Source: an uncultured Nitrospira sp.
GTDB taxonomy: Bacteria; Nitrospirota; Nitrospiria; Nitrospirales; Nitrospiraceae
Assembly (NCBI GenBank): GCA_902500805.1
Contig: CABVSA010000001.1
Location: 62,001-126,000, forward strand
Direction of reading: 5' to 3'
Length of the DNA: 64,000 nt
The notes beneath the pieces are model-generated. The model did not search any database. It saw only the letters and a list, made by a program, of their open reading frames with translations, and was not told where the DNA came from. The position numbers and the translations under genes are program-made. Below, piece by piece: positions 1-64,000 of this stretch. Position 1 is the first letter of the stretch. Each line of letters opens with the position of its first letter.

Positions 1-1608
1 AAGCTTGATGACGCCAACACCGGGGCAACTACCTTGCGCAGCATGGTTGGCTGTCACAGGTGCAGGTCCACGCAAGGCAACAAACAAATAGTCCCCATTC
101 GGGCTTCGCGAAATCAGATCGGGAGCCGGATCGTTCAACGGCATCGAGGGATCATCTGTCACGCTAGCCGCCAAGCAGGGGCCAATACCTCGCCCTTCAC
201 CGTTTTCAGACGTGAGGTCGTAGATCGCCACCGGTTTTGACTGTCCCCTCGTTTTGACCACCTCGACTTTATTCTGAATCCGATCTCCCGTATGCACGTA
301 CTTTTCATCCACTGTGGCAACCACGCCGTGGGCATCACGGCGCGTGGTAGTGCCGGGGATCTGTCCTGTATCGTTAGAGGACACGCCGCTATGATCATGA
401 TTCCCATTTGTCAGCGTGTTTGTTGGATCCTTGATCACAACGACGGGGGGCGGCTGGTTCTCGGAATTATGTCCAGGCGCAAAGGGAAAGGCCGCATGAG
501 AAAGTGCGTATACGGCATACGTGGACTGAGACAGTCCTGCCGCACCAGCCGAAACACCTCCGTCCAGATGAATGAGCCCGTTGGCCTGGGTGCCGGCACA
601 CCCGGCACCATTGATCACTTCGTTGCCATATTCAGCAACGATCGCCATTGGTGTTGTACTAGAATCGATCACGAGCAAGCCCCCACCGGCCAATGTCACA
701 TACACCAAGGCATTGTTATTGGCTGGAATGGGGCAGAGAATGGCATTATTGGGACGCCCTCCGGAGGATCCATTGGGACCAGTTGTGCATCCGTTCTCTT
801 TACAGAATCCGTTCGGCGTCAGATCACTGAAATCGGAGTTCCCAGCTTCAATGCTGCCGATCAGGGGATGCCCCACCGCATTGCTGCCAAGATAGACTCG
901 TGGTGGCTCCACAACGGTCTGGCCTTTTCCGACTCCCAAACCGGCCTTCATGTTGTAGGTCAGAGCGATAATACGGCCAGTGGCATCCCGTGTGACATCG
1001 ATTCGTTCGACGATCCGTCCATCAAGGTTACACACAAGAATTGCTAATCCATCGTACCGCCAAAAGCTCATGTGATTCGTCCGCCCGGTGCCGGTCTGAG
1101 TCGCGCGAAACAACGCGACGGCTTCTTTCGTCTCAGCATCCATCACGCCGATCATCCCACCGCCTGGTGCAAAGAAACTCAAGAGGGCATACTTCTGTTG
1201 CGGATCAATGAAGGCGGAATGGAGCCGACCCGCCAACGGGCGTGCGTTTCCGGTGGCAGTGTTGAATTCGTTGTATTCGGAAAGCCCGGCAGGAAACACC
1301 ACGTTGGTGTCGCAAGGTGCCGCAGTGCCGGCGCAAGGCATCGGTGCAGCGGAGCGGCCACGATCTACCTGTTTCTCAATTGCCTTATTGTCCCAGATCC
1401 ACAGGAGACTGCCGTCAATGCCGAGCGCAGCTTTACCTGCCACGGTATTGGACTGGTCACTGGCCCACAATTCATACCTGATGTCACCATGAGAGCCACC
1501 GCGTCCACCTTTACCCGCCTCTGCCTGAGGAGAGACGAAGAGAACCCAGCCTAACAAGCCCGCCGCGGCTATTCCTCCAAACAGGCCTACAGGATTTTTT
1601 AGCATCAT
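1..1608 (-). CDS. Secreted protein, probably beta-propeller (partial, 3' end off the window)
   Basis: Reading leftward from an ATG at 1608, 536 codons stay open to the window edge, so the C-terminus is missing. A GGGAGG ribosome site sits just upstream. The first ~30 residues form a signal peptide (hydrophobic stretch ending AEA), followed by a Gly-rich linker. The mature part alternates short strands and loops with repeated phrases such as GVMDAETKEAVALF, LLVIDSSTTPMAIV and YLFVALRG, which resembles lactonase/YVTN beta-propeller proteins. Pairs of Cys (for example PCAGTAAPC) suggest disulfides in the periplasm. Substrate unknown; no catalytic motif recognised. A smaller plus-strand open frame over the same bases is its shadow. 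The gene is divergent from ispA and looks monocistronic at its 5' end. Confidence 0.8.
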   Translation of the reverse strand, partial: MMLKNPVGLFGGIAAAGLLGWVLFVSPQAEAGKGGRGGSHGDIRYELWASDQSNTVAGKAALGIDGSLLWIWDNKAIEKQVDRGRSAAPMPCAGTAAPCDTNVVFPAGLSEYNEFNTATGNARPLAGRLHSAFIDPQQKYALLSFFAPGGGMIGVMDAETKEAVALFRATQTGTGRTNHMSFWRYDGLAILVCNLDGRIVERIDVTRDATGRIIALTYNMKAGLGVGKGQTVVEPPRVYLGSNAVGHPLIGSIEAGNSDFSDLTPNGFCKENGCTTGPNGSSGGRPNNAILCPIPANNNALVYVTLAGGGLLVIDSSTTPMAIVAEYGNEVINGAGCAGTQANGLIHLDGGVSAGAAGLSQSTYAVYALSHAAFPFAPGHNSENQPPPVVVIKDPTNTLTNGNHDHSGVSSNDTGQIPGTTTRRDAHGVVATVDEKYVHTGDRIQNKVEVVKTRGQSKPVAIYDLTSENGEGRGIGPCLAASVTDDPSMPLNDPAPDLISRSPNGDYLFVALRGPAPVTANHAAQGSCPGVGVIKL

Positions 1609-1993
1609 GGTTTCCTCCCGTTTGTTCGCCCTAGAGATTAGTCGTCGTGTTCTACCCACTCTCTGAATCCCTGAGAGGGACTAGCACAATGCAGACGCAT
1701 CAACAAACGTAGGGCAGCTTAGAATGAGTCACCTCTTTGCATGCGCCCCACCACTTTCTCCACCAGGCCAAGGACTTTCGGACGGATTCGAAGATTCATC
1801 ATTTCCTTTCCGTCGCTTATGTATGTAGGTGGCCAAACATATTGATCCGGATTCCTTCATCTTCCAACGATTCAGCGTCTCCGTCAAGACTCATTCGCCC
1901 CAATGGACGCTTGCACATTGCTCCTGTTTGACTCGTCCCCCATCGTTTGTTACTCTCCGCGCAACTAAACGGATCATCAGGAAAGTCGATCGT
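1609..1993. other. Divergent intergenic region, no gene seen
   Basis: 385 bp between two divergent starts. It must carry promoters for both the secreted protein (-) and ispA (+). I see no convincing -35/-10 pair or small gene. The ispA ribosome site AGGAAAG lies at 1979-1985. A longer open frame reaching back to 1829 is not favoured because its extra 55 residues do not match the family. Confidence 0.5.
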
Positions 1994-2884
1994 ATGAACA
2001 TCGCCGACTATCTCGAACGGAAACGGATTGACGTCGACCAATTTCTCGATCTGGTTGCGCCTCCGTCCATCACCCCGCCGACGACACTGCATGAAAGTCT
2101 GCGCTACAGCCTGATGGCGGGCGGGAAACGGGTCCGTCCGATTTTGACAATCGCGGCAGCGGAGGCGCTGGACCAGACGCCTCCGGGCCTCATGGCAGTC
2201 GCCTGCTCACTGGAGCTGATCCATACCTACTCGTTAATCCACGACGATCTGCCCGCCATGGACAACGACGACTTTCGACGCGGGAAACCGACGAATCATA
2301 AAGTCTACGGCGAAGCGATGGCGATTTTGTCCGGCGATGCCTTACTCACCATGGCATTCGATATCGTCAGCCGTCCTGATCTCATGAAGGGATGCGATCC
2401 GGTACGGCAAGTCCGCATCATGCAAGAATTGGCCTTTGGGTCCGGTAATATGGGCATGGTAGGCGGCCAAGTGTTCGACATCCAGGCTGAGAATAAGGAC
2501 ATCGACCTCCCCACGCTTCAGAATATTCACAAGCATAAGACCGGCATGCTGATTCGTGCCGCAGTCCGCATGGGCGCCATTGCCGCCGGAGCCAACGACC
2601 GCCAACTCGACGACATGACCGGCTATGCCGAAGACATCGGCCTGGCGTTTCAAATCGCCGATGACGTGCTGAATGTCACCGGCACACGTGAGGAACTTGG
2701 GAAGAATCCCAATACCGATGCGGAACGTGGAAAGAAAACCTATCCCACATTCTACGGCGTCGAGGGAGCCAAGAAGCTGGCCGACGGCTGTGTCACCCGC
2801 GCCATCAACCGCCTCTCGTCATTCGGCCCCTCCGCCGACCCCCTGCGCGAGATTGCGCGATACATCACAAACCGTAAGAATTGA
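1994..2884 (+). CDS. ispA: Farnesyl/geranyl diphosphate synthase
   Basis: A 296-residue trans-prenyltransferase that condenses IPP with allylic diphosphates in the cytoplasm, supplying precursors for hopanoids, carotenoids and undecaprenyl phosphate. Visible family marks are GGKRVRP at residues 43-49, the first Asp-rich motif DDLPAMD at 84-90 with RRGKPTNH following, and the second motif DDVLN at 223-227, where the last Asp of the usual DDxxD is Asn. The start is chosen at the ATG preceded by AGGAAAG eight bases upstream. The length matches bacterial IspA. It leads a plus-strand isoprenoid group with hpnA and a carotenoid gene. Whether the main product is C15 or C20 cannot be told from sequence alone. 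Confidence 0.93.
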   Translation: MNIADYLERKRIDVDQFLDLVAPPSITPPTTLHESLRYSLMAGGKRVRPILTIAAAEALDQTPPGLMAVACSLELIHTYSLIHDDLPAMDNDDFRRGKPTNHKVYGEAMAILSGDALLTMAFDIVSRPDLMKGCDPVRQVRIMQELAFGSGNMGMVGGQVFDIQAENKDIDLPTLQNIHKHKTGMLIRAAVRMGAIAAGANDRQLDDMTGYAEDIGLAFQIADDVLNVTGTREELGKNPNTDAERGKKTYPTFYGVEGAKKLADGCVTRAINRLSSFGPSADPLREIARYITNRKN

Positions 2885-2891
2885 CGTCGTT

Positions 2892-2981
2892 CGTGAAGCG
2901 TATCTCGTGAAATCCACAAACGCACAGACGAGCCGGCCTCCTCATTTCACGCGCTTCACGCTTCACGTTTCACATTTCACG
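2892..2981. repeat. Imperfect hairpin with tandem TTCACG heptad-like units
   Basis: Two arm pairs match exactly: CGTGAAGCG (2892-2900) with CGCTTCACG (2952-2960), and CGTGAAAT (2906-2913) with ATTTCACG (2944-2951). They stack with a 5-base bulge around a 30-base loop. The right arm continues as degenerate copies of CTTCACG/TTTCACA up to 2981, ending just before the hpnA start. Similar elements occur at 13542-13578 and 34727-34833. Confidence 0.7.
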
Positions 2982-2989
2982 TCTTCCTC

Positions 2990-3973
2990 ATGAAAGCTCT
3001 CGTCACAGGGGCAACCGGATTTGTCGGAGCAGCGGTTGCGCGAGCCCTGATACGAGCCGGTGTCGAGGTCCGTGTTTTGGCGCGACCTGAAGCCGACCTC
3101 ACAAACCTAACCGGCCTTCCGGTTGAACGAGTCGCAGGGGATTTGCGCGACCCTGCGTCACTTCGTGTCGCGCTCCAAGACTGCCGCCAGCTCTATCATG
3201 TCGCGGCACACTACGCCCTCTGGGCCAAGAACCCTTCCATCTTTTATGACGTCAACGTGACCGGCACCAGAAATCTTCTGGAAGCCGCGCGCGAAGTCGG
3301 CGTGGAACGGACGGTCTATTGCAGCACAATCGGGGCCATCGGCTTGCCGCCTGGTGGCGGGCTTGGAACGGAAGAAACCCCGGTCTCGCTCGAACAAATG
3401 GCCGGCCACTATAAGCGCTCGAAATATCTGGCTGAACAAGAAGTGCACAAACTGGCCAAGGAAGGATTGCCGGTCGTCATCGTCAATCCCAGCGCCCCGG
3501 TCGGGGAGGGCGATGTGAAACCAACACCGACCGGCCAAGTGATCGTCGATTTCATGAAGGGGCGAATGCCGGCCTACATCGAAACCGGGATGAACATCAT
3601 CGATGTGGATGACGTCGCGACCGGCCATCTGCTCGCGATGGAGAAAGGCCGCCAGGGCGAACGGTATATTCTCGGCTCTACCAATCTGTTACTGCGTGAA
3701 GTGTTTGAGATCCTCAGCCGATTGACGGGGCTCAAAGCTCCGGCCGTGAAACTCCCACGAGGTGCGGTGCTTCCGCTCGCCTACCTCAATCATTGGTTTG
3801 CCAATGTGACGGGGCTCCCTCCACGTATTCCACTGGAAGGCGTGAAGATGGCCAAATATAAGATGCACTATGATTGCAGCAAGGCAATCCGAGAACTTGG
3901 GCTGCCGCAGCATCCTCCAGAAATTGCGCTGGGCAAGGCCGTCCGATGGTTCAAATCCCACGGGTACGCATGA
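2990..3973 (+). CDS. hpnA: Hopanoid-associated sugar epimerase HpnA
   Basis: A 327-residue extended SDR (NAD-dependent epimerase/dehydratase). It shows the Rossmann motif GATGFVG at residues 7-13, AAHYALWAKNP typical of HpnA, a Ser/Thr at STIGAIG, and the catalytic YKRSK (YxxxK) near residue 139. Members accompany hopanoid genes and are thought to act on the sugar part of extended hopanoids. No Shine-Dalgarno is visible because the upstream bases are the TTCACG repeat, so translation may depend on coupling or on that structure. It follows ispA by 105 bp on the same strand, consistent with an isoprenoid operon. No squalene-hopene cyclase lies in the window. Confidence 0.88.
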   Translation: MKALVTGATGFVGAAVARALIRAGVEVRVLARPEADLTNLTGLPVERVAGDLRDPASLRVALQDCRQLYHVAAHYALWAKNPSIFYDVNVTGTRNLLEAAREVGVERTVYCSTIGAIGLPPGGGLGTEETPVSLEQMAGHYKRSKYLAEQEVHKLAKEGLPVVIVNPSAPVGEGDVKPTPTGQVIVDFMKGRMPAYIETGMNIIDVDDVATGHLLAMEKGRQGERYILGSTNLLLREVFEILSRLTGLKAPAVKLPRGAVLPLAYLNHWFANVTGLPPRIPLEGVKMAKYKMHYDCSKAIRELGLPQHPPEIALGKAVRWFKSHGYA

Positions 3974-3996
3974 CGGCCGCCTCGAACTCCCATTGA

Positions 3997-4806
3997 ATGG
4001 AACACGTCGTCCTCTTTTTCAAGACCATTGTCCTCCGGCCTTACGTCTTTATTTTTCTTGCTGCCTTTCTCTTTTCCGCCATCAAGCTGATCGGCTGGCC
4101 ACGAACCTGGCGATTCTGGCTGATCAGCTGGACCACCGCGTTCATCTGTGAATTCTCGTCGACCAGAACCGGCATTCCCTTCGGCTGGTACTTCTATAAT
4201 GGTTCGACGATCGGTCAGGAACTCTACTTTTTCGACGTGCCGTTCATGGACTCCATCTCATTCAGCTTTCTCCTCTTTGCCGCCTACTGCGTGGCACTTG
4301 GGCTGCTACTCCCCTTTGATGTCATGTCGAGAAACGACCGATCTTCTATCAAGCCGTTACGCTTTGAGGTGGCTGCTCGCACAAGTTGGCCCGTCTATGG
4401 TCTGACTGCCTTGCTGTTCGCCTTCCTTGATATGGTGATCGATCCGGTGGCCCTGCGTGGTGACCGCTGGTTCTTGGGGAAAATCTATTACTACCCTGAT
4501 CCAGGGTGGCACTTCGGTGTCCCCTTCGCTAACTATGTGGGCTGGGCCGTCGTTGGGCTGATTTCACTGGCGCTGTATGTTCCGTTGGACCGACGTCTCG
4601 GTCCAATCGCGACCTCCCCAGTAATCACTCAGCGACTCCTACTCGGGATCGGTTTATATTACGGCGTCTTAGCGTTCAATCTCGGCATGACATTTTGGAT
4701 CGGTGAAACGTTTATGGGCATCAGCGGCCTGCTGATGCATCTCCCGGTCCTCATCATCTTGACCACTCGCCTTTCTACCCTCCGATCGATCTCCCTCTCC
4801 GAATAG
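3997..4806 (+). CDS. Carotenoid biosynthesis integral membrane protein (CruF-like)
   Basis: 269 residues with about seven hydrophobic segments. The signature stretch EFSSTRTGIPFGWYFY (about residues 52-67) followed by GQELYFFDVPFMDSISF, and later DMVIDPVALRGDRW and YYPDPGWHFGVPFANYVGW, are typical of the carotenoid biosynthesis family (PF04240), which includes CruF and bacterioruberin hydratases that add water to the end of an acyclic carotenoid. It starts 23 bases after hpnA and reads in the same direction, with no good ribosome site, suggesting coupling. The exact substrate is an inference. No other carotenoid genes are seen here. Confidence 0.8.
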   Translation: MEHVVLFFKTIVLRPYVFIFLAAFLFSAIKLIGWPRTWRFWLISWTTAFICEFSSTRTGIPFGWYFYNGSTIGQELYFFDVPFMDSISFSFLLFAAYCVALGLLLPFDVMSRNDRSSIKPLRFEVAARTSWPVYGLTALLFAFLDMVIDPVALRGDRWFLGKIYYYPDPGWHFGVPFANYVGWAVVGLISLALYVPLDRRLGPIATSPVITQRLLLGIGLYYGVLAFNLGMTFWIGETFMGISGLLMHLPVLIILTTRLSTLRSISLSE

Positions 4807-4874
4807 TGGGGTGACATTCAGCCCGAAGACTTTGTATAGTCGGATGAGCTTTGCGCCAACAGAGAACCAGTCAC

Positions 4875-5297
4875 ATGAATAGTCCCACGGACTCACAGCC
4901 GACTGACCCAGAACAACCACGACTCTGTTCTACGATGTTCCATCTTGCTATGGGATCAAGCTCCGATCGATCTACCACAAGCAATATCCTGCTACTCACA
5001 GTCTTGTCGTTCTGCCTGATGGCGTTGGCCCCCGTGCCTGAACTCCTGCACGTCCTGGGCATCGTGACATCCATCGATGAGAAGCACATTGACGTAAAAA
5101 CAGCGAAAGGGCAGGTGGTGTCGGTCCTGCTGACCAAGCAAGTGAAGTATAAGAACAAAAACAACCCAAAATCGCTCGACCCGCCCGCCGTCGGCGACCG
5201 TGTCATTATCGAAGCGTCAAGGGATGAGAAGAACAAGAAGGTCACGGCAACGATCGTACATTATTCACCGGGCAACAGTCCTCCGTCTCCACGATAA
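4875..5297 (+). CDS. Small exported or membrane-anchored OB-like protein (DUF5666-like)
   Basis: 140 residues from the chosen ATG at 4875. An earlier in-frame start at 4851 and later ones near residue 22 are possible; none has a strong ribosome site. A hydrophobic segment (NILLLTVLSFCLMALAPVP) lies near residues 37-55, so the N-terminus is cytoplasmic or an unusually long signal. The C-terminal ~75 residues read GIVTSIDEKHIDVKTAKGQ then VLLTKQVKYK and VGDRVIIEASRDEKNK, the alternating-strand pattern of DUF5666-type OB-like domains. Function unknown. It sits four bases before the YvlD-like gene. Confidence 0.6.
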   Translation: MNSPTDSQPTDPEQPRLCSTMFHLAMGSSSDRSTTSNILLLTVLSFCLMALAPVPELLHVLGIVTSIDEKHIDVKTAKGQVVSVLLTKQVKYKNKNNPKSLDPPAVGDRVIIEASRDEKNKKVTATIVHYSPGNSPPSPR

Positions 5298-5300
5298 ACC

Positions 5301-5759
5301 ATGCCGACCATCCGCTTTGCACGAGCCGTCCATGAATCGCCTTTTCACGGAGGCATACGCCAGGCATTTTTGCGGGTGTTCATCACCGGCATCGCCGTCT
5401 TTCTGGCCATCGCCATTGTTCCTGGGTTGGAGGCCGACAGTTTCGGGGCCGGTATGGCCGCCGTACTGGTCCTGACCTTCTTGAACCTTATCCTTCGCCC
5501 CATCCTGTTTCTGCTCACGTTGCCGTTGATCGTCTTTACGCTCGGACTTTTTCTGGTGGTGTTGAACGCGCTGCTGCTTGAACTGACCGCGTTTTTCGTG
5601 AAGGGGTTTACGGTCTCAGGTTTCTGGGCTTCCGTCGGTGGTGCGCTAGTCATCAGCCTGATCACAACCATCCTCAACAGCTGGACCGTTGATCGCCGCC
5701 TTCCTCCTGACCTTCAGGAGGAGCCACGTCGGCCACCCAAGATCATCAATCCAGAGTAA
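5301..5759 (+). CDS. Phage-holin-family (YvlD-like) four-helix membrane protein
   Basis: 152 residues with four hydrophobic helices at about 25-45, 50-75, 80-105 and 110-130, and the family phrase NLILRPILFLLTLPLIVFTLG around residues 60-80. This matches the mycobacterial-type superfamily IV holin / YvlD family (PF04020). Despite the name, chromosomal members are not lysis proteins and their role is unclear; some are linked to envelope stress. The C-terminal tail is charged and Pro-rich. It is the last gene of the plus-strand group starting with ispA. No terminator with a U-tract follows on this strand. Confidence 0.8.
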   Translation: MPTIRFARAVHESPFHGGIRQAFLRVFITGIAVFLAIAIVPGLEADSFGAGMAAVLVLTFLNLILRPILFLLTLPLIVFTLGLFLVVLNALLLELTAFFVKGFTVSGFWASVGGALVISLITTILNSWTVDRRLPPDLQEEPRRPPKIINPE

Positions 5760-5960
5760 GCCATCACAACTTCTGATCAGAACAACCGAACAGCCGAAGG
5801 AGTGCGGAGAGCAATGTCTCAATCGGATGAGGCAACAACTCGCCTGATAGGCAGCAAGCGGTAGAACACACGGGGAACCCTCCTCTCTTCAACACGAGTC
5901 GCCCTGCTCAAACTCGTGCACTGACAGAGGAAAGATGCCGGCAGTCGAGAAAACATCTTG

Positions 5961-5993
5961 ATGGCACGCCGAGATATGTCATCGGCGTGCCAT
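5961..5993 (-). terminator. 12-bp perfect stem-loop downstream of the small membrane protein gene
   Basis: ATGGCACGCCGA (5961-5972) pairs perfectly with TCGGCGTGCCAT (5982-5993) around a 9-base loop. Read on the minus strand the stem is followed by CAAGATGTTTT, a short T-run, so it could terminate the gene ending at 6050. On the plus strand there is no T-run. Confidence 0.5.
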
Positions 5994-6049
5994 GCCCTTG
6001 AAAACGAACCAGCGAGCATTTCGCATCCACACTCGTAACGATTCGTACC

Positions 6050-6199
6050 CTATTCGTCTCGATGCTCATACGCGACATGCTTTCGGTAGTCTCCCACCTG
6101 CTGCTCTGATCGACCGATGTAATACATGAACAGCGCCAGCATCATGATTGCCATATTGATTGAAACAAAAATCGTGATCATCGCAACATCCCCGAACAT
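6050..6199 (-). CDS. 49-residue single-pass membrane protein
   Basis: A short frame starting MFGDVAMITIFVSIN, with a strong ribosome site (GAAAGGAAAGGGGC) ending a few bases before the ATG at 6199. Residues 6-28 are a continuous hydrophobic helix; the C-terminal 20 residues are charged (GRSEQQVGDYRKHVAYEHRDE), likely cytoplasmic. A hairpin follows at 5961-5993. The spacing of start, ribosome site, helix and stop argues for a real small protein; a longer minus-strand frame over 6066-6407 lacks these signs. Function unknown. The transcription unit appears monocistronic. Confidence 0.6.
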   Translation of the reverse strand: MFGDVAMITIFVSINMAIMMLALFMYYIGRSEQQVGDYRKHVAYEHRDE

Positions 6200-7151
6200 A
6201 ATGCCCCTTTCCTTTCTGTTTTGTTATGTGAATTGTTTGTCTGCCTAGAGTCGAAGGCGCCTTGGATCTCATGCCTCTTACTTCTTCATGTACAGCAACA
6301 TGCATGCCAGCGACTCCCTCTCCGGCTCGCATGGCGTATTCACTCATAAGTGATGAAAAATCATGAATGCCAGCGATCTGACACGTACGAAGGGTCTTCG
6401 CTACCAAGAGTCGGGTGACACGAGGTGGATCTGATCGAGACAGCGGGCCGTATCGGATTTGATACGAATAGACATGGAGGAGGTCACCCTGGTGCCTGGA
6501 ACGCGATCGACGGCAATCCTTCGGTCAGCATGCTAGACACAACTCGACACACACCTAGCCGTGCCCATTGGAATGAATAGCAGGGTCAAGAATGTGGGAC
6601 AGCACATGGTCGGTCTCCACGACGAGCCATACAGGATCACCTCTCTGCTCCTGTACAGCTATTTGTTTTACCCAACCAGAGTGTCTTGTTCTTCCCACTC
6701 CCACAGCATCACGCTTGTGAGTCGTCGTGGGTGAGCCGTGAAACGGCCGAATGTTGAAACGAGCTCCGCCATGTGTTTGAGTGGATAGATCAATCTAGGC
6801 ACGGTACTGACTTGGTTGATTCATGCCGTCCCTGCACAAGTTTGGGTGAGCTCCTCCTCGCTCAATTCTTGACTCATTCGTCATCAGCACCATCGCAAAC
6901 TCCTGTCTCAAAATAAAACAGTTCTCCCCTGAGGGGCAGATCATCGTGTAGGACACGACCTGCGCTTCTTACAGTCTGTGCTGTGTTTTCCACTGCTGCC
7001 TCGGAGCGAATTCTTCCCGTATCGACGTCAAACACGCCTACCATTGAAGGAGTTTCGCACTCGTGCGTATTCCTGACATGTCATCTCTTGAATCGGCATG
7101 CGCCTTGCTCTGTCATCTCTCATTGGCTCACTTACATACATGGGAGGTTAC
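6200..7151. other. Long non-coding stretch, no gene recognised
   Basis: About 950 bp upstream of both the small membrane protein (-) and the metalloprotease (+). Frames are short and lack ribosome sites. A weak 6-bp hairpin (CGTATC/GATACG, near 6460) is the only structure noticed. It may hold regulatory sequence or a decayed gene; I cannot support either. Confidence 0.4.
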
Positions 7152-8723
7152 ATGAAGCAGACTCCGCCAATGCGACAATCATCGAGAGGTCATCGACCGC
7201 ATCGCAGCACGTTTTGGTCATCACGCACAATGGTCCTCTGTCTCTCCGCCGCAGCCCTCAGCATCCCCACGGCTGGACTCTGCGCGTCGACAGGGTCACC
7301 GGTCCCACTCTTTGTTGAGACTCCAAGCGATATCCCTGCTGCAATCGACCAAGCATTTCCGTCGCCTCAGATCTCGAAGCGATGGGTGCGTCGACACCGT
7401 ACGATGGGGCTCAACCCCGTGGCGTTGGAAGCCATGAAACTCGCCCGCAAGGAGTCGAAACAGGATGTCGCACTGGACCTCTTCGATGCCGGCACACGTA
7501 CACTCGAACTCGACGAACCGGAAGTCCATGGTAATAAGGCGAAGGTCTGGCGAGGACGGGTGCGAGGTGACCAGGACAGCGATGTCACCTTGGCCGTACG
7601 CGGCAAGAAGATGGCTGGGACGATTGTGATGGGCCAACGACTCTACAAAATTGAACCGACCGAGGATAACCGTCATCGTCTCGTCGAAATTGACGATGAC
7701 GCCATGCGCCCGGACCACCATCCACTCATCGTACCGGATGACGGAACCCCTGCGGACCCTCCTGCTCCAGAGCCTGAGCTCCAGCAACCCAGTACAGCAG
7801 CCGCACCCAACTCCGTGACCACCGCAGCTGCAACGACGAACACAACTGTTGATCTATTGGTGGTCTACACTTCGACGGCCCGCGCAAAGCAGGGTGGTCT
7901 CGCTGCCATGAATGCCTTGATCGCCCTGGGCGTCGATTTGGCGAATCAGGCCTACCGAAACAGCCAAATCGCCATGCAACTCCGGCTGGTTCGTGCTGCC
8001 GAAGTCGCCTATACGGAAACGGGCAACATCAATACCGATCTGGTCCGCCTCCGCAGCAAAAGCGATGGCTTCATGGATCAAGTCCACACATTGCGGAACC
8101 AATACAAGGCCGATATGGTGGCGCTCATCGTTGACAACGGGGGTAGCTACTGCGGCATTGCCTATGTGATGGCAAACGGCCCGAGGGCCAGTTTTGCAGA
8201 TTGGGCATTCAGCGTAACCGATCGCGACTGCGTGTCGAACAATACCCTGACCCATGAGCTGGGACATAATATGGGCGATGCCCACGATCGTGCGAGCGGC
8301 GGCACCGGGGTCTATCCCTACTCGTATGGCTATCGGGACTCGATCGGAAAATTTCGGACGATCATGGCCTATCCTTGCCCGACGGTGTCCTGCCCGCGGG
8401 TGAAGTATTTTTCAAATCCGAAGATCGTGATCAACGGCCGACCGGCCGGAATCGATCACAGAGTCAACCCCTCGAACTCCGCGGACAATGCCCGGTCGAT
8501 GAACGAAGTACGAAACGTCATCGCCGCCTGGCGCACAGGCACCACGACTTCTGCCGCCCCCGCGCCGAGCGGATCGAGGGACGCTCGTCTTGATGCTCGA
8601 GATGACCTCGATGACGATGCAGACGACGACTCGGATGACGACGCAGATGAAAACTCCTCGAACAAACCCCGAAAGGATGCTCCAGGGAAATCACGTGGAA
8701 AGTCGCCTGCACCGACTCCTTAA
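7152..8723 (+). CDS. Secreted zinc metalloprotease of the metzincin type
   Basis: 523 residues from the ATG at 7152, chosen because GGGAGG lies five bases upstream; the earlier ATG at 7098 lacks one. A long N-region and signal peptide (about 1-45, ending GLCAS) lead to a propeptide-like domain (about 100-190), then a Pro-rich linker. The catalytic domain holds HELGHNMGDAHD with zinc ligands His368, His372 and His378 and a downstream TIMAYPC Met-turn, as in reprolysin/M12B-like metzincins. The C-terminus is very Asp-rich (LDDDADDDSDDDADE), perhaps calcium-binding, then basic. It should act outside the cytoplasm. The next gene encodes a separate copy of its N-terminal domain. Substrate unknown. 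Confidence 0.9.
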   Translation: MKQTPPMRQSSRGHRPHRSTFWSSRTMVLCLSAAALSIPTAGLCASTGSPVPLFVETPSDIPAAIDQAFPSPQISKRWVRRHRTMGLNPVALEAMKLARKESKQDVALDLFDAGTRTLELDEPEVHGNKAKVWRGRVRGDQDSDVTLAVRGKKMAGTIVMGQRLYKIEPTEDNRHRLVEIDDDAMRPDHHPLIVPDDGTPADPPAPEPELQQPSTAAAPNSVTTAAATTNTTVDLLVVYTSTARAKQGGLAAMNALIALGVDLANQAYRNSQIAMQLRLVRAAEVAYTETGNINTDLVRLRSKSDGFMDQVHTLRNQYKADMVALIVDNGGSYCGIAYVMANGPRASFADWAFSVTDRDCVSNNTLTHELGHNMGDAHDRASGGTGVYPYSYGYRDSIGKFRTIMAYPCPTVSCPRVKYFSNPKIVINGRPAGIDHRVNPSNSADNARSMNEVRNVIAAWRTGTTTSAAPAPSGSRDARLDARDDLDDDADDDSDDDADENSSNKPRKDAPGKSRGKSPAPTP

Positions 8724-8733
8724 CTGGTAGGAT

Positions 8734-8766
8734 AAAGGGAGGACCGAATTTCGGTCCTCCCTTTTG
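8734..8766 (+). terminator. Rho-independent terminator after the metalloprotease
   Basis: A perfect 14-bp stem, AAAGGGAGGACCGA (8734-8747) with its complement at 8751-8764, a 3-base loop, and a T-rich end. It separates the protease from the following gene, which therefore probably has its own promoter in a short gap or depends on read-through. Confidence 0.85.
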
Positions 8767-8812
8767 TGGATACGAATGAGATCGCAGGATGACTCGGAGG
8801 AGAGGAAACACC

Positions 8813-9316
8813 ATGTTTGAGCAATCCGCAGTTCAACGATTCACCCCTCTTTTCTTTGCGCTACTCATCAGCGTGCCAGGCCACATGGCGTGGGCCGACG
8901 AGGCATCTGGGCCAAAAAGCTTGTGGCGTACTGCTCCGAATCCTCCCCCCGTCGCCCAGCATCCGACTCCGCGAAAACCCTGGATGCTTCGCGATCGAGA
9001 AATCGAACTCGACCTTCCACTCCTACACATTTTAAAAGATGCAGGAGCCAGACCCCTACCCCGAATGACCATTGACCTCTTCGACAATATCACCCCTGAA
9101 CTTGACGTCTCATCCACGGTCTCTCGAATCAACGACACCGCGGTCATCCGTGGAACGTTCAAGCCGCCCGTACAAGGCGACTTCACCTTTGTGATCACCG
9201 GAAATCTCTTGATCGGAACTATCCAGATCGGCCCTCGCATTTATAAGACCGACCATATCGGTAATGGTCGCCTGCGGTTGGTTGAGCTCGACCCCGATAA
9301 AATGCCGCGGGACTGA
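8813..9316 (+). CDS. Exported stand-alone homologue of the metalloprotease N-terminal domain
   Basis: 167 residues from the ATG at 8813, preceded by GGAGGAGAGG. A signal peptide ends near MAWADEA. The C-terminal ~80 residues align by eye with the propeptide-like domain of the preceding protease: LDLFDN versus LDLFDA, then GTIQIGPRIYK versus GTIVMGQRLYK, then GRLRLVELDPDKMPRD versus HRLVEIDDDAMRPD. There is no protease domain. It ends where the protease linker would begin. By analogy with metzincin propeptides it could inhibit or chaperone the protease, but this is inference. It converges on a PEP-CTERM gene. Confidence 0.75.
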   Translation: MFEQSAVQRFTPLFFALLISVPGHMAWADEASGPKSLWRTAPNPPPVAQHPTPRKPWMLRDREIELDLPLLHILKDAGARPLPRMTIDLFDNITPELDVSSTVSRINDTAVIRGTFKPPVQGDFTFVITGNLLIGTIQIGPRIYKTDHIGNGRLRLVELDPDKMPRD

Positions 9317-9429
9317 TAGACCTCGCCCTTCCTCTCTATTCCTGCCGGATTGAGATGATGAGAGATGTTCGATTGAATGGAAGGGCGACTAGACCCGATC
9401 GCCGTTAGCTTTTCATCGGTGAGCAACCC

Positions 9430-9460
9430 CGGCACACCGATAAGAACCACCGGGGTGCCG
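9430..9460. terminator. Hairpin between convergent genes
   Basis: CGGCACACCG (9430-9439) pairs with CGGGGTGCCG (9451-9460) with one mismatch around an 11-base loop. It lies between convergent stop codons at 9316 and 9509. No clear U-tract on either strand, so it is only a candidate terminator. Confidence 0.35.
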
Positions 9461-9508
9461 CAAAGGATGACTTGGACTGGATAGGTTGTCTTCGGAATAT
9501 CTATTACC

Positions 9509-10195
9509 TTAAGAAGTTTGGACTGTCCATCGACGCCTCATCTCCATGCCAATCAAACCGAGCAGACCCGTTGCAGTCAACACAAGTGCGCTGGGCTCCG
9601 GCACAGCTGTTGAGGCAAACGTACCATCAAGCTGAAGTGCCGTGGAGTGATTGAAGCCAAAAACAGGAAAATTGTCGAGCGCTGTGTATGCGATCAGATT
9701 TTGGCCCACGTTCAAGAAAGGTAACAGGCTCGAATTTTCAATTACAGTGTTGTTCGCAAATCCATTGGCATCGTTGATTACCTGATTGCCATTTACCCAT
9801 ACCGCACAGTCATCATCGCAACCGACGAATAGAGATGCCGACGAAGGAAGCATACCGAGAGAAAACGGATAGCGAATCCATACTTGCGTCTCAGTATTCG
9901 AGAACTGCCCTTCTGAACTCCAGATTATTTTCGTACCATTAAAAGCAGGATCTCCAACCACAGCGCCGTAATCATACAAGACGGTGGCATCCTGCCACCC
10001 AGAGTCGTCGAAAGCCGCATTACTATACCAACTGGTTCCACTCGGACTATCGGGGGTAATTTTCCAACTTGAATTTGTTTGCACAATTGGAACAGCGGCT
10101 GCGGTTCCTATCATACCAACGGTCGACAAGCACAGCGTTAGGCACATCACACCAACTGTTAGTCTGCTCGAAGCTCGTCTATTTCTTGTACTCAT
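9509..10195 (-). CDS. PEP-CTERM surface protein
   Basis: 228 residues with a signal peptide (about 1-34, ending AAAVP) and a C-terminal sorting tail VPEPSALVLTATGLLGLIG followed by basic residues MRRR, the PEP-CTERM signal removed by exosortases. The middle resembles a lectin-like beta-sandwich (SWYSNAAFDDSGW, VWIRYPFSLG, DCAVWVNGNQVI), the pattern of galactose-binding-like domains in PEP-CTERM proteins. A strong AGGAGG ribosome site precedes the ATG at 10195. Its tag is of the classic PEP type, unlike the VPLPA tag at 40797-41333. The processing enzyme could be the exosortase in this window or another one. Confidence 0.88.
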   Translation of the reverse strand: MSTRNRRASSRLTVGVMCLTLCLSTVGMIGTAAAVPIVQTNSSWKITPDSPSGTSWYSNAAFDDSGWQDATVLYDYGAVVGDPAFNGTKIIWSSEGQFSNTETQVWIRYPFSLGMLPSSASLFVGCDDDCAVWVNGNQVINDANGFANNTVIENSSLLPFLNVGQNLIAYTALDNFPVFGFNHSTALQLDGTFASTAVPEPSALVLTATGLLGLIGMEMRRRWTVQTS

Positions 10196-10481
10196 GATTC
10201 CTCCTAGATCCCGGCCTTAATTCATATCTTCCCTCATATTGCCTCTCGATCAGCACGATAAAAGATCCTTACGTTCACCTATTGAGTGTGCGGACTCTAC
10301 ACTGATTGCTTCAGTCCTCCTAGACTCAAAGATGGCTCTATGACATAGGTACAATTAGGGGGACTGAATGGCTCGGCGGCTTGTCAGAACTATTCTCCTG
10401 TGTGCGACGTTCGCCGAGTCTAAAGCTACAACTATTCTTCTTTCCCTGAGAGGGTAGCTATTCGCCACCGATCCGGCTACA
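10196..10481. other. Divergent promoter region, no gene seen
   Basis: 286 bp between the PEP-CTERM gene (-) and the kinase-like gene (+). It must contain two promoters. I found no convincing sigma-54 or sigma-70 elements and no small coding frame. Confidence 0.4.
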
Positions 10482-12329
10482 ATGCGCTCTCTTGCACTGG
10501 AACGTATGACCACGGCGACTCCTCAAACGAAACCGGCTCCGGAAACACTTCTTCAACGGACGTTGAATGCCGCGCTGAATGAGATCGGCACGGATTCCGT
10601 GCTGGCGGCAATCTTCCACCAAGAAAACGGGCCTCTCGTCGAGCATGCCTCACGTGGGTTTACACCTCGAGATGTTCAAGCGATTCTCCGTACCCTTTCG
10701 ACACAAAGTGCCGCAGCCCTGACCCCGAACACAGCCGATCCCGACAGTGGACGTACCGTTCGGTTGCGGTTGATTACTCCCGGCGCCAAGGCTTTGCTCG
10801 TCGTTCCACTGCGCCATCTCAATCGTGTCTACGGATGTCTGGTGATCGGCAGGAAAGAAGGCGCTGCCTTTTCCAAAAAAGACCGATTGCAACTGGACCA
10901 GATGTGCGAGGGAATGACCAAGGCCTTGGATCGCGAAGGCTTGTTCAACACCGCTGCGGTACTCAGCCGTCCTTACGTGACACAGGAAGCAGCGCCTCCC
11001 CAGCCGGCTGGGGGCGAATTATTTCCACCCATGATCAAGCACTTCTCGCCGGAGCTGCAGGCGAAGGTTGAGGCAGTCCTGACGGAAGCCAACCAGTCTG
11101 TGGCCTACGACCGGGCTTGGGCCTGTTACTATGATCCGCTGGCGGGAAATGTAGAGGTATTAGGGGTCGCTGGTGATATCAAGGCTGATCAACGGGACAC
11201 GAAGAAAGACCTGAAACCCGGCCAACGTCTCACGCTGGACAGCTCTGCAGCCGGATGGGCAGTACGGCACCGCAAACCGCGCGTGGACCATGACCTAGCC
11301 TCCACTCAGGGCCGCTTTCTTGATCACAAACAACTCTTTAAGGACCGATTTCAGTCATCCCTCGTCATCCCATTTTTCGTGAAGGGGCAAGTCGGAGGCA
11401 CACTGACGCTGGGAGCAAAGGATCCGGAGCGGTATCAAACGACTGATGCCCGAACGCTGGAACCTACTATTGTTAAACTTGCCGATCTTTTTCAGACACC
11501 GGCGCCTCAAGCGCCTGCCCCGACGCCACCCGCTGAGTTCGGATCGCCAAGTCCTCAACCGGTTTCGTCGATACCGTCTGAGCCGATCATCAGAAAGCAA
11601 GAACGCCAATCGGCAATCGGGGAGTTCAGCGCATTCTTGGCGACGGAGATCCGTGAACCCTTGGCCTCCATTCGATCGCAGTTGGAAGAAGTGACCGGTG
11701 AGGGGATTCTTGATTTCGATCCTCAGACACGGGTGGAAAACGCCATGCGCGACTTGATCCGGATCGAGGCGATCCTTAACGAAATCCTCGATTTCGCTAA
11801 GCCGCTTGAGCTAAATCGGCATCTCTGCCGAATTCCAGAAGTGCTTGAGAGCGCGTTGGTGGTGGTTGGAACCGATCTTGAAGCGACCCGCATTCAAGTC
11901 GCAAAAGACTATGCCACCGTCATCGCTCCTGTGCGTGGTGATGAAGCGAAGCTCCAGCAGGCTTTCTTGAGCATTTTCCGGAACGCCTGTGAGGCTATGT
12001 CTCCCGGCGGACAGCTCACCATCGCCGTCACACAACATCGAGCCGGTCGCGGGTTCGAGGTGCAGATTCTGATCAAGAACAACGGGGTACCGATCCCGGC
12101 TGACATTGTGGATAAAGTGTTTGAGCCGTTTTTCACGACGAAGCGGTCGGGCATTGGGTTAGGCCTGCCCAGCGTCAAGAAAATCATCGAAGAACACCAC
12201 GGGACGATCGCGATCGGAAGTGCGGCCGGTGAAGGCACCACCGTGACCATCCGCCTCCCTGGTGTGAGTCGTGGACCAACATTCCGTCACCGTGGACGAG
12301 GTCGGCGACCTCCACGCCGTCCAGGTTGA
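10482..12329 (+). CDS. GAF-GAF histidine-kinase-like protein lacking the phospho-acceptor His
   Basis: 615 residues (an ATG at 10506 is an alternative start). Two GAF-like domains lie at about 20-145 and 190-345, a Pro-rich linker follows, then a dimerisation helix and a GHKL ATPase domain at about 490-600. In the H-box, where kinases have HEIRNPL, the sequence reads ATEIREPL, so Thr388 replaces His. In the ATP site, the N-box (FRNACEAM), F-box (FEPFFTTK) and G2 (GIGLGLP) are present, but the G1 box reads NNGVPI, with Asn533 for Asp and Pro for the second Gly. No transmembrane segment and no adjacent response regulator are seen. It may be a sensory pseudokinase. The C-terminus is Arg-rich. 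Confidence 0.85.
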   Translation: MRSLALERMTTATPQTKPAPETLLQRTLNAALNEIGTDSVLAAIFHQENGPLVEHASRGFTPRDVQAILRTLSTQSAAALTPNTADPDSGRTVRLRLITPGAKALLVVPLRHLNRVYGCLVIGRKEGAAFSKKDRLQLDQMCEGMTKALDREGLFNTAAVLSRPYVTQEAAPPQPAGGELFPPMIKHFSPELQAKVEAVLTEANQSVAYDRAWACYYDPLAGNVEVLGVAGDIKADQRDTKKDLKPGQRLTLDSSAAGWAVRHRKPRVDHDLASTQGRFLDHKQLFKDRFQSSLVIPFFVKGQVGGTLTLGAKDPERYQTTDARTLEPTIVKLADLFQTPAPQAPAPTPPAEFGSPSPQPVSSIPSEPIIRKQERQSAIGEFSAFLATEIREPLASIRSQLEEVTGEGILDFDPQTRVENAMRDLIRIEAILNEILDFAKPLELNRHLCRIPEVLESALVVVGTDLEATRIQVAKDYATVIAPVRGDEAKLQQAFLSIFRNACEAMSPGGQLTIAVTQHRAGRGFEVQILIKNNGVPIPADIVDKVFEPFFTTKRSGIGLGLPSVKKIIEEHHGTIAIGSAAGEGTTVTIRLPGVSRGPTFRHRGRGRRPPRRPG

Positions 12330-12399
12330 CCCGAGTCTATTCATCTCGACTCACCTTCGGAGGGCTCCGGGAGACTGTCCGTGTTTGACAGAAACGGCT

Positions 12400-12423
12400 A
12401 CCGATCGCTATGATTCGATCGGT
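12400..12423 (+). terminator. 8-bp hairpin after the kinase-like gene
   Basis: ACCGATCG (12400-12407) pairs perfectly with CGATCGGT (12416-12423) around 8 bases, followed by GCCTTTGTG. The weak T content makes termination uncertain. Confidence 0.35.
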
Positions 12424-12497
12424 GCCTTTGTGTAACGAAGATGCTCCATCGTGTTGTGATCCTCATTCACTCTTCTATTCTCAAAGGGAGAACGGGT

Positions 12498-12863
12498 ATG
12501 AAACTTGTCACTGCTGTAGTCGCCACAGCCTCCGCAGTCCTGTTTGGTCTTTCCATGGCCTCAGCCAACCCAGCACTGCTTCCCAAACATGAAGGCTATC
12601 CGATGAAAAACTCTGGTAGCCCTGTCACGGGCCAACCGACTGCGAACGATCCCGGGCAATCGGATGCGCATGGGACCTCTTCATTGTTGAAATCCGTGGA
12701 CTCAGTGAAGAACGCAGAGCAGAAGCTGACCAAAACCGACAATGCGCGGATCACCGAGGGGCAGGGCGCCGGCAGACTTCCACATGTAGAGGGACCGCAG
12801 ATTACAATTGCGCCACCGGTGACCTCTGCGACCAAGATCACCAGCGATCGCAAAATCGACTAA
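12498..12863 (+). CDS. Small exported protein, unknown function
   Basis: 121 residues from the ATG at 12498, preceded by AAAGGGAGAACGGGT. An upstream in-frame start at 12441 lacks a ribosome site. A clean signal peptide (MKLVTAVVATASAVLFGLSM, cleavage near ASA-NP) is followed by a hydrophilic, Thr/Ser/Pro-rich region with no Cys, repeats or recognisable motif, so it is probably disordered in the periplasm. I do not recognise a family. It is followed by a strong terminator shared with the convergent glycosylase gene. Confidence 0.65.
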   Translation: MKLVTAVVATASAVLFGLSMASANPALLPKHEGYPMKNSGSPVTGQPTANDPGQSDAHGTSSLLKSVDSVKNAEQKLTKTDNARITEGQGAGRLPHVEGPQITIAPPVTSATKITSDRKID

Positions 12864-12888
12864 CCAGTTTCTTGTATTGTGAAACAAT

Positions 12889-12927
12889 AGCCAAGGGGAA
12901 GTCCTTTAGAGGGACTTCCCCTTGGCT
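12889..12927. terminator. Bidirectional terminator between convergent genes
   Basis: A perfect 16-bp stem, AGCCAAGGGGAAGTCC (12889-12904) with its complement at 12912-12927, and a 7-base loop. T-rich bases follow on both strands. The loop and right arm overlap the last codons and stop of the glycosylase gene (stop 12906-12908), so that coding sequence ends inside the terminator. Confidence 0.85.
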
Positions 12928-13493
12928 TTGTGTTTCCTAGGGGAACTGCTCCTAGGACCATTTCCCTCGATTAATCGAAACCGCCACGGCTTCCTCGCCC
13001 ACTGTCCCGCGTACTCCACCCCAATGCGCGGGAAGGTACCGATCTGGTTTTCAGAGACTCTCTGACCTCGATCTTGAAACCAGATGGATCGTCCATCTGT
13101 CAGATCAACCTGATGCAATGACCGATCGATGCCCAGCTCGCGGCAGAGCTTTCCGGGGCCGTCGATCAATTCGCCATCCACGTCAATGGCTCGGATCAAC
13201 ACGGCGGCAGGAAAGTCTACCCGTTCCGTCACAACATTCAGCATGTGGTACATGCCGTAAATCAGATAGACATACGAGATCCCTGGTGGACCAAACAAAA
13301 CCTCCGTCCTTGCTGTCCGCCCCTTAGAAGCATGACAAGCCTTATCTTCCATCCCGACGTAAGCCTCGACTTCAATGATTCTTCCAGCAATAGCTCTCCC
13401 CCCATTCTCACAGACCAGGTACTTGCCGACCAGTGAATGGGCGACGGTCAACGTGGGGCGATTGAAAAAGGATCGAGCAAGGATCTTTGGCAT
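12906..13493 (-). CDS. DNA-3-methyladenine glycosylase (AAG/MPG family)
   Basis: 195 residues, the normal size for bacterial members. The monofunctional glycosylase excises alkylated purines such as 3-methyladenine and hypoxanthine. Visible family phrases are ARSFFNRPTLTVAHSLVGKYL at the N-terminus, RIIEVEAYVG with the catalytic Glu, DKACHASKGRTARTEVLFG, and YVYLIYGMYHMLNVV, then RAIDVDGE and DGPGKLCRELGI. The C-terminus is Lys/Arg-rich and encoded within the terminator stem, so the tail may be an accident of read-through evolution. It appears to stand alone between the small exported protein and the TonB receptor. Confidence 0.92.
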   Translation of the reverse strand: MPKILARSFFNRPTLTVAHSLVGKYLVCENGGRAIAGRIIEVEAYVGMEDKACHASKGRTARTEVLFGPPGISYVYLIYGMYHMLNVVTERVDFPAAVLIRAIDVDGELIDGPGKLCRELGIDRSLHQVDLTDGRSIWFQDRGQRVSENQIGTFPRIGVEYAGQWARKPWRFRLIEGNGPRSSSPRKHKAKGKSL

Positions 13494-13541
13494 AGCAATA
13501 CTGGTGGATGGTAAAGGACGAATACCAATGGTTGATGGTAA

Positions 13542-13578
13542 ATGGGCGAGCCAAAACTTTCAATTCCTCATCGCCCAT
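13542..13578. repeat. Short intergenic hairpin with degenerate GGTAAATGG-type units
   Basis: ATGGGCGA (13542-13549) pairs perfectly with TCGCCCAT (13571-13578) around 21 bases. The left flank (13503-13545) repeats GGATGGTAAA/TGATGGTAAATG, resembling a degenerate tandem heptad. It fills the gap between the receptor stop and the glycosylase start and parallels the elements at 2892-2981 and 34727-34833. Confidence 0.5.
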
Positions 13579-13585
13579 TCGCCGT

Positions 13586-15652
13586 TCAGAAGTACCACGC
13601 CATCCCCCCCATCACCGTCCGCGGAGTGCCCGGTACAAAGTGAATGTCCGTCACCCCAGTCGGCTCAGTCCTGAGGCGCGACTCAAACGAGAAAATGGCC
13701 TGTTCCCATTGCGTATTGAAGAGGTTTTGCACGAAGAGAAACGCCTCGAGCCGCCCATGCGGTAATTTGACGGGGATCCGATAGCGTTCGGAAAGGTCAA
13801 AGGTAATCCATGAAGGCGACCTGATGCTCCGATCTTCAACCAGCGGCCGAACTCCGAGATAGGTGGCTTGCAGTTGCGAAGTGAGCCCTTCCGGCCATTG
13901 GAGGATCGCGGCTCCATACGCGGTGTATTCCGGCGCCAACGGAATCGCATCTCCATTACGAAACTCCGCATGCGTCCAGGTAAAGCTCCCGTTGACGTAG
14001 AGCGGCCCCCACACCTTACCCCTAGCAGCGACTTCGACTCCCTGACGCCTGGTTGCCCCGCGAATCTCTGTTGTCCCTTCATCACCGACTAGGACGAGTT
14101 CTGACTTGAGATCCAGTCTCCATGCTGTGGCGATCAGCTCGAGCCCTTCCGGCCCCCATGGCCTCGAGCGGATCCCCACCTCATAGTTTTGGGATCGGGC
14201 AAGCGGGGCAGCTCCCAACGACACAGCTGATCGAGCATCATTGCTGTGAAACCCCTCGCCGTAGTTGAGGAAGAACTCCGTCCCGGCCCAGGGACCAAGA
14301 ATCATGCTCATTTTGGGAAGAATAATCCCGGAACCCTTTCGCCCGTCTGGCTGGTCGGCACAAGTCGCGCATCGGTTACTCACATCAAATGTAAAAAACT
14401 CCCCGCGTACCCCTCCGGACAATCTCAGCCACGAGAGCGGCTGTACTTCTGCCTTGACGAAAGGCGAATAGGATACCGTGCGGGCATCACTGTCGATTGT
14501 CGTACCGGTCGGACTCCGCAGGGTCTGGGTTCCCAACTTCACATGCGCATCGTCGACTCGCGTTTGAAACCCCACAGTGCCAACAGTCGGTATGCCCAGC
14601 AATTCGATTCGCTGTTTAAATCCGATGTCGCCGCCATAGATAGCCCGACGATCGAATTGCGCAAAGCCATCTCCCTTCACGGGATCATTCAGAAAAAACG
14701 TGAAATCCGTGAACAGATCCAGCCGATAGTATTGACCATAGGCATTGGCAAAAAACTGCCCGCCGGTGGTGGTATCATAGTGATAGTTCACGTTCCCTGT
14801 CGTACGGAGTGTATTGCCTCCTTCATATGGATTGATGGAACCGAACCGATCCAGAATCCCCGTACTCAGCGCACGGAAGGGAATTTCACCGGAACCATCC
14901 CATTTAGAGTGAAGGAAGGTGGCCTTCACACTCAGCTCATCTCTCGCGGTCAGATTTGTCGTGACCTTCCCCAACAGATTGGTCCGAGTGTATTGATTGT
15001 CATTGATGTACGGACCGTTCGTATAGAATCCCTCTGCCGCGAATAACGTACGCACACGGTCTTTTGTAGGCGAGAGCATCAGGAGGTACCGCTGCGTACT
15101 GTATTCCCCACCCGCTCCCTGAACGAGTCCTTCCTTGACCATATCGCGCGTCCGAAAATTGACCGATCCCGCCGTCACGAAATCTCCATATTCCGGAAGA
15201 TACGACCCTTTATGAACATCAACCCCCTCGATGGTTTCCGGGATGATGAAGTTCAGATCCGTATAGCCTTGCCCATGTGCATGCGTGCGCAGATTAATCG
15301 GCATGCCATCAAGGAAGAAGCCGACGTCTGTCCCGTGATCCGCGTCGAAACCTCGCAGGAAGTACTGATCGGCCTTTCCCCCTCCACCTGAGTGTTCCAC
15401 GGCCACGAAGCCTGGAATCAGGCGCAGGACTTGTGCCGGTCGACCCTGAGGTTGGAGCACGATTTCTTTGTCTGGAATGAACTGCTGGGAAGAGGCTGCC
15501 ACAGGCCGTTCACCAACGACGGCGATTTCAGGGACTTCCAATTCCGGTTCATCCGGATCATGAGCCAAGACCACGCTGCTCCAACAGAGCGCCACGACAA
15601 GCCAGACCCAACAGGTCACAATCCCTGATCGTTTATCTGTACGCCATCTCAT
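13586..15652 (-). CDS. TonB-dependent outer-membrane receptor, probably nickel
   Basis: 688 residues: signal peptide to about residue 30, a plug domain (VPEIAVVGERPVAAS, then GRPAQVLRLIPGFVAVEHSG, FLRGFDADHGTDVGFFLDGMP and the VHKGSYLPEYGDFVTAGSVNF stretch), then a 22-strand-type barrel ending in the aromatic WYF needed for outer-membrane insertion. It imports a ligand using TonB energy. It starts 11 bases after the nikR stop, on the same strand, which argues that its substrate is nickel. His-rich HAHGQGY in the plug fits metal binding. No adjacent TonB/ExbBD; a TonB-like gene lies at 19761. The upstream ribosome site is weak, so it may be translated by coupling to nikR. Confidence 0.88.
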   Translation of the reverse strand: MRWRTDKRSGIVTCWVWLVVALCWSSVVLAHDPDEPELEVPEIAVVGERPVAASSQQFIPDKEIVLQPQGRPAQVLRLIPGFVAVEHSGGGGKADQYFLRGFDADHGTDVGFFLDGMPINLRTHAHGQGYTDLNFIIPETIEGVDVHKGSYLPEYGDFVTAGSVNFRTRDMVKEGLVQGAGGEYSTQRYLLMLSPTKDRVRTLFAAEGFYTNGPYINDNQYTRTNLLGKVTTNLTARDELSVKATFLHSKWDGSGEIPFRALSTGILDRFGSINPYEGGNTLRTTGNVNYHYDTTTGGQFFANAYGQYYRLDLFTDFTFFLNDPVKGDGFAQFDRRAIYGGDIGFKQRIELLGIPTVGTVGFQTRVDDAHVKLGTQTLRSPTGTTIDSDARTVSYSPFVKAEVQPLSWLRLSGGVRGEFFTFDVSNRCATCADQPDGRKGSGIILPKMSMILGPWAGTEFFLNYGEGFHSNDARSAVSLGAAPLARSQNYEVGIRSRPWGPEGLELIATAWRLDLKSELVLVGDEGTTEIRGATRRQGVEVAARGKVWGPLYVNGSFTWTHAEFRNGDAIPLAPEYTAYGAAILQWPEGLTSQLQATYLGVRPLVEDRSIRSPSWITFDLSERYRIPVKLPHGRLEAFLFVQNLFNTQWEQAIFSFESRLRTEPTGVTDIHFVPGTPRTVMGGMAWYF

Positions 15653-15663
15653 GAGACGAGCTT

Positions 15664-16080
15664 CTAACGAAGGGCTTTCCCCGTGGTCGTCATGGTCAAC
15701 TTCCCGTGCTTGACACCCTTCACGCTCACGAGCGCGTCGGCCACTTTTCGAATCTCCGACCCTTTGCCTTTGACGACCAAGACCTCAAGGCAATGGTCAT
15801 GATCAAGATGCACATGCATCCCTGAGAGGATGTGCCCATGGTAGTCGTGCTGAATGTCCGTCAACTTATTCGTCAGATCGCGTACGTGGTGGTCATACAC
15901 AAACGTAATCGTCCCCACGGTTTCCTTGTTCTCATCCCACTCCTGGCCCACGAGGTTGTTTCGAATCAGATCGCGCAAGGCTTCGGAACGATTAGTGTAT
16001 TTACGTCGTTCGATATGCCGATCGAATGCATTTAACAGATCATGATCCAGTGAGACACCGAACCGTACCAAGTTCCTCAC
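15664..16080 (-). CDS. nikR: Nickel-responsive regulator NikR
   Basis: 138 residues with an N-terminal ribbon-helix-helix ([19 protein letters not shown], then [10 protein letters not shown]) and a C-terminal ACT-like nickel-binding domain. The nickel ligands of E. coli NikR are all present as His78, His89, His91 and Cys97 ([17 protein letters not shown]). Nickel-bound NikR normally represses nickel uptake genes. Here it is the first gene of a two-gene operon with the TonB receptor, suggesting autoregulation of uptake. I could not find the E. coli GTATGA-N16-TCATAC operator upstream; candidate sequences are noted separately. Confidence 0.95.
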
Positions 16081-16160
16081 GGCCTGCCTCCTTCATATTA
16101 GTAGCACGATTTTCCATTTCATAGCACTGACGTAACGCAGAATCAACCTGCGTGTCTCAC

Positions 16161-16174
16161 TACTGAATACAGTA
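16161..16174. promoter_or_regulatory. Candidate dyad upstream of nikR
   Basis: TACTG-AATA-CAGTA forms a 5-bp inverted repeat 81 bases upstream of the nikR start. It is the only tidy dyad in this gap and could be an operator, but arms are short and it does not match known NikR consensus sequences. Confidence 0.2.
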
Positions 16175-16232
16175 CGTAAACTTGTTGTGATTGGATTTCT
16201 GACTCAGCGAGGACCCTCCCCCTGGCCACGAA

Positions 16233-17120
16233 CTATTTCAACAGCTCGTTCTGAGGAGAGGAAATGACGAGCAACAGGCACCCGTCGTCGGTCGAGGTAT
16301 CATGGTGGACCGTCCCGGCTTCGGCTCGGTGATAATCACCGACCGCCATCTCACGACCGGCGATGGAGCACCCGCCTTCAAGAACATAGAGCTCTTCCAC
16401 TGCAGCATGACGATGCGGGGCATAGCTGGTGCCAGGAAGAAAACGAAGGAGTGTCGTGGTCCTGCGGGAAACCGGGTCGAACGCGAGTAATTTGGCCGTC
16501 ACTCCGTGGGCAATTTCTCGCCAAGTTCCCTCCGATGCCTTCACGAACGTGAGCCCATCTGAAGACGGGCGAGGAATCATGGAACGAATCACGAGCGTCC
16601 GCAGAAAGTTTGAAACAGCGGTCCAGCCAGAAGACCACCAAGTGGGCAAGGGGGCCGCATCTTGTGGAACACCAATCCGCTCTTCACTGACCCGTTCGTC
16701 GCCCTTCCGGTCTGCGATATCGCCCAAAGCCGGTAACGAGTCTTTGACCGCAAGCCGGACAGCCCAATGGGCTTGGATTCGAGAAAGGAGTCGTTCTCGA
16801 ACAGCATCCCGAGGCCTGACCGGAATTGACCCTAACGCCACGGTGTTGGCAGCCAGCTCGAATAGTTCGACTTCTCGGTCGACTTCATTCGCAACCTGCT
16901 GAACCAGTCGCTCGCGAAGGGAAGATGGAGGTGTGACAGGAGCCACAACCGTACCAAGAACATAAACGGTTGCTTCATAGGCTGCTGCCGTCTGCCGCAG
17001 GAGATCCGACCCTTCTTGGAGCCTCACCTCAAACACCCGACGCTCCTCTGGATCTAGGACTCCAAGGGCATACAGCATGGCCTGTTCTTCCAGATCTTCC
17101 GGCAACGTCGTCTCCGTCAT
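16233..17120 (-). CDS. Anti-sigma factor with C-terminal cupin (ChrR/RskA-like)
   Basis: 295 residues. The N-terminal ~75 (LEEQAMLYALGVLDPEERRVFE) resembles the sigma-binding domain of RskA-type anti-sigma factors and lacks the zinc-binding His-Cys-Cys set of classic ChrR. A second similar segment spans about 80-120. The C-terminal ~95 residues form a cupin with HRHAAVEELYVLEGG and a later TVHHDT, giving a plausible metal site as in ChrR. No transmembrane helix is obvious, so it is probably cytoplasmic. Its start overlaps the sigma gene stop by four bases (ATGA), the standard sigma/anti-sigma pairing. The signal sensed may be redox or metal, by analogy. Confidence 0.85.
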   Translation of the reverse strand: MTETTLPEDLEEQAMLYALGVLDPEERRVFEVRLQEGSDLLRQTAAAYEATVYVLGTVVAPVTPPSSLRERLVQQVANEVDREVELFELAANTVALGSIPVRPRDAVRERLLSRIQAHWAVRLAVKDSLPALGDIADRKGDERVSEERIGVPQDAAPLPTWWSSGWTAVSNFLRTLVIRSMIPRPSSDGLTFVKASEGTWREIAHGVTAKLLAFDPVSRRTTTLLRFLPGTSYAPHRHAAVEELYVLEGGCSIAGREMAVGDYHRAEAGTVHHDTSTDDGCLLLVISSPQNELLK

Positions 17121-17719
17121 GGCTGTAAACCCGCTTCATACGGTGCCAAAGCCTCCCTCAGTTTGATGAGGCCCAATCTCATCCGTGTTTTCACGGTACC
17201 GAGAGGCACCTGTAACTTCTCGGCGATCTCGCTCTGGCTCAGCCCATAAAAATAAGCCAGGGCAATAGCTTGCCGCTGCTCAGCGGTCAACCCAGCCAGA
17301 GCCTCCTGGACATATCGGCGGCGTTCCTGGCCCTCCACGTTCTGTTCCGGCGTCTCGTCATCACTGGCGAACAACTCAACGGCCTCCAACGATTCGAGTC
17401 GCCCAGATTCGGTAGCCCTGGCACGCAACCGATCGATTGCTCTGGTTCGGGCCACCGTCATCAGCCACGCACCGGGAGCACCTCTCCGCTGATCATACGT
17501 ATGAGCCTGTCGCCACACCTGTGTGTAGACATCCAAGGTGACTTCCTCCGCAGCCTCTCGGTTGTTGAGGATTCTTGAGATAAAGCCAAATACCTGTGGA
17601 CTTGTACGATCATAAAAGGTGGCGAGCGCAGCCTGATCACCTTGGGCGGTGAGCGCAATAAGTTGGGCCCACTCGTGGTCTTGATCCAGCTTGGTCGGTT
17701 CTATGGTCATGGTCGACAT
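17117..17719 (-). CDS. ECF RNA polymerase sigma factor
   Basis: 200 residues with sigma region 2 (ATFYDRTSPQVFGFISRIL, EEVTLDVYTQVWRQA, RRGAPGAWLMTVARTRAIDRLR) and region 4 (LAGLTAEQRQAIALAYFYG, LSQSEIAEKLQVPLGTVKTR). It lacks a long C-terminal extension. It starts with a GGGGAAGACGG ribosome site and overlaps its cupin anti-sigma gene. Its divergent neighbours (lipoprotein, DUF4331, TonB-like, TPR, HupE) are the likely regulon. Autoregulation is probable, and the intergenic inverted repeat at 17874-17935 contains two GGTGAAC arms that could be ECF-type -35 elements. Confidence 0.93.
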   Translation of the reverse strand: MSTMTIEPTKLDQDHEWAQLIALTAQGDQAALATFYDRTSPQVFGFISRILNNREAAEEVTLDVYTQVWRQAHTYDQRRGAPGAWLMTVARTRAIDRLRARATESGRLESLEAVELFASDDETPEQNVEGQERRRYVQEALAGLTAEQRQAIALAYFYGLSQSEIAEKLQVPLGTVKTRMRLGLIKLREALAPYEAGLQP

Positions 17720-17873
17720 ACCGTCTTCCCCATGAAGCTATACGAGTCGACAGGGAAGATTGGATTGCCCATTGGATCGATGGTGCGCTGATAGGCGGAC
17801 TATAGCACCGCCCCCATACCCCGACAAGCCGACCGGCTCGGAGGCATACATCCAATCTCGAAATCCTCTCGTA

Positions 17874-17935
17874 ATGGTGAACAGACCGCCGGCAGGTGCT
17901 GAAGACAAACATAGATGATAGTCGCAGTTCACCAT
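17874..17935. promoter_or_regulatory. Perfect 9-bp inverted repeat in the divergent sigma/DUF4331 gap
   Basis: ATGGTGAAC (17874-17882) and GTTCACCAT (17927-17935) are exact inverted copies 44 bases apart, between the ECF sigma start (17719) and the lipoprotein start (17955). GTGAAC resembles an ECF -35 core in both orientations. It may mark face-to-face promoters for the two units or a looped regulator site. Confidence 0.4.
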
Positions 17936-17954
17936 GTAGCGAGGGAGCAGAGAC

Positions 17955-18176
17955 ATGACACGACCCATGCTGTGGCCGCTAGGAGTCGCCTGTGCCGTCG
18001 GACTGTTGTCCGGCTGCAGTGGGAACGACAACGTGCCGATCATCACCCCCAGCGGACCTACTGCCGCCGTAGAAGAGCAGCGTATGGTTCAATCAGACGC
18101 CTTGACCGCTGAAGAAGCATCGCTGATCAGCCAAGCCGACTCTGACCCGGTTCCGGCTTCATTGCCGGACCTGTAA
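17955..18176 (+). CDS. Small lipoprotein
   Basis: 73 residues with a lipobox (GLLSGC, acyl-acceptor Cys21) after a short hydrophobic signal, and a GAGGGAG ribosome site. The mature part is acidic, with VEEQRMVQSDALTAEEASLI and no recognised domain. It is the first gene of the operon running through hupE, 45 bases before the DUF4331 gene, and probably sits in the outer or inner membrane leaflet as an accessory subunit. Function unknown. Confidence 0.7.
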   Translation: MTRPMLWPLGVACAVGLLSGCSGNDNVPIITPSGPTAAVEEQRMVQSDALTAEEASLISQADSDPVPASLPDL

Positions 18177-18221
18177 TACACCATCAAGAAGCAGATGCCT
18201 TTCCAAAAGGAGGATCCCATG

Positions 18222-19709
18222 TTTGTTCGACTTCAACCATTCGTTGCACTTGTACTCACAGTACTCATGGCCTCGCCTGTCCTAGCGGCCAGCCATCGTG
18301 AAGCTCCGTTGATCTCAAACGATCCGGCCGCCGATATCACGGATTTTTATTTCTTCCGGAGCTGGCAGAACCCTGACAACGCTGTGCTCGTCATGAATGT
18401 CATTCCAAGCCAGGAGCCGGGGTCCGGCCCCAATTACTTCAACTTCGCCGATGATGTGCTGTATGAAATCCACATCGACAACAACAAAAACAACATCGCT
18501 GCAAACATCGTCTACCAGATCAGATTTAAGACCGAAATCCGCCAACCAGGCAACGTCTTTCCCTTGTCATATGTGGCATTACCGCCGATTACCGCCCTGG
18601 CTGGGAACGGGTCGGAAGGACTTCTGTTACGCCAGAGCTATACCGTCACAGAGGTTCGTTACGGTCAACGACCGAGAGACCTTGGAAACGGTGTCATGTA
18701 TGCCGTCCCGTCAAATGTCGGGCCCCGCACGATGCCTAACTATGAAAACCTCGCCGAGAAGGGCATCTATTCTCTGAAAAACGGGGGTAGGATCTTCGCC
18801 GGGCAGCGTGACGAAACGTTCTACATCGATTTGGGAGGAACGTTCGATACGCTCAATCTCCATATCTCGCCCATCCTGTCACCGGCTGATGATGCCAATG
18901 ACGCCATCATCGTCGGAGCGCCGAGTTCCGGCACTGCTGATACATTCAGTGGTTTCAACGTCAATACCATCGCGTTGGAGATTCCCATCAGCGAGCTGAT
19001 CGGGTCGAACGGCAACAAGGTGCTTGGCGCCTATGCCAGTACAAGCCGGCCAAAGGTCACGGTCATCAAGAAGAATGGAGATCGCGACAACAGTTCCCGG
19101 TTTGTTCAAGTGGCACGCATGGGTAATCCCCTCGTGAATGAGTTGATCATCGCGACGAACATGAAGGACAAGTGGAACGCCACGGATGCGGAAGACGAGA
19201 ACGAATTTGTTCCGTTCTACTGTAACTCGGCACTGGCCACGGCACTCAATGTCGTAGTCAGTACGGGGTTCCCCACAAGCAATCGTGAAGATCTAGTGAA
19301 CGCCCTGCTTCGTTACGCACCGGGACCGGCGGTCTGCGGATCGGGCAAGACCAACGAGGCATTGGCCGACCTCCTGCGAGTCGATTTGGATGTGCGACCG
19401 ACCCCAGCAGGTGGGCAGCGACGATTGGGCCCACTCGCGCATGACGCCAGCGGCAATGCAACACCCGATCGAGCAGGCTGGCCGAACGGGCGGAGGCCGA
19501 ATGACGATGTCACCGATGTAGCGCTTCGCGTCGTGGCCGGCATCCTGACAAACCCAGCCGTCCCGAACCTGGGAGACGGCGTGAATTTCAACGTCGGAGC
19601 AGTCGGTAGCAACAAAACAGCGAATGGGATTGCGATGGAATTTCCTTTCCTTCCAACCCCATTCGACGGACGGGATCGTCGGCATATCGATCCCCAAGAA
19701 GCCTTCTAG
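18222..19709 (+). CDS. DUF4331 family exported protein
   Basis: 495 residues from the ATG at 18222, preceded by AAAGGAGG; an earlier in-frame start lacks this. A signal peptide ends at VLAA-SHREAPLISNDP, and the HREAP...DPAADITDFYFF opening is the hallmark of DUF4331 (PF14224), a large secreted beta-rich family of unknown function. Acidic pairs near D-x-D could bind a metal. Later phrases PLVNELIIATNMKDKWN and NGRRPNDDVTDVALRVVAG also recur in the family. It is paired with TPR and HupE proteins and under likely ECF control, so it may take part in metal or stress handling at the surface; this is inference. Confidence 0.9.
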   Translation, partial: FVRLQPFVALVLTVLMASPVLAASHREAPLISNDPAADITDFYFFRSWQNPDNAVLVMNVIPSQEPGSGPNYFNFADDVLYEIHIDNNKNNIAANIVYQIRFKTEIRQPGNVFPLSYVALPPITALAGNGSEGLLLRQSYTVTEVRYGQRPRDLGNGVMYAVPSNVGPRTMPNYENLAEKGIYSLKNGGRIFAGQRDETFYIDLGGTFDTLNLHISPILSPADDANDAIIVGAPSSGTADTFSGFNVNTIALEIPISELIGSNGNKVLGAYASTSRPKVTVIKKNGDRDNSSRFVQVARMGNPLVNELIIATNMKDKWNATDAEDENEFVPFYCNSALATALNVVVSTGFPTSNREDLVNALLRYAPGPAVCGSGKTNEALADLLRVDLDVRPTPAGGQRRLGPLAHDASGNATPDRAGWPNGRRPNDDVTDVALRVVAGILTNPAVPNLGDGVNFNVGAVGSNKTANGIAMEFPFLPTPFDGRDRRHIDPQEAF

Positions 19710-19719
19710 CCATGACCGA

Positions 19720-19747
19720 GGGGTGCCGCGCTGATTCGCGGCACCCC
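19720..19747 (+). terminator. 11-bp hairpin after DUF4331
   Basis: GGGGTGCCGCG (19720-19730) pairs perfectly with CGCGGCACCCC (19737-19747) around a 6-base loop. No U-tract follows, so it may instead stabilise the upstream mRNA end or reduce expression of the TonB-like gene downstream. Confidence 0.5.
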
Positions 19748-19760
19748 GCATCGCAGACGG

Positions 19761-20666
19761 ATGATTCAGCCCATGAAATCAGGACGGACCACGGTAGCGG
19801 CACCATCCCAACTTGCGCAGGCATGGCTCTCCTCGCTTGCCCTTCACGGATTCTTGCTGTGTGCGGTCATTGTGTTCACACGTCAATCTCCGATCACCCT
19901 TTCGACAGAACGGTTTCAATGGGATGTCACACTCGTCCAATCCACACACATACCTGAGGCGTCGACTCCAACCCCAAACGTTGCGATGCAGCCCAACGGA
20001 CAAATGCTGGCTCCGCGCTCCACGGCAATACATCGATCCCCTCGAGCGGCCACTCCTTACCCCAAGGCAGTGGAAACCGTTCAGCCCATGGTTGATCCCA
20101 AGAGCATCAATCAACCGGAACCCAGTCTGTCAATGCACCAGGTCTCGCCTCAATTGGAATCGACTCACGCAGATCCGGCTCCCCTGGTGCCGCCAACGAC
20201 TGATAAGCCATCACAACCTATGGCCGCGCAGATTGCCCCTCAGCCTGAAGATTTACCGAAGACTGAATCACCCAGCACGAGCTCTAGTATGATACCTGAT
20301 CCTACTCCGTCTTCTGTCGAGCCATCTCCATCGCAAGGTGCAGCGGCAACACAGGTCGAGACTGTTTCATCTCCACGGCCTGACTACGGCTGGCTTCAAC
20401 AGGCAATCTTCAGGCGATTGGAGGAGCTCAAGCGATCCTCCAATCCATTCCTCGATCACTCACAGCCGTTCAAGATTATGATCAAAGCCGTCGTGTCGAG
20501 AGAGGGGAACTTGTTGGACTCCATCATTGTCAAAAGCTCCGGTCTGGAACGTATCGATCAAGAAGCGATGGCCCTTGTGCAACGAGCTTTCCCGATGCAG
20601 TTCGACCGGACATTGGACCGGCAGCAGATCGTCATGCGGATTCCCATCACCTATTCGCGAGAGTAA
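19761..20666 (+). CDS. TonB-family protein
   Basis: 301 residues: an N-terminal membrane anchor (about 24-42, WLSSLALHGFLLCAVIVFT), a long Pro/Ser/Thr-rich periplasmic linker (60-205), and a C-terminal TonB-like domain (about 215-300) with FKIMIKAVVSREGNLLDSIIVKSSG, LERIDQEAMALVQRAFP and MRIPITY. No ExbB/ExbD genes are beside it. It may energise a TonB-dependent receptor such as the one at 13586, or act as a structural periplasm-spanning protein. An ATG at 19773 is an equally likely start; neither has a clear ribosome site. It ends four bases before the TPR gene. Confidence 0.82.
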   Translation: MIQPMKSGRTTVAAPSQLAQAWLSSLALHGFLLCAVIVFTRQSPITLSTERFQWDVTLVQSTHIPEASTPTPNVAMQPNGQMLAPRSTAIHRSPRAATPYPKAVETVQPMVDPKSINQPEPSLSMHQVSPQLESTHADPAPLVPPTTDKPSQPMAAQIAPQPEDLPKTESPSTSSSMIPDPTPSSVEPSPSQGAAATQVETVSSPRPDYGWLQQAIFRRLEELKRSSNPFLDHSQPFKIMIKAVVSREGNLLDSIIVKSSGLERIDQEAMALVQRAFPMQFDRTLDRQQIVMRIPITYSRE

Positions 20667-20670
20667 CTCC

Positions 20671-21864
20671 ATGATTCGATCTCGGATGTTGCTAGTGCTC
20701 CTTGTACTCGGGTGGTCGACGATGAACCATATCGATCCGGCCTATTCTGAACCCTACCGCCCAACAGATGACCGGCAGGTGATCGAGCGGCTCAGTTTCA
20801 AATCATCAGATCCCGTCGCGCGCGAACTAGACGGCTTGCGTACAGACCTCAGACGCAATCCTCGCAACCTGGACTCTGCCGTAAAATTGGCCGCCCGCTA
20901 CATTGAACAAGGCCGATCAGAAGGTGATCCCCGTTTCCTTGGGCAAGCCCAGGCCACGCTGAACCCCTGGTGGAACGAACCAACCCCTCCACCGGCGGCC
21001 CTGCTGCTACGCGCAACGATCAGGCAAAACGTCCATAACTTTGACCAGGCCTTAGCTGATCTGGACCAGCTGCTGACCGTACAACCTACCAACGCCCAGG
21101 CTTGGCTGACCAAGGCCTCGATCCTCCAGGTACAAGCGCGTTACGACGAAGCACGCCGAGCCTGTCAGCGCCTTGCCAGATTGGCGGCCCGCCACGTGCT
21201 CGTTGGATGTTTGAGCGATATCGGCGGGATGACCGGGCAAGCGGCCAAGAGCAAAGATCTGCTGCGACAAACCCTGTCGGATTCCGCTCTCTCAGGCCAC
21301 GAACGGATTTGGATTGTAACCATCTTGGCAGAAACAGCGACCCGCACCGGTGCAATAGAAGAGGCTGAGCAAGCCTTTGCAGAAGCCTTCAAGGTCGGTA
21401 TCAAGGATCAATACCTGCTCGGAGCCTACGCGGATTTCCTCCTTGATCAGGGTCGCTATCGCGATGTGCTCGCTATGCTCCAACATGAAACCAAATCCGA
21501 TGGATTACTCTTGCGTCTCGCGCTTGCGGAACAGGCCTTGAACCTACCCTGGTTCCAGAACCATAAGGCCGAACTCGCATCCCGATTTACCGCGAGCCGC
21601 GAACGAGGAACCGCCACGCATGTCAGAGAGGAAGCGCGGTTCACGCTCACCATACTGCACGATGCTCAACAAGCGTTGCCCTTAGCCCAGGCCAATTGGA
21701 ACGTGCAGCGAGAACCGGCGGATGCCAGGATTCTTCTTCAAAGTGCCCTTGAGGCAAAGAACTCCACGGCAGCTCAACCAGTCATTGAGTGGCTGAACAC
21801 CAACCATGTCGAAGATATTCAGTTACAGCAACTTTCGAAACAGATTCAGGAGGCCACAGGGTGA
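20671..21864 (+). CDS. Exported TPR-repeat protein
   Basis: 397 residues from the ATG at 20671; a longer frame upstream would overlap the TonB-like gene. A signal peptide (LLLVLGWST-like, about 1-26) is followed by helical pairs typical of TPRs: LDSAVKLAARYIEQGR, FDQALADLDQLLTVQPTNAQ, ARYDEARRACQRLARL, GAIEEAEQAFAEAFKVG. It is presumably a periplasmic scaffold for the DUF4331 or HupE partner. Its stop overlaps the hupE GTG start. Confidence 0.85.
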   Translation: MIRSRMLLVLLVLGWSTMNHIDPAYSEPYRPTDDRQVIERLSFKSSDPVARELDGLRTDLRRNPRNLDSAVKLAARYIEQGRSEGDPRFLGQAQATLNPWWNEPTPPPAALLLRATIRQNVHNFDQALADLDQLLTVQPTNAQAWLTKASILQVQARYDEARRACQRLARLAARHVLVGCLSDIGGMTGQAAKSKDLLRQTLSDSALSGHERIWIVTILAETATRTGAIEEAEQAFAEAFKVGIKDQYLLGAYADFLLDQGRYRDVLAMLQHETKSDGLLLRLALAEQALNLPWFQNHKAELASRFTASRERGTATHVREEARFTLTILHDAQQALPLAQANWNVQREPADARILLQSALEAKNSTAAQPVIEWLNTNHVEDIQLQQLSKQIQEATG

Positions 21865-22985
21865 AGCGTCTCATGGTCCTCATTGCTACACTGCTGCTGA
21901 GTCTTCCTGCTTGGGCACACAAGCCCAGCGACAGCTATCTTTCATTGACTGTCCAGAACAATCACGTTGAGGGCCAGTGGGATATCGCCCTCCGCGACCT
22001 CAATGATGCAATCGGTTTAGATAGTGACGGAAACGGTGAACTTACCTGGGGAGAGGTTCGAGGGAAGCACAGTAAGATCTCCGCCTATGCATTGTCTCGC
22101 CTGACACTCACAGCGGATCAGCAAGCCTGTCCGGCTCAGATCGTGGAACACTTGATCGATCGCCATACGGACGGAGCCTACGCAGTCCTCCGCTTCCGGG
22201 CTGATTGCAGCAAGGCTGTCGAACAACTCGGGGTGGAGTACCGTCTCTTGTTCGACATCGACGCCCAACACAAAGGGCTCTTGCACCTGACACAAGGCGG
22301 CCAGTCCAACACCGCAATCTTTAGCCAGGAATCTCCTTTCCGGGAATTCTCTGTGGCCGGACGCTCATACTGGAACGATATTATTCAGTTTGTTCATGAA
22401 GGTACCTGGCACATCTGGCTCGGGTTTGACCATGTCCTGTTCCTGCTTGCTCTCTTGCTCCCGGCAGTCATGGTCCGAAGGAATGGTCAGTGGCAGGCGG
22501 GTGGCGAGTTTTCAGCGGTGTGCTGGAACGTGTTGAGTATCGTCACAGCCTTTACGGTGGCCCATTCGCTGACGTTGAGCCTAGCCGCTCTTGACGTCGT
22601 CCGGTTACCCTCCCGGTTAGTGGAATCAACCATCGCCGCGTCAGTCGTGCTCGCGGGTCTTGGGAACCTCTATCCCGCGATGATGACGCGCCGCTGGATG
22701 ATTGCCTTCGGCTTCGGCTTGATCCATGGATTTGGATTCGCCGCGGTCCTCACCGATCTAGGATTGCCGCAAGACTCACTGCTAGTGAGTCTAGTCAGTT
22801 TCAACGTTGGTGTGGAAATCGGCCAACTCGCCATCGTCGCCGCATTCTTGCCTTTGGCCTATCTCATCCGCCGTTCCTGGTCCTACCCGAGGCTCGTCCT
22901 CACCGGCGGATCACTAGCCGTGATTGCCATCGCGCTCGTCTGGTTCGCCGAACGGGCCTTCGATATTCAGTTGTTTTCCGTATAA
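21861..22985 (+). CDS. hupE: HupE/UreJ-family membrane protein with an EF-hand
   Basis: 374 residues from a GTG at 21861 that overlaps the TPR stop (GTGA) and follows a CAGGAGG site; an ATG at 21873 is the alternative. Signal peptide, then an extracytoplasmic domain containing a canonical EF-hand loop DSDGNGELTWGE (Asp54, Asp56, Asn58, Glu60, Glu65), then six or so helices with the HupE_UreJ_2 hallmark WHIWLGFDHVLFLLALLLP and later GFGLIHGFGFAAVL. HupE/UreJ proteins are suspected nickel or cobalt permeases, and His/Asp in the membrane motif support that. As last gene of the DUF4331 operon it may be its transporter. The calcium-binding loop is consistent with its periplasmic location. Confidence 0.87.
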   Translation: MKRLMVLIATLLLSLPAWAHKPSDSYLSLTVQNNHVEGQWDIALRDLNDAIGLDSDGNGELTWGEVRGKHSKISAYALSRLTLTADQQACPAQIVEHLIDRHTDGAYAVLRFRADCSKAVEQLGVEYRLLFDIDAQHKGLLHLTQGGQSNTAIFSQESPFREFSVAGRSYWNDIIQFVHEGTWHIWLGFDHVLFLLALLLPAVMVRRNGQWQAGGEFSAVCWNVLSIVTAFTVAHSLTLSLAALDVVRLPSRLVESTIAASVVLAGLGNLYPAMMTRRWMIAFGFGLIHGFGFAAVLTDLGLPQDSLLVSLVSFNVGVEIGQLAIVAAFLPLAYLIRRSWSYPRLVLTGGSLAVIAIALVWFAERAFDIQLFSV

Positions 22986-23162
22986 CGGACGCCTGACGAC
23001 ACAGGATTTTAGGAGAGACAAGCTAATATGACACGCACTCTACTTGACCAACCACTGGGAACTCGGTGACCGTCAGAACAGTCTAACAGTCTCCTGAAAA
23101 ACTTGGTTTCTGCTTCGCGCGCCGTTGCAGAACGATAGAAAGAACTGTGGCACTCTACGCCT
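22986..23162. other. Gap before the palindromic repeat, nothing seen
   Basis: 177 bp with no gene and no recognisable motif, located between the hupE stop and the palindromic element. Confidence 0.4.
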
Positions 23163-23284
23163 CAGAATGCTCAAAAAGGCCGTCCAGCAAGGCCGCAGCG
23201 AGCGAAGAGGCGAGGCGTACGCTTCGGTACGTTGAGCTTCTGAGTGATGCGAGAACGCCGCTGGGGGACTTTTTCAGCATTCTG
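23163..23284. repeat. 122-bp palindromic intergenic repeat
   Basis: The ends are imperfect inverted copies: CAGAATGCTCAAAAAGGCC at the left matches the complement of GGACTTTTTCAGCATTCTG at the right with two mismatches. Inner arms continue the symmetry (GTCCAGC.../...GCTGGGGGAC) and the centre is CGTAC-GCTTCG-GTACG. It can form a long cruciform or RNA hairpin and lies exactly between the convergent hupE and SDR stops. The form resembles dispersed REP/MITE-like repeats; I recall similar ones in Nitrospira, but only one copy is in this window. Confidence 0.75.
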
Positions 23285-24013
23285 CTAATCAAAGAACTTC
23301 TCTCCAGGAGGTCTCAATTCCAACTCGAAGGTCCAGGCCCCGGGCTTCTGCCTGGTCAACGCCCAATAGGTCTCAGCCATGTCCTCTGGATCGAGCAACG
23401 GTTCATTAGGGCCATCAGTCAGCTCGGCTCTCACGGCAGCCGTATCGATCACCCCGTCCACAAGAATGTGTGCGACATGGATGCCCTGTGGCCATAACTC
23501 CCGTGCGAGAGAATCGGCCAACCCGCGGACAGCGAACTTGGCACTACTAAAAGCAGGCGCCCCGTTCCGCCCCCGGATGGACGACGTGGCCCCCGTAAAG
23601 AGGATGCTTCCCCTGCCATGGGCGAGCATATCGGGCACGACCTGTTTACAACAGAGAAAGGCTGCCAGAGCGCATCGTTCCCATGTCGATCTGAACCCCT
23701 CCGCCGTCAACTCATTGAACCCACCCCACACTCCGCTGCCTACATGATTGATCAAGATGGAGACAGGCCCAAGCTCGCGACGCACCAAGGCAAACGCCTT
23801 GGCCACGGCTTCAGCATCCGTTAGATCTGTCGGTACCGCCAGCGCGCGTGCTCCCGACTGGCGCAGTTCGTTGGCCAGATCGTTCAAGAAGTCCGCCGAA
23901 CGAGCAAGTAAAGCGACGGCACAACCTTCACGGGCAAACTTGCGAGCCAGAGCCGCACCCAATCCTGGTCCCACTCCAGCAATGACGACGATCTCTTGTG
24001 TCGATTTACTCAT
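23285..24013 (-). CDS. Short-chain dehydrogenase/reductase with Phe at the catalytic Tyr position
   Basis: 242 residues from the ATG at 24013, with GAAAGG upstream (a TTG three codons earlier is less likely). The cofactor motif is GVGPGLG near residue 15, followed by ARSADFLNDLANEL and PTDLTD. The NNAG motif reads NHVGSG. At the active site the usual YxxxK reads FSSAKF, so Tyr is replaced by Phe, while the Ser (GATSS) and Lys remain. This variation is seen in some SDRs of unclear activity, so enzymatic turnover is doubtful. Stand-alone gene facing the hupE operon across the palindromic repeat. Confidence 0.85.
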   Translation of the reverse strand: MSKSTQEIVVIAGVGPGLGAALARKFAREGCAVALLARSADFLNDLANELRQSGARALAVPTDLTDAEAVAKAFALVRRELGPVSILINHVGSGVWGGFNELTAEGFRSTWERCALAAFLCCKQVVPDMLAHGRGSILFTGATSSIRGRNGAPAFSSAKFAVRGLADSLARELWPQGIHVAHILVDGVIDTAAVRAELTDGPNEPLLDPEDMAETYWALTRQKPGAWTFELELRPPGEKFFD

Positions 24014-24328
24014 GCGACTCAACCTTTCGATCTGGCAACGTCAGACGTGCTTTCTCCGTGCGATCCCTGCTGTCGTGTCCCAAAACACACGATCGTGACT
24101 CTCGGCTCTGATGATAGTCGTCATCACCTTCCTCTGGCTCAGCAAGGAGACCGTTGATCTTCGACCATTGCAGCAGATTCATCTGGAAGAAGCCTAGAGG
24201 TCATCGTACAAAACAGAAGGATAGATGTCATCATCAGAATGGCAGAGGCTGCGAATATGCAAGTCATTTCCGGTGAACTCGCCTGCTTGACACTGTAGCC
24301 CCCTCTCGCCAGAAAGGAACCGCGTCCG
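24014..24328. other. Divergent gap upstream of the SIR2-like gene
   Basis: 315 bp. A minus-strand frame here could encode a 42-residue peptide with one hydrophobic segment (start near 24266), but its ribosome site is only three bases from the ATG, so I do not annotate it. Promoters for the SDR and the SIR2 gene must lie here. Confidence 0.35.
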
Positions 24329-25405
24329 ATGGCAAAGACTTTGTTCATACTAGGAGCCGGATTTACAAAAGCCTTCGTCGATGAGGCTTTCTTGTCCGTT
24401 GATGGAGGGCACATCACTGCCTCAATGAGGGTTAAGTATTCCTCGGAAACTCATCGTTATGCTCGTACCATCTTGGATTATGAGATCGCTCAAGGAGTTG
24501 ATATCGAGCGACTTATGACCCGACTCCACACCTATATGCCCCATGATTTTGAAAGGAAATGCACTCAAGAGCTGGAATACCTCTTTCACGACATCAAGGA
24601 CCACTTTGTTAACCGATTACAAAAGCTAAAAGACGATAGGACAACATTGCCCAACGACCTTATAGATTTTGCTCGGTGGTGTATTAATAACGAGGCTGAT
24701 TGCATTTCCTTTAATTATGACGATTTTCTAGATCATGCACTTTGGATGCACCAGAAACTGGGTAACTATGCGCCATGGTGCCCTAATAAGTATTGGCATC
24801 CCAATAGTGGATATGGTTTCTTCTGCCGTCCTGCAAGTTCCTGTATCAGGGATGAGAATCTGATAATGGGATCAAGTGCCATGCTCTTGCTCAAACTGCA
24901 TGGTTCAATAAACTGGCGCATTAAACTTGGGGCATCGGACCCCTATCAGCTTGACTCCATTCTGCATCATGAAACGTGGAGTCAGCAGCCGGTAAGTAAG
25001 GATGTTGCTCCTATCATGTATGACGATCCCGCTGAGATTGAAAAACACATAAAACCTGAGCGCCTCCTCGTGCTGCCTGTACTTCAAAAGACAGATATCG
25101 TCCAACAACCCATTTTTCGACGCATTTGGGCAGAAGCTTTTGAGCGGTTAGGGAAAGCGGAGCGGATTATTTTTATCGGATATTCCATGCCACGGACCGA
25201 TATAGCTACTGGGTTCCTACTCAGGGAAGCACTTCGTGACAAGAAAGACATTACAATAGTCAATAAGGTTGACCCTTCTTCTCATGAGTCACATGCACTA
25301 ATTTCTGCTTATCAGTCTGTCATCCCTGACATTACGAAAGACAACTTCTACTTCGGCGGTGCCATTCCATGGATCACTGCCAATTTGCCATTATCCTGTG
25401 GCTAA
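24329..25405 (+). CDS. Stand-alone SIR2-like protein (possible defence NADase)
   Basis: 358 residues with the SIR2_2-type Rossmann motifs: FILGAGFTKAF at 6-16, SFNYDDFLD at 126-134 with candidate catalytic Asn128, LKLHGSINW at 187-195 with candidate His190, and IFIGYSMPRTD at 280-290. These are the marks of SIR2-like domains in anti-phage systems (for example Thoeris ThsA or DSR proteins), where NAD is hydrolysed on infection. No partner gene (HerA, TIR, Argonaute) is beside it and no second domain is evident. The gene is more AT-rich than its neighbours and lies between unrelated core-type genes, suggesting horizontal gain. Ribosome site AAAGGA is 11 bases upstream. A non-defence role cannot be excluded. 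Confidence 0.85.
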   Translation: MAKTLFILGAGFTKAFVDEAFLSVDGGHITASMRVKYSSETHRYARTILDYEIAQGVDIERLMTRLHTYMPHDFERKCTQELEYLFHDIKDHFVNRLQKLKDDRTTLPNDLIDFARWCINNEADCISFNYDDFLDHALWMHQKLGNYAPWCPNKYWHPNSGYGFFCRPASSCIRDENLIMGSSAMLLLKLHGSINWRIKLGASDPYQLDSILHHETWSQQPVSKDVAPIMYDDPAEIEKHIKPERLLVLPVLQKTDIVQQPIFRRIWAEAFERLGKAERIIFIGYSMPRTDIATGFLLREALRDKKDITIVNKVDPSSHESHALISAYQSVIPDITKDNFYFGGAIPWITANLPLSCG

Positions 25406-25581
25406 ACTGTGGCAGAACTATCGTGTCCGATATGGTTTCATCGGTTCTTCACCTGCCTGATGATCCTCTGTAAGTGATGGAAAACGAAACGATAGCAGGA
25501 GATTGAGGTCTATAGTCTCTGGGTCTGTAGAGGATTCAAATCTCGCAGCCTCCGTCTTCCAGGCAGAAGCCGTCTCGTTCC

Positions 25582-26997
25582 CTACTCCCCCTGAATCGGA
25601 ACATACATCACGTTGCCCTGGCGGTTGACGAGCAGGAGGGCCAGATCGGTGGGTTTCAACGGCTCAGCGAAGCGTTGGAGCGCGGAAAACGTAGCCACAT
25701 GTTGTCGGTTGAGTTCTAAGACCACATCGCCCGGTTGAAGGCCGGAGGCTTCGGCCAAGCTGCCTTCTTCGATATCCGTCACGACAACACCGTTGTTCAC
25801 CGGTAAATCCATCTGGCGTGCCAAGGGAGGCGTCACGTCATCGAAGACCACCCCCGCAAGCGGGTGTACGGTTGAAGCGCTTGAGGATGCCGTCTGACTT
25901 TTCTTTGGCCGTTCGCGCGGCGCTTCCTGAATGACCAAATCGGCCTGATACTGTTTGCCCTCCCGAATGAGATCTACACGATGTTTGCTCCCGATCGGCG
26001 TCTGCGCCACCAGGTTCCGCAACTGTCCGCTATCCATAATCTCCCGCCCATCAAAGCGGACCACGACATCGCCGCGTTTTAAGCCGGCTCGTTCGGCAGA
26101 TCCCTTGGCATGCACATCCGTCACGATCGCGCCTTTGACGTCCGGGAGGCGAAAGATCTTTCCCAATGAAGGGCTGACATCCTGTGTCGAGGCACCCAAA
26201 AATCCTCGTACCACGCGACCCGTCTTGATGAGGCTCTGCATGGCGGCACGGGCCATGTTGCTCGGAATCGCAAACCCGACCCCCACACTGCCCCCGGTGG
26301 GACTTGCAATCGCTGTGTTGATGCCGACCAGCTCACCATTGGTATTCACCAGGGCTCCTCCGGAATTGCCTGGGTTGATCGGCGCGTCCGTCTGAATGAA
26401 GTCTTCGAAATCCGCCACACCGACGTCGGCCCGCCCCACCGCACTCACAATGCCGAACGTGACGGTCCGGCTCAATCCCAGAGGGTTGCCGATCGCGAGC
26501 ACGAAGTCGCCGACAGCTAGTTGGCTCGAATCCCCCCAGGCCGCGGTCGGGAGATTCAACGCATGAATCTTCACCACCGCCACATCGGTCTTTGGATCCG
26601 TCGCGACCACCTTCCCCTTGTATTGGCGACGATCGGCTAAAATCACTTCGACATCGACGGCATCAGCCACCACATGGTTGTTCGTCACGATGTAGCCGTC
26701 CGGCGTCACAATCACGCCAGACCCTTGCCCGTACTGCCGGCGTGCCGGTGGCTCTTTGAACAGACCGAACGGCAAGGCCTCGTCGCTGAACGACTGATCA
26801 CGCACCATGACGGTGGAGGCAATACTGACCACCGCGGGAATCACTTTATTGGCGGTCGCCTTGACTTGGCCCTGAAGATCGTGGCTGGTGGCGAGAGGAG
26901 TCTGTTGCGTTCCAGCCAGTCCGAACCCCGGAACCGCCAGGCCGACAAGGATCGCGCATGCAAAACGTTGCATCCTACTTCGTGGGTTGCTTTTCAC
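25582..26997 (-). CDS. Do-family serine protease (DegP/DegQ-like)
   Basis: 471 residues with a signal peptide (to about 29), a trypsin-like domain with catalytic His108 (NNHVV), Asp138 (KTDVAVVKI) and Ser212 (NPGNSGGAL), and two PDZ domains (about 265-350 and 375-465, with RAGLKRGDVVVRFDG and ASGLQPGDVVLELN). It degrades or refolds damaged periplasmic and outer-membrane proteins. Length and two PDZ domains fit DegP/DegQ. It stands alone, upstream of the RND pump on the same strand, with a 128-bp gap before the pump stop. Regulation by envelope stress is likely in the family but not visible here. Confidence 0.95.
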   Translation of the reverse strand: MKSNPRSRMQRFACAILVGLAVPGFGLAGTQQTPLATSHDLQGQVKATANKVIPAVVSIASTVMVRDQSFSDEALPFGLFKEPPARRQYGQGSGVIVTPDGYIVTNNHVVADAVDVEVILADRRQYKGKVVATDPKTDVAVVKIHALNLPTAAWGDSSQLAVGDFVLAIGNPLGLSRTVTFGIVSAVGRADVGVADFEDFIQTDAPINPGNSGGALVNTNGELVGINTAIASPTGGSVGVGFAIPSNMARAAMQSLIKTGRVVRGFLGASTQDVSPSLGKIFRLPDVKGAIVTDVHAKGSAERAGLKRGDVVVRFDGREIMDSGQLRNLVAQTPIGSKHRVDLIREGKQYQADLVIQEAPRERPKKSQTASSSASTVHPLAGVVFDDVTPPLARQMDLPVNNGVVVTDIEEGSLAEASGLQPGDVVLELNRQHVATFSALQRFAEPLKPTDLALLLVNRQGNVMYVPIQGE

Positions 26998-27125
26998 CGA
27001 TACGCCTTCTCTCCTGCCTCAATAGTGAGCGCCAGCTTATCACGCAGAATAAGCACAAGCATGCACAATTCGATATGACGGCTACCATCCCCTGGAGACT
27101 TCACGCCTATTGAATCTTGCCACAT

Positions 27126-30100
27126 CTACACGAGAGCCATCGCCCTCTGAGCCTTCTTCTCAACACGGTCTTCGATCCACCGATACAACACCGGCAGGAC
27201 GATCAACGTCAACAGAGTTGATGAAATCAATCCACCGATCACCACGGTTGCCAGTGGCCGTTGAATTTCTGAGCCAGGCCCGCTTGCCAACAACAGCGGC
27301 ATCAGTCCCAGCGCGGCCACCATTGCCGTCATCAAGATCGGACGAAGCCGACGGACCATGCCGGTCAGCACCGCCTCATCCAAGGGCAGCCCCTGTTGTC
27401 GCAACTGGTTGATATAGGCGATCTTTACCACTCCGTTGAGGACCGCTACACCAAACAGTGCAATGAACCCAACAGATGCTGGAACCGATAGATAGAGTCC
27501 CCCGATCAACAGCGCGACAAAACCACCGACCATCGCAAAGGGGATCGCGAGAAGGATCAGCACCGCCTGCCTGACATTCCTGAATGTCAGGTACAACAGC
27601 AGAAAAATCAGGCCAATGACCACCGGAACTACGATTGCCAGACGAGCCATCGCCCGCTGCTGATTTTCGAATTGTCCTCCCCAAGTGACATAATAGCCTG
27701 GCGGCAATTGCACTAGACCGGCCACGGCCCCCTGAGCCTCCTCCACGGCCCCGACCAGATCTCTCCCAACAACGTTCGCCTCGATGACCACTCTGCGGCT
27801 GGCCTGTTCACGGCTGATCTGAGCCGGACCTTCCACGATTTGGATGTCGGCCAGCTCCCGCAGAGGGATCCGAGCACCGTCCTGTGCCGTCACCCAAAGC
27901 GCCTTGATCGACTCGACATCGTTCCGTCTGTCATCGGGAAACCGCACCACGATCGGAAATCGCCGTTGCCCTTCAAAGACATCTCCGGCACGAATCCCGG
28001 CACCGACGGCTTCAATCACTTCCGTGATATTGGCCACATTGATGCCATGACGCGCCACCTTGGAGCGATCGACGTCGAGCTTCAAGTAATACAGTCCCGA
28101 AACCTGCTCGACACGGAGATCGGAGAGACCCTTCACTTGCCGCAGCACACGAATGATCTCTTCAGCCTTCACCCGTAAGACATCGAGGTCGTCTCCGAAA
28201 AGCTTGACCGCGACTTGAGAGCGAACACCAGATACCAGCTCATCCACACGCATCGCGATCGGCTGAGATAGCCCAAACATAATGCCAGGGACCTGCCCCA
28301 GTCGCTGACGTATCAGTTGTTCAATCTCACGTTTGCTGCGTGCCTTCCAGTCCGATTCAGGCTTGAGCAAGACGTACATGTCGCTCAGCTCCATTCCCAT
28401 CGGATCCGTCCCTAACTCATTGGCACCGGTGCGAGTCACCACCGAACGTACATCAGGAAGCTCCAACAACAGCCGCTCGACCTGTCCCGATATGTTGAGT
28501 GATTCAGTGAGACCGATGCTCGGTAGCCGCACCAAATTCACCACGATCGACCCTTCGTCCATGATCGGTACGAACTCCCGTCCAATCAAAGGAATGAGTG
28601 CGAGGCCTCCGACCAATACCATTGCTGCTGCCGTCACAACCACGGGGGTCCGACGAATGGCACCCTCTAAGAGCAAGCGATACAGCTTCCGCCCTGTGGC
28701 CAAGGCCTGGCTTTCCTCTCCCACGGATCGAGGCCGCATGAGAAGGACCGCCAGCACCGGTATGACCGTCATTGAGAGCGCCAACGAACTCAGGAGAACG
28801 ATCACCACCGTCAGGGCCAACGGGATAAACATCTTGCCTTCGATCCCTTGAAGCGCGAGCAAGGGAACGAAGGTCAACGCGATAATCAATTCCCCGAACA
28901 GGCTCGGCCGTCGAACCTCCAGCACTGCATGAAGGACCAGAGGAAGCCGGTCCGAGACGGTCGCGAAGGAGGTGTGCTCTCTGGAGCGTTCGCTCAAATG
29001 CCGCTCGATATTTTCCACTTGCACGATCGCAGCATCGACGATCATCCCCAGGGAAATGGCTAAGCCGCCCAACGACATCAGATTGGCCGAAAGGCCGACC
29101 CGTTGCATGATCAAAAACGTGGTCAGCGTGGCAAGCGGTAAGGTCAGAGCGACGACCAGCGCACCGCGCAGATTTCTCAGGAGCAGATAGAGGACAAGGA
29201 CAACAACAACAGCCCCTTCCAACAAGGCTCGCTCGACCGTGTCGAGCGCCCGGGTCACCAGTTCGATCCGGTCATAGAACGACGTGATCGTGACACCATC
29301 CGGCAACAGCCGGTTGATCAGTCCCACCTTCTCCTTCACCGCTGAAACAACTTGTCGGCTGTTTCCCCCGCGCAGCATGACGGCGATGCCTTGCATCACT
29401 TCGCCGATTCCGTCCCGTGTGACACCGCCTAAGCGAACAGCATGTCCCAAGCGAACCTCCGCAACGTCCCGCAGGTAGATCGGCGTCCCCTGACGGGCCG
29501 TTACGACAATGCGTTCCAAATCTTCAGTCGAACGAGCCAGACCCTGGCCATAGATCACCAACTTATCGCCGCCTCGCTCGATGTAACTGCCGCCGGCATT
29601 TTGGTTGTTCTCGGTCACCGCTGCCTGAACCTGCCGCAGGGTGAGGCCCAGGCTGGTCAAGCGATTGAGGTCCACGAGCACATGGTACTGCTTCGACAAT
29701 CCACCCAGGGTATCGACATCCGCCAGCCCTGGGACAGCCCGCAACATCGGACGAATCATCCAATCATGGAGCGTCCGTAATTCCTGAAGGTTCTGTGCTG
29801 GCCCTTCCACGAGGTACATGAAGACTTCACTGAGCCCCGTACTCGCAGGCCCGAGGACGGGCTCGGCTCCCGGCGGCAACTGTGCACGAACCTGAACCAG
29901 CCGTTCCAAAACCAACTGCCGGGCGAAATAGTTATCGACTGCATCCTCAAACACCACTGTAATGACTGAGATCCCGAACCGCGAAACCGATCGGAGTTCC
30001 GTTTTCCCAGGCAAGTTGATCAACTCAATTTCAAGGGGAAACGTGACAAGGCGCTCGATTTCCGGAGGCGCTAAAGACGGAGCACGGGTAATGACTTGGA

Positions 30101-30239
30101 CTTGAACCGGCGTCACATCAGGAAAGGCATCGATCGGCACAGAGCGGAATGCGACCGCTCCACCGATACTCACGCCGAACGCCGCCAGCAGCACGATGAC
30201 CCGCTGCTCAAGCGATGTGCGGATCAGCCGTTCGATCAC
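27126..30239 (-). CDS. Heavy-metal RND efflux pump, inner-membrane subunit (CusA/CzcA family)
   Basis: 1037 residues, normal for the family. It starts at a GTG that overlaps the stop of the adaptor gene (GTGA). The N-terminus MIERLIRTSLEQRVIVLL and the twelve-helix plan match HME-RND transporters that expel metal ions from the periplasm using the proton gradient. The TM4 signature reads GGLAISLGMIVDAAIV with Asp402. The single Asp and flanking residues are closer to CusA (monovalent copper/silver) than to CzcA (GAIDFGLIVDGAV, divalent), so copper or silver is the better guess. No outer-membrane (CusC) gene is adjacent. Confidence 0.93.
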   Translation of the reverse strand: MIERLIRTSLEQRVIVLLAAFGVSIGGAVAFRSVPIDAFPDVTPVQVQVITRAPSLAPPEIERLVTFPLEIELINLPGKTELRSVSRFGISVITVVFEDAVDNYFARQLVLERLVQVRAQLPPGAEPVLGPASTGLSEVFMYLVEGPAQNLQELRTLHDWMIRPMLRAVPGLADVDTLGGLSKQYHVLVDLNRLTSLGLTLRQVQAAVTENNQNAGGSYIERGGDKLVIYGQGLARSTEDLERIVVTARQGTPIYLRDVAEVRLGHAVRLGGVTRDGIGEVMQGIAVMLRGGNSRQVVSAVKEKVGLINRLLPDGVTITSFYDRIELVTRALDTVERALLEGAVVVVLVLYLLLRNLRGALVVALTLPLATLTTFLIMQRVGLSANLMSLGGLAISLGMIVDAAIVQVENIERHLSERSREHTSFATVSDRLPLVLHAVLEVRRPSLFGELIIALTFVPLLALQGIEGKMFIPLALTVVIVLLSSLALSMTVIPVLAVLLMRPRSVGEESQALATGRKLYRLLLEGAIRRTPVVVTAAAMVLVGGLALIPLIGREFVPIMDEGSIVVNLVRLPSIGLTESLNISGQVERLLLELPDVRSVVTRTGANELGTDPMGMELSDMYVLLKPESDWKARSKREIEQLIRQRLGQVPGIMFGLSQPIAMRVDELVSGVRSQVAVKLFGDDLDVLRVKAEEIIRVLRQVKGLSDLRVEQVSGLYYLKLDVDRSKVARHGINVANITEVIEAVGAGIRAGDVFEGQRRFPIVVRFPDDRRNDVESIKALWVTAQDGARIPLRELADIQIVEGPAQISREQASRRVVIEANVVGRDLVGAVEEAQGAVAGLVQLPPGYYVTWGGQFENQQRAMARLAIVVPVVIGLIFLLLYLTFRNVRQAVLILLAIPFAMVGGFVALLIGGLYLSVPASVGFIALFGVAVLNGVVKIAYINQLRQQGLPLDEAVLTGMVRRLRPILMTAMVAALGLMPLLLASGPGSEIQRPLATVVIGGLISSTLLTLIVLPVLYRWIEDRVEKKAQRAMALV

Positions 30240-31453
30240 AGCGGGCCTCCCATGGACATCTGCCCGCGAAGCGCTTCGGACTTGAGCGCGTAGCTGCCTT
30301 CCGTCACGACCTCATCACCTTCCTTCAGTCCGGCCTTGATCTCGACATACTCGGTCGACGACTCCCCGATTCGTACTTCGAGCCATTCAAACTGTCGTGA
30401 GCCTCGTGTGACGAAGACCATGGTGCGGTTGCCGACCTGTTGCAATGCAGCGCTCGGTACGGCCAAGACCGATTGTTCCTGCGTCCGTACCGTCACCTCG
30501 GCGAACATTTCCGGACGTAACCGCCGGTCTGCGTTGGGAATCTGCAATCGCGCCGTCACCGTCCTCGTAGCCGGGTCGATCATGGCGCCGATATAGGTAA
30601 TGGCGCCCTGAAATACCGTCTCCGGATAGGCCGCAACTCGAACCTCCACCGCAAGACCGGCTTTCAGCATCCCGATCTGCTGCTCAGGAAAGTCAGCCCT
30701 GACCCATACGGTGGAGAGATCCGCCACGGTGAAGAGCGTCTTGCTCGAATCGACCACTTCACCGACCGTTGCATTCCGCTCGATGATTTCACCGGAGAAG
30801 GGGGCCCGCAGAAACACCTGAGCCACTTCGGCATGGGGCAATTGTTCGGCGGACAACCGCTCAATTTCTCGCTCCGCCATCCCTAACAAGTGAAGCTTCT
30901 CTTCTGCTGCGTAGAGCTCAGCTTTCGCATTTTCATGCTCGGCCTCACGTCGCTGATATTCGCTGATCCCGATCGCACCCTCAGCCGAGAGCGCTTTGGC
31001 CCGCTCAAAGGCTTTTTCTACGACCCTCATTGCCGTCCGCCGCTTGCGATATTCCAGCTGCGCCTCACCAAACGCCGGACTATCGAGCAACAGAAGTCGT
31101 TCTCCGGATTGCACGCGATCGCCAAGATTGGCATAGACGGCCACAATGCGTCCCGGCACTCGTGGACCGAGATGGGCCAACCGGTTCTCATTGGGTAAAA
31201 TCTTTCCTCCCTGCGCCTTCAGCGACATTCGCATGGCGCGGTGGCCCACTTGCTCAGTACGAATCTGTGAGAGTAGTGAACTCCCCTCCGGCAGCTCAAT
31301 CACACCGGCTTGAGTTGCGGGCGGTATCGCTTGCGGAAGCCCCTTCTGCGTCTCGTCTTGTGCTGGCCGGCACGATGCGGATACTGCAGCAATCGCTACG
31401 GCTACGGTAAGCCATACAATAGATTCCAGCGAGATAGCCTTCCTAGAAGCCAT
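30236..31453 (-). CDS. RND efflux periplasmic adaptor (CusB/CzcB family)
   Basis: 405 residues from the ATG at 31453, chosen for its GGGAGGAGAGG site; a frame beginning 54 codons earlier is not favoured. A lipobox-like ASC at about residue 30 suggests a lipoprotein anchor. The body has the barrel-sandwich hybrid (ILPNENRLAHLGPRVPGRIVAVYANLGDRVQSG), a coiled-coil hairpin (about 170-235), and beta-barrel parts (VFLRAPFSGEIIERNATVGEVV, VWVRADFPEQQIG, TARLQIPN). It links the pump to an outer-membrane channel. It is translationally coupled to the pump and follows the His-rich protein gene by 80 bp. Confidence 0.92.
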   Translation of the reverse strand: MASRKAISLESIVWLTVAVAIAAVSASCRPAQDETQKGLPQAIPPATQAGVIELPEGSSLLSQIRTEQVGHRAMRMSLKAQGGKILPNENRLAHLGPRVPGRIVAVYANLGDRVQSGERLLLLDSPAFGEAQLEYRKRRTAMRVVEKAFERAKALSAEGAIGISEYQRREAEHENAKAELYAAEEKLHLLGMAEREIERLSAEQLPHAEVAQVFLRAPFSGEIIERNATVGEVVDSSKTLFTVADLSTVWVRADFPEQQIGMLKAGLAVEVRVAAYPETVFQGAITYIGAMIDPATRTVTARLQIPNADRRLRPEMFAEVTVRTQEQSVLAVPSAALQQVGNRTMVFVTRGSRQFEWLEVRIGESSTEYVEIKAGLKEGDEVVTEGSYALKSEALRGQMSMGGPL

Positions 31454-31533
31454 CTTGGCACCTCTCCTCCCACCGTGGCTCTTCGTCCAAGGCGTGTCTC
31501 TAACCAAGCTAGATAGAGTAAACTGCAGGACGT

Positions 31534-31989
31534 TTATGCGAGGAGATTCGGGGGACCGCGCGATGTGATGGTATGAATAATTAGGAAGGAAGATGGAAGA
31601 GTGGCGACGCTCCACCGTATCCAGGCATTCCGCTCCACGCCGATATCAGCATTCGGCGAAAGCCCGAGCACTTGAATGAGCAGCGGCTTGAGGGATTTAC
31701 GATCGGTCGAATCGGTCAGGAGCGACAAACCGAACTCTGTATGGCTGTCACCCGAATGTGCGAATTGTGCGTGACCGCGAGCTCCCTGCGCTGGTTTGTC
31801 GAACTCACAGTCGAGGTCAGGAGACCATACAGTGTGAGCCGTCCCACCATGAACATGCCCAACTTCTCCATGACGATGATCGGCCTCGGGATGCACATGG
31901 AATAGAGGAGCCGCCACCATCCACAAGGATGTCCAGGCCAAGACCATCAGGCGAGACCAGAAACGTATGTTACGGCCTGATCGCTTCAC
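31534..31989 (-). CDS. Exported His-rich protein, probable metal binder
   Basis: 151 residues from a GTG start at 31989, without a clear ribosome site. A signal peptide (LMVLAWTSLWMVAAPLF) leads to a His-rich segment HVHPEADHRHGEVGHVHGG. Further His and Cys (DCEFDKP) follow, and the C-terminus has WIRWSVATLPSSFLII. Proteins of this plan (DUF2946-like) often precede metal-efflux genes. Its place at the head of the CusBA-like operon suggests a periplasmic copper or zinc binder. Exact role unknown. Confidence 0.65.
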   Translation of the reverse strand: MKRSGRNIRFWSRLMVLAWTSLWMVAAPLFHVHPEADHRHGEVGHVHGGTAHTVWSPDLDCEFDKPAQGARGHAQFAHSGDSHTEFGLSLLTDSTDRKSLKPLLIQVLGLSPNADIGVERNAWIRWSVATLPSSFLIIHTITSRGPPNLLA

Positions 31990-32177
31990 ACTATGAGGCT
32001 AGCACAGTTATTCAAATGCATCAAACATGATGCGCCATGCTGATCTCGACGACTCGTGCAGGACGAAAGAATCGATTGCACTGCGGCGAGCAACCCCAAC
32101 GCTCCTGCCCGCTTGAGCAAAAGACGTCTGGATATTACCTGATCATTCCTCATCGTTGAGCGGTACGCCTAAGGTGA

Positions 32178-34715
32178 CTAGAGCGCCAGTTTACGCAATC
32201 GAAGCGCATTGGAGATCACGGAGACGGAACTAAACGTCATCGCAGCACTGGCTATCATGGGGCTAAGAAGCACGCCAAAAAGCGGATACAACACTCCCGC
32301 CGCCACCGGCACACCCACGAGGTTATAGACGAAGGCAAAGAAGAGATTCTGCCGGATATTCCGCATCGTCGCTTTGCTCAACCGTCTGGCCCGAACCAAC
32401 GCACGAAGATCACCCTTGACCAGCGTCATCCCTGCACTTTCAATCGCGACGTCGGCACCGGTTCCCATCGCGATGCCGACATCCGCGAGCGCCAGAGCCG
32501 GCGCATCATTGACCCCGTCGCCCGCCATCGCCACGACGCGACCTTCAGCTTTCAGTTGGGCAATAACCTCGCCTTTCTGGTGAGGCAACACTCCAGCTCT
32601 CACATCGTCAAGCCCCAGTTGTCTGCCCACGGCATTGGCTGTCTGCTGATGGTCCCCGGTCAACATGACCAGCCGAATCCCGTCATCCTTCAGCATGCGG
32701 ACAGCATCTCCTGTCGAGGCCTTAATCGGATCGGCCACGCCAAGCAAACCTCCTGCTTTTCTGTCGATCCCGACAAAGACGACCGTCTGTCCCTCTTGCC
32801 TGAGTCGATCTGCCTCTGCTTCAAGCGTGGCCATCTCACCGCCCGTCACTCCGATCGTCTCCCTCAAAAATGACGCCGTCCCGATGGCCACAGAATGATT
32901 CTCAACAAGACCGGAGACTCCTTTGCCTGTGGTGGATTGAAACTGTCTCGACGTAACCGTGGGAATCTTGCGGCTCCGTGCGCCAGCCACGATAGCCCCT
33001 GCCAGCGGATGCTCACTTCCCTGTTCAAGACTCGCAGCCAAACGGAGCACTTCTTGTTGGCTCCAGGCAGGAGTCGTATGGACGGTCATCAAGACCGGCT
33101 TCCCCTCGGTTAATGTTCCGGTCTTGTCAAACACGATCGTATCCACCTTGCCCAAGACCTCAAGCGCTTCTGCCTTCTTCACGAGCACACCTGCTGTCGC
33201 CCCCCGTCCTGTCCCAACCATGATCGACATGGGTGTCGCCAACCCCAAGGCGCACGGGCACGCAATGATCAGTACCGCCACGGCATTCACAAGCGCGTAG
33301 GCCAGCTTGGGCTCAGGCCCCCAGAGAGCCCAGGCAATTGCTGTCAGAACCGCCACCGACACGACAAGCGGTACAAAGTACCCCGCTGCAACGTCTGCCA
33401 CCCGTTGAATCGGGGCACGGCTCCGCTGCGCATCACTGACCATCTGGACAATCCTTGCAAGCAACGTCTCGCGACCGACCCGCTGTGCCTGCATGAGTAT
33501 GCTCCCGGTGCCGTTCATCGTCCCGCCGGTCACGGGCACTCCAATCTCTTTCGCGATGGGAATCGATTCCCCCGTGATCATCGACTCATCAACCGACGTA
33601 CTCCCTTCCACCACCACCCCATCGACCGGCACCCGTTCACCCGGCCGCACGCGCAACCGGTCCCCTACATGCACCCGATCCAGTGGAACATCTTCCTCGC
33701 TCCCATCCGGACGGACCAATCGAGCGGTCGCCGGAGCCAATCGCAAGAGACTTTTGATCGCGGAACTCGTCTGACTCCTCGCCCGCAGTTCCAACACCTG
33801 TCCAAGCAACACCAGCACCGTAATCATGGCGGCTGCTTCGAAATAGACAGCAACAGTTCCGTCGGGTCGATGAAAGGATGCGGGCAGGAGCGTTGGGAGC
33901 AGCGTCGCCAGCACACTGTATCCAAAGGCGGCCCCGGTCCCAATGGCGATCAGTGTGAACATGTTCGGCGCACTGTTCACGATGGAGACCCACCCTCGTT
34001 GAAAGAACGGCGCGCCACCCCAAAGCACCACCGGCGTGGCCAGCAGCAGCTGCACCCAGTTCAGCACCGCCCCTCCAAACCGATGGTGGAGCGGCATGCC
34101 GGGAATCATGTCGGACATCGCAATCAGCATCACCAACACCGCCGGTCCCAAGCAGATCCAAAATCGGCGACTCATGTCCTCCAATTCAGGGTTGCCGACG
34201 TCTTCGGCTGAGACCACTTTGGGCTCAAGCGCCATTCCACAAATCCGGCAGGCTCCCGGTTGAGTCTCCAGTACCTCCGGATCCATTGGACAGACATACT
34301 CGACGACGCCACCAGCAGGAATCGCAACGGGTTTGGGGACTCGCTGGGCAGGTGGAAGCAGGTAATACTCAGGATCATCACGAAATTTTTCAAGGCACCG
34401 CGTGGCACAGAAGTAATAACGTTCCCCTCGGTATTCGTAGGAACCGGCAGCCGTGGCAGGGTGCACCGTCATCCCGCAGACCGGATCAATCTTGCCTTGC
34501 CGGACCGGCTGCATCATGGGAAGCGGCTTCCTTGAGGCGGGCATCGTGATCACATTGAGCGGCTTCTTGCTCAACGCGCGCGCTGGGTCCTCTCGAAATC
34601 GCTCCAGACAAGAAACCGCACAGAAATAGTACGTCGTGCCGTTGTAGTCGTAACGGCCGGCTGCCTTCTCGGGCTCGACGGTCATGCCACAGATAGGATC
34701 GATAGCCATATTCAT
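32178..34715 (-). CDS. Heavy-metal P-type ATPase with two YHS domains and an HMBD
   Basis: 845 residues of the P1B type. Instead of CxxC HMA domains, the N-terminus carries two YHS domains (4-48, DPICGMTV...YYFCAVSC; 75-118, DPVCGMTV...YYFCATRC) and a heavy-metal-binding domain (138-165, YVCPMDPEV...RICGMALEP). The core has TGES (381-384), CPC (486-488), the phosphorylated DKTGT (530-534), SEHPLAG (567-573) and GDGVND (732-737). TM7-8 residues FAFVYN and [16 protein letters not shown] fit copper-transporting CopA-type members. It probably exports copper or silver from the cytoplasm. It lies close to the CusBA-like pump and the DsbA-like gene on the same strand. The 5' end follows an imperfect G/C-rich hairpin. 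Confidence 0.95.
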
Positions 34716-34726
34716 TCCGTGGGGGG

Positions 34727-34833
34727 GGTGAGGGGTTAGGCGTGAGGGGACAAATATGGTCCTGCGCTACCACCCACAGCTCTCGTTTCTACTTTCCGTC
34801 ACTCACCGTACCCTTCACCCCTTACACCTCACC
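34727..34833. repeat. Imperfect 23-bp inverted repeat with G-rich heptad units
   Basis: The arms 34727-34749 (GGTGAGGGGTTAGGCG...) and 34811-34833 are complementary at 19 of 23 positions, with a 61-base loop. Each arm consists of degenerate GGGTGA/GGTGAAG units. It fills most of the gap between the DsbA-like stop and the P-type ATPase start, resembling the element at 2892-2981. Confidence 0.6.
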
Positions 34834-34835
34834 GT

Positions 34836-35492
34836 TCAGCGCTTCGCATCCGCTTCCAAAATACTTCGGATGATGGTGATGACGTTCTCCGGCGTCATGT
34901 TCACCCCATCGACCTTAATGTTTCCGTCCAAGAGGATTGAAGGCGTCGACGACACCTTGACCCGTTCACCCCACTTCCGCCCCTCTTCGAACAGCCTGGC
35001 CGGTTTTCCGCTTTCCATCCCAGCCTCAAAGGCCGCCACATCCAAACCGACCTCCTTGATCAGCAAGGAGCGAATCGAACGATCCAGCACCCCATCGAGT
35101 TTGTCTTTGTGAATGGTACGAAACAGGAGGGCCTTCATCTGATCGCCTTTCCCCATGATCTTGGCCTGCTCGTACATGTCAAAAGGGGTCGGCAGCTTCC
35201 CCGGGATGACGGGAAAACCGACCATTGTCACCTCAACCCGATTCCCGAACTCTTTCAGGAGGAGAGGAACCCCCGTCTCTTCGAAGTGATGACAATGCGG
35301 ACAGTAGAAATCCGCAAACTCGATGACTTTGACTTTCCCCGGTTGATGGGTGGACGTCTCATCCTTGAGAATCTCGAATTTCCCCTTCAGCTCAGGGTTG
35401 GTTGCCTGTGCCACGACGGGAGCAAGCAACAATCCCGCCACTCCCATCGCCCAGACCACCGTTGTCCACCTCGACCTCGTCCGATTCTTCAT
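34836..35492 (-). CDS. DsbA-like periplasmic thiol-disulfide protein
   Basis: 218 residues with a signal peptide (to about 30, VAQA-TN) and a thioredoxin-fold domain with active site Cys64-Pro-His-Cys67 in FYCPHCHHF, an insertion of helices, and a cis-Pro loop VSSTPSILLDG. CPHC is the DsbA motif, so it likely oxidises thiols in secreted proteins. An AAAGGAG ribosome site precedes the ATG, and a TATAAT box lies at 35534-35529. It is followed on the same strand by the copper-type ATPase, and may help metal-sensitive periplasmic proteins. Confidence 0.9.
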   Translation of the reverse strand: MKNRTRSRWTTVVWAMGVAGLLLAPVVAQATNPELKGKFEILKDETSTHQPGKVKVIEFADFYCPHCHHFEETGVPLLLKEFGNRVEVTMVGFPVIPGKLPTPFDMYEQAKIMGKGDQMKALLFRTIHKDKLDGVLDRSIRSLLIKEVGLDVAAFEAGMESGKPARLFEEGRKWGERVKVSSTPSILLDGNIKVDGVNMTPENVITIIRSILEADAKR

Positions 35493-35528
35493 GTCCGACT
35501 CCTTTCTCAGATTAAGTGGGCGAGGACT

Positions 35529-35568
35529 ATTATAACGGATGGAGAGCCCATGTGCGCTTTGTTATAAT
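35529..35568. promoter_or_regulatory. Divergent -10 boxes forming an inverted repeat
   Basis: ATTATAAC (35529-35536) and GTTATAAT (35561-35568) are exact inverted copies 24 bases apart. Each contains a perfect TATAAT reading away from the other: the minus one serves the DsbA-like gene; the plus one lies 7 bases before the slp ATG. No good -35 is visible for either, so an activator may be needed. Confidence 0.55.
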
Positions 35569-35575
35569 TGCTTCC

Positions 35576-36118
35576 ATGTACCGACTCCTTGCTGTAAGCC
35601 TCTGCGCCGCAATCATCATCTCCGGCTGTGCCTTCACCAGCGATCAAACCGAGACGCTCTCGTCCGGCGCACCTCCGTTGACCTTTGTGCAAGTGAAAGC
35701 CGGCCCTGAGTCCTACAACGGACAACCCGTCACATTCGGAGGCAAGGTGCTGGGAGCGCGCCGGCTCAAAGAAGGGACTAGAATCGAAATCCTCCAGTTG
35801 CCATTGGCCGACTCACTTCAACCGACCACGGATCTCAGCACCTCTCAAGGTCGGTTCGTCGCACTGCGGAAGGAGTTTCTTGACCCCGCAACCATCCCCG
35901 CAGGCACATTCATCACCGTGACGGGTGAGATGGCAGGTTCTATAACCTTGCCGCTCGATGAAACGGAGTACAGTTATCCTCTTGTGACTGCAACCAGTTT
36001 TCGTGTGTGGAGCGAGCAGGATCAGGAAGCTCCACGCATTCGCCGACCTCTCGGCCCTGGCCCCTATTGGGGGCCCTACTGGTCTCCCTATTGGCACCCC
36101 TGGCCGTATTATTGGTAA
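35576..36118 (+). CDS. slp: Slp-family outer-membrane lipoprotein
   Basis: 180 residues from the ATG at 35576. A lipobox ISGC (Cys18) marks a lipoprotein. The body matches the Slp family (starvation/stationary-phase lipoprotein, PF03843): PPLTFVQVKAGPESYNGQPVTFGGKVLGAR, RIEILQLPLADSLQPT, SQGRFVALRKEFLDP, FITVTGEMAG. It ends in a Pro/Trp/Tyr-rich tail. There is no Shine-Dalgarno; with the TATAAT so close, the mRNA would be nearly leaderless. A longer frame starting at 35516 is not supported. Stands alone, divergent from the DsbA-like gene. Confidence 0.85.
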   Translation: MYRLLAVSLCAAIIISGCAFTSDQTETLSSGAPPLTFVQVKAGPESYNGQPVTFGGKVLGARRLKEGTRIEILQLPLADSLQPTTDLSTSQGRFVALRKEFLDPATIPAGTFITVTGEMAGSITLPLDETEYSYPLVTATSFRVWSEQDQEAPRIRRPLGPGPYWGPYWSPYWHPWPYYW

Positions 36119-36222
36119 ACCCAAAAGCGCAAATCAGACTGCGGTGATGGAGTCATCCTACGCCGTCTACTCAGCGTGCCGAACATGAATGTATACGAAG
36201 TCAATCCCATGGAGATATACCG

Positions 36223-36942
36223 ATGAAGAAGATGAGCCGCCGGAAAGATATACAGGAAAAACCTGCCTCTTCAAACCTCAGCTCGTCGGTCGTGGCGACA
36301 CTGAAAGAAGAGATCGTCCATTGGCACTACCCGCCGGAACATCGGTTGACTGAAGATGGATTGTGCCAACGGTTTGGGATGAGCCGCAGTCCGATTCGAG
36401 AGGCACTGCGCGTCTTGACCTCCTATGGCTTCATCAGAAAACTGCCCAATCGAAGCTATGTGGTCAAGCAGTACACGACCGAGGAAATTGAGGAGCTCTA
36501 CGAAGTACGCCAGGCGCTGGAACTCTATACCGTCGAACGCCTAGCCAGTCCTGATACCCTCACACAGCACCAGGCTGATCTTGATGACCTTCACCACACC
36601 TGGACGGAACTCCTGAATGAAACGTCCAAGCAATCAGAAGAATTCGCGATCCTCGACACCCTCTTCCACGACACACTCGCCCGCGCCTTGGGGAACACCT
36701 TCCTGCTCCGAAACCTTCGCACCATCAATGAGCGCTTGACGCTCTTTCGAATGCTGGATTTTGAAAGCCCGGAGCGCGCCGAGCGAACCTGCCGCCAACA
36801 CCTGGAGATTCTGAATCGGATCATGGCGAAGGATGCGGTAGGTGCACGCGAGGCCATGTGGGAGAACATCGAAGCGGGGCGGAATCACATCAGAAGCACG
36901 ATCAAGGATGCGCTGGCTCGATCGTATCTCAAGAAGAGGTAA
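36223..36942 (+). CDS. GntR-family (FadR/FCD) transcriptional regulator
   Basis: 239 residues: a winged helix-turn-helix at about 20-85 (GntR signature LCQRFGMSRSPIREALRVLTSYGFI) and a FCD ligand-binding domain (about 95-225) with helix-borne His residues typical of metal-assisted ligand binding. These regulators usually repress genes for organic acid or sugar use; the ligand cannot be told here. It has a GGAGATATACCG site. It stands alone between slp and SmbP, facing the latter. The N-terminal 15 residues are polar and extra. Confidence 0.88.
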   Translation: MKKMSRRKDIQEKPASSNLSSSVVATLKEEIVHWHYPPEHRLTEDGLCQRFGMSRSPIREALRVLTSYGFIRKLPNRSYVVKQYTTEEIEELYEVRQALELYTVERLASPDTLTQHQADLDDLHHTWTELLNETSKQSEEFAILDTLFHDTLARALGNTFLLRNLRTINERLTLFRMLDFESPERAERTCRQHLEILNRIMAKDAVGAREAMWENIEAGRNHIRSTIKDALARSYLKKR

Positions 36943-36985
36943 CAGACGCAGCTGCTCAGGGGACAAGGGACGGATTGGATGTGAG

Positions 36986-37029
36986 CACGGAGCATGAAGC
37001 CGCTCTTCGGCACGGCCCCACGCTCCGTG
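36986..37029. terminator. 8-bp hairpin between convergent genes
   Basis: CACGGAGC (36986-36993) pairs with GCTCCGTG (37022-37029) around a 28-base loop that contains a small inner stem. It lies between the convergent GntR and SmbP stops. No T-run is visible, so termination is only a guess. Confidence 0.3.
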
Positions 37030-37048
37030 AGTCGACACGGTCGGTCGC

Positions 37049-37345
37049 TTATTTCTTCTTTGCCGGATGGTGATGGGCTTCCTCCGCATGTGACAACGCT
37101 TCCTCAGCATGCTTCATCGATTCCTTCGCATGCTCAAGGGCTTCCTTGGCGTGGGCATTGTCACTGCCCTGAATGGCTTCTTCTAAATGCTTGATCGCTT
37201 CCTTTTCGTGCGCAATTCCCTCCTTGGCGTGCTTGATCACTTCCTTCACATGCCCGCCTTCGCCCGCCAACGCCGAACTTGCGAGTCCACCAGCAAGCAA
37301 TCCCCATACTGACACTGCGACAACAGCAACTTTCACTCTGTTCAT
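37049..37345 (-). CDS. smbP: Small metal-binding protein (SmbP-like)
   Basis: 98 residues from the ATG at 37345, preceded by AGGAGGAGG; the frame upstream adds 15 unlikely residues. A signal peptide ends ALA-GEGG. The mature part is a helical heptad repeat (HVKEVIKHAKEGIAHEKEAI, then HAKEALEHAKESMKHAEEAL), with His every few residues, and a HHHPAKKK tail. This matches SmbP of ammonia oxidisers, a periplasmic four-helix copper and general metal binder. Location within a metal gene region supports the role. Confidence 0.88.
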   Translation of the reverse strand: MNRVKVAVVAVSVWGLLAGGLASSALAGEGGHVKEVIKHAKEGIAHEKEAIKHLEEAIQGSDNAHAKEALEHAKESMKHAEEALSHAEEAHHHPAKKK

Positions 37346-38057
37346 ACGACCTCCTCCTAAGGCTAGTTGATTGAGATCCGTTCGTCTCACTAAAGTTCAG
37401 TATACACCTCCAACCCAGTCAGTTGTATTGGGAACGTTCTCTGAGCCCATCCTCTACGAGCAAGGTTCGGCAATGGGAATGTCAGAGTAAAGCAGGCAGA
37501 GGACAGACAACTCGCCGCGCAAATCCTCTACTGACCCCGAAGGGCCAGGGAGTCGGCAGGAGGCCACCTCCGACTCCCCAGGCAGGTCTGGAAGAAGAGT
37601 GCGCAACTCCCAGGCCTGTTTTTGTCATCGCCCCCTGTTATCTACCTGCTCTTTTATCCCATCTTGTCCGAGACAATTCGTACCGTCTCTCTCGCGATTC
37701 CAGCCTTCCCATCTTTCCTTCTGCCATGTTCGCGGTAAAAGGAGCCGGGACGGAGGTCGACGGAGGTGACACTGCGCCCCGGGTCGGTCCGAGTGAGGGG
37801 CAGCTCGACCCGGACAACAAACACTCAAGCGTAATTGATGGCTCCACAGCACATGATCAATTCAGTCTGAACCTCCAGCCTCGCTCCGATCAGTCCAAGA
37901 GTGGCTGGTCCCCACCGCTCAGAACCTCAACCGTTGTTCCAATGCGCAGACGGACCGATCCGGATGACTCAGGCAGAATGCGTTCCAACAACGAGACGAC
38001 CCGTATCAGGAGTGATCGTCCTCAAGGACTCGAATCAAGGCGCGCGTTCTGCCTGAA
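37346..38057. other. Long region without a convincing gene
   Basis: Over 700 bp. A plus-strand frame of 234 codons (37423-38127) is rich in Arg, Ser and Pro, has no ribosome site, and overlaps a more plausible minus-strand gene; I regard it as chance. A 9-bp hairpin, GGGAGTCGG (37548-37556) with CCGACTCCC (37570-37578), lies here without a T-run. Confidence 0.4.
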
Positions 38058-38387
38058 TTATCCGAGGGCAAAAACCGGCGGAGCACGGGAAAGCCGTGAA
38101 GCAAAAGGAGACGCGGCCTGTGAGTAGGTGAGAGAGGATGCAAGAGGAATCACCACGAGACTGACGCCCGCCGTGGGAACCGATGCCACTAAACCGTCTT
38201 GTGACATGATCTGGCAAGACCAGGCACAGAGAGCAGAATACGTCGCATCGTGAGAATGGTGATGGGAGTCCGACGGCACGATCGACATCGAGACACAACC
38301 GGTGGCGAGCACAACCAACCCTAGATACACAAGAAGCATCAGGCACGAGACAGCGGAAGGGAACCAGGATGATCGACGAGTAGCCAT
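38058..38387 (-). CDS. Small exported His-containing protein
   Basis: 109 residues from the ATG at 38387. A hydrophobic N-terminus ends with LATGC, a plausible lipobox, then DSHHHSHDATYSALCAWSCQ, which has a His cluster and two Cys likely to bind metal. The C-terminal half is neutral, with VASVPTAGVSLVVIPLA as a second hydrophobic segment. The plan resembles DUF2946-type proteins near copper genes. No clear ribosome site, so confidence is moderate. Function unknown. Confidence 0.5.
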   Translation of the reverse strand: MATRRSSWFPSAVSCLMLLVYLGLVVLATGCVSMSIVPSDSHHHSHDATYSALCAWSCQIMSQDGLVASVPTAGVSLVVIPLASSLTYSQAASPFASRLSRAPPVFALG

Positions 38388-38488
38388 GCTGGGGTCTTAT
38401 CTATACCGGTCCACTCTCTCTGTCCACCATCAGTCACAGTATCATTCTACATTCGGCCTTAGCCCGACTGGTCGTGCACGAGAAGTCA

Positions 38489-38731
38489 TCAAGCTTTCCT
38501 TTTCGTTAGACGGGCCTCAGCGGATTTGTTCCGACCATTGCCCTGAGTCTTTTCCCCATCCACCTTTTCCTTCTCGATCAGTTCTGTAACTGAAGCACGA
38601 AACACTCGCAGGCTTCCTTGTCCGATTTTGGTGCCGCGCAAACGCCCTTCATCGATCCATCGATAAATCGTCCACTTGCTGACCTGAAGCACCTTGGCGG
38701 CTTCCTGTATACGCAGCAACAACGGTTCCAT
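38489..38731 (-). CDS. Small helix-turn-helix (excisionase-type, HTH_17) protein
   Basis: 80 residues: a MerR/excisionase-like helix-turn-helix, LLRIQEAAKVLQVSKWTIYRWIDEGRLRGTKIGQG (residues 5-39), then LRVFRASVTELIEKE and a basic tail. Such proteins are DNA-binding factors of recombination or regulation. No phage or integrase genes are near, so it is more likely a chromosomal regulator. It lies just upstream of the small His-containing protein gene on the same strand and may regulate that region. Confidence 0.8.
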   Translation of the reverse strand: MEPLLLRIQEAAKVLQVSKWTIYRWIDEGRLRGTKIGQGSLRVFRASVTELIEKEKVDGEKTQGNGRNKSAEARLTKRKA

Positions 38732-38793
38732 CGTCTACATCTCAGTCGGGCACAGCGTTCACGGGGGAGATGATTCAAATTCAGAATCCTCGC

Positions 38794-39099
38794 TTACTTC
38801 ATGACTTGCGCACTGCAATGCCAGCCCTCTCCCTTCACTCCATTGACGGCTTCGGCGAGCTGCTTCGGCGTCGACTTATCGCTTTCCAGGCTCACAATGA
38901 CGTGCCCTTTCATGCTCTTGAGATCCACTGCTTTGACACCGGCAATCTTTTTCAGCCTGGATTCGACATCACCAAGGTAGAGATCGCAATACTGGCCGCC
39001 AAGCATCAGCATCACCTTCTGCTCCGTCGCGCCTTGCGCGACATGAAAACATACGGACAGTGCCACCACGCCTATAAGACTGATTCGTATCCAATTCAT
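38794..39099 (-). CDS. Exported HMA-like protein with a reduced metal motif
   Basis: 101 residues from the ATG at 39099, preceded by GGAAACC; a longer frame upstream is not supported. A signal peptide (to about 24, AQG) precedes a ferredoxin-like fold: KVMLMLGGQYCDLYLGDVESRLKKIAGV, KAVDLKSMKGHVIVSLES, TPKQLAEAVNGVKGEGWHC. This resembles heavy-metal-associated domains, but the CxxC is reduced to one Cys (GGQYCDLYLG); a second Cys is near the C-terminus (WHCSAQ). It may bind a metal with these two or have lost binding. Convergent spacing with other metal genes supports a metallochaperone-like origin. Confidence 0.72.
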   Translation of the reverse strand: MNWIRISLIGVVALSVCFHVAQGATEQKVMLMLGGQYCDLYLGDVESRLKKIAGVKAVDLKSMKGHVIVSLESDKSTPKQLAEAVNGVKGEGWHCSAQVMK

Positions 39100-39193
39100 G
39101 GGTTTCCGTTTCCAATCTTCACCGTTACAGGTAGTGTCCGCCAATTCTGAAACGATGGATTCTGGCCCTCGAACGCGCACAACGGTGAACCGT

Positions 39194-40702
39194 CTATCCG
39201 GCCAGCGCGGCAGTCCCAATACCCGGTACGATAGAAGCTCTTCGGGACATACCGACGGAACGCCGCCGTGTGGCTCGCTTCAGGACGGGAGCTTGAGTCG
39301 GAGGCGAAGGACATCGTTGACTCACCGTGTCATGGCGTGGTCGCGACAGGGTACTTGGCCGCCGCTCATCACTTCCGCTGGCGGCCACGCGGCATGCTGG
39401 TTGGTGTGCCGAAACCTCGAATGAGGATGCCACTGCCGTTTCGGCCTTGAGCTTGAACCCAACACCCTTGATGGTGACGAGCTGGCAACTCCTGGTTGGG
39501 TCACGATCCAGCTGTTGTCGAAGCGCATGGACATGCACGTCCAACGTATGTTCTCCGATGGCAAAGTTCGGCCCCCACACCGAGTGCACGAGTTCATTTC
39601 GGCTGAATACCCGTGATGGCTCTTGCATGAGTGTCCGAAGAATTGAAAACGGCTTGGTGGAGAGTTGCAGAGGGCGCCCGGCAAGTGTGACCGTGTGAAC
39701 ATCGGCATCCAATTCTACCGCGCCGACCTGATAGACACCACGTGTCGTTGCGGCACATCCGGTTCGACGAAGATACGCCCCCACTTTAGCGACAAAGAGG
39801 CGATGTCCGTCCCGAAAGTCGTGCACGCCGTCTATGCCTCGCTCCAACTCCGACGCCCATTGCTCCTCACCAGACGAACTATCGCAGGGCATCATCATCA
39901 TGATCGGCGTAGACTTCAGCACGGGGCTCGTACGGAGCATCTCCCAATTGTCGATGCGGTGATCCAATAAAAGCAGTGACGGCACACTACGCTCGGCCCA
40001 TGACAAGGCCTCGTCGAGCGTCGCGGCCAGTTGCGTCGCGTGACCGGCTCGGTTCAATGAGGCTCGAACGGCACCCGCGAAGTCCGGATCCGCAGACAGG
40101 ACCATGATAGACGGAGAAACTGTCGACGACGGTTCCATCGATTGAGCGTCACCCTCGCCTACCGGTACTGTACCGATTGGTCGTGCCCGTAACACTACGC
40201 CGAGTAAGCCGATGACGGCCGGCACAAAGAAGACCGCCGAAGATGGAGGGGAAGAAATCGGTTGCAGCGGCGACTGATTCTCTAATGTGAGCGATCCGAT
40301 ATCCGGCGGCGCCACATCTCCGCTCAGGTTCCTTTGGGCTAAAAACGGTAACCGGTTGAATCCAATGACATCCTGCTCTGTCCCTTGCGGAGGCACACTC
40401 CACACGTCAGCCGCCATTTCACGGCACAACACCATGAGATCGTGCAGGAGATTCCTCGATGCCGCAGAAAGCGACAGGTCATCCTGCTGTTGAGAGACTA
40501 CGCCAAGGAGCTGCTGGGCAGTTCCCTGCCCAGTGGCCTGTCGCGTTGCACCAAGGGCGAAGCTGGCTTCATCTCCCGCCGGCATCAACAGGGCACCCCT
40601 CACCTCGCCGTCCATTACAAACAAAAGGGCGACGACCAGACCCAGAACGAGCTGGCTGCACCACCAGTTGGTTGTTTTAGGCTGTTTTCCCTGCTGATTC
40701 AT
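39194..40702 (-). CDS. Membrane-anchored receiver-like/OmpR winged-helix regulator
   Basis: 502 residues. Hydrophobic segments at about 15-34 and 155-172 bracket a ~120-residue loop that would be periplasmic. A receiver-like domain follows (about 197-312) and then an OmpR/PhoB winged helix (about 324-420: VGAVELDADVHTVTLAGR, FSILRTLMQEPSRVFSRNEL, GEHTLDVHVHALRQQLDRD, IKGVGFKL). The receiver keeps the Asp247 (LLLLDHRID) but its acidic pair reads SADPD and the conserved Lys is missing, so phosphorylation is doubtful. The C-tail is Arg/Ser-rich. The gene follows the VPLPA-CTERM gene in the same direction, across two hairpins, and probably controls that protein or the EPS locus. The membrane-then-DNA-binding order is unusual. 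Confidence 0.82.
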   Translation of the reverse strand: MNQQGKQPKTTNWWCSQLVLGLVVALLFVMDGEVRGALLMPAGDEASFALGATRQATGQGTAQQLLGVVSQQQDDLSLSAASRNLLHDLMVLCREMAADVWSVPPQGTEQDVIGFNRLPFLAQRNLSGDVAPPDIGSLTLENQSPLQPISSPPSSAVFFVPAVIGLLGVVLRARPIGTVPVGEGDAQSMEPSSTVSPSIMVLSADPDFAGAVRASLNRAGHATQLAATLDEALSWAERSVPSLLLLDHRIDNWEMLRTSPVLKSTPIMMMMPCDSSSGEEQWASELERGIDGVHDFRDGHRLFVAKVGAYLRRTGCAATTRGVYQVGAVELDADVHTVTLAGRPLQLSTKPFSILRTLMQEPSRVFSRNELVHSVWGPNFAIGEHTLDVHVHALRQQLDRDPTRSCQLVTIKGVGFKLKAETAVASSFEVSAHQPACRVAASGSDERRPSTLSRPRHDTVSQRCPSPPTQAPVLKRATRRRSVGMSRRASIVPGIGTAALAG

Positions 40703-40728
40703 CGTAGTTGCTTCTCATACCCATTAAT

Positions 40729-40790
40729 AGGCACAGCGGCACCCGAGAGCGACCGCTGTGCCTCAGTCTGATCCCAATTGAGGATCAGAC
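40729..40790 (-). promoter_or_regulatory. Two adjacent perfect hairpins between the VPLPA-CTERM and regulator genes
   Basis: Stem one: AGGCACAGCGG (40729-40739) with CCGCTGTGCCT (40753-40763). Stem two: GTCTGATCC (40766-40774) with GGATCAGAC (40782-40790). Both are perfect. Neither is followed by a T-run. They could attenuate expression of the regulator or protect the upstream mRNA. Confidence 0.6.
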
Positions 40791-40796
40791 GCTCTG

Positions 40797-41333
40797 TTAC
40801 GCTAGTGCCGCCATTTTCCGACGGGCCAAGCCTGCCAGACCGATCACACCGGTGCCAAAGAGCCACGCGGCGGCCGGAAGCGGTACATTCGGAACACCAT
40901 TTGAACCCCAGAGGGTCAATGTATACCCCGCGCCTACGCCAGCGAGTCCCTGCGGATGAAGGTGATAGTCGCGGGTCAATCCTAAATCAGCCAACGGCTG
41001 GTTTGAGAAGCTGGCTTGGGCCGCTACGACCTCCGTATCACCGTTATTTTCAAAAATCGGAACTCCGAAGGACGCGATGCCGGGAGCCGTCGAGGTCATG
41101 TTGAAGTGCGTGAACGACCCCAGATCAAAATTGATCGTGTCCAAGAAAATTCCGCTTCCCCCAGGATTGCCGGGATCCGGAACATTGATCACGACCGGGT
41201 TCGCCTGGCTTCCGAGGGTATTGTTAAAGACCCCTGCATCCAGCGTGACCGCCTGAGCGGTTGCGCCGAAAGCCAACGCTCCAGCAGCGACCAATCCGGC
41301 CACCGCCGTCTTCAGCTTATGTGTGCATGTCAT
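40797..41333 (-). CDS. VPLPA-CTERM surface protein
   Basis: 178 residues from the ATG at 41333, with AAAGGAG upstream. A signal peptide (about 1-27, ALAFGATAQA) and a C-terminal sorting signal VPLPAAAWLFGTGVIGLAG followed by ARRK mark it as a VPLPA-CTERM protein, the variant processed by XrtD-type exosortases. The mature region is beta-rich, with no Cys. It should be cleaved and attached to or released at the cell surface. It lies just downstream of the EPS locus, and its own promoter region contains two copies of a 21-22 bp motif. Function unknown; surface-layer or matrix role is likely. Confidence 0.88.
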   Translation of the reverse strand: MTCTHKLKTAVAGLVAAGALAFGATAQAVTLDAGVFNNTLGSQANPVVINVPDPGNPGGSGIFLDTINFDLGSFTHFNMTSTAPGIASFGVPIFENNGDTEVVAAQASFSNQPLADLGLTRDYHLHPQGLAGVGAGYTLTLWGSNGVPNVPLPAAAWLFGTGVIGLAGLARRKMAALA

Positions 41334-41735
41334 ACTGAACTCCTTTGTTAGGGTTATAAGGACTGAACGGAACGTCATCTGACCGTATGAGATAGAGCCC
41401 GATATCGGTCACACCTACGCTTATAGTTCGTACGCCGATGGAGATCTACCGACCGGAGCACCGCCTGCTACCACATGTGACAAGAAAACGCTGTCTGTAG
41501 AATGAATCAACACTCCGCACAGAATCCTCCACTTCCGACCACGCGGTAATGGTAGCAAGAGCGGTCAAGTGCCCACTACCAACAGATACAACGGATGCTA
41601 CAAATGTGACAAGAAATGGGGGGGGGATCGGTCGAAGCTATTAAGAAGTGTGGATACTCACGTATCGAGCCAGCGTGAAACGACCGGCCATGAACCGAGT
41701 CGCCCTCGTAACGGAGGAGGGCGTCACGCAGCAGT
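41334..41735. other. Intergenic region upstream of the VPLPA-CTERM gene
   Basis: About 400 bp with no gene. It contains direct repeats TGCTAC-N2/3-ATGTGACAAGAAA at 41466-41487 and 41596-41616. No sigma-54 consensus is visible. An eight-G run lies near 41620. Confidence 0.5.
41466..41616. repeat. Two direct copies of TGCTAC-N2/3-ATGTGACAAGAAA
   Basis: The copies at 41466-41487 and 41596-41616 share TGCTAC and a 13-base ATGTGACAAGAAA exactly, separated by three or two bases. Starts are 130 bases apart, about 133 and 263 bases upstream of the VPLPA-CTERM start. They may be regulator-binding sites. Confidence 0.6.
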
Positions 41736-43178
41736 CTATTTAAAAGTCGGGAATCGCTGGGGTCGCTCGCGACGGGACGCCTGTCCGTACTTTTTGAAGA
41801 GCGAGCCTAACCAAGAAGTCGTGGTTGAACCGGTCGCCCGGCCATTTCCCCGAGCGTGACCGAGTCGGTCCAATCGCACCGCCACATCACGATACGGCAA
41901 GCCGTCCTGCTGCAACTGCTGGTACAGATCGACAGCCTCAGCCGGCCTTCCTGCATCTTCGAAGATGCGCCCCAGCAAATACTCCAGGGCGGTTCGATCG
42001 TCCACTGAGGCGGAACCACGGCTCAGCGCCAGTTGCAGTGCGGTGATGGCTTCATCAAATCGCCCCATGGCTTTCAGACATACCCCTTTTTTAGCCAGCG
42101 CCTTCACGTGCCAGAACTCTTGTTCCGCTAAGCGGTCGAACAGGATGATCGCCTGCTCAAACTGCCCTACCTCCTTCAGCGCGATGGCTTCCTCGTAGAG
42201 GGCCGCGGAATCCTGTGCCACGGCGCACGCGAGCTCCTTTCCGTCGTCTGTCGTCTGAACAACGTCGCTGAGTTGCTCGTCCCGAGCGTGAAAGGATCGA
42301 ACTTCTCCATCTTCTTCTTCCGCCTCCGTCGGCGAGACTTTAAGCGATTCAGGGGAGACCTTGAAGGGAAACATCGCATGGCGATCCCTCGCGGCCGCGG
42401 CATCGAGCACAACGCGAGCCGTGATGTACACCGATTGCTTGGCAACGCCATACACCAGCGCATGGTCGCACAGCTGATTGATCAGACGTGGGATTCCCCC
42501 GCTGAGACGGAACACGGACCGACAGGCAGACGTTGTAAACAGCGGCGTCGTTCTCCCTGACACCTGGAGCCGATGCATGATGTACGCGATCGTTTCATCT
42601 TCGGACAGCGCATCCAAGACATACTCGACGCCGATGCGCTGTGCGAGCTGCACCATTCCGGGCCCCTTCAGAAAATCTCGTAACCCCAGTTGCCCCGATA
42701 GTACAATTTGCAGCGACCGACGGCGCCCGTCGTTCAAATTCGAGAGCAACCGAAGTTCCTCCAACATCGTCGTCCCGATGTTCTGCGCTTCATCGACGAT
42801 CAAGAGCACACGCCGCCCGGCGCTCCGTTCCCGTTCCAAGAATCGTGAAAAGTCCTGAAACATCTCCGTCTCGCTCTTGCCGGCCGTCGGCATGTCGAAG
42901 GCGGTCGCAATCCACGGCAATAGTCCACCGAATCCAGCATGCGTATTCGACAGAACCCCGATCGTCCATGGATGACGGGTTTCATCCAGCAGCTGATTGA
43001 GCAGCGTGGTCTTCCCCGTCCCTGGTTCGCCCGTGATGATGATGAATGCGGACCCGTTGGCCAAGCCGTATTCCAAGAGGCTCAGCGCCATTTTGTGCTT
43101 CGCCCCCAAATAGAGAAATCCCGGGTCGGGCAGCAGCGTGAACGGCTGGGCTTTCAATTGATAATGGGTTTCGTACAT
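41736..43178 (-). CDS. ExeA-type ATPase with C-terminal TPRs (exosortase-system associated)
   Basis: 480 residues. N-terminal AAA ATPase with Walker A GEPGTGKTT (about 51-59), Walker B LLIVDEAQN and sensor-like SGQ, then an EDETIAYIMHRL lid. This matches the XrtA/PEP-CTERM-associated ExeA-like ATPases. After about residue 315 comes a TPR region (CLKAMGRFDEAITALQLAL and neighbours). It likely energises assembly or export of EPS. It starts 10 bases after the BY-kinase stop, with AGGTGGAGACTG upstream. Last gene of the locus core on this strand. Confidence 0.87.
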   Translation of the reverse strand: MYETHYQLKAQPFTLLPDPGFLYLGAKHKMALSLLEYGLANGSAFIIITGEPGTGKTTLLNQLLDETRHPWTIGVLSNTHAGFGGLLPWIATAFDMPTAGKSETEMFQDFSRFLERERSAGRRVLLIVDEAQNIGTTMLEELRLLSNLNDGRRRSLQIVLSGQLGLRDFLKGPGMVQLAQRIGVEYVLDALSEDETIAYIMHRLQVSGRTTPLFTTSACRSVFRLSGGIPRLINQLCDHALVYGVAKQSVYITARVVLDAAAARDRHAMFPFKVSPESLKVSPTEAEEEDGEVRSFHARDEQLSDVVQTTDDGKELACAVAQDSAALYEEAIALKEVGQFEQAIILFDRLAEQEFWHVKALAKKGVCLKAMGRFDEAITALQLALSRGSASVDDRTALEYLLGRIFEDAGRPAEAVDLYQQLQQDGLPYRDVAVRLDRLGHARGNGRATGSTTTSWLGSLFKKYGQASRRERPQRFPTFK

Positions 43179-43188
43179 CAGTCTCCAC

Positions 43189-44022
43189 CTAGCGATCTGA
43201 GTTGACCAGTGTTCGCCCTTGTCGCAGGGTCAACATGGCGCGTCCGGACTTATTCAACACGCCGCCGAGGATGGGGACGCTGCCCTTCAGAACGTCCATG
43301 GCCCGTGTAACCTCAGCCACAGCGGTGCGACCTTCCTCCACCACGAGCAGCAAGGCATCCAGGTGTGGCGCAAATCCGAGCATGTCGGCGCGTGACAGAA
43401 TTGGGGGAAGATCGAAGACCACAAGACGGGCGGGATAGCGATGCTTCAATTCCTGGACTAAGCCCGTCATTCTCGGCGACACGAGCGCCTCCGCTGAATT
43501 CTTGATTGCCCGTCCTCCAGGAAGGAAGACGAACCGACCGATACCGGGATGAATCAGCAGTGGCGCGAGCGGCGCCTCATCAAGAAGGTGCTCGGACAAT
43601 CCCGAGACGGCGTCCATCCCGAAGACGCGGTGGACCGATGGTCGTAGTAAGTCGGCATCGACCAAGAGCACGGTATGAGCCAGATCCATGGCGAGTGAGA
43701 GCGACAGATTAACCGCCGTCAATGTTTTTCCTTCTTCATCTGATGCACTGGAGACTCCGATGACATTCCACCCTTTCTGACGGTACTGCTGCAACACCTG
43801 CGCCCGGACCATGCGATAGGCATCGACAAACGGGCCTTGATCAAAGCCGGCGATCAAGCGTTGTTCCCGCATCAGATCAGGGGGAAGCGCGATCGTCCTC
43901 GTGGCGGTATACACGATCGGAAGACTTGGTCGTCGTGAGTCTCCCACCAATCGACGCGGATCGGCACCGGAAGGACCGAGTTGCTGTCTCAACCGTTCTT
44001 GGGCCTGCTGAAGATATTCCAT
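43189..44022 (-). CDS. BY-kinase-like tyrosine autokinase of the EPS system
   Basis: 277 residues of the CpsD/CapB type (EpsG-like). The P-loop region reads VIGVSSASDEEGKTLTAVNL, with the GKT of Walker A; Walker A' is VLLVDADLLRPSVH and Walker B is ARLVVFDLPPILS. The usual C-terminal Tyr cluster is missing (the tail ends GRTLVNSDR), so autophosphorylation on a tail is doubtful. It probably cooperates with the Wzz-like protein upstream to control chain length. No ribosome site is visible, so coupling is likely. Confidence 0.85.
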   Translation of the reverse strand: MEYLQQAQERLRQQLGPSGADPRRLVGDSRRPSLPIVYTATRTIALPPDLMREQRLIAGFDQGPFVDAYRMVRAQVLQQYRQKGWNVIGVSSASDEEGKTLTAVNLSLSLAMDLAHTVLLVDADLLRPSVHRVFGMDAVSGLSEHLLDEAPLAPLLIHPGIGRFVFLPGGRAIKNSAEALVSPRMTGLVQELKHRYPARLVVFDLPPILSRADMLGFAPHLDALLLVVEEGRTAVAEVTRAMDVLKGSVPILGGVLNKSGRAMLTLRQGRTLVNSDR

Positions 44023-44051
44023 TGGAGGTTTGCCGTTTCGTTATATTCCGG

Positions 44052-45842
44052 TCAGCCGATTTTTCTGAGGATCGTATACCACACCACATCCAGTGGCCTC
44101 CATGCGAGATGGAGAATGAGTGCCACGACGACCATCGCCCCAAGCGCGGAGAGGCTGACTGCCACGCGACGACGAGAAAGGGCGGCCATCTCACGATCCG
44201 ACGGCAGGTAGGGAACCGCCACAATAGGAACATTGCGCATGGCGTGGGACAGCTGGTCCCGCGTATAGATTTTGCCGTCGACATTGTCGGCCACGACACC
44301 GAGCCCCACTCCCCCGAAGATCGCAAACATGGCACCAAGCAGCAGAATCGCCGGGCGGTTGGGCTGACTGGGCTTCTCAGGCAGCTCCGGTGGATTGATC
44401 AACGAGAAGCGTTCGCCCTTCCGTTGAACTTCGAGCTCGGCGGACACCTGTGCTTCCATCATCCGAGAAGCGATCTCTTGATGCTTGCGCACGGAGTTTT
44501 CCCGATCCCGGATCAAGTCGAGATACTCGGGCTCTACCGTCGGCGTCGATTCCAGCCGTTTGGCATAGTCGGCCATTCGGCGTTTCAACTCGACACGCGC
44601 CGCTTCGAGCGCCTGCAGCGACGCCGTAGTCGAAGCCAGTTGCGAGTCAATATTGATGTACGCGGGATTCTCCGGCTTGATGTTCACCGGCACCGCCGCG
44701 CGATCGGTCGCGGTCTGCAATTCCCGCTCAAGCGACGCTACGACTTCTTGGGCACGGATCACGTCGGGATGGGCCGCATGCATACGCCCGCGAAGGTCAT
44801 CCAACAGGGCTCGTTCCGCCATGAGCCGTTTCGACAACTCATCGCGGCCATCCGAGGCGCCGGTTTCCTTTTCGAGCGAGGACAGTTCCTGTGTCATTTT
44901 AATCATGTCAGGATGATCAGGCTTCACGTAGGCCGCCAGACTGGCGTACTGCGCGCGTAGCGCTTTCAGCCGTTCGTCGACATCCAACAAACGCTCGCCG
45001 CTCGCGCTGATAATCGGGGTGTGAGGCTTCAACGTCGCGAGTTCGCCCTCGAGGTACGTCTTGCGTTCACGCAAGCTTCGGATGTCGCGGTCGGCATCGA
45101 TCAATTCCCGCTGAGCCTGATTCATCAAGGCCATATTCAGCTGCATCAGTTCCGGCAACGCCCCGTCAGCCCGCTGCTTGACCTTAGCGATCCTCCCTTC
45201 CACTTCCTGAATGTGGCGCACCAAGTTTTCTGATTCCTGCTTCAGGAACGACGTGGTTTCGTGGGCATGTCGCTCACGCGTTTTCAAATTTTCGTTCAGG
45301 AAGAGACTCGTCAGCTCATTGGCGACCTTTTGAGCCACATCCGGAGCCTCTCCGTCGTAAGCCAGAGTGAAGGCAATGGTGGCTTGTGTCGGGTTCTGAG
45401 ACCGCTTATCGATGACCTTGACGTTCATGACCTCGATCTGAATATCTTTCGTAAACCGCTCCAGCACTTCCTCGGTGGAGCTTCGTCGCCGAAGGCTCTT
45501 GTAGAGGTCGTATTGATCCACCATACGCCAGAGCGTCGATCGGCTGAGTACTTGTTGTTTGATCGTCTCGATACGTTGATCGACATAGGTCGCGATGGCC
45601 GATCGCACAAGATCTGGGGGAATTTCTTGCTCTTCGATCAGGATCGTGGCGGTAGATCGATACACGGCCGGCCAGAGAAAAGCCAGAGCGGCACTCACGA
45701 CCAGCAACAGTGCCCCTGTAGCCACAATCAACCGGCGGCGACGGCGCAGCAACGCCACATACTCCGTGACGGTCCGTACCTGAACGCTCGTCGTCAATCG
45801 GCCGGATGGCCGCTGATCACTCGTTACCGTGACACTGCCCAT
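44052..45842 (-). CDS. Wzz-like polysaccharide chain-length protein
   Basis: 596 residues. Two transmembrane helices at about 37-58 and 495-515, then a third near the C-terminus, flank a large periplasmic coiled-coil (about 170-470) typical of polysaccharide co-polymerases. N-terminal Wzz signature: EYVALLRRRRRLIVATGALL, then AVYRSTATILIEEQEIP. Length and the PxxP-like motif near PPELPEKPSQPNRP match XrtA-type chain-length determinants. Its start overlaps the outer-membrane protein stop by 19 bases, with a GAAGGA ribosome site. It works with the BY-kinase downstream. Confidence 0.9.
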   Translation of the reverse strand: MGSVTVTSDQRPSGRLTTSVQVRTVTEYVALLRRRRRLIVATGALLLVVSAALAFLWPAVYRSTATILIEEQEIPPDLVRSAIATYVDQRIETIKQQVLSRSTLWRMVDQYDLYKSLRRRSSTEEVLERFTKDIQIEVMNVKVIDKRSQNPTQATIAFTLAYDGEAPDVAQKVANELTSLFLNENLKTRERHAHETTSFLKQESENLVRHIQEVEGRIAKVKQRADGALPELMQLNMALMNQAQRELIDADRDIRSLRERKTYLEGELATLKPHTPIISASGERLLDVDERLKALRAQYASLAAYVKPDHPDMIKMTQELSSLEKETGASDGRDELSKRLMAERALLDDLRGRMHAAHPDVIRAQEVVASLERELQTATDRAAVPVNIKPENPAYINIDSQLASTTASLQALEAARVELKRRMADYAKRLESTPTVEPEYLDLIRDRENSVRKHQEIASRMMEAQVSAELEVQRKGERFSLINPPELPEKPSQPNRPAILLLGAMFAIFGGVGLGVVADNVDGKIYTRDQLSHAMRNVPIVAVPYLPSDREMAALSRRRVAVSLSALGAMVVVALILHLAWRPLDVVWYTILRKIG

Positions 45843-47071
45843 TTGAGTCCTTCATAGCGGAGCACGAGAAACATCGAATGCGCCCCATTGTGCTGGTTAA
45901 GTTCATCAACAGTTCGTTCCGCAAACGTATACGTGGCCTCCACGGTCCAGGATTCGGCAACATTCCACGAGACGCTCGGACTGACGGAAAGGAACCGCGT
46001 GCTCGGAAAGGAACGATTGGCTGAATCCGTGGCGATGGCCGACACAAAATAGAGGCCTCCCGTCAGTGAGGCCGAAAGGGTCTCGCTCAGGCGGTGATGG
46101 ACGGATCCCCCGACGCGGTCGGTCTTGAGTAGTCGCCCGAAGCCGCTCGGGTTGATCCGTCGACTGCCGTCGACCCGAATCGTGGTCTGCTCCAATTGCT
46201 TACTCAACGACGCGTTGTAGATCCACACCACGTCCTGGCTGCTCATAGCCCCGACCCCCGAAAGCTCCAATTCCGAGTTGACCAGTCGTCCCCCACCTCC
46301 CACCGAGCCGATCCACTGATCCCCGAAGTCATGGGTCCAAGTCGCCTGCGCACCATAATAGGTCGTCTCCAGCCCAACGGCTGGAATGCGCACCATCGTG
46401 TAGTCACCGGTCAGCTGCACCTGGTCCAACTCGCTCAGGTGATACGTCGGCCCGCTTGACCCGCCATGGACCTGGTAGTCGAAGAGTCCCAGACGCTGAC
46501 CGTCCTGATAACTGGCATCCGCGAAATTGTACCCGCTTTGCCACGACAGCCTCTCGGTAAGGCCGACTTTCCAGCTCGGGTTGGCGGTCCACATGTTCCG
46601 TTGTGTGAAAGACAACACAAGTCCCGTTGTCTCCAACTCTCCTCGCAGGGTGTTATCGTTGGCAAACCCACCCTCAAACCCCAAGATGTGCCGATCTGTT
46701 CGATATGACGTCCTCAGGGGAAAGTAGTAATTGGTAAAGGATCGATCTTGATCGCCAAAATAATGGACGAAATCCGCCCGCCCCTCACTTTCGACGGACA
46801 GTGACTCCGTCGCACCTTTGAATCGAAGGGCCGGTGTCACCCAATTCCCCCATACTTCATTGTTTCCATCACGCAGGAGCAAATTGCTGTTGTAGATCCC
46901 CTTGACACTCAAGGATGGGACCGCCGACCATTCCGCTGCCAGGGTGTCTCCTATCCCGTCGAACATCGAAACCATTAGTACCCCGCAGAGAGCCGACCGT
47001 AGAACCCAAGACGTGTAGCTTCCACCGTGGCGCGGGATCACAATCGGCCTGCGACTCTCCCATCCTGTCAA
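45824..47071 (-). CDS. Outer-membrane beta-barrel protein of the EPS system
   Basis: 415 residues with a signal peptide (to about 45, TLAA-EW) and a series of amphipathic strands alternating Gly/aromatic residues (PSLSVKGIYNSNLLLRDG, SVEATYTF-like ends). The last residues LRYEGLKWAVSR are short of a terminal Phe, unlike many barrels. In exosortase EPS loci such proteins are probably the outer-membrane secretin or a porin-like partner of the export protein. Overlaps the SLBB stop by four bases (ATGA) and the Wzz start by 19. Function inferred from position. Confidence 0.75.
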   Translation of the reverse strand: MTGWESRRPIVIPRHGGSYTSWVLRSALCGVLMVSMFDGIGDTLAAEWSAVPSLSVKGIYNSNLLLRDGNNEVWGNWVTPALRFKGATESLSVESEGRADFVHYFGDQDRSFTNYYFPLRTSYRTDRHILGFEGGFANDNTLRGELETTGLVLSFTQRNMWTANPSWKVGLTERLSWQSGYNFADASYQDGQRLGLFDYQVHGGSSGPTYHLSELDQVQLTGDYTMVRIPAVGLETTYYGAQATWTHDFGDQWIGSVGGGGRLVNSELELSGVGAMSSQDVVWIYNASLSKQLEQTTIRVDGSRRINPSGFGRLLKTDRVGGSVHHRLSETLSASLTGGLYFVSAIATDSANRSFPSTRFLSVSPSVSWNVAESWTVEATYTFAERTVDELNQHNGAHSMFLVLRYEGLKWAVSR

Positions 47072-47679
47072 GGCACCATCACCACGTCGCCACGCTGAAG
47101 CACGATGTTCTGCTCAAGGTCTTTCCCTTTTCGTGCGTCACCATAACGGAACGGAAATACGATTTCTTCCATCCCTCCTCGTCGACGAATGATCTTGATG
47201 TCATTCTCCGCCGCATAGGGCGTGAGTCCACCGGCCATACTCAGAGCCTGCAGCACATCCGTATGGTGGCCTGCCTGGTACTCCCCCGGTTTATTCACTC
47301 GGCCCAGCACATAGATGCGGTAGCTCTGCACCTTCAAGACGGTCACCGTGACATGTGGAGTCGGCAAGTACTTCGTAAGCCGCGAGGTGATCTCGATCCG
47401 GATATCTTCAACCGTCCGTCCTGACGCCGCCACCTCGCCGATCAAGGGAAAAGAGATCATCCCGTCAGGTCGAACGACCATTTCCTGTGTGAGCTGTTCA
47501 TCTTTCCACACCGCGACCTTAATCACATCTTCGGGTCCGAGCAGGTACGTTGGTTCGGCATTCACAGGCTCGGCCCAGAGGTCACGCGCATGGCTGACCC
47601 CAAAAAGACCGATGCACGCAAGCACGACAATCGCTCGACTCGCTCGACATCTGCTCCAGCTTGGTACGATCATGCTCAT
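47068..47679 (-). CDS. Polysaccharide export protein (SLBB, Wza-like)
   Basis: 203 residues with a signal peptide (to about 36) and Poly_export plus SLBB domains: YLLGPEDVIKVAVWKDEQLT, VRPDGMISFPLIGEVAASGRTVEDI, then YVLGRVNKPGEYQAGHHTDVLQALSMAGGL. It lacks the long C-terminal helix of Wza. No lipobox, unlike many members. It forms a periplasmic or outer-membrane part of the EPS exporter. Overlaps the prsT stop by four bases and the barrel start by four, so it is tightly coupled. Confidence 0.92.
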   Translation of the reverse strand: MSMIVPSWSRCRASRAIVVLACIGLFGVSHARDLWAEPVNAEPTYLLGPEDVIKVAVWKDEQLTQEMVVRPDGMISFPLIGEVAASGRTVEDIRIEITSRLTKYLPTPHVTVTVLKVQSYRIYVLGRVNKPGEYQAGHHTDVLQALSMAGGLTPYAAENDIKIIRRRGGMEEIVFPFRYGDARKGKDLEQNIVLQRGDVVMVP

Positions 47680-50063
47680 CCCGTCACTTGTCCAAGCAGT
47701 GTCTTCGCCTCGTCCAACCCCTCGAACGGGGTACCGGCAGCTACCGCTTTCTTCAGATGGGTGATGGCGTCCGGCCGCCGCCCGGCTTTTACATAGGCGG
47801 CTCCGAGGTGATAATTCAAAATTGGGTGGTCCGGCGCCATCGCCGTTGCTTGCTGCAACACCCTCACCGCATCGACTTCATGACCGAGCTTATGGTGCGC
47901 CCATCCCAGTGTGTCGAGCAAATAGGGATTCGCTTTTTCGGCTTCGAATCGACGACTCAGCTCCAACGCCCGCTGAAGGCTCCGTGGATCACCTTTATGG
48001 TCGACCAAGGCCGCCGCTAGATTGTTGGCTGCAACAAGCGACGTGGGAGCACGCTTCAAGACCATCTCATAATGATCAATCGCCTCATCATGCTGCTTTT
48101 GCGACGAGAGACTCATCGCCAGTAGGAGACGCAATTGTTCATTCTCGGGATTCCGCTCCAGTCCCTTCCGCAGCACTGCATCACCTTCCGCCGTCCGCTG
48201 TTGCGTCTGGTGAAGTCGGGCGAGATGGATCCAGGGGGTCGTCCACTTGGGATTGACACGGACGGCTGTTTCCAAATGAGAAACCGCTGCGGTCTGCTCA
48301 CCTTTCGTCAGCAAGAGTTCGCCGAGAAAGCCGGCAGCGTAGGGATGCTCTGGGAATTTGGCTAGTAACGTTTCCAGACGTTGCTGCGCCTGCGGCATAT
48401 GTCCACGCCTGAGATCCAATTGCACGAGTGCGAGGAGCGGCTCCGCCGCTTCCGGCCGTTGGCGGGCGGCTTTGCTATAAGCGCCCTCGGCTGCATCCCA
48501 CTTCTGTTGGGCCAGGGCTACATGACCTTCCGCCAAACTTGCGAGAGCCTCGTTGGCCCCGGCTTTGCGCAACTGCTGGAGAGTCTCCTGGCTCTTATTC
48601 CAATCCTTCTCCTGCAGCTGCAACTGAAACAGCATGCCGAGGAGCGCGACATTACCAGGATTTTTTGCGAGCAGCGGATCCAGCCGTTGCTTCGCTTCCT
48701 TAAATTGCCCGGCCGTCGCATCGAGTCCGGCCAGCAAGATCTGGGCCTCCATCAGTGTCGGCTTCAAGGCGAGAGCTTTATCCAGACTTTCACGAGCCAG
48801 CGTCGGTTCGCCTGCCAGCAGATGCGAGCGGGCCAAGAGGACATACCCCTCCACGAGTTCCGGCTGATCTTTGAGTACGGAACGAAAGTCGAGAATCGCA
48901 TCCTTCCCATTTCCACGCTGGAGTGCGATTTTGCCTCTGAGCATGAGGGCGTCGCTCGACCGTGAGTTGTCCTTAAGCACGGCTTGTACTTTTTGCTCGG
49001 CCTCCTCGACTTTTCCTTCGGCCCAGTCGAGAACCGCCAGCTTCACCTGCGCCTCAGAAGCCTCCGGTTTTCCGGAGAAGGCCGTCTCCATCTCACGATA
49101 CAGTTCTCGCGCCCTTTCGACCCGCTTGGTCGATTCATAGAGGCCGCCCAGCGCCAACCAAAGTTTCCCGTTGTTTGGAAGCTCTTTACGCGCCTGTTGC
49201 AGCACCGTTTCACCCTGCTCGATGCCGCGACGCTTCCCGAGATACTCGGCCAGTGACAACCAGCGCTTCTCATTGTCCGGTTCGGTTCGAATCGCGTCCC
49301 GTAAGATCGATTCCGCTTTTTCATATTGCTGTTGTCCATCATAGAACGAGACTTGCCGCAACTGGTGTGTGAATACCGTCGGCTCCAGCGCGGCGATTTT
49401 TGCGAGCGTTGTTTCAGCCTCCGCCTTTTGCCCCTGCTTGATCAGCGTGGTCGCCAACACATCCAGCAATTCAAGATTGTCCGGATGGACCTCCAACGCT
49501 CGACGCAGAAACGGCGTCGCCTCTCCTGTCCTTTGGACCGAGCTATAGAGCCCGGCGATGAGCAGTGCCGCATCCACCTCGGTAGGCGCGGCGGCGATCA
49601 GCTTCTCCGCCTGGTTGATCGCCTCTTTCACATGGTCGGAAAGCGCCAGCGTGGCAATCTTGATGGCTTGCGCCGGAACATGATTCGGATGTTGTGTCAA
49701 TAATCGATCCGTGATCTTCTTGGCTTGGTCCAGCTCCCGAACCTCGAGGTAGTACTTCGCCAGCTTCACCTGGCCCCGATCATGATCAGGGCTGAGCTCA
49801 ACGACCTGTTGATAGGCGGCAAACGCATTGCGCCAGTTTTGCTCCTTCTCTTCCACTTGCGCATAGAGAAAGTAGGCATCGGCATCCTTAGGATCGATCT
49901 GGAGAACATTTCTCAGTGCAATTCTGGCTTTAGGAAAATTGCCTTCCTGGAAGTACTCCTGCGCCTTCAGCAGATATTTGGCCTTGCGATCTTCCGCACC
50001 ACCACAAGCGACCAACCCGACCGCTAGAACAAGGACCAGTCCGAGTACACTCAATGACTTCAT
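47676..50063 (-). CDS. prsT: PEP-CTERM-system TPR lipoprotein PrsT
   Basis: 795 residues from the ATG at 50063, with AGAGGAG upstream; an earlier in-frame start is less likely. A lipobox (VGLVAC, Cys20) and then at least 15 TPR-like helical pairs (AQEYFQEGNFPKARIALRNVLQIDPKD, and similar up to LGAAYVKAGRRPDAITHLKKAV). The length and order match PrsT, a conserved gene of exosortase loci of unknown biochemical role, probably a scaffold for EPS assembly on the outer membrane. Follows the WecA-like gene by 20 bp and overlaps the SLBB gene. Confidence 0.9.
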   Translation of the reverse strand: MKSLSVLGLVLVLAVGLVACGGAEDRKAKYLLKAQEYFQEGNFPKARIALRNVLQIDPKDADAYFLYAQVEEKEQNWRNAFAAYQQVVELSPDHDRGQVKLAKYYLEVRELDQAKKITDRLLTQHPNHVPAQAIKIATLALSDHVKEAINQAEKLIAAAPTEVDAALLIAGLYSSVQRTGEATPFLRRALEVHPDNLELLDVLATTLIKQGQKAEAETTLAKIAALEPTVFTHQLRQVSFYDGQQQYEKAESILRDAIRTEPDNEKRWLSLAEYLGKRRGIEQGETVLQQARKELPNNGKLWLALGGLYESTKRVERARELYREMETAFSGKPEASEAQVKLAVLDWAEGKVEEAEQKVQAVLKDNSRSSDALMLRGKIALQRGNGKDAILDFRSVLKDQPELVEGYVLLARSHLLAGEPTLARESLDKALALKPTLMEAQILLAGLDATAGQFKEAKQRLDPLLAKNPGNVALLGMLFQLQLQEKDWNKSQETLQQLRKAGANEALASLAEGHVALAQQKWDAAEGAYSKAARQRPEAAEPLLALVQLDLRRGHMPQAQQRLETLLAKFPEHPYAAGFLGELLLTKGEQTAAVSHLETAVRVNPKWTTPWIHLARLHQTQQRTAEGDAVLRKGLERNPENEQLRLLLAMSLSSQKQHDEAIDHYEMVLKRAPTSLVAANNLAAALVDHKGDPRSLQRALELSRRFEAEKANPYLLDTLGWAHHKLGHEVDAVRVLQQATAMAPDHPILNYHLGAAYVKAGRRPDAITHLKKAVAAGTPFEGLDEAKTLLGQVTG

Positions 50064-50083
50064 TTCCGTTCTCCTCTTTCCCC

Positions 50084-51712
50084 CTACAACCACCACGCCC
50101 GGACCATCACCCCCGCCAGCATCACGAGCGAGACCACACCGAGTCGCACGACGGCCGACGACCGTAGGTTGAGCAGCAATTCAAACGAAAAAAACAGTAC
50201 GATCAACTTTGCCGTCAACAGGCCCATTGGAACATCGCCGACCGTCATCCCGGGAAGAAACGGCATGACCCCGGCGACCAAGATGATGAGGTAATCAAGC
50301 GGGGTAGTCTGAAACTGCTCCTCCCCGACCACATGAATCGCAAGAATGACCAGCAATGCGAGCAACGCGACGCCGATATTGATGAGACTCAGATCTCGAA
50401 TCATCATGTCTCGCGGGAAGACATCGCTGTAGTACATCAGGCATGTGCTGCCGATATACAGCGCCGCGCGGACGGCCCAGGGCGCTGCCGAGGGCAGAAA
50501 GAATGAACCGATCACCGCCACCGTCAGTGCACCGGCGATCATTCCAGCATCGACTGGAATCTCACGTGGCGCCGCAATGGCCCCGACCAGATACAAGGGA
50601 ACGGCAAGGTACAAAACGGTGAGTGAGACCTCGCCGATCATCCAGCGATCGCCTCCTCCTTGAACTGCCGGTCGAGGAACGGGCGACAACTCGGTTTGGA
50701 GCGCGGACGGGATCTTCGGGACTCGCATAAACACGCTGAGTAGTCCCAGGACGAATACAAGATAGACGGCGACTAACAGCCATTCCGGCTGCCAGCGCAG
50801 CACATAGGCGCAGCCTACCATGAGGGCATGAACGGCATAGATCAGGGTGACAGCCTGTCCATGCGACAGCCCGGAGGCAAGCAATCTGTGATGAACATGA
50901 CTTCGATCACCGACGAACGGCGATCGCCCCTGAAGATACCGATGAATCATGACACCGGCCGTGTCCAATAACGGGACGCCCCAAAGAAAGAGGGCCAACA
51001 GCGGGCTATAGGCCGTTCGGGTGGCGTCGGTCAAGAGAATGGCAGCCACGGCCAAGTAGTGCCCAAGAAATTGACTGCCGGCGTCGCCCATAAAAATTCT
51101 GGCCGGATGGGTGTTGAACCTAAGAAACCCCAATAGGCCTCCCAGGATCGATACCATGAGGAGAGCCAATAAGGATTCGTTGGCTTGGAACGCCAAATAG
51201 GCAATCCCCGCAAAACTGAGTAGCGACAAACCACCCGCCAAACCGTCGAGCCCATCGGAGAGATTCACGGCATTCGTAACCCCGACGATCACCATTAAGG
51301 TGAGGGGCACGGAGATCCAGCCGGGGAGGAGCACATCGTCCAAGAACGGTAGAGAATTGATACGCACGCCGGCGAACCAAACGGCCACCAGCGCGGCCAT
51401 GATTTGTCCCACAAACTTCATCTGGTAACTAAGCCCAACCCGATCATCCCAAATCCCGAAGCCCAAGATCACGGCTCCGCCGAGCAAGCTGGATACAATG
51501 AGTTGATTCTTCGGAGCCCACATGAGAACCGCACCAAACGTGGCGATGGCAAAGGCGATTCCACCGATCTTCGCGACGGGCTCACGGTGGGCATGTCGCT
51601 CACGCGGCACATCAATAAACTGGAGCCGCCAGGCCGATGCCGACAAGGTCGGGATCAACGCGATACAGATGATCAAGGACCCCATGAAGCTAAAAAACAA
51701 GGTTGAGCCCAC
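50084..51712 (-). CDS. WecA/MraY-like initiating sugar-phosphate transferase
   Basis: 542 residues from a GTG at 51712 with GAGAGG upstream; longer frames would overlap xrtD heavily. Ten or more helices. Family motifs: GIWDDRVGLSY, NLSDGLDGLAGG, HPARIFMGDAGSQFLGH and SHVHHRLL. It transfers a sugar-1-phosphate to undecaprenyl phosphate, the first step of EPS repeat synthesis. The usual family core is about 350 residues; here about 170 extra C-terminal residues add further helices. The role of the extension is unknown. It lies 11 bases after the exosortase gene. Confidence 0.88.
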   Translation of the reverse strand: MGSTLFFSFMGSLIICIALIPTLSASAWRLQFIDVPRERHAHREPVAKIGGIAFAIATFGAVLMWAPKNQLIVSSLLGGAVILGFGIWDDRVGLSYQMKFVGQIMAALVAVWFAGVRINSLPFLDDVLLPGWISVPLTLMVIVGVTNAVNLSDGLDGLAGGLSLLSFAGIAYLAFQANESLLALLMVSILGGLLGFLRFNTHPARIFMGDAGSQFLGHYLAVAAILLTDATRTAYSPLLALFLWGVPLLDTAGVMIHRYLQGRSPFVGDRSHVHHRLLASGLSHGQAVTLIYAVHALMVGCAYVLRWQPEWLLVAVYLVFVLGLLSVFMRVPKIPSALQTELSPVPRPAVQGGGDRWMIGEVSLTVLYLAVPLYLVGAIAAPREIPVDAGMIAGALTVAVIGSFFLPSAAPWAVRAALYIGSTCLMYYSDVFPRDMMIRDLSLINIGVALLALLVILAIHVVGEEQFQTTPLDYLIILVAGVMPFLPGMTVGDVPMGLLTAKLIVLFFSFELLLNLRSSAVVRLGVVSLVMLAGVMVRAWWL

Positions 51713-51723
51713 TGCTCGGCCTC

Positions 51724-53346
51724 TCAGTCCGGAACATACCGGTCTAATAACGGTGTCACGAGGCCGGCCAGCGTCTGCAATCGCTGATCCGCCACCGCCT
51801 CGCTTTCTCCCGCATGGACGGATGATGTCAGACGAATGAGCGCCCCATCCGCACGGTGTCGCGTGAGCGAATCCCAAAACAGGAAAAACTTCACCAAATA
51901 TTCACTCGTGATCCATCGATCACGCTGCTTGAACCAGTAATACACGATCTGCTTCTGTCCGCCTTTTTGAATCACCACGCGATTGATTTCCCGTCCGGGT
52001 GCGCCGCCGGCTACGCGATCCATCTCCACAGGCTCGAACGATGTGATCTCCCATCCCCCTCCCGGAATGCATTGTTTCGGTGAGTGGGAAGACCGCCCCT
52101 TCTTGGGAGACAGGTAGTAGGCGACATACACGTTGACGGTCGGCTGACCGGTCGCCGTGTAATCTGCCAAGAGATAGTCGTCCAATTGCAGCGCGTCGAG
52201 ATATTGTCGCTCAATGGGAGAGGAGACCCCCTCCCAGGCATCGAGTCTCAACGGAAATTCCAGGAGCGATTGTCGTACGGGCTGGGGAAACTCCTCTTGG
52301 ACAAGCAAGGGCGCAATAGGGACCGTGAGGACCAGAAAAGCGACCCCCACGGCAAACGACGCGACCGGCGTGTGACGCGTGACCGATGGCCCGGAGACCG
52401 TCCTTGTCTCCGGCAATCCGATGAGTTCCCAAAATGGACGCGATGGGAGACCGGACCCGACCTTTCCGAGCAGCCACATTTCCAAACAGAGCAAGCCCAG
52501 GCTCGCGACAAAGATGACCCAGCCCTCGAAGAAATGTGTAAATCCCTCAGCTGCACCTGAGCCGTAGTGTTCGACCAATACGCCGATGACGCCGATTCGA
52601 ACGCCATTCAGTAAGATCGAGATGGGGATACTCGAGAGAACAAGCAGGATCCGCTTCCAGAGCGTATCGCGATAGAGATAGGCCCCCAGAATCGTCAGCG
52701 TCGTGAGCGGGAATAAATATCGGAGCCCACTGCACGCCTCCACGACTTGTAATTGAATCCTTCCCAGATCAATGACATTCCCATCCCGAAGCGCCATGAT
52801 CCCGATCGATTGAAGAAATCCGATTCCAAGGGCCGAGGACCATAACTGGAGCCGGCTCGACAGTTCATACTGGAGAAAGGTGGGTGGTGGAATAGCCGCG
52901 AGTAAGTAGCAAAGCGGAAAGGCGATTTGGCGTATCCCGGAGAGCCCGATCGCACACGTCAGCAGCCCGACGATGACCAGCCAGAGCGAGACATGGACAA
53001 TCGCATGCATCGCGGCAAACTGTCCCACCACGTACATAAACAAACCGACCCCGACAATCGGCACCCCCCACCACGTTCCGGATATGTTGACCGATTGAAG
53101 TCCATGCCGCCGCATCCATATCATGTACAGGGAGATCAGCGGGATGAACGGACCATGACTGTTATTATCCTCAAGCCAGGCGTCGACCAGGAACCGTAAA
53201 CTGTCGGCATAGAGATAGCCGAGGATCGTGGCCACAGCCGCCAGAAGCACCCAGAAGAACGGATTGCCTCCGTTCAACACAGAGGATCTCAACGGGAGTT
53301 CCGAAGAAGCAGATGAGGTACCGAGAGTCGTCGGGCGAGTCGTCAT
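51724..53346 (-). CDS. xrtD: Exosortase-EpsI fusion, XrtD type
   Basis: 540 residues. The N-terminal ~300 form a multi-helix exosortase with catalytic Cys205 (VVEACSGLRYLFP), Arg250 (LNGVRIGVIG) and His271 (EGFTHFFEGW). The C-terminal ~210 are an EpsI-type domain (LEFPLRLDAWEGVSS, YVAYYLSPKKGRSSHSPKQCIPGGGWE). The fusion is the plan of XrtD, specific for VPLPA-CTERM tags, and a VPLPA-CTERM protein lies at 40797-41333. It should cleave and transfer such tags in the membrane. Transcription probably begins at the element described at 53376-53453. Next to it is the hyaluronidase-like gene. Confidence 0.9.
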   Translation of the reverse strand: MTTRPTTLGTSSASSELPLRSSVLNGGNPFFWVLLAAVATILGYLYADSLRFLVDAWLEDNNSHGPFIPLISLYMIWMRRHGLQSVNISGTWWGVPIVGVGLFMYVVGQFAAMHAIVHVSLWLVIVGLLTCAIGLSGIRQIAFPLCYLLAAIPPPTFLQYELSSRLQLWSSALGIGFLQSIGIMALRDGNVIDLGRIQLQVVEACSGLRYLFPLTTLTILGAYLYRDTLWKRILLVLSSIPISILLNGVRIGVIGVLVEHYGSGAAEGFTHFFEGWVIFVASLGLLCLEMWLLGKVGSGLPSRPFWELIGLPETRTVSGPSVTRHTPVASFAVGVAFLVLTVPIAPLLVQEEFPQPVRQSLLEFPLRLDAWEGVSSPIERQYLDALQLDDYLLADYTATGQPTVNVYVAYYLSPKKGRSSHSPKQCIPGGGWEITSFEPVEMDRVAGGAPGREINRVVIQKGGQKQIVYYWFKQRDRWITSEYLVKFFLFWDSLTRHRADGALIRLTSSVHAGESEAVADQRLQTLAGLVTPLLDRYVPD

Positions 53347-53375
53347 TCCAGCTCCTACTGATTGATCGGAGGAGC

Positions 53376-53453
53376 AGTGTAGCGTTGCGCGGTGACCAGG
53401 TGGCCACGTCAGTCTTAAGTTTGTGTTAACTGATTGTTAAAAAAACGAACACG
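53376..53453 (-). promoter_or_regulatory. Putative promoter/activator element upstream of xrtD (copy A)
   Basis: Plus-strand reading: AGTGTA (53376-53381; TACACT on the minus strand, a -10-like box) then GACCAGG, ACGTC, a 12-base AAGTTTGTGTTA and GTTAAAAAAACGAA. The same order occurs at 56572-56647. The -10-like box is 30 bases from the xrtD start. Confidence 0.55.
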
Positions 53454-53468
53454 CTCGGCGAGAGGCAC

Positions 53469-54377
53469 TTACTGAATCGCGAGTTGACTTGGCCCTTTAA
53501 GCTGGACGGAACTGAGCCCCTGCATGAACCGTTTCGTCACTTGCCACCAGGGAGCCTCTTCGCTCCATGGCTCCGGCCCGTGATCTCCCCACCCTCCCCA
53601 AATGATGAGGCCGTCGGCATGCTGGCGAACCGTATTCAGCTGGAGTTCCCAGTAGTCCGCTTCAACGGGCTGCAGCCGTAGGGTGGCGTTGGACTCGTGG
53701 TACTGTGGCCAGAGAAAGGCGTAGACCGGCTTTCCGTTCGATTTCCGTTTGGCTTCCGCCAGTTGCGCAACCGCGTAGGCTACCCATCCCTGCCGGTCCG
53801 GATAGAAGGTATAGAGGGACGGATACAAGGCATCCTGCCACGTGGCTAACTCTTCCAGTCGGTCGTTATCACGCTGCCAGGCCTGATACTCCTTACTGCC
53901 CGGCCCGCGAATCGCACGCCAGTAGTCCCGCACCGGCACGGTTCCATAGGCTCCGAGATGGATGTCCGGTGCCTCGGCTTTGATCCACGACAGGATCGAG
54001 GACAATTTGCCGACACTCTCCTTTACGACGGTTCCATCCCCTTTCAACGGCCAGCGTTCAATGTCGACGATGACCGGCTCCATTGTGCCGCGTAATTCCT
54101 TCGCAATGGAGCGCACGGCTTGTTCCGGCGGCAGGGCCTGCGGTTGATGGCCTTTAGGAAATAGGCGAGACTCATAGAGCAACTTGATCGGCTTCAGTGA
54201 ATATCCGTTCAAAGCAGGCTTGTTCTTGTACAGTGTCGCATCGAAGACGAGAAAGGAGCGCTGGCCTTCGGCGGCATCAGCGGCTTGAGTCTCGACTGGA
54301 GTCGATCCGTTGAGCGTTCCGACCAATACTAATCCCATGACTACGGCCGGGAACCTTCTCTGGTTGAACTGTTGCAT
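53469..54377 (-). CDS. Secreted hyaluronidase-like (GH56-like) protein
   Basis: 302 residues from the ATG at 54377, preceded by GGAGGAGA; it overlaps the glycosyltransferase stop (ATGATG). A signal peptide (to about 34, QAAD) precedes a TIM-barrel-like region. Three phrases resemble GH56 hyaluronidases: MEPVIVDIERWPLKGD (Asp and Glu at the catalytic positions), LYPSLYTFYPDRQGWV, and KPVYAFLWPQYHES. In animal GH56 the DxE pair is catalytic. It may trim or modify EPS in the periplasm. Low identity outside these motifs means the assignment is tentative. It is the last gene of the transcription unit starting at 56.5 kb, just upstream of the xrtD promoter. Confidence 0.6.
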   Translation of the reverse strand: MQQFNQRRFPAVVMGLVLVGTLNGSTPVETQAADAAEGQRSFLVFDATLYKNKPALNGYSLKPIKLLYESRLFPKGHQPQALPPEQAVRSIAKELRGTMEPVIVDIERWPLKGDGTVVKESVGKLSSILSWIKAEAPDIHLGAYGTVPVRDYWRAIRGPGSKEYQAWQRDNDRLEELATWQDALYPSLYTFYPDRQGWVAYAVAQLAEAKRKSNGKPVYAFLWPQYHESNATLRLQPVEADYWELQLNTVRQHADGLIIWGGWGDHGPEPWSEEAPWWQVTKRFMQGLSSVQLKGPSQLAIQ

Positions 54378-55693
54378 CATTCTCCTCCAACCCCCACCGG
54401 TTGCGCTTCGTGGGCCAGGATGTCGGGCGCAGGCGCTCCCTGCGGCGTGGGGTACAACAGCTGGCGCCAGCTGTCGAGCGCGTGACTGCGCGAATAGTAC
54501 CGGTCGAACGCACGCCGTGCGCATAGCCCTGCATCGACGACCTCCTGTCCTCGGCAAGAGAGCCGCCGAATACAGGTCGCCAAGGCATCCGCTTCGCCGA
54601 TGCAGAAGCTCCATCCACATCGATCACGTTGGAGGATACGGGCGATCTCACCGTCAGGGTCGCCGATATGAATGATCGGGCGGCCGGCCGCCGCGATTCC
54701 GTAGAACTTACTCGGCACAATCACGCCCTCAAGCGTCGGTCGTAGTGATACGAAGTGGACATCGGGGACGCTCAAACTCCACCGCAAACGATCGGCAGAC
54801 TGATAGGGATGGAACCGGACATTCGCCAAGCCTCGCCGAGCCACTTCGGACACCAGCCATGGGCGTGCAATCCCATCGCCGATGAACACAAAGACAATCT
54901 CATCGATCATCCGTACCTGCTCCGCCGCATCAAGCATGGTCTTGAACTCATGAACACGTCCCATGTTTCCCGAATATCCCAGCACAAATTTTCCTTCGAG
55001 TCGCCATTCTCGGACGAGCGGATTATCCTCTCTCCCCATAGGCGTGATCGTCTCACCGTCCGCCCAATTTGCAATGATCGTGATTTGATCTGACGGGATT
55101 CCTTCGCCACGAAGGCGCTCGGCCATGATCTCGCCCAGCACCACATTGGAACGGCCCTGGCGCAACGACTGATTACGCAACCACTTGAGCATGGGAGCGG
55201 CAAAACGCACGCCGGAGACTTCCAGAGATGTGGCCACTTCAGGAAACAGATCCTGCACCCAATTGACCAACACACCGCCCCTGAGTCTGACAGCCCATGC
55301 AGCCGGAACCGACATCATAGGCGGATCCGTTTTCGCAACCACGACATCCCCCGGTCTGATCAGCCGCAACAGACGCCACGTGGCACCTATATAAAAAGTC
55401 AGATAGTCGATCGTTCGCCCCCACAACTTGGCACGTCCGAAGCGCGACGTTTGGACCCGATGAACGTGCACACCGCGAACCGCCTCATCAGCAGGAAGGG
55501 CGGCTTTGGCGTCGCCGTAGAGCTGACAGCCGGTGATGACATGAATGTCCTGCCCACGCGATGCCAGGTCAAAAGCCAGATCACTCAGGAGCTGACTTGT
55601 TGCCGAATGATCCGGATGGAAATAGCGGTTGACGAAAATCGTCTTCGGCCCCGAGTGAGTGACGGTGGGCATCGCCGCTTCAGTCCTTTTCAT
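54377..55693 (-). CDS. Glycosyltransferase family 4 (WcaI-like)
   Basis: 438 residues of GT-B fold. N-terminal KTIFVNRYFHPDHSATSQLLSDLA and the C-terminal LSVPDVHFVSLRPTLEGVIVPSKFYGIAAAGRPIIHIGD with an E-x7-E-like site match GT4 enzymes that add sugars to lipid-linked EPS repeats. The start overlaps the next gene's stop (ATGA), and its stop overlaps the hyaluronidase-like start. No signal peptide. Sugar specificity unknown. Confidence 0.88.
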   Translation of the reverse strand: MKRTEAAMPTVTHSGPKTIFVNRYFHPDHSATSQLLSDLAFDLASRGQDIHVITGCQLYGDAKAALPADEAVRGVHVHRVQTSRFGRAKLWGRTIDYLTFYIGATWRLLRLIRPGDVVVAKTDPPMMSVPAAWAVRLRGGVLVNWVQDLFPEVATSLEVSGVRFAAPMLKWLRNQSLRQGRSNVVLGEIMAERLRGEGIPSDQITIIANWADGETITPMGREDNPLVREWRLEGKFVLGYSGNMGRVHEFKTMLDAAEQVRMIDEIVFVFIGDGIARPWLVSEVARRGLANVRFHPYQSADRLRWSLSVPDVHFVSLRPTLEGVIVPSKFYGIAAAGRPIIHIGDPDGEIARILQRDRCGWSFCIGEADALATCIRRLSCRGQEVVDAGLCARRAFDRYYSRSHALDSWRQLLYPTPQGAPAPDILAHEAQPVGVGGE

Positions 55694-56532
55694 GTCGGAA
55701 GCCCCTGCTGGTGCCGTTCAAGCTCGCGCATTTTGAGGACGATCATGTACTCGTAAAATGCTTGGAGGACACAATAGGTGAAGCCCGCCCGTCCATCGAG
55801 CCAGCCCCGCTGCCACAGATACAAATAGAGGAACTTGATCAAGGGTCTCCAGGGAAGCCGGAAGGAGAGGTTCTTGAGTGCTCGACGCCGGAGCGCAGGG
55901 TCTGAGGCCAGAAGTCCCGGCTCATCAGCCGACTGTTGGTGCATCAACTTCATCCCTTCCTGCGCTTCCAACTGAGAGTAGCGATTATGTTTCTCGATCC
56001 ACTCCGATATCCCTTTGCTGAAATTGTAATGAGTCAACATGCCGGTCAAATACCCGTGCGGTCCATTGATCACAGGCACCGGATTCACCAGCCGTTGAAA
56101 CCGAAGGGATTGGGGACGAAAGAATCGCATGATCAAGCCTGGCGGCATCGCATGCTTGATCCAACGTCCCATGAACATATTCCGACGCCCACAATAGTAG
56201 GCCACCGGTGCGCGCAGTGGGTCCCCGACGACGCCGAGTAGTTCCACTTTCAATTCCTCAGTCATGCGCTCATCCGCATCGAGGTAGAACACCCAGGGAT
56301 GTTTAAATGCAATCTGGTCGAGCGCCCAATTCTGGTGTGCCGACCAGTTATCGAAGCGGCGTTGGATCACACGGGCCCCCATTTCCTCAGCAATCTTGAC
56401 GGTCCGGTCGCTGCTGAAAGAATCGAGCACGACGATATCGTCCGACCACGCGACCGACCTGATGCAGTCGGGTAGATTGCTTTCTTCATTCAATGTCAAG
56501 ATGAGAATGGATAGGCCCATGTCCGTCGCCAC
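55690..56532 (-). CDS. Glycosyltransferase family 2 (KdtX/WaaE-like)
   Basis: 280 residues. GT-A fold: LSILILTLNEESNLPDCIRSV, VVLDSFSSDRTVKIAEE, and a DXD-like YLDADERMTEEL. The plan matches beta-glycosyltransferases of the WaaE/KdtX type. The C-terminus has one membrane-associated helix. The annotated start is a GTG at 56532; an ATG at 56520 is equally possible. It begins the unit that follows the element at 56572-56647. Confidence 0.87.
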   Translation of the reverse strand: MATDMGLSILILTLNEESNLPDCIRSVAWSDDIVVLDSFSSDRTVKIAEEMGARVIQRRFDNWSAHQNWALDQIAFKHPWVFYLDADERMTEELKVELLGVVGDPLRAPVAYYCGRRNMFMGRWIKHAMPPGLIMRFFRPQSLRFQRLVNPVPVINGPHGYLTGMLTHYNFSKGISEWIEKHNRYSQLEAQEGMKLMHQQSADEPGLLASDPALRRRALKNLSFRLPWRPLIKFLYLYLWQRGWLDGRAGFTYCVLQAFYEYMIVLKMRELERHQQGLPT

Positions 56533-56571
56533 CCGATTGCTGACTTACGAATGCCTGCCGGATGGTCGTGA

Positions 56572-56647
56572 AGTGTACGCCGTGCCGAGACCAGGGGAGC
56601 CACACCTACGTCAAGTTTGTGTTACCTCAATGTTAAAAACGAAAAGG
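56572..56647 (-). promoter_or_regulatory. Putative promoter/activator element upstream of the GT2 gene (copy B)
   Basis: Plus-strand reading: AGTGTA (56572-56577), GACCAGG, ACGTC, AAGTTTGTGTTA and GTTAAAAACGAA, the same order and spacing as at 53376-53453 with a small gap difference. The GT2 start is 40-52 bases away from the -10-like box. Confidence 0.55.
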
Positions 56648-56721
56648 AGGGATCGAGGGTCACCCGAAGTGGAACATGTGGATAAGGCCCCAATGGGCAG
56701 GAAGCAGTGACCGACAGGCGT

Positions 56722-57360
56722 TTATGGTTTCTGGGCGATGGCTATCATCGATTTGGCTAATGCCGGGAACCGCCCAACCCGCATAAAGGTGACGTGCTGA
56801 AACCCAGCCTCGACCAATAGCGCACGGAGCGTCCGCATGGACCAAAACTTGATGTGGCCGTGATCCCAGAGAGCCGTAAAGTGAGCATCCAGCCGTCCGG
56901 TGAGCGCCAACGCCAAGTTTTTCCAATACCCATGATACGGCGTGGACACAACGGCGGTACCGGACGACGCGACCAGATCATAGAGTGTCTTGGCGAAGAC
57001 ACGAGGAGCATACAAATGTTCAACAACTTCGAGGCTGACCACGACCGGGAACCGCCCATAGGTCTCGGCAAGTGCTTCGTATGCTGACCCATGGGAGAGC
57101 CGAAGGTGTGGATACCGACCTCGCGCATGTTCCAGTGCCTGAGTTGAGACCTCAACGCCGGTTACCTGATAGCCCTTTTGTTCCAGTACCGAAGCAACGG
57201 CTCCGTTCCCACAGCCCAGATCGAACACGCGTCGATCGTCCGGTGCAATGGGGAGCGAGGCCAAGATAGTCAGCAAGGACGGGACGAGATAGTTGTGCGA
57301 GTCATTGAGTTCCCCGTCTCCGTACGCATACCCCGAGATATCAACCACCGTCTCCGTCAT
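56722..57360 (-). CDS. SAM-dependent methyltransferase (UbiG-like)
   Basis: 212 residues with motif I VFDLGCGNGAVASVL (about 45-59), acidic post-I GVEVS, and VVVSLEVVEHLYAP (motif II). Typical class I Rossmann fold. It probably methylates a sugar of the EPS. Its start overlaps the acetyltransferase stop by four bases. C-terminal GRLDAHFTALWDHGHIKFWS resembles family members in LPS loci. Confidence 0.88.
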   Translation of the reverse strand: MTETVVDISGYAYGDGELNDSHNYLVPSLLTILASLPIAPDDRRVFDLGCGNGAVASVLEQKGYQVTGVEVSTQALEHARGRYPHLRLSHGSAYEALAETYGRFPVVVSLEVVEHLYAPRVFAKTLYDLVASSGTAVVSTPYHGYWKNLALALTGRLDAHFTALWDHGHIKFWSMRTLRALLVEAGFQHVTFMRVGRFPALAKSMIAIAQKP

Positions 57361-57905
57361 GATTCCTCCCCTTCAGGATGATACTTTCTGATGACACGGG
57401 CAGGATTCCCGCCTACCACGGTCCAAGGATCTACGTTGCGAAAGACGCTTGCGCGTGCGCCAACGACAGCTCGCTCTCCAACCCTTACCCCGGGTCCGAT
57501 GAAGGCATCCGCTGCGACCCATGCATGCCGCCCGATCGTAATCGGAGCTGTGATCAAAGGCATCCCATCAATACGATAATCATGGCTTGCGGTGCAGAGA
57601 TACGAGTATTGACTCACGGTCGCATGAGGCTCGAGTGTGACTCGGTCGACCGAATAGCACCGGACATAGTCGCCCAGGCAACTCCCTTCTCCCATCATCA
57701 GATTCCAAGGCGCCCAGATCCTGACGGAAGGATAGGGATGCGCCCCTTCTTCGATGATGGCTCCAAACAACCTGAGCAAGCCCCTTCTCCAGCCGTGCAA
57801 CCGGCGCGGGCTTGGGCGATACGCGATCCACCAGACCGCAGCCCACAAGAGCCGACGGACTCGATTCTCGGTGGTTTGGAAGTCTCTCTGAAAACCGGTC
57901 TTCAC
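57357..57905 (-). CDS. Left-handed beta-helix acetyltransferase (WcaF-like)
   Basis: 182 residues from a GTG at 57905 with GGAAGG upstream. Hexapeptide repeats run from about residue 55 to the end: MMGEGSCLGDYVRCYSVDRV, APITIGRHAWVAADAFIGPG, VVGARASVFRNV, TVVGGNPARVI. The CYSVDRV and SHDYRIDGMP phrases fit WcaF-like colanic acid acetyltransferases. It probably O-acetylates an EPS sugar. Overlaps the methyltransferase start by four bases. Confidence 0.88.
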   Translation of the reverse strand: MKTGFQRDFQTTENRVRRLLWAAVWWIAYRPSPRRLHGWRRGLLRLFGAIIEEGAHPYPSVRIWAPWNLMMGEGSCLGDYVRCYSVDRVTLEPHATVSQYSYLCTASHDYRIDGMPLITAPITIGRHAWVAADAFIGPGVRVGERAVVGARASVFRNVDPWTVVGGNPARVIRKYHPEGEES

Positions 57906-57933
57906 AAACTACCTTCCACCCGAGCATACTCTG

Positions 57934-59091
57934 TCATTCATGGCTACTCGCACATTCAGGCCGTGGACCAGCCCCGCTCATCCAGGCATATACCGACGAC
58001 ATCTGCTCCGCATAGGACGTCCATGAAAATTGCTCTTCCACCAGATGCCGCCCACGCAGCCCCATCGCCGCACGTTCGTGGTGCGGCATGGACATCAAAT
58101 CCACCAGGCCGCGCGCGATCCCTGAGGCCGTGGAGTCAATAGATATGGCCGAGCCGGATGAAAATCCTTGCGGAAGATTGCATTCGTTCGTCATGACCAC
58201 CGGCAACCCATAGGCCCATGCCTCCAAAATGCTCACCGGTAACCCCTCGCTGAACGACGGAAGAACAAACGCCCCCGCCGAACGAAGCAGCAGGTCTTTG
58301 TCGCCTCCGAACTTCGGTCCAACAAACTTGACGGTCGACTGAAGGCCATGCTCACGGGAATACGCTCGAAGGGTCTGCTCATGGTTTCCCTGATCCCATC
58401 CCGCAATCATGAGCTGCCAACCCGCAATTTCAAGTCTACGCTCCTGTTGAAGCTGTTGCCATGCCTTCAAGAGGTTCAGAAGGCCTTTTTTGGGATGGAG
58501 ACGGCCAAGAAATAGGAGGGTCTTGTCATACCGCGTCGACCCTCCAAGAGGCAGAAGAGGAAGATCGATTCCGAATGGGATGACGCAGATCGGATTGGTA
58601 AGTCCATAGCGACGGATCGCGTCGACTTCCGCAGGGCATAACGCGTGAAGACACGCCGCCTGTGTCAGATGGCGGTGCTCATAGATCATACCGGCGAGCT
58701 TCTTCTTCCAATAGGAATGGGTGACGGCCCAGGGATCCAACATGCCATGCACGCTGACGATGTACGGTCGGCGCATCAGTTTTGACCATTGCACCGAGGC
58801 CACCGAGGGATACATCCATAACCCATGATTGTGCAGCACATCCGGAGCTGCTGAACGAAGTGCCGGCAAGAGATCCGGCGCGTAGCCGAACGGTTTATAC
58901 CCTCGCTGCTGAAAAATATTGACCGCAACGGGCTGCCACGCCTCACAATCTTCCCGGGCATGCTCATCACTGAGCCCGAACACGCTGATGTTCGAGCCAC
59001 GACGATGCAACTCGAGCGCGCCCCTTCGCACAACCTCGTGAATCCCTCCGCCCTTTCGAGACACCGAGGCCGTGACCATCCCGACTTTCAT
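57934..59091 (-). CDS. Glycosyltransferase family 4
   Basis: 385 residues from the ATG at 59091, with AAGAGGGACAT upstream and a four-base overlap with the FkbM stop. GT-B fold: KVGMVTASVSRKGGGIHEVV, HNHGLWMYPSVA, LFLGRLHPKKGLLNLLKAW and the C-terminal PSFSEGLPVSILEAWAYGLPVV with the E-x7-E pair. Adds a sugar to the EPS repeat. Specificity unknown. Confidence 0.9.
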   Translation of the reverse strand: MKVGMVTASVSRKGGGIHEVVRRGALELHRRGSNISVFGLSDEHAREDCEAWQPVAVNIFQQRGYKPFGYAPDLLPALRSAAPDVLHNHGLWMYPSVASVQWSKLMRRPYIVSVHGMLDPWAVTHSYWKKKLAGMIYEHRHLTQAACLHALCPAEVDAIRRYGLTNPICVIPFGIDLPLLPLGGSTRYDKTLLFLGRLHPKKGLLNLLKAWQQLQQERRLEIAGWQLMIAGWDQGNHEQTLRAYSREHGLQSTVKFVGPKFGGDKDLLLRSAGAFVLPSFSEGLPVSILEAWAYGLPVVMTNECNLPQGFSSGSAISIDSTASGIARGLVDLMSMPHHERAAMGLRGRHLVEEQFSWTSYAEQMSSVYAWMSGAGPRPECASSHE

Positions 59092-59897
59092 ATGTCCCTC
59101 TTGGACGCTGCCATCGCACGCCGGTGAACGAACGTGGCGTTCCACCCATCGACGGAGGTCAAATAATAGCCGCCTGCCTTGACGCGAGAGACCATATCCA
59201 CAATACGAGGCAGATAGTCGTCATCCAACGGGTGATAACCTTCATCGAACTCCACACAGAGAATAGCCGGTCGGATGTCGCTGACCAGGATCGAGGAGAG
59301 GATCTCGTACTCGGCCCCCTCCACATCGAGTTTGAGCAACGACACGTCTGAGTGACCCAAAGTCGCCATTATGGTCCCGAGCGTCCGACAGTCCGCTTCG
59401 AAGTAATCAGCGGTCTGCTGGAGGTTGACGATCGAGTGCGACACATGAGCCGGGTTGGCCGGCGCATAGAATCGCATGGTTCTGTCGTGGCTCCACAAGC
59501 CAATGGCATGAAAATGAAGCTGGGTCAGGCACCCCGGGGAGAGTGTGTACCACACATCGACGGCATCATTGATCGACGTCGGGATACCGTTGCTCGCATT
59601 TCTGTGCAACTGGTCCACATGCCGTTGCGCCCGCGGAGTCGGGTCGAAGCAATGAACTTCACACCCGTACTGGTTGATGAGTTCAATCTCAAAACTGATG
59701 TCCTCACCGGCTCCCACCCCATAACAGAGCGATCGACTCGACAGCAGGCTCGTCGGGACAAACCATCCTCCATACCCTGTTCCGATCTTTTGGTGAAATA
59801 CTGACAACGGATCCCGAAGTTGATTCAGCTTGTCCTGTGCCACACGTTGCCGGACCTTTTTATACAGCGCACGCGTGTGCTTCATGAGGATGTTCAT
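59088..59897 (-). CDS. FkbM-family methyltransferase
   Basis: 269 residues. FkbM signature around residues 175-205: LLKLDVEGAEYEILSSIL. The N-terminal SAM-binding glycine loop is GVGAGEDISFEIEL. Such enzymes O-methylate sugars in polysaccharides. Overlaps both neighbouring genes by four bases. The long 50-residue N-terminal region before the motif is normal for the family. Confidence 0.88.
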   Translation of the reverse strand: MNILMKHTRALYKKVRQRVAQDKLNQLRDPLSVFHQKIGTGYGGWFVPTSLLSSRSLCYGVGAGEDISFEIELINQYGCEVHCFDPTPRAQRHVDQLHRNASNGIPTSINDAVDVWYTLSPGCLTQLHFHAIGLWSHDRTMRFYAPANPAHVSHSIVNLQQTADYFEADCRTLGTIMATLGHSDVSLLKLDVEGAEYEILSSILVSDIRPAILCVEFDEGYHPLDDDYLPRIVDMVSRVKAGGYYLTSVDGWNATFVHRRAMAASKRDI

Positions 59898-61153
59898 CGC
59901 CCCTCCTTAACTGAGACCGAGTCCTCAAGCGGTCCACAAGGCACGGCACTATCCGAGTGCCGCGGGGTTGTGACGCCACGCGCTGGAAAGACACAGTGTT
60001 GTGCGAAGGACTTGACGAACAGATCGGCATGAGTGCTCGTGTTGTATCGACTGCTAATCACCGATCGGCATGCCGTCGCCATCGCCGGCTTACAAGAAAT
60101 GGGGAACAGGGCGTCGATGACTTTCTCCGCACAGTCCGACAAGTCATCGTATCGATAAAACCATCCGGTCTCCCCTTCCTTCACGGCTTCCCACTCTGGA
60201 AAGTGTTCTTCAACCTTGTCGTGCAAGAGAACCGGCGTCCCGTACCCGAGCGCATGCATGACAGAAAGCCCGGCTCCCGACGGCACCACGGCAAGATCAC
60301 TGGCAGAAAGAACAAGGCCAAGGCGTGATTCGTCATAGCTTGCGCCGAGAAAATGAACGAACCTGGTGAGTCCGAGCTCGACGGCCAGTGACGTCAACAT
60401 CGGTCGTTCACTGCCGTCACCGACCAAGGCGAGATGAACATTCCGTCCCTGTTGCACGACGAGGTGTACCGCATGCAACAGCCAGGGCAAGCGTTTCACC
60501 GGTTGAAGACGACCCGTAAAGCAGATCAACCGCTCCGATTCCATGATGCCGAGCGATCGGCGGAACGTCTCGCAATCAGCGGGCGTGATCCGTTCGGACA
60601 CGGCAGCCTGCTGTCGGTCATCGAGCGAGTTATAAATGACATGCAGGCGATCCTCGGCAAAGCCCTTTGCGATCAACAGGCGTTTGGCATGATCCCCGTA
60701 GAGTAACAACCCCCTGGACAGTCGAAAGAGCCACGAGCGAACCCTCCATTTGACTCCGGCCTCTTCCCCCTGAAGCCCATGAGTCCACAACAGAACCGGT
60801 ATCCCGTAAATCCGCCCGAGAATCGTCAACATCCATGCGGTCAGCTCATAGGGACTCCCCTGTGCGATCACAACATCCGGACGGTATCGGATCACTGCCT
60901 TCGCGGCCGCCGGTTGCCAGGACAAGGCCCATCCAAAAGGCAGTCGAATCACCCGTTGTGAAGCCGCTTCGAATTCACACCGGTGGGGAGGTCCGGATAA
61001 CGGAAGGAACGGCACGTCAGCCTCCGGATCCGCGAGCACAAGAAAGCGGAATCGTGAATCCATTCCCAGCGTTTCCAATAAACGCTGCCGGTAATGAGGG
61101 ATGCAGACTTGCTGCAGCACAACAAGAGGAGGGTTCGTGGTCCTTGGCTTCAT
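59894..61153 (-). CDS. Glycosyltransferase family 4 (GT-B)
   Basis: 419 residues from the ATG at 61153; a GTG at 61168 is an alternative but would overlap the ligase by more. N-terminal VVLQQVCIPHYRQRLLETLG resembles lipid-linked transferases that bind a donor across the cytoplasmic face. C-terminal half: ICFTGRLQPVKRLPWLLHAV, LALVGDGSERP, then ALGYGTPVLLHDK. A sugar transferase for the EPS repeat. The stop overlaps the FkbM start (ATGA). Confidence 0.87.
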   Translation of the reverse strand: MKPRTTNPPLVVLQQVCIPHYRQRLLETLGMDSRFRFLVLADPEADVPFLPLSGPPHRCEFEAASQRVIRLPFGWALSWQPAAAKAVIRYRPDVVIAQGSPYELTAWMLTILGRIYGIPVLLWTHGLQGEEAGVKWRVRSWLFRLSRGLLLYGDHAKRLLIAKGFAEDRLHVIYNSLDDRQQAAVSERITPADCETFRRSLGIMESERLICFTGRLQPVKRLPWLLHAVHLVVQQGRNVHLALVGDGSERPMLTSLAVELGLTRFVHFLGASYDESRLGLVLSASDLAVVPSGAGLSVMHALGYGTPVLLHDKVEEHFPEWEAVKEGETGWFYRYDDLSDCAEKVIDALFPISCKPAMATACRSVISSRYNTSTHADLFVKSFAQHCVFPARGVTTPRHSDSAVPCGPLEDSVSVKEGR

Positions 61154-62466
61154 GATCGAACACCCCACATCTCCGGCTGCACCTCACGCAGGTCGTCGTC
61201 CACGGAATCCCCAATGAACTCCTCTGTCTCGCTCTCGTGAGAGGCATACGCGTGCCCCGCAGTCTCCGATTCGTCGTGAGAAAGGGACGGGACAAGAATA
61301 CTCAGCAGAAACAAGAGTGAGGTCGGATTGCCCGCATTGATAAAGTAGCGTTCGAAAATCGCAAGGACGAAATATCCGCAAGCCAGTCCGATCAGCACGC
61401 TGTAACTGAATGTGTGAGAGGGATCCTGATTCCGACGCCATGTTCTCCACAAACCGGAAAGGGTGACGAACAACACCGCTCCAAATCCAATCACCCCGAT
61501 CTCTGCGAGCAGCGCCAGGTAGCCGTTGTGTGCGGAACTCGCGACTTTCAACACGACTTCGTGCGCCCGAAACCCGACCCCGAAGATCGGATGCGCGAGG
61601 AACAGGTTCCACGTTGCTTTCCAGGTTTCCAATCGCCCCGATCCGCCCGAGTCCAGACCGCGATGACGATCCTGCACTGCGAAAAAGTCCGTGGCCCCAC
61701 GCATGACCGCCTCACTGTAGCAAGCCGCCAGGATCACTCCGATCACGAAGCATCCCACGAGCAACAGATGTCCGCTGGTCCCGGCGGACCGCCGGCGCAG
61801 GAATAGGGTGATCGCCAGGCCGAACATCGCGGCAAGGGCCGAAGCACGGGCCCCCGTGAGATAGATCACAATCCCCATGGTGATGAGTATGGGAATCCGG
61901 ATGAGGGAGCGTCGGACGGCCATGGCGGTAATGAACACGGACATGGTCACCAACGCGAAGCTGGCTGGATTCAGGACCTCCTTTCCACCGCCGAGCCGGC
62001 GTCCGGGAACATAGTCGTAGAGAGCAAACCCCGAAACCAGCACGGCCATGAGCACGGCATACACCTTCATCCCTCTCTCATACTGTACTGCATCCAGGTT
62101 GGTATTGAACTGCAGCGCGATCAGAATCGCCAGAATCGTCAAGGCCGTGTATTGGGTTGATTCGAGCGGAGCCCGGCTGACCAGCGCACTGAAGCCACAG
62201 AAGATTCCGAACACCGCCAACCCCGCGATGGTGCCCGGGCTGAAGCCGCTCGGGACAAAGCGACAGCGGCTCAGGAAAAAATATCCGACCGGCCACAGGA
62301 GTGATCCCAACATGATTATTTCATAGAGGTGGCCCTTTCGCCCTTCCATTCTGCCGAAGAGCGATCCGGCAAACACGCCCGTCAGCCATAGCCCCAGAAC
62401 GAGCCCGATCCAGGTTCGATCCTCCACGGTCATCGACTCATCATCATGGTCAATCATCGGTGTCAT
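61150..62466 (-). CDS. O-antigen ligase/polymerase-family membrane protein
   Basis: 438 residues from the ATG at 62466, overlapping the flippase stop by four bases. Ten or more helices with a periplasmic loop carrying the WaaL/Wzy-like signature SGRLETWKATWNLFLAHPIFGVGFRAHEV and SAHNGYLALLAEIGVIG. It likely polymerises or ligates the EPS repeat at the periplasmic face. The C-terminal ~45 residues are acidic (SHDESETAGHAYASHESETEEFIGD), unusual for the family. Confidence 0.87.
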   Translation of the reverse strand: MTPMIDHDDESMTVEDRTWIGLVLGLWLTGVFAGSLFGRMEGRKGHLYEIIMLGSLLWPVGYFFLSRCRFVPSGFSPGTIAGLAVFGIFCGFSALVSRAPLESTQYTALTILAILIALQFNTNLDAVQYERGMKVYAVLMAVLVSGFALYDYVPGRRLGGGKEVLNPASFALVTMSVFITAMAVRRSLIRIPILITMGIVIYLTGARASALAAMFGLAITLFLRRRSAGTSGHLLLVGCFVIGVILAACYSEAVMRGATDFFAVQDRHRGLDSGGSGRLETWKATWNLFLAHPIFGVGFRAHEVVLKVASSAHNGYLALLAEIGVIGFGAVLFVTLSGLWRTWRRNQDPSHTFSYSVLIGLACGYFVLAIFERYFINAGNPTSLLFLLSILVPSLSHDESETAGHAYASHESETEEFIGDSVDDDLREVQPEMWGVRS

Positions 62467-63824
62467 CGCGAGTTCGGCCGTCTCGCAAGCCGACGCTGTA
62501 GAAGATAGCCCATCACACCCGTATCGGTGGCTTGAGCTGCAATGGATGCGAACGCCAGCCCATCGGCACCGAGTGACGGCACGAGCCAACTGCCGCACAA
62601 CAACAATGTCATCCACTTAATCCCATACCCGAGGACCGGTGTGCGATAATCGGCGAGAGAGTAGAACGAATTTCGTATGACCCCATACAGACTGGCGAAC
62701 GGCAGTCCCCACACGAGCAGCGCCAAGATATGGGCCGTGGTCTGGGCATCGGTCGATGAGAATTTACCTCTGACCAGCGCGATCTCAACCAGTGGTTTCG
62801 CTCCGATCGCCAACCCGATGCTACACAGCAGCGTCCCGCCGAACAGAATCGATCCATACCGAACCAGTAATACCTGTCCATCACGGTAGCCGATGTGAAA
62901 CGCACGGGCCAATTTTGGAAAGAGTGTCGTATTCAGGGGCGTCGTGAACAAGGCCAGCGGTACGGCGATGATCGAGCCGGCATAAAAGAACGCGGCGATG
63001 TACCCGGTTCCTAAGCCAGACGCAAAACTCCGTTCCGTCATCACCACCGCCTGAAACAAAAATTCCCCGAACAACACGATCAACGTCGGGCGCCATAATT
63101 CGTTTACCTCAACGCGTTGGGTCTGCTCCTCTCCCTTCGGACATGGAGATGAGGTAGGGCACTTCCACAACGCCTGAGCAAACCAGACAAGGACGAGGAA
63201 ATGTCCGACCGCAAATCCCCACACCAGTGAGTCGATTCCCCATCGATCGGCAAAGACCAGGATCGAAGTGATGGTGGAGAGCGATACGACCGCTCCGCCA
63301 AGAAAGACCGGCGCGAAACTATTCATGAGAGAGAGACCGCCTCGCAAAATCCCCGCCAATCCGGCACACACGATGGGGAGCAGCAAGAGGCGTATCACGC
63401 GAACGCCTGTCTCGTACTGTTCGGCGGTGAATTCAGGGAAAATCCATCGGAGCACAGGCTCCGACCCGAAGACCAATGCAGTCAGCGCGACCGCATTGAC
63501 CGAGAGAAGAGCGAGAGCAGCCTGTTTTATGAGCGGTTTGAGGTGATGGCGGTGCTGCGACGCCAACTTGGACACGAACACCTGCTGAAGCGCATTTCCC
63601 ACCTGGACTCCAAACAAGAGATGAAATCCCATGACCGCGACGAGTACATCCAGATCCCCGCTGAGCCCGAACGTCGAAGCCACGATGATTTCCCGGGCCA
63701 GCCCGGCGAGAATCACGACTCCGGAGGCAAGCGAATACAATGGAATCCGACCGAGCAAGCCCATGTCCTTGGCCCCGGATTTGAGACTGGTCCACCATGG
63801 AATCCACGCAGAAACGGTCAGCAT
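62463..63824 (-). CDS. MurJ/Wzx-like lipid-linked oligosaccharide flippase
   Basis: 453 residues with about 14 helices of the MVF/MATE-like fold: RIPLYSLASGVVILAGLAREIIVASTFGLSGDLDVLVAV at the N-terminus is the MurJ-family hallmark. Length is somewhat shorter than MurJ of E. coli. In this locus it probably flips the undecaprenyl-linked EPS repeat. An ATG at 63764 with AAGG upstream is an alternative start. First gene of the minus-strand locus inside the window. Confidence 0.85.
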   Translation of the reverse strand: MLTVSAWIPWWTSLKSGAKDMGLLGRIPLYSLASGVVILAGLAREIIVASTFGLSGDLDVLVAVMGFHLLFGVQVGNALQQVFVSKLASQHRHHLKPLIKQAALALLSVNAVALTALVFGSEPVLRWIFPEFTAEQYETGVRVIRLLLLPIVCAGLAGILRGGLSLMNSFAPVFLGGAVVSLSTITSILVFADRWGIDSLVWGFAVGHFLVLVWFAQALWKCPTSSPCPKGEEQTQRVEVNELWRPTLIVLFGEFLFQAVVMTERSFASGLGTGYIAAFFYAGSIIAVPLALFTTPLNTTLFPKLARAFHIGYRDGQVLLVRYGSILFGGTLLCSIGLAIGAKPLVEIALVRGKFSSTDAQTTAHILALLVWGLPFASLYGVIRNSFYSLADYRTPVLGYGIKWMTLLLCGSWLVPSLGADGLAFASIAAQATDTGVMGYLLQRRLARRPNSR

Positions 63825-64000
63825 TCTGGAACTCGCTGCTACGCACTAAATACGGACAAGAGTCGGCATGTTCCTCACCTACATCTTTCACGACACACCC
63901 TGCCGCAAAGACTGGCCGCCCAGAAAAGACGGTGCCCCCATCGCATCACGATGACTCCCTGGGGGTGGGTGCACAGTGTACTTCCCCAAGATCACAGGAG
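63825..64000. other. Right-edge region, no gene seen
   Basis: 176 bp upstream of the flippase gene to the window end. No frame of note. AGTGTA occurs at 63977-63982, the -10-like box seen in the two EPS elements, but the window ends before the rest of the motif could be checked. Confidence 0.3.

Follow-up and report, generated by a model that had tools for sequence, protein, structure and literature searches.

How do bacteria match the supply of exosortase substrates to their capacity for sorting them? To our knowledge, this is an open question. The locus described here makes it directly testable, because its regulator appears to carry a sorting signal and because a candidate DNA element and regulon can be defined. 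The regulatory link to exosortase substrates that we found described involves a separate kinase/regulator pair (PrsK/PrsR); if the reading proposed below is true, it would provide an example from bacteria in which the action of a sortase-type enzyme influences transcription. The window, i.e. the whole stretch of DNA analyzed, is 64,000 nt of a Nitrospiraceae genome (G000:C1:62001-126000), and the relevant features are these:

38794-39102, minus strand: small exported HMA-domain protein, the conserved downstream neighbor
39194-40702, minus strand: fusion gene, 502 aa (from the ORF, profile matches and family alignment)
40729-40763 and 40766-40790, minus strand: two strong stem-loops in the gap that separates the VPLPA gene from the fusion gene (from folding energy)
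40797-41333, minus strand: VPLPA-CTERM partner protein (P0002), sorting signal at 40815-40886, orthologue in 25 of 27 fusion genomes
41440-41486, minus strand: second, diverged copy of the element, TTCTTGTCACATGTGGTAGCAGGCGGTGC..GGTAG, of which only the 15-bp core was scored
41573-41611, minus strand: conserved 39-bp candidate regulatory element, TGTCACATTTGTAGCATCCGTTGTATCTGTTGGTAGTGG, upstream of the partner gene (from the matrix scan)
41736-43178, minus strand: XrtA/PEP-CTERM-type ATPase of the EPS locus, the upstream neighbor (profile match)
51724-53346, minus strand: VPLPA-CTERM-specific exosortase XrtD, fused to an EpsI domain (TIGR04152, 519 bits)

The VPLPA-CTERM gene sits upstream of the fusion gene in the same direction, and its product clears the TIGR03370 cut-off (30.8 versus 25.35 bits); both genes, as called in a first-pass annotation of this DNA, are confirmed. 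The stem-loop region between them (40729-40790) folds at -45.8 kcal/mol (z -2.9) and would fit a single operon with unequal output. XrtD is encoded ~11 kb from the fusion gene, further upstream in the EPS locus. At many loci of the family, the HMA-domain protein is likewise found downstream of the fusion. Four exosortases are encoded in this genome (contigs C1, C14, C18 and C131), as are at least 14 VPLPA-CTERM proteins that score above cut-off.

The fusion protein runs from a signal peptide through a short ectodomain and a single helix to a receiver-like domain, an OmpR/PhoB winged helix and a basic tail:

40595-40702, minus strand: signal peptide, residues 1-36, predicted site VRG/A (heuristic, no dedicated predictor)
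40259-40594, minus strand: predicted periplasmic ectodomain, residues 37-148, fast evolving
40181-40258, minus strand: predicted transmembrane helix, residues ~149-174, ISSPPSSAVFFVPAVIGLLGVVLRAR, a degenerate (PSS-type) VPLPA-CTERM sorting helix
39749-40114, minus strand: atypical receiver, residues 197-318, with D247 kept and the acidic pair and Lys lost
39446-39733, minus strand: OmpR/PhoB-type winged helix, residues 324-419
39197-39442, minus strand: Arg-rich C-terminal tail, residues 421-502, last residues AALAG

Two hydrophobic stretches are present in the window protein (residues ~14-37 and ~153-171), as the first-pass annotation had noted in proposing two membrane segments. The first of these looks like a cleavable signal peptide: an n-region charge and h-region are present by heuristic criteria, and most relatives have a small-residue site of the AxA/A type. 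With these features, the mature protein probably has one membrane span, not two. The winged helix matches PF00486 over residues 342-418 (E 2e-19, 69.8 bits versus a cut-off of 26.2). The receiver alone is weak (PF00072, 14.1 bits, under the 30.2 cut-off), and receiver plus winged helix align end to end with PhoB/RegX3-type proteins (TIGR02154, positions 3-225 of 226, E 9e-29, under the equivalog cut-off). An alignment with 2oqr_A covers residues 196-419 (E 3e-23), and 26/26 family members match full-length PhoB-type profiles. AlphaFold2 run on P0001 and a 90%-identical orthologue gave a pLDDT of 30.6, and the model was set aside.

The DNA-binding domain lies C-terminal to the helix, the opposite of the ToxR/CadC-type order, and the receiver has S203/A204 in place of the acidic pair and lacks Lys at the expected position. 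Both points had been made in the first-pass annotation and are borne out, with one qualification: the phospho-acceptor Asp, D247 (39962-39964), is kept and is invariant in 26/26 relatives. The domain is probably best viewed as an atypical receiver, for which classical kinase control appears unlikely. The earlier suggestion that regulation occurs without a kinase gains from the fact that no kinase gene was seen adjoining the fusion gene in the window, but is tempered by the invariance of D247.

We asked how widely this architecture occurs. The same order is found in 27 of 175 Nitrospiraceae genomes, so that the architecture is conserved. Counted among them are G070, whose protein has lost the N-terminus, G101, where a contig end truncates the gene, and G097, which nearly duplicates G096; our family alignment, A1, contains 26 full-length fusion proteins from 24 genomes. 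The public relative Nitrospira sp. UBA5698 encodes the 90%-identical orthologue. Since the same order recurs in this orthologue and in the other full-length relatives (26 proteins), it is not due to chance. A sample of 396 genomes from the phylum had 21 positives, in 3 of its 169 genera and all within Nitrospiraceae, and a scan of viral contigs found no relatives. The P0002 partner is present in 26 of the 175 genomes, i.e. in 25/27 fusion-positive genomes versus 1/148 others (Fisher P = 7e-27), the exception being G126, which has the partner without the fusion. XrtD was found in 25/27 fusion genomes. The first-pass annotation had placed the regulator with the sorted protein and next to the EPS locus. 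The link to the sorted protein holds, and XrtD is indeed ~11 kb away, but an EPS/XrtD neighborhood is seen in only part of the family; the constant companions of the fusion are the VPLPA partner and the DNA element. Taken as a whole, the interpretation given in the first-pass annotation is partly supported and becomes more specific here.

What is the membrane helix of the fusion (helix 2)? It aligns gap-free to VPLPA signals, a relationship missed in the first-pass annotation. We built a scoring matrix from 66 distinct standalone VPLPA signals at the same loci. Eleven fusion helices score 24-34 bits, compared to a left-out minimum of 24 for the standalone signals and a mean of -28 (maximum 2.9) for ordinary transmembrane windows. 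The other fusion members, that of the window included, form a PSS-type series running from 16 down to -7.6 bits, and the window helix, at -7.6, has a score reached by only 0.23% of transmembrane windows. In every full-length fusion, the best-scoring segment is helix 2. Eleven proteins, ten of them in A1 and the other being the truncated one from G101, have a canonical or near-canonical signal, e.g. VPLPAGIILFGSGLCGIVGIVIRR. P153, F159 and G165 are invariant across the family, with P153 the equivalent of the second Pro in VPLPA. The sorting-type signal is not at the extreme C terminus; ~330 residues follow, the distance from helix 2 to the C terminus being mostly ~325-335 residues (280-337 overall). 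Searched in isolation against NCBIfam, the window helix, whose motif is without VPxPA, matched no sorting-signal model, and helices of canonical members gave weak PEP-CTERM-type matches (15.3 bits for the best relative versus the TIGR03370 cut-off of 25.35). Homology therefore rests on alignment, matrix, position and chimera.

The chimeras are L060 and L061 (in G133 and G139), in which the DNA join falls inside the helix. Over nucleotides 1-617, L060 shares 83% identity with a standalone VPLPA gene that in G148 is the immediate upstream neighbor of the fusion gene; over nucleotides 681-1574, its identity to fusion regulators is 65-69%. Of all the evidence, this exchange speaks most strongly for regarding the fusion helix and the VPLPA helix as one module. 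These data make a strong case that helix 2 is homologous to the VPLPA-CTERM sorting signal and that the fusion family is genuine, and we hold both with high confidence. Canonical motifs sit at three places of the family tree. One caveat here is G133, which has a canonical-motif fusion and several VPLPA-CTERM genes; no exosortase was found in its 94% complete assembly, and this counts against a reading in which the helix is coupled to an exosortase.

To compare constraint along the protein, we calculated dN/dS for seven pairs. Values are 0.04-0.31 for the helix (0.04-0.20 in four PSS-type pairs), 0.05-0.18 for the winged helix in six of the pairs (0.32 in the seventh, a pair that differs at very few positions), and 0.08-0.72 for the ectodomain, the least conserved stretch between signal peptide and tail. 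Helix and winged helix are under purifying selection, and this includes the PSS-type helices.

In a tree built on receiver plus winged helix, a soluble orphan OmpR/PhoB regulator of Nitrospira XrtD loci is the closest outgroup. It shares both domains at full length with the fusion but differs in being an open frame of 238-292 aa with no signal peptide or helix. In G103, G121 and G158 its gene lies ~3.5 kb beyond the XrtD-locus ATPase, on the side of the ATPase that holds the VPLPA/fusion pair in the window. Other soluble regulators, also without signal peptide, ectodomain and helix, are nested within the family tree and have lost the tether. One of them, L062 (G085:C74), has a clean in-frame loss of all three parts. 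Their nested position suggests that the regulator part can work untethered. L062 adjoins the same VPLPA partner and element and is a natural untethered variant with which the fusion can be compared. We also considered an internal start yielding a soluble regulator and rejected it, as no Met is conserved ahead of the receiver. Two soluble orphan regulators of the XrtD type, L002 (G000:C1:157592-158221) and L103, have Glu in place of the phospho-acceptor Asp (IIVERQ), possibly as a phosphomimic.

The region upstream of the partner gene contains, as a conserved feature, the element TGTCACATCTGTAGCATCCGTTGTATCCGGTGGTAGCAG with repeated CTGTAGCA-like blocks. The first-pass annotation had named repeats at 41466-41616 as candidate target sites, and this is supported by the conservation of the 39-bp element ahead of VPLPA-CTERM genes: one repeat core (41601-41615) overlaps the element at 41573-41611, and the other (41472-41486) is the core of the diverged second copy. 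When 742 kb were scanned with a matrix, 36 sites exceeded 14 bits, compared to a maximum of 8.6 in shuffled sequence. Intact VPLPA-CTERM ORFs follow 33 of these sites, and a frame-broken orthologue follows one more. When training sites and their orthologues were removed, 17/19 sites preceded VPLPA-CTERM ORFs, versus 7.7% of random positions. In the window genome, a second site lies at C1:188488, ahead of another VPLPA-CTERM gene. Rfam gave no match in this upstream region, and an RNA reading of the element was dropped.

We also searched whole genomes with a lax pattern, which occurs in 21/27 fusion genomes versus 4/148 others (reversed-pattern control, 0). Sites away from the fusion locus (on another contig or at least ~10 kb distant) are present in 10/27 versus 4/148 genomes (P = 1e-6), and among XrtD-positive genomes the element is found in 19/25 with the fusion versus 3/87 without (P = 1.6e-13). 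However, because the genomes are related, part of this linkage reflects shared descent of one locus, and these P values overstate independence. Lax matches ahead of non-VPLPA small exported proteins (G086, G087:C13, L105/L106/L131) were excluded from the support for substrate genes, and their genomes were retained in the genome counts. Of the four genomes with the lax pattern but no fusion, G119 has its site ahead of a VPLPA-type-family protein truncated at the contig end and G086 ahead of a small exported non-VPLPA protein; in G031 and G150, no ORF was found after the site. Overall, it is likely, judging from position and co-occurrence, that the fusion protein controls its own operon and other VPLPA-CTERM genes via the 39-bp element.

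Element-like sites were also noted elsewhere. At L105, L106 and L131 (G057, G059 and G062) they precede a conserved ~140-aa secreted protein without a sorting signal (..AFFEEEGRCQKRDLRGNWVS..), a possible further regulon member. Those at L040 (13703 and 17986), L114 and L115 precede small exported proteins, some of them His-rich, ending in or near (R)APP, and look like another promoter class with a similar box.

Could the element be the target of a different protein, e.g. the soluble orphan OmpR-type regulator of XrtD loci, with the fusion regulating something else? The recognition-helix region of the soluble relatives is similar (EHALDVHIHSLR versus EHTLDVHVHALR), and the window genome itself holds one of them (L002). 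Yet genomes with XrtD and a soluble regulator but no fusion (e.g. G103, G120, G121, G159 and G160) lack the element by either pattern, and the matrix scan of three soluble-regulator loci gave at most 10.3 bits, versus 51.5 for the window site. We consider this explanation improbable. It is also conceivable that the fusion is a decaying accident or two-gene read-through with no regulatory role. Haft et al. (2006) suggested that PEP-CTERM signals followed by long tails may be non-functional (PMC1569441), and some copies of the fusion are damaged: a stop codon interrupts L048, and in G070 the gene has been separated from its N-terminus. Arguing against such decay are the open frame and conserved order of 26 full-length proteins, the low dN/dS of the winged helix in six of seven pairs (0.05-0.18) and the near-perfect co-occurrence with the partner gene; this view is largely refuted and, in our judgment, very improbable. 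In G070 (loci L144 at C27 and L042 at C6), the element and VPLPA gene remain on the XrtD contig beside Xre-like and Fic-like frames, and the regulator part, its N terminus gone, is on another contig.

A harder question is whether helix 2 has anything to do with sorting. The fusion could be a plain membrane-tethered one-component regulator whose ectodomain senses an outside signal, its sorting-derived helix being an inherited anchor with no exosortase role. Consistent with this, the window protein and ~15 relatives have a degenerate motif, membrane-tethered regulators that contain receiver domains have been described as a class (PMC10269533), and the invariant helix residues could reflect packing. 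On the other hand, the ectodomain is poorly conserved and has been exchanged for that of a neighboring exosortase substrate, which one would hardly expect of a specific sensor; three places in the tree have canonical motifs; and XrtD is present in nearly all fusion genomes (25/27). We regard the anchor-only explanation as rather unlikely.

With moderate confidence, we favor a model in which the fusion would be a membrane-tethered, probably kinase-independent OmpR/PhoB-type regulator of its own operon and of other exosortase substrates, anchored by a sorting helix that may double as the sensor. The N terminus would be exported by the signal peptide, as its sequence indicates, leaving the ectodomain outside the inner membrane and the receiver and winged helix in the cytoplasm. 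Helix 2 and the basic residues behind it would form a single-span tether with the regulator inside, and the receiver fold may transmit or stabilize dimerization without classical phosphorylation chemistry. From co-occurrence and position, the regulator is predicted to bind the 39-bp element ahead of its own operon and of other VPLPA-CTERM genes. The sorting helix, for its part, might read the state of surface-protein sorting by being bound, held or cut by the exosortase like ordinary substrates, a step that we propose tentatively, because of the homology, the maintained constraint and the presence of XrtD in 25/27 fusion genomes. In canonical VPxPA members, a cut would release the ectodomain, and what is left would be a shortened regulator that is still tethered. 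In the PSS-type member of the window, the helix would more likely be an uncut pseudo-substrate or anchor, given its degenerate motif. Weighing against the model are this motif, the suggestion of Haft et al. on long-tailed signals, the G133 case and the soluble regulators nested in the family. One could then envisage a feedback circuit with the sorting signal as sensor, in which the regulator, as a substrate or pseudo-substrate, gauges sorting capacity and sets expression of other substrates via the element; we view such a circuit as possible, without calling it probable. The co-occurrence of the fusion with an element ahead of genes for tagged proteins points to the possibility that the amounts of surface proteins are controlled by means of the tag itself.

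How does this arrangement compare with known systems? Hybrid TTRs are a described class of transmembrane transcription regulators with response-regulator domains (PMC10269533). Like them, the fusion has a membrane helix and a DNA-binding domain in one chain; its two-component part would be the receiver-like domain, which falls below the Pfam cut-off but is covered by full-length profiles. Thus, the domain order alone is not new. Unlike hybrid TTRs, the fusion has an exosortase sorting helix as its probable anchor, no kinase domain, a receiver without the acidic pair and Lys, and a coupling to VPLPA-CTERM substrate genes. With VPLPA-CTERM substrates (TIGR03370, with XrtD TIGR04152), it shares a signal peptide, a variable ectodomain, the series of motif, helix and basic cluster, and occurrence in XrtD genomes; it differs in the ~330 residues with a DNA-binding regulator behind the signal and in the degenerate motif of the window protein. 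PrsK/PrsR and the sigma-54 sites at PEP-CTERM genes (PMC1569441) resemble the fusion system in placing a conserved DNA site upstream of exosortase-substrate genes, but there the kinase and sigma-54 regulator are separate and the DNA site is unrelated. For a sorting signal lying mid-protein between two domains, there is Haloferax HVO_0405, an archaeosortase substrate with a central tripartite signal in a domain fusion, for which cleavage by ArtA has been shown (PMC7157517, PMC9263693). These reports describe HVO_0405 as a strain-specific domain fusion, and we found no regulatory role given there for its distal domain. Enzyme and motif differ from those considered here, and ArtA action on HVO_0405 is a precedent for a sortase-like enzyme working on an internal signal. 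A search of the open-access literature turned up neither an account of an exosortase-signal/regulator fusion nor one of the 39-bp element.

Finally, the regulator and its partner have similar C-termini, AALAG (within the tail at 39197-39442) and MAALA (40797-40811), respectively. Similar Ala-rich ends are seen in relatives, and these might act as C-terminal degrons.
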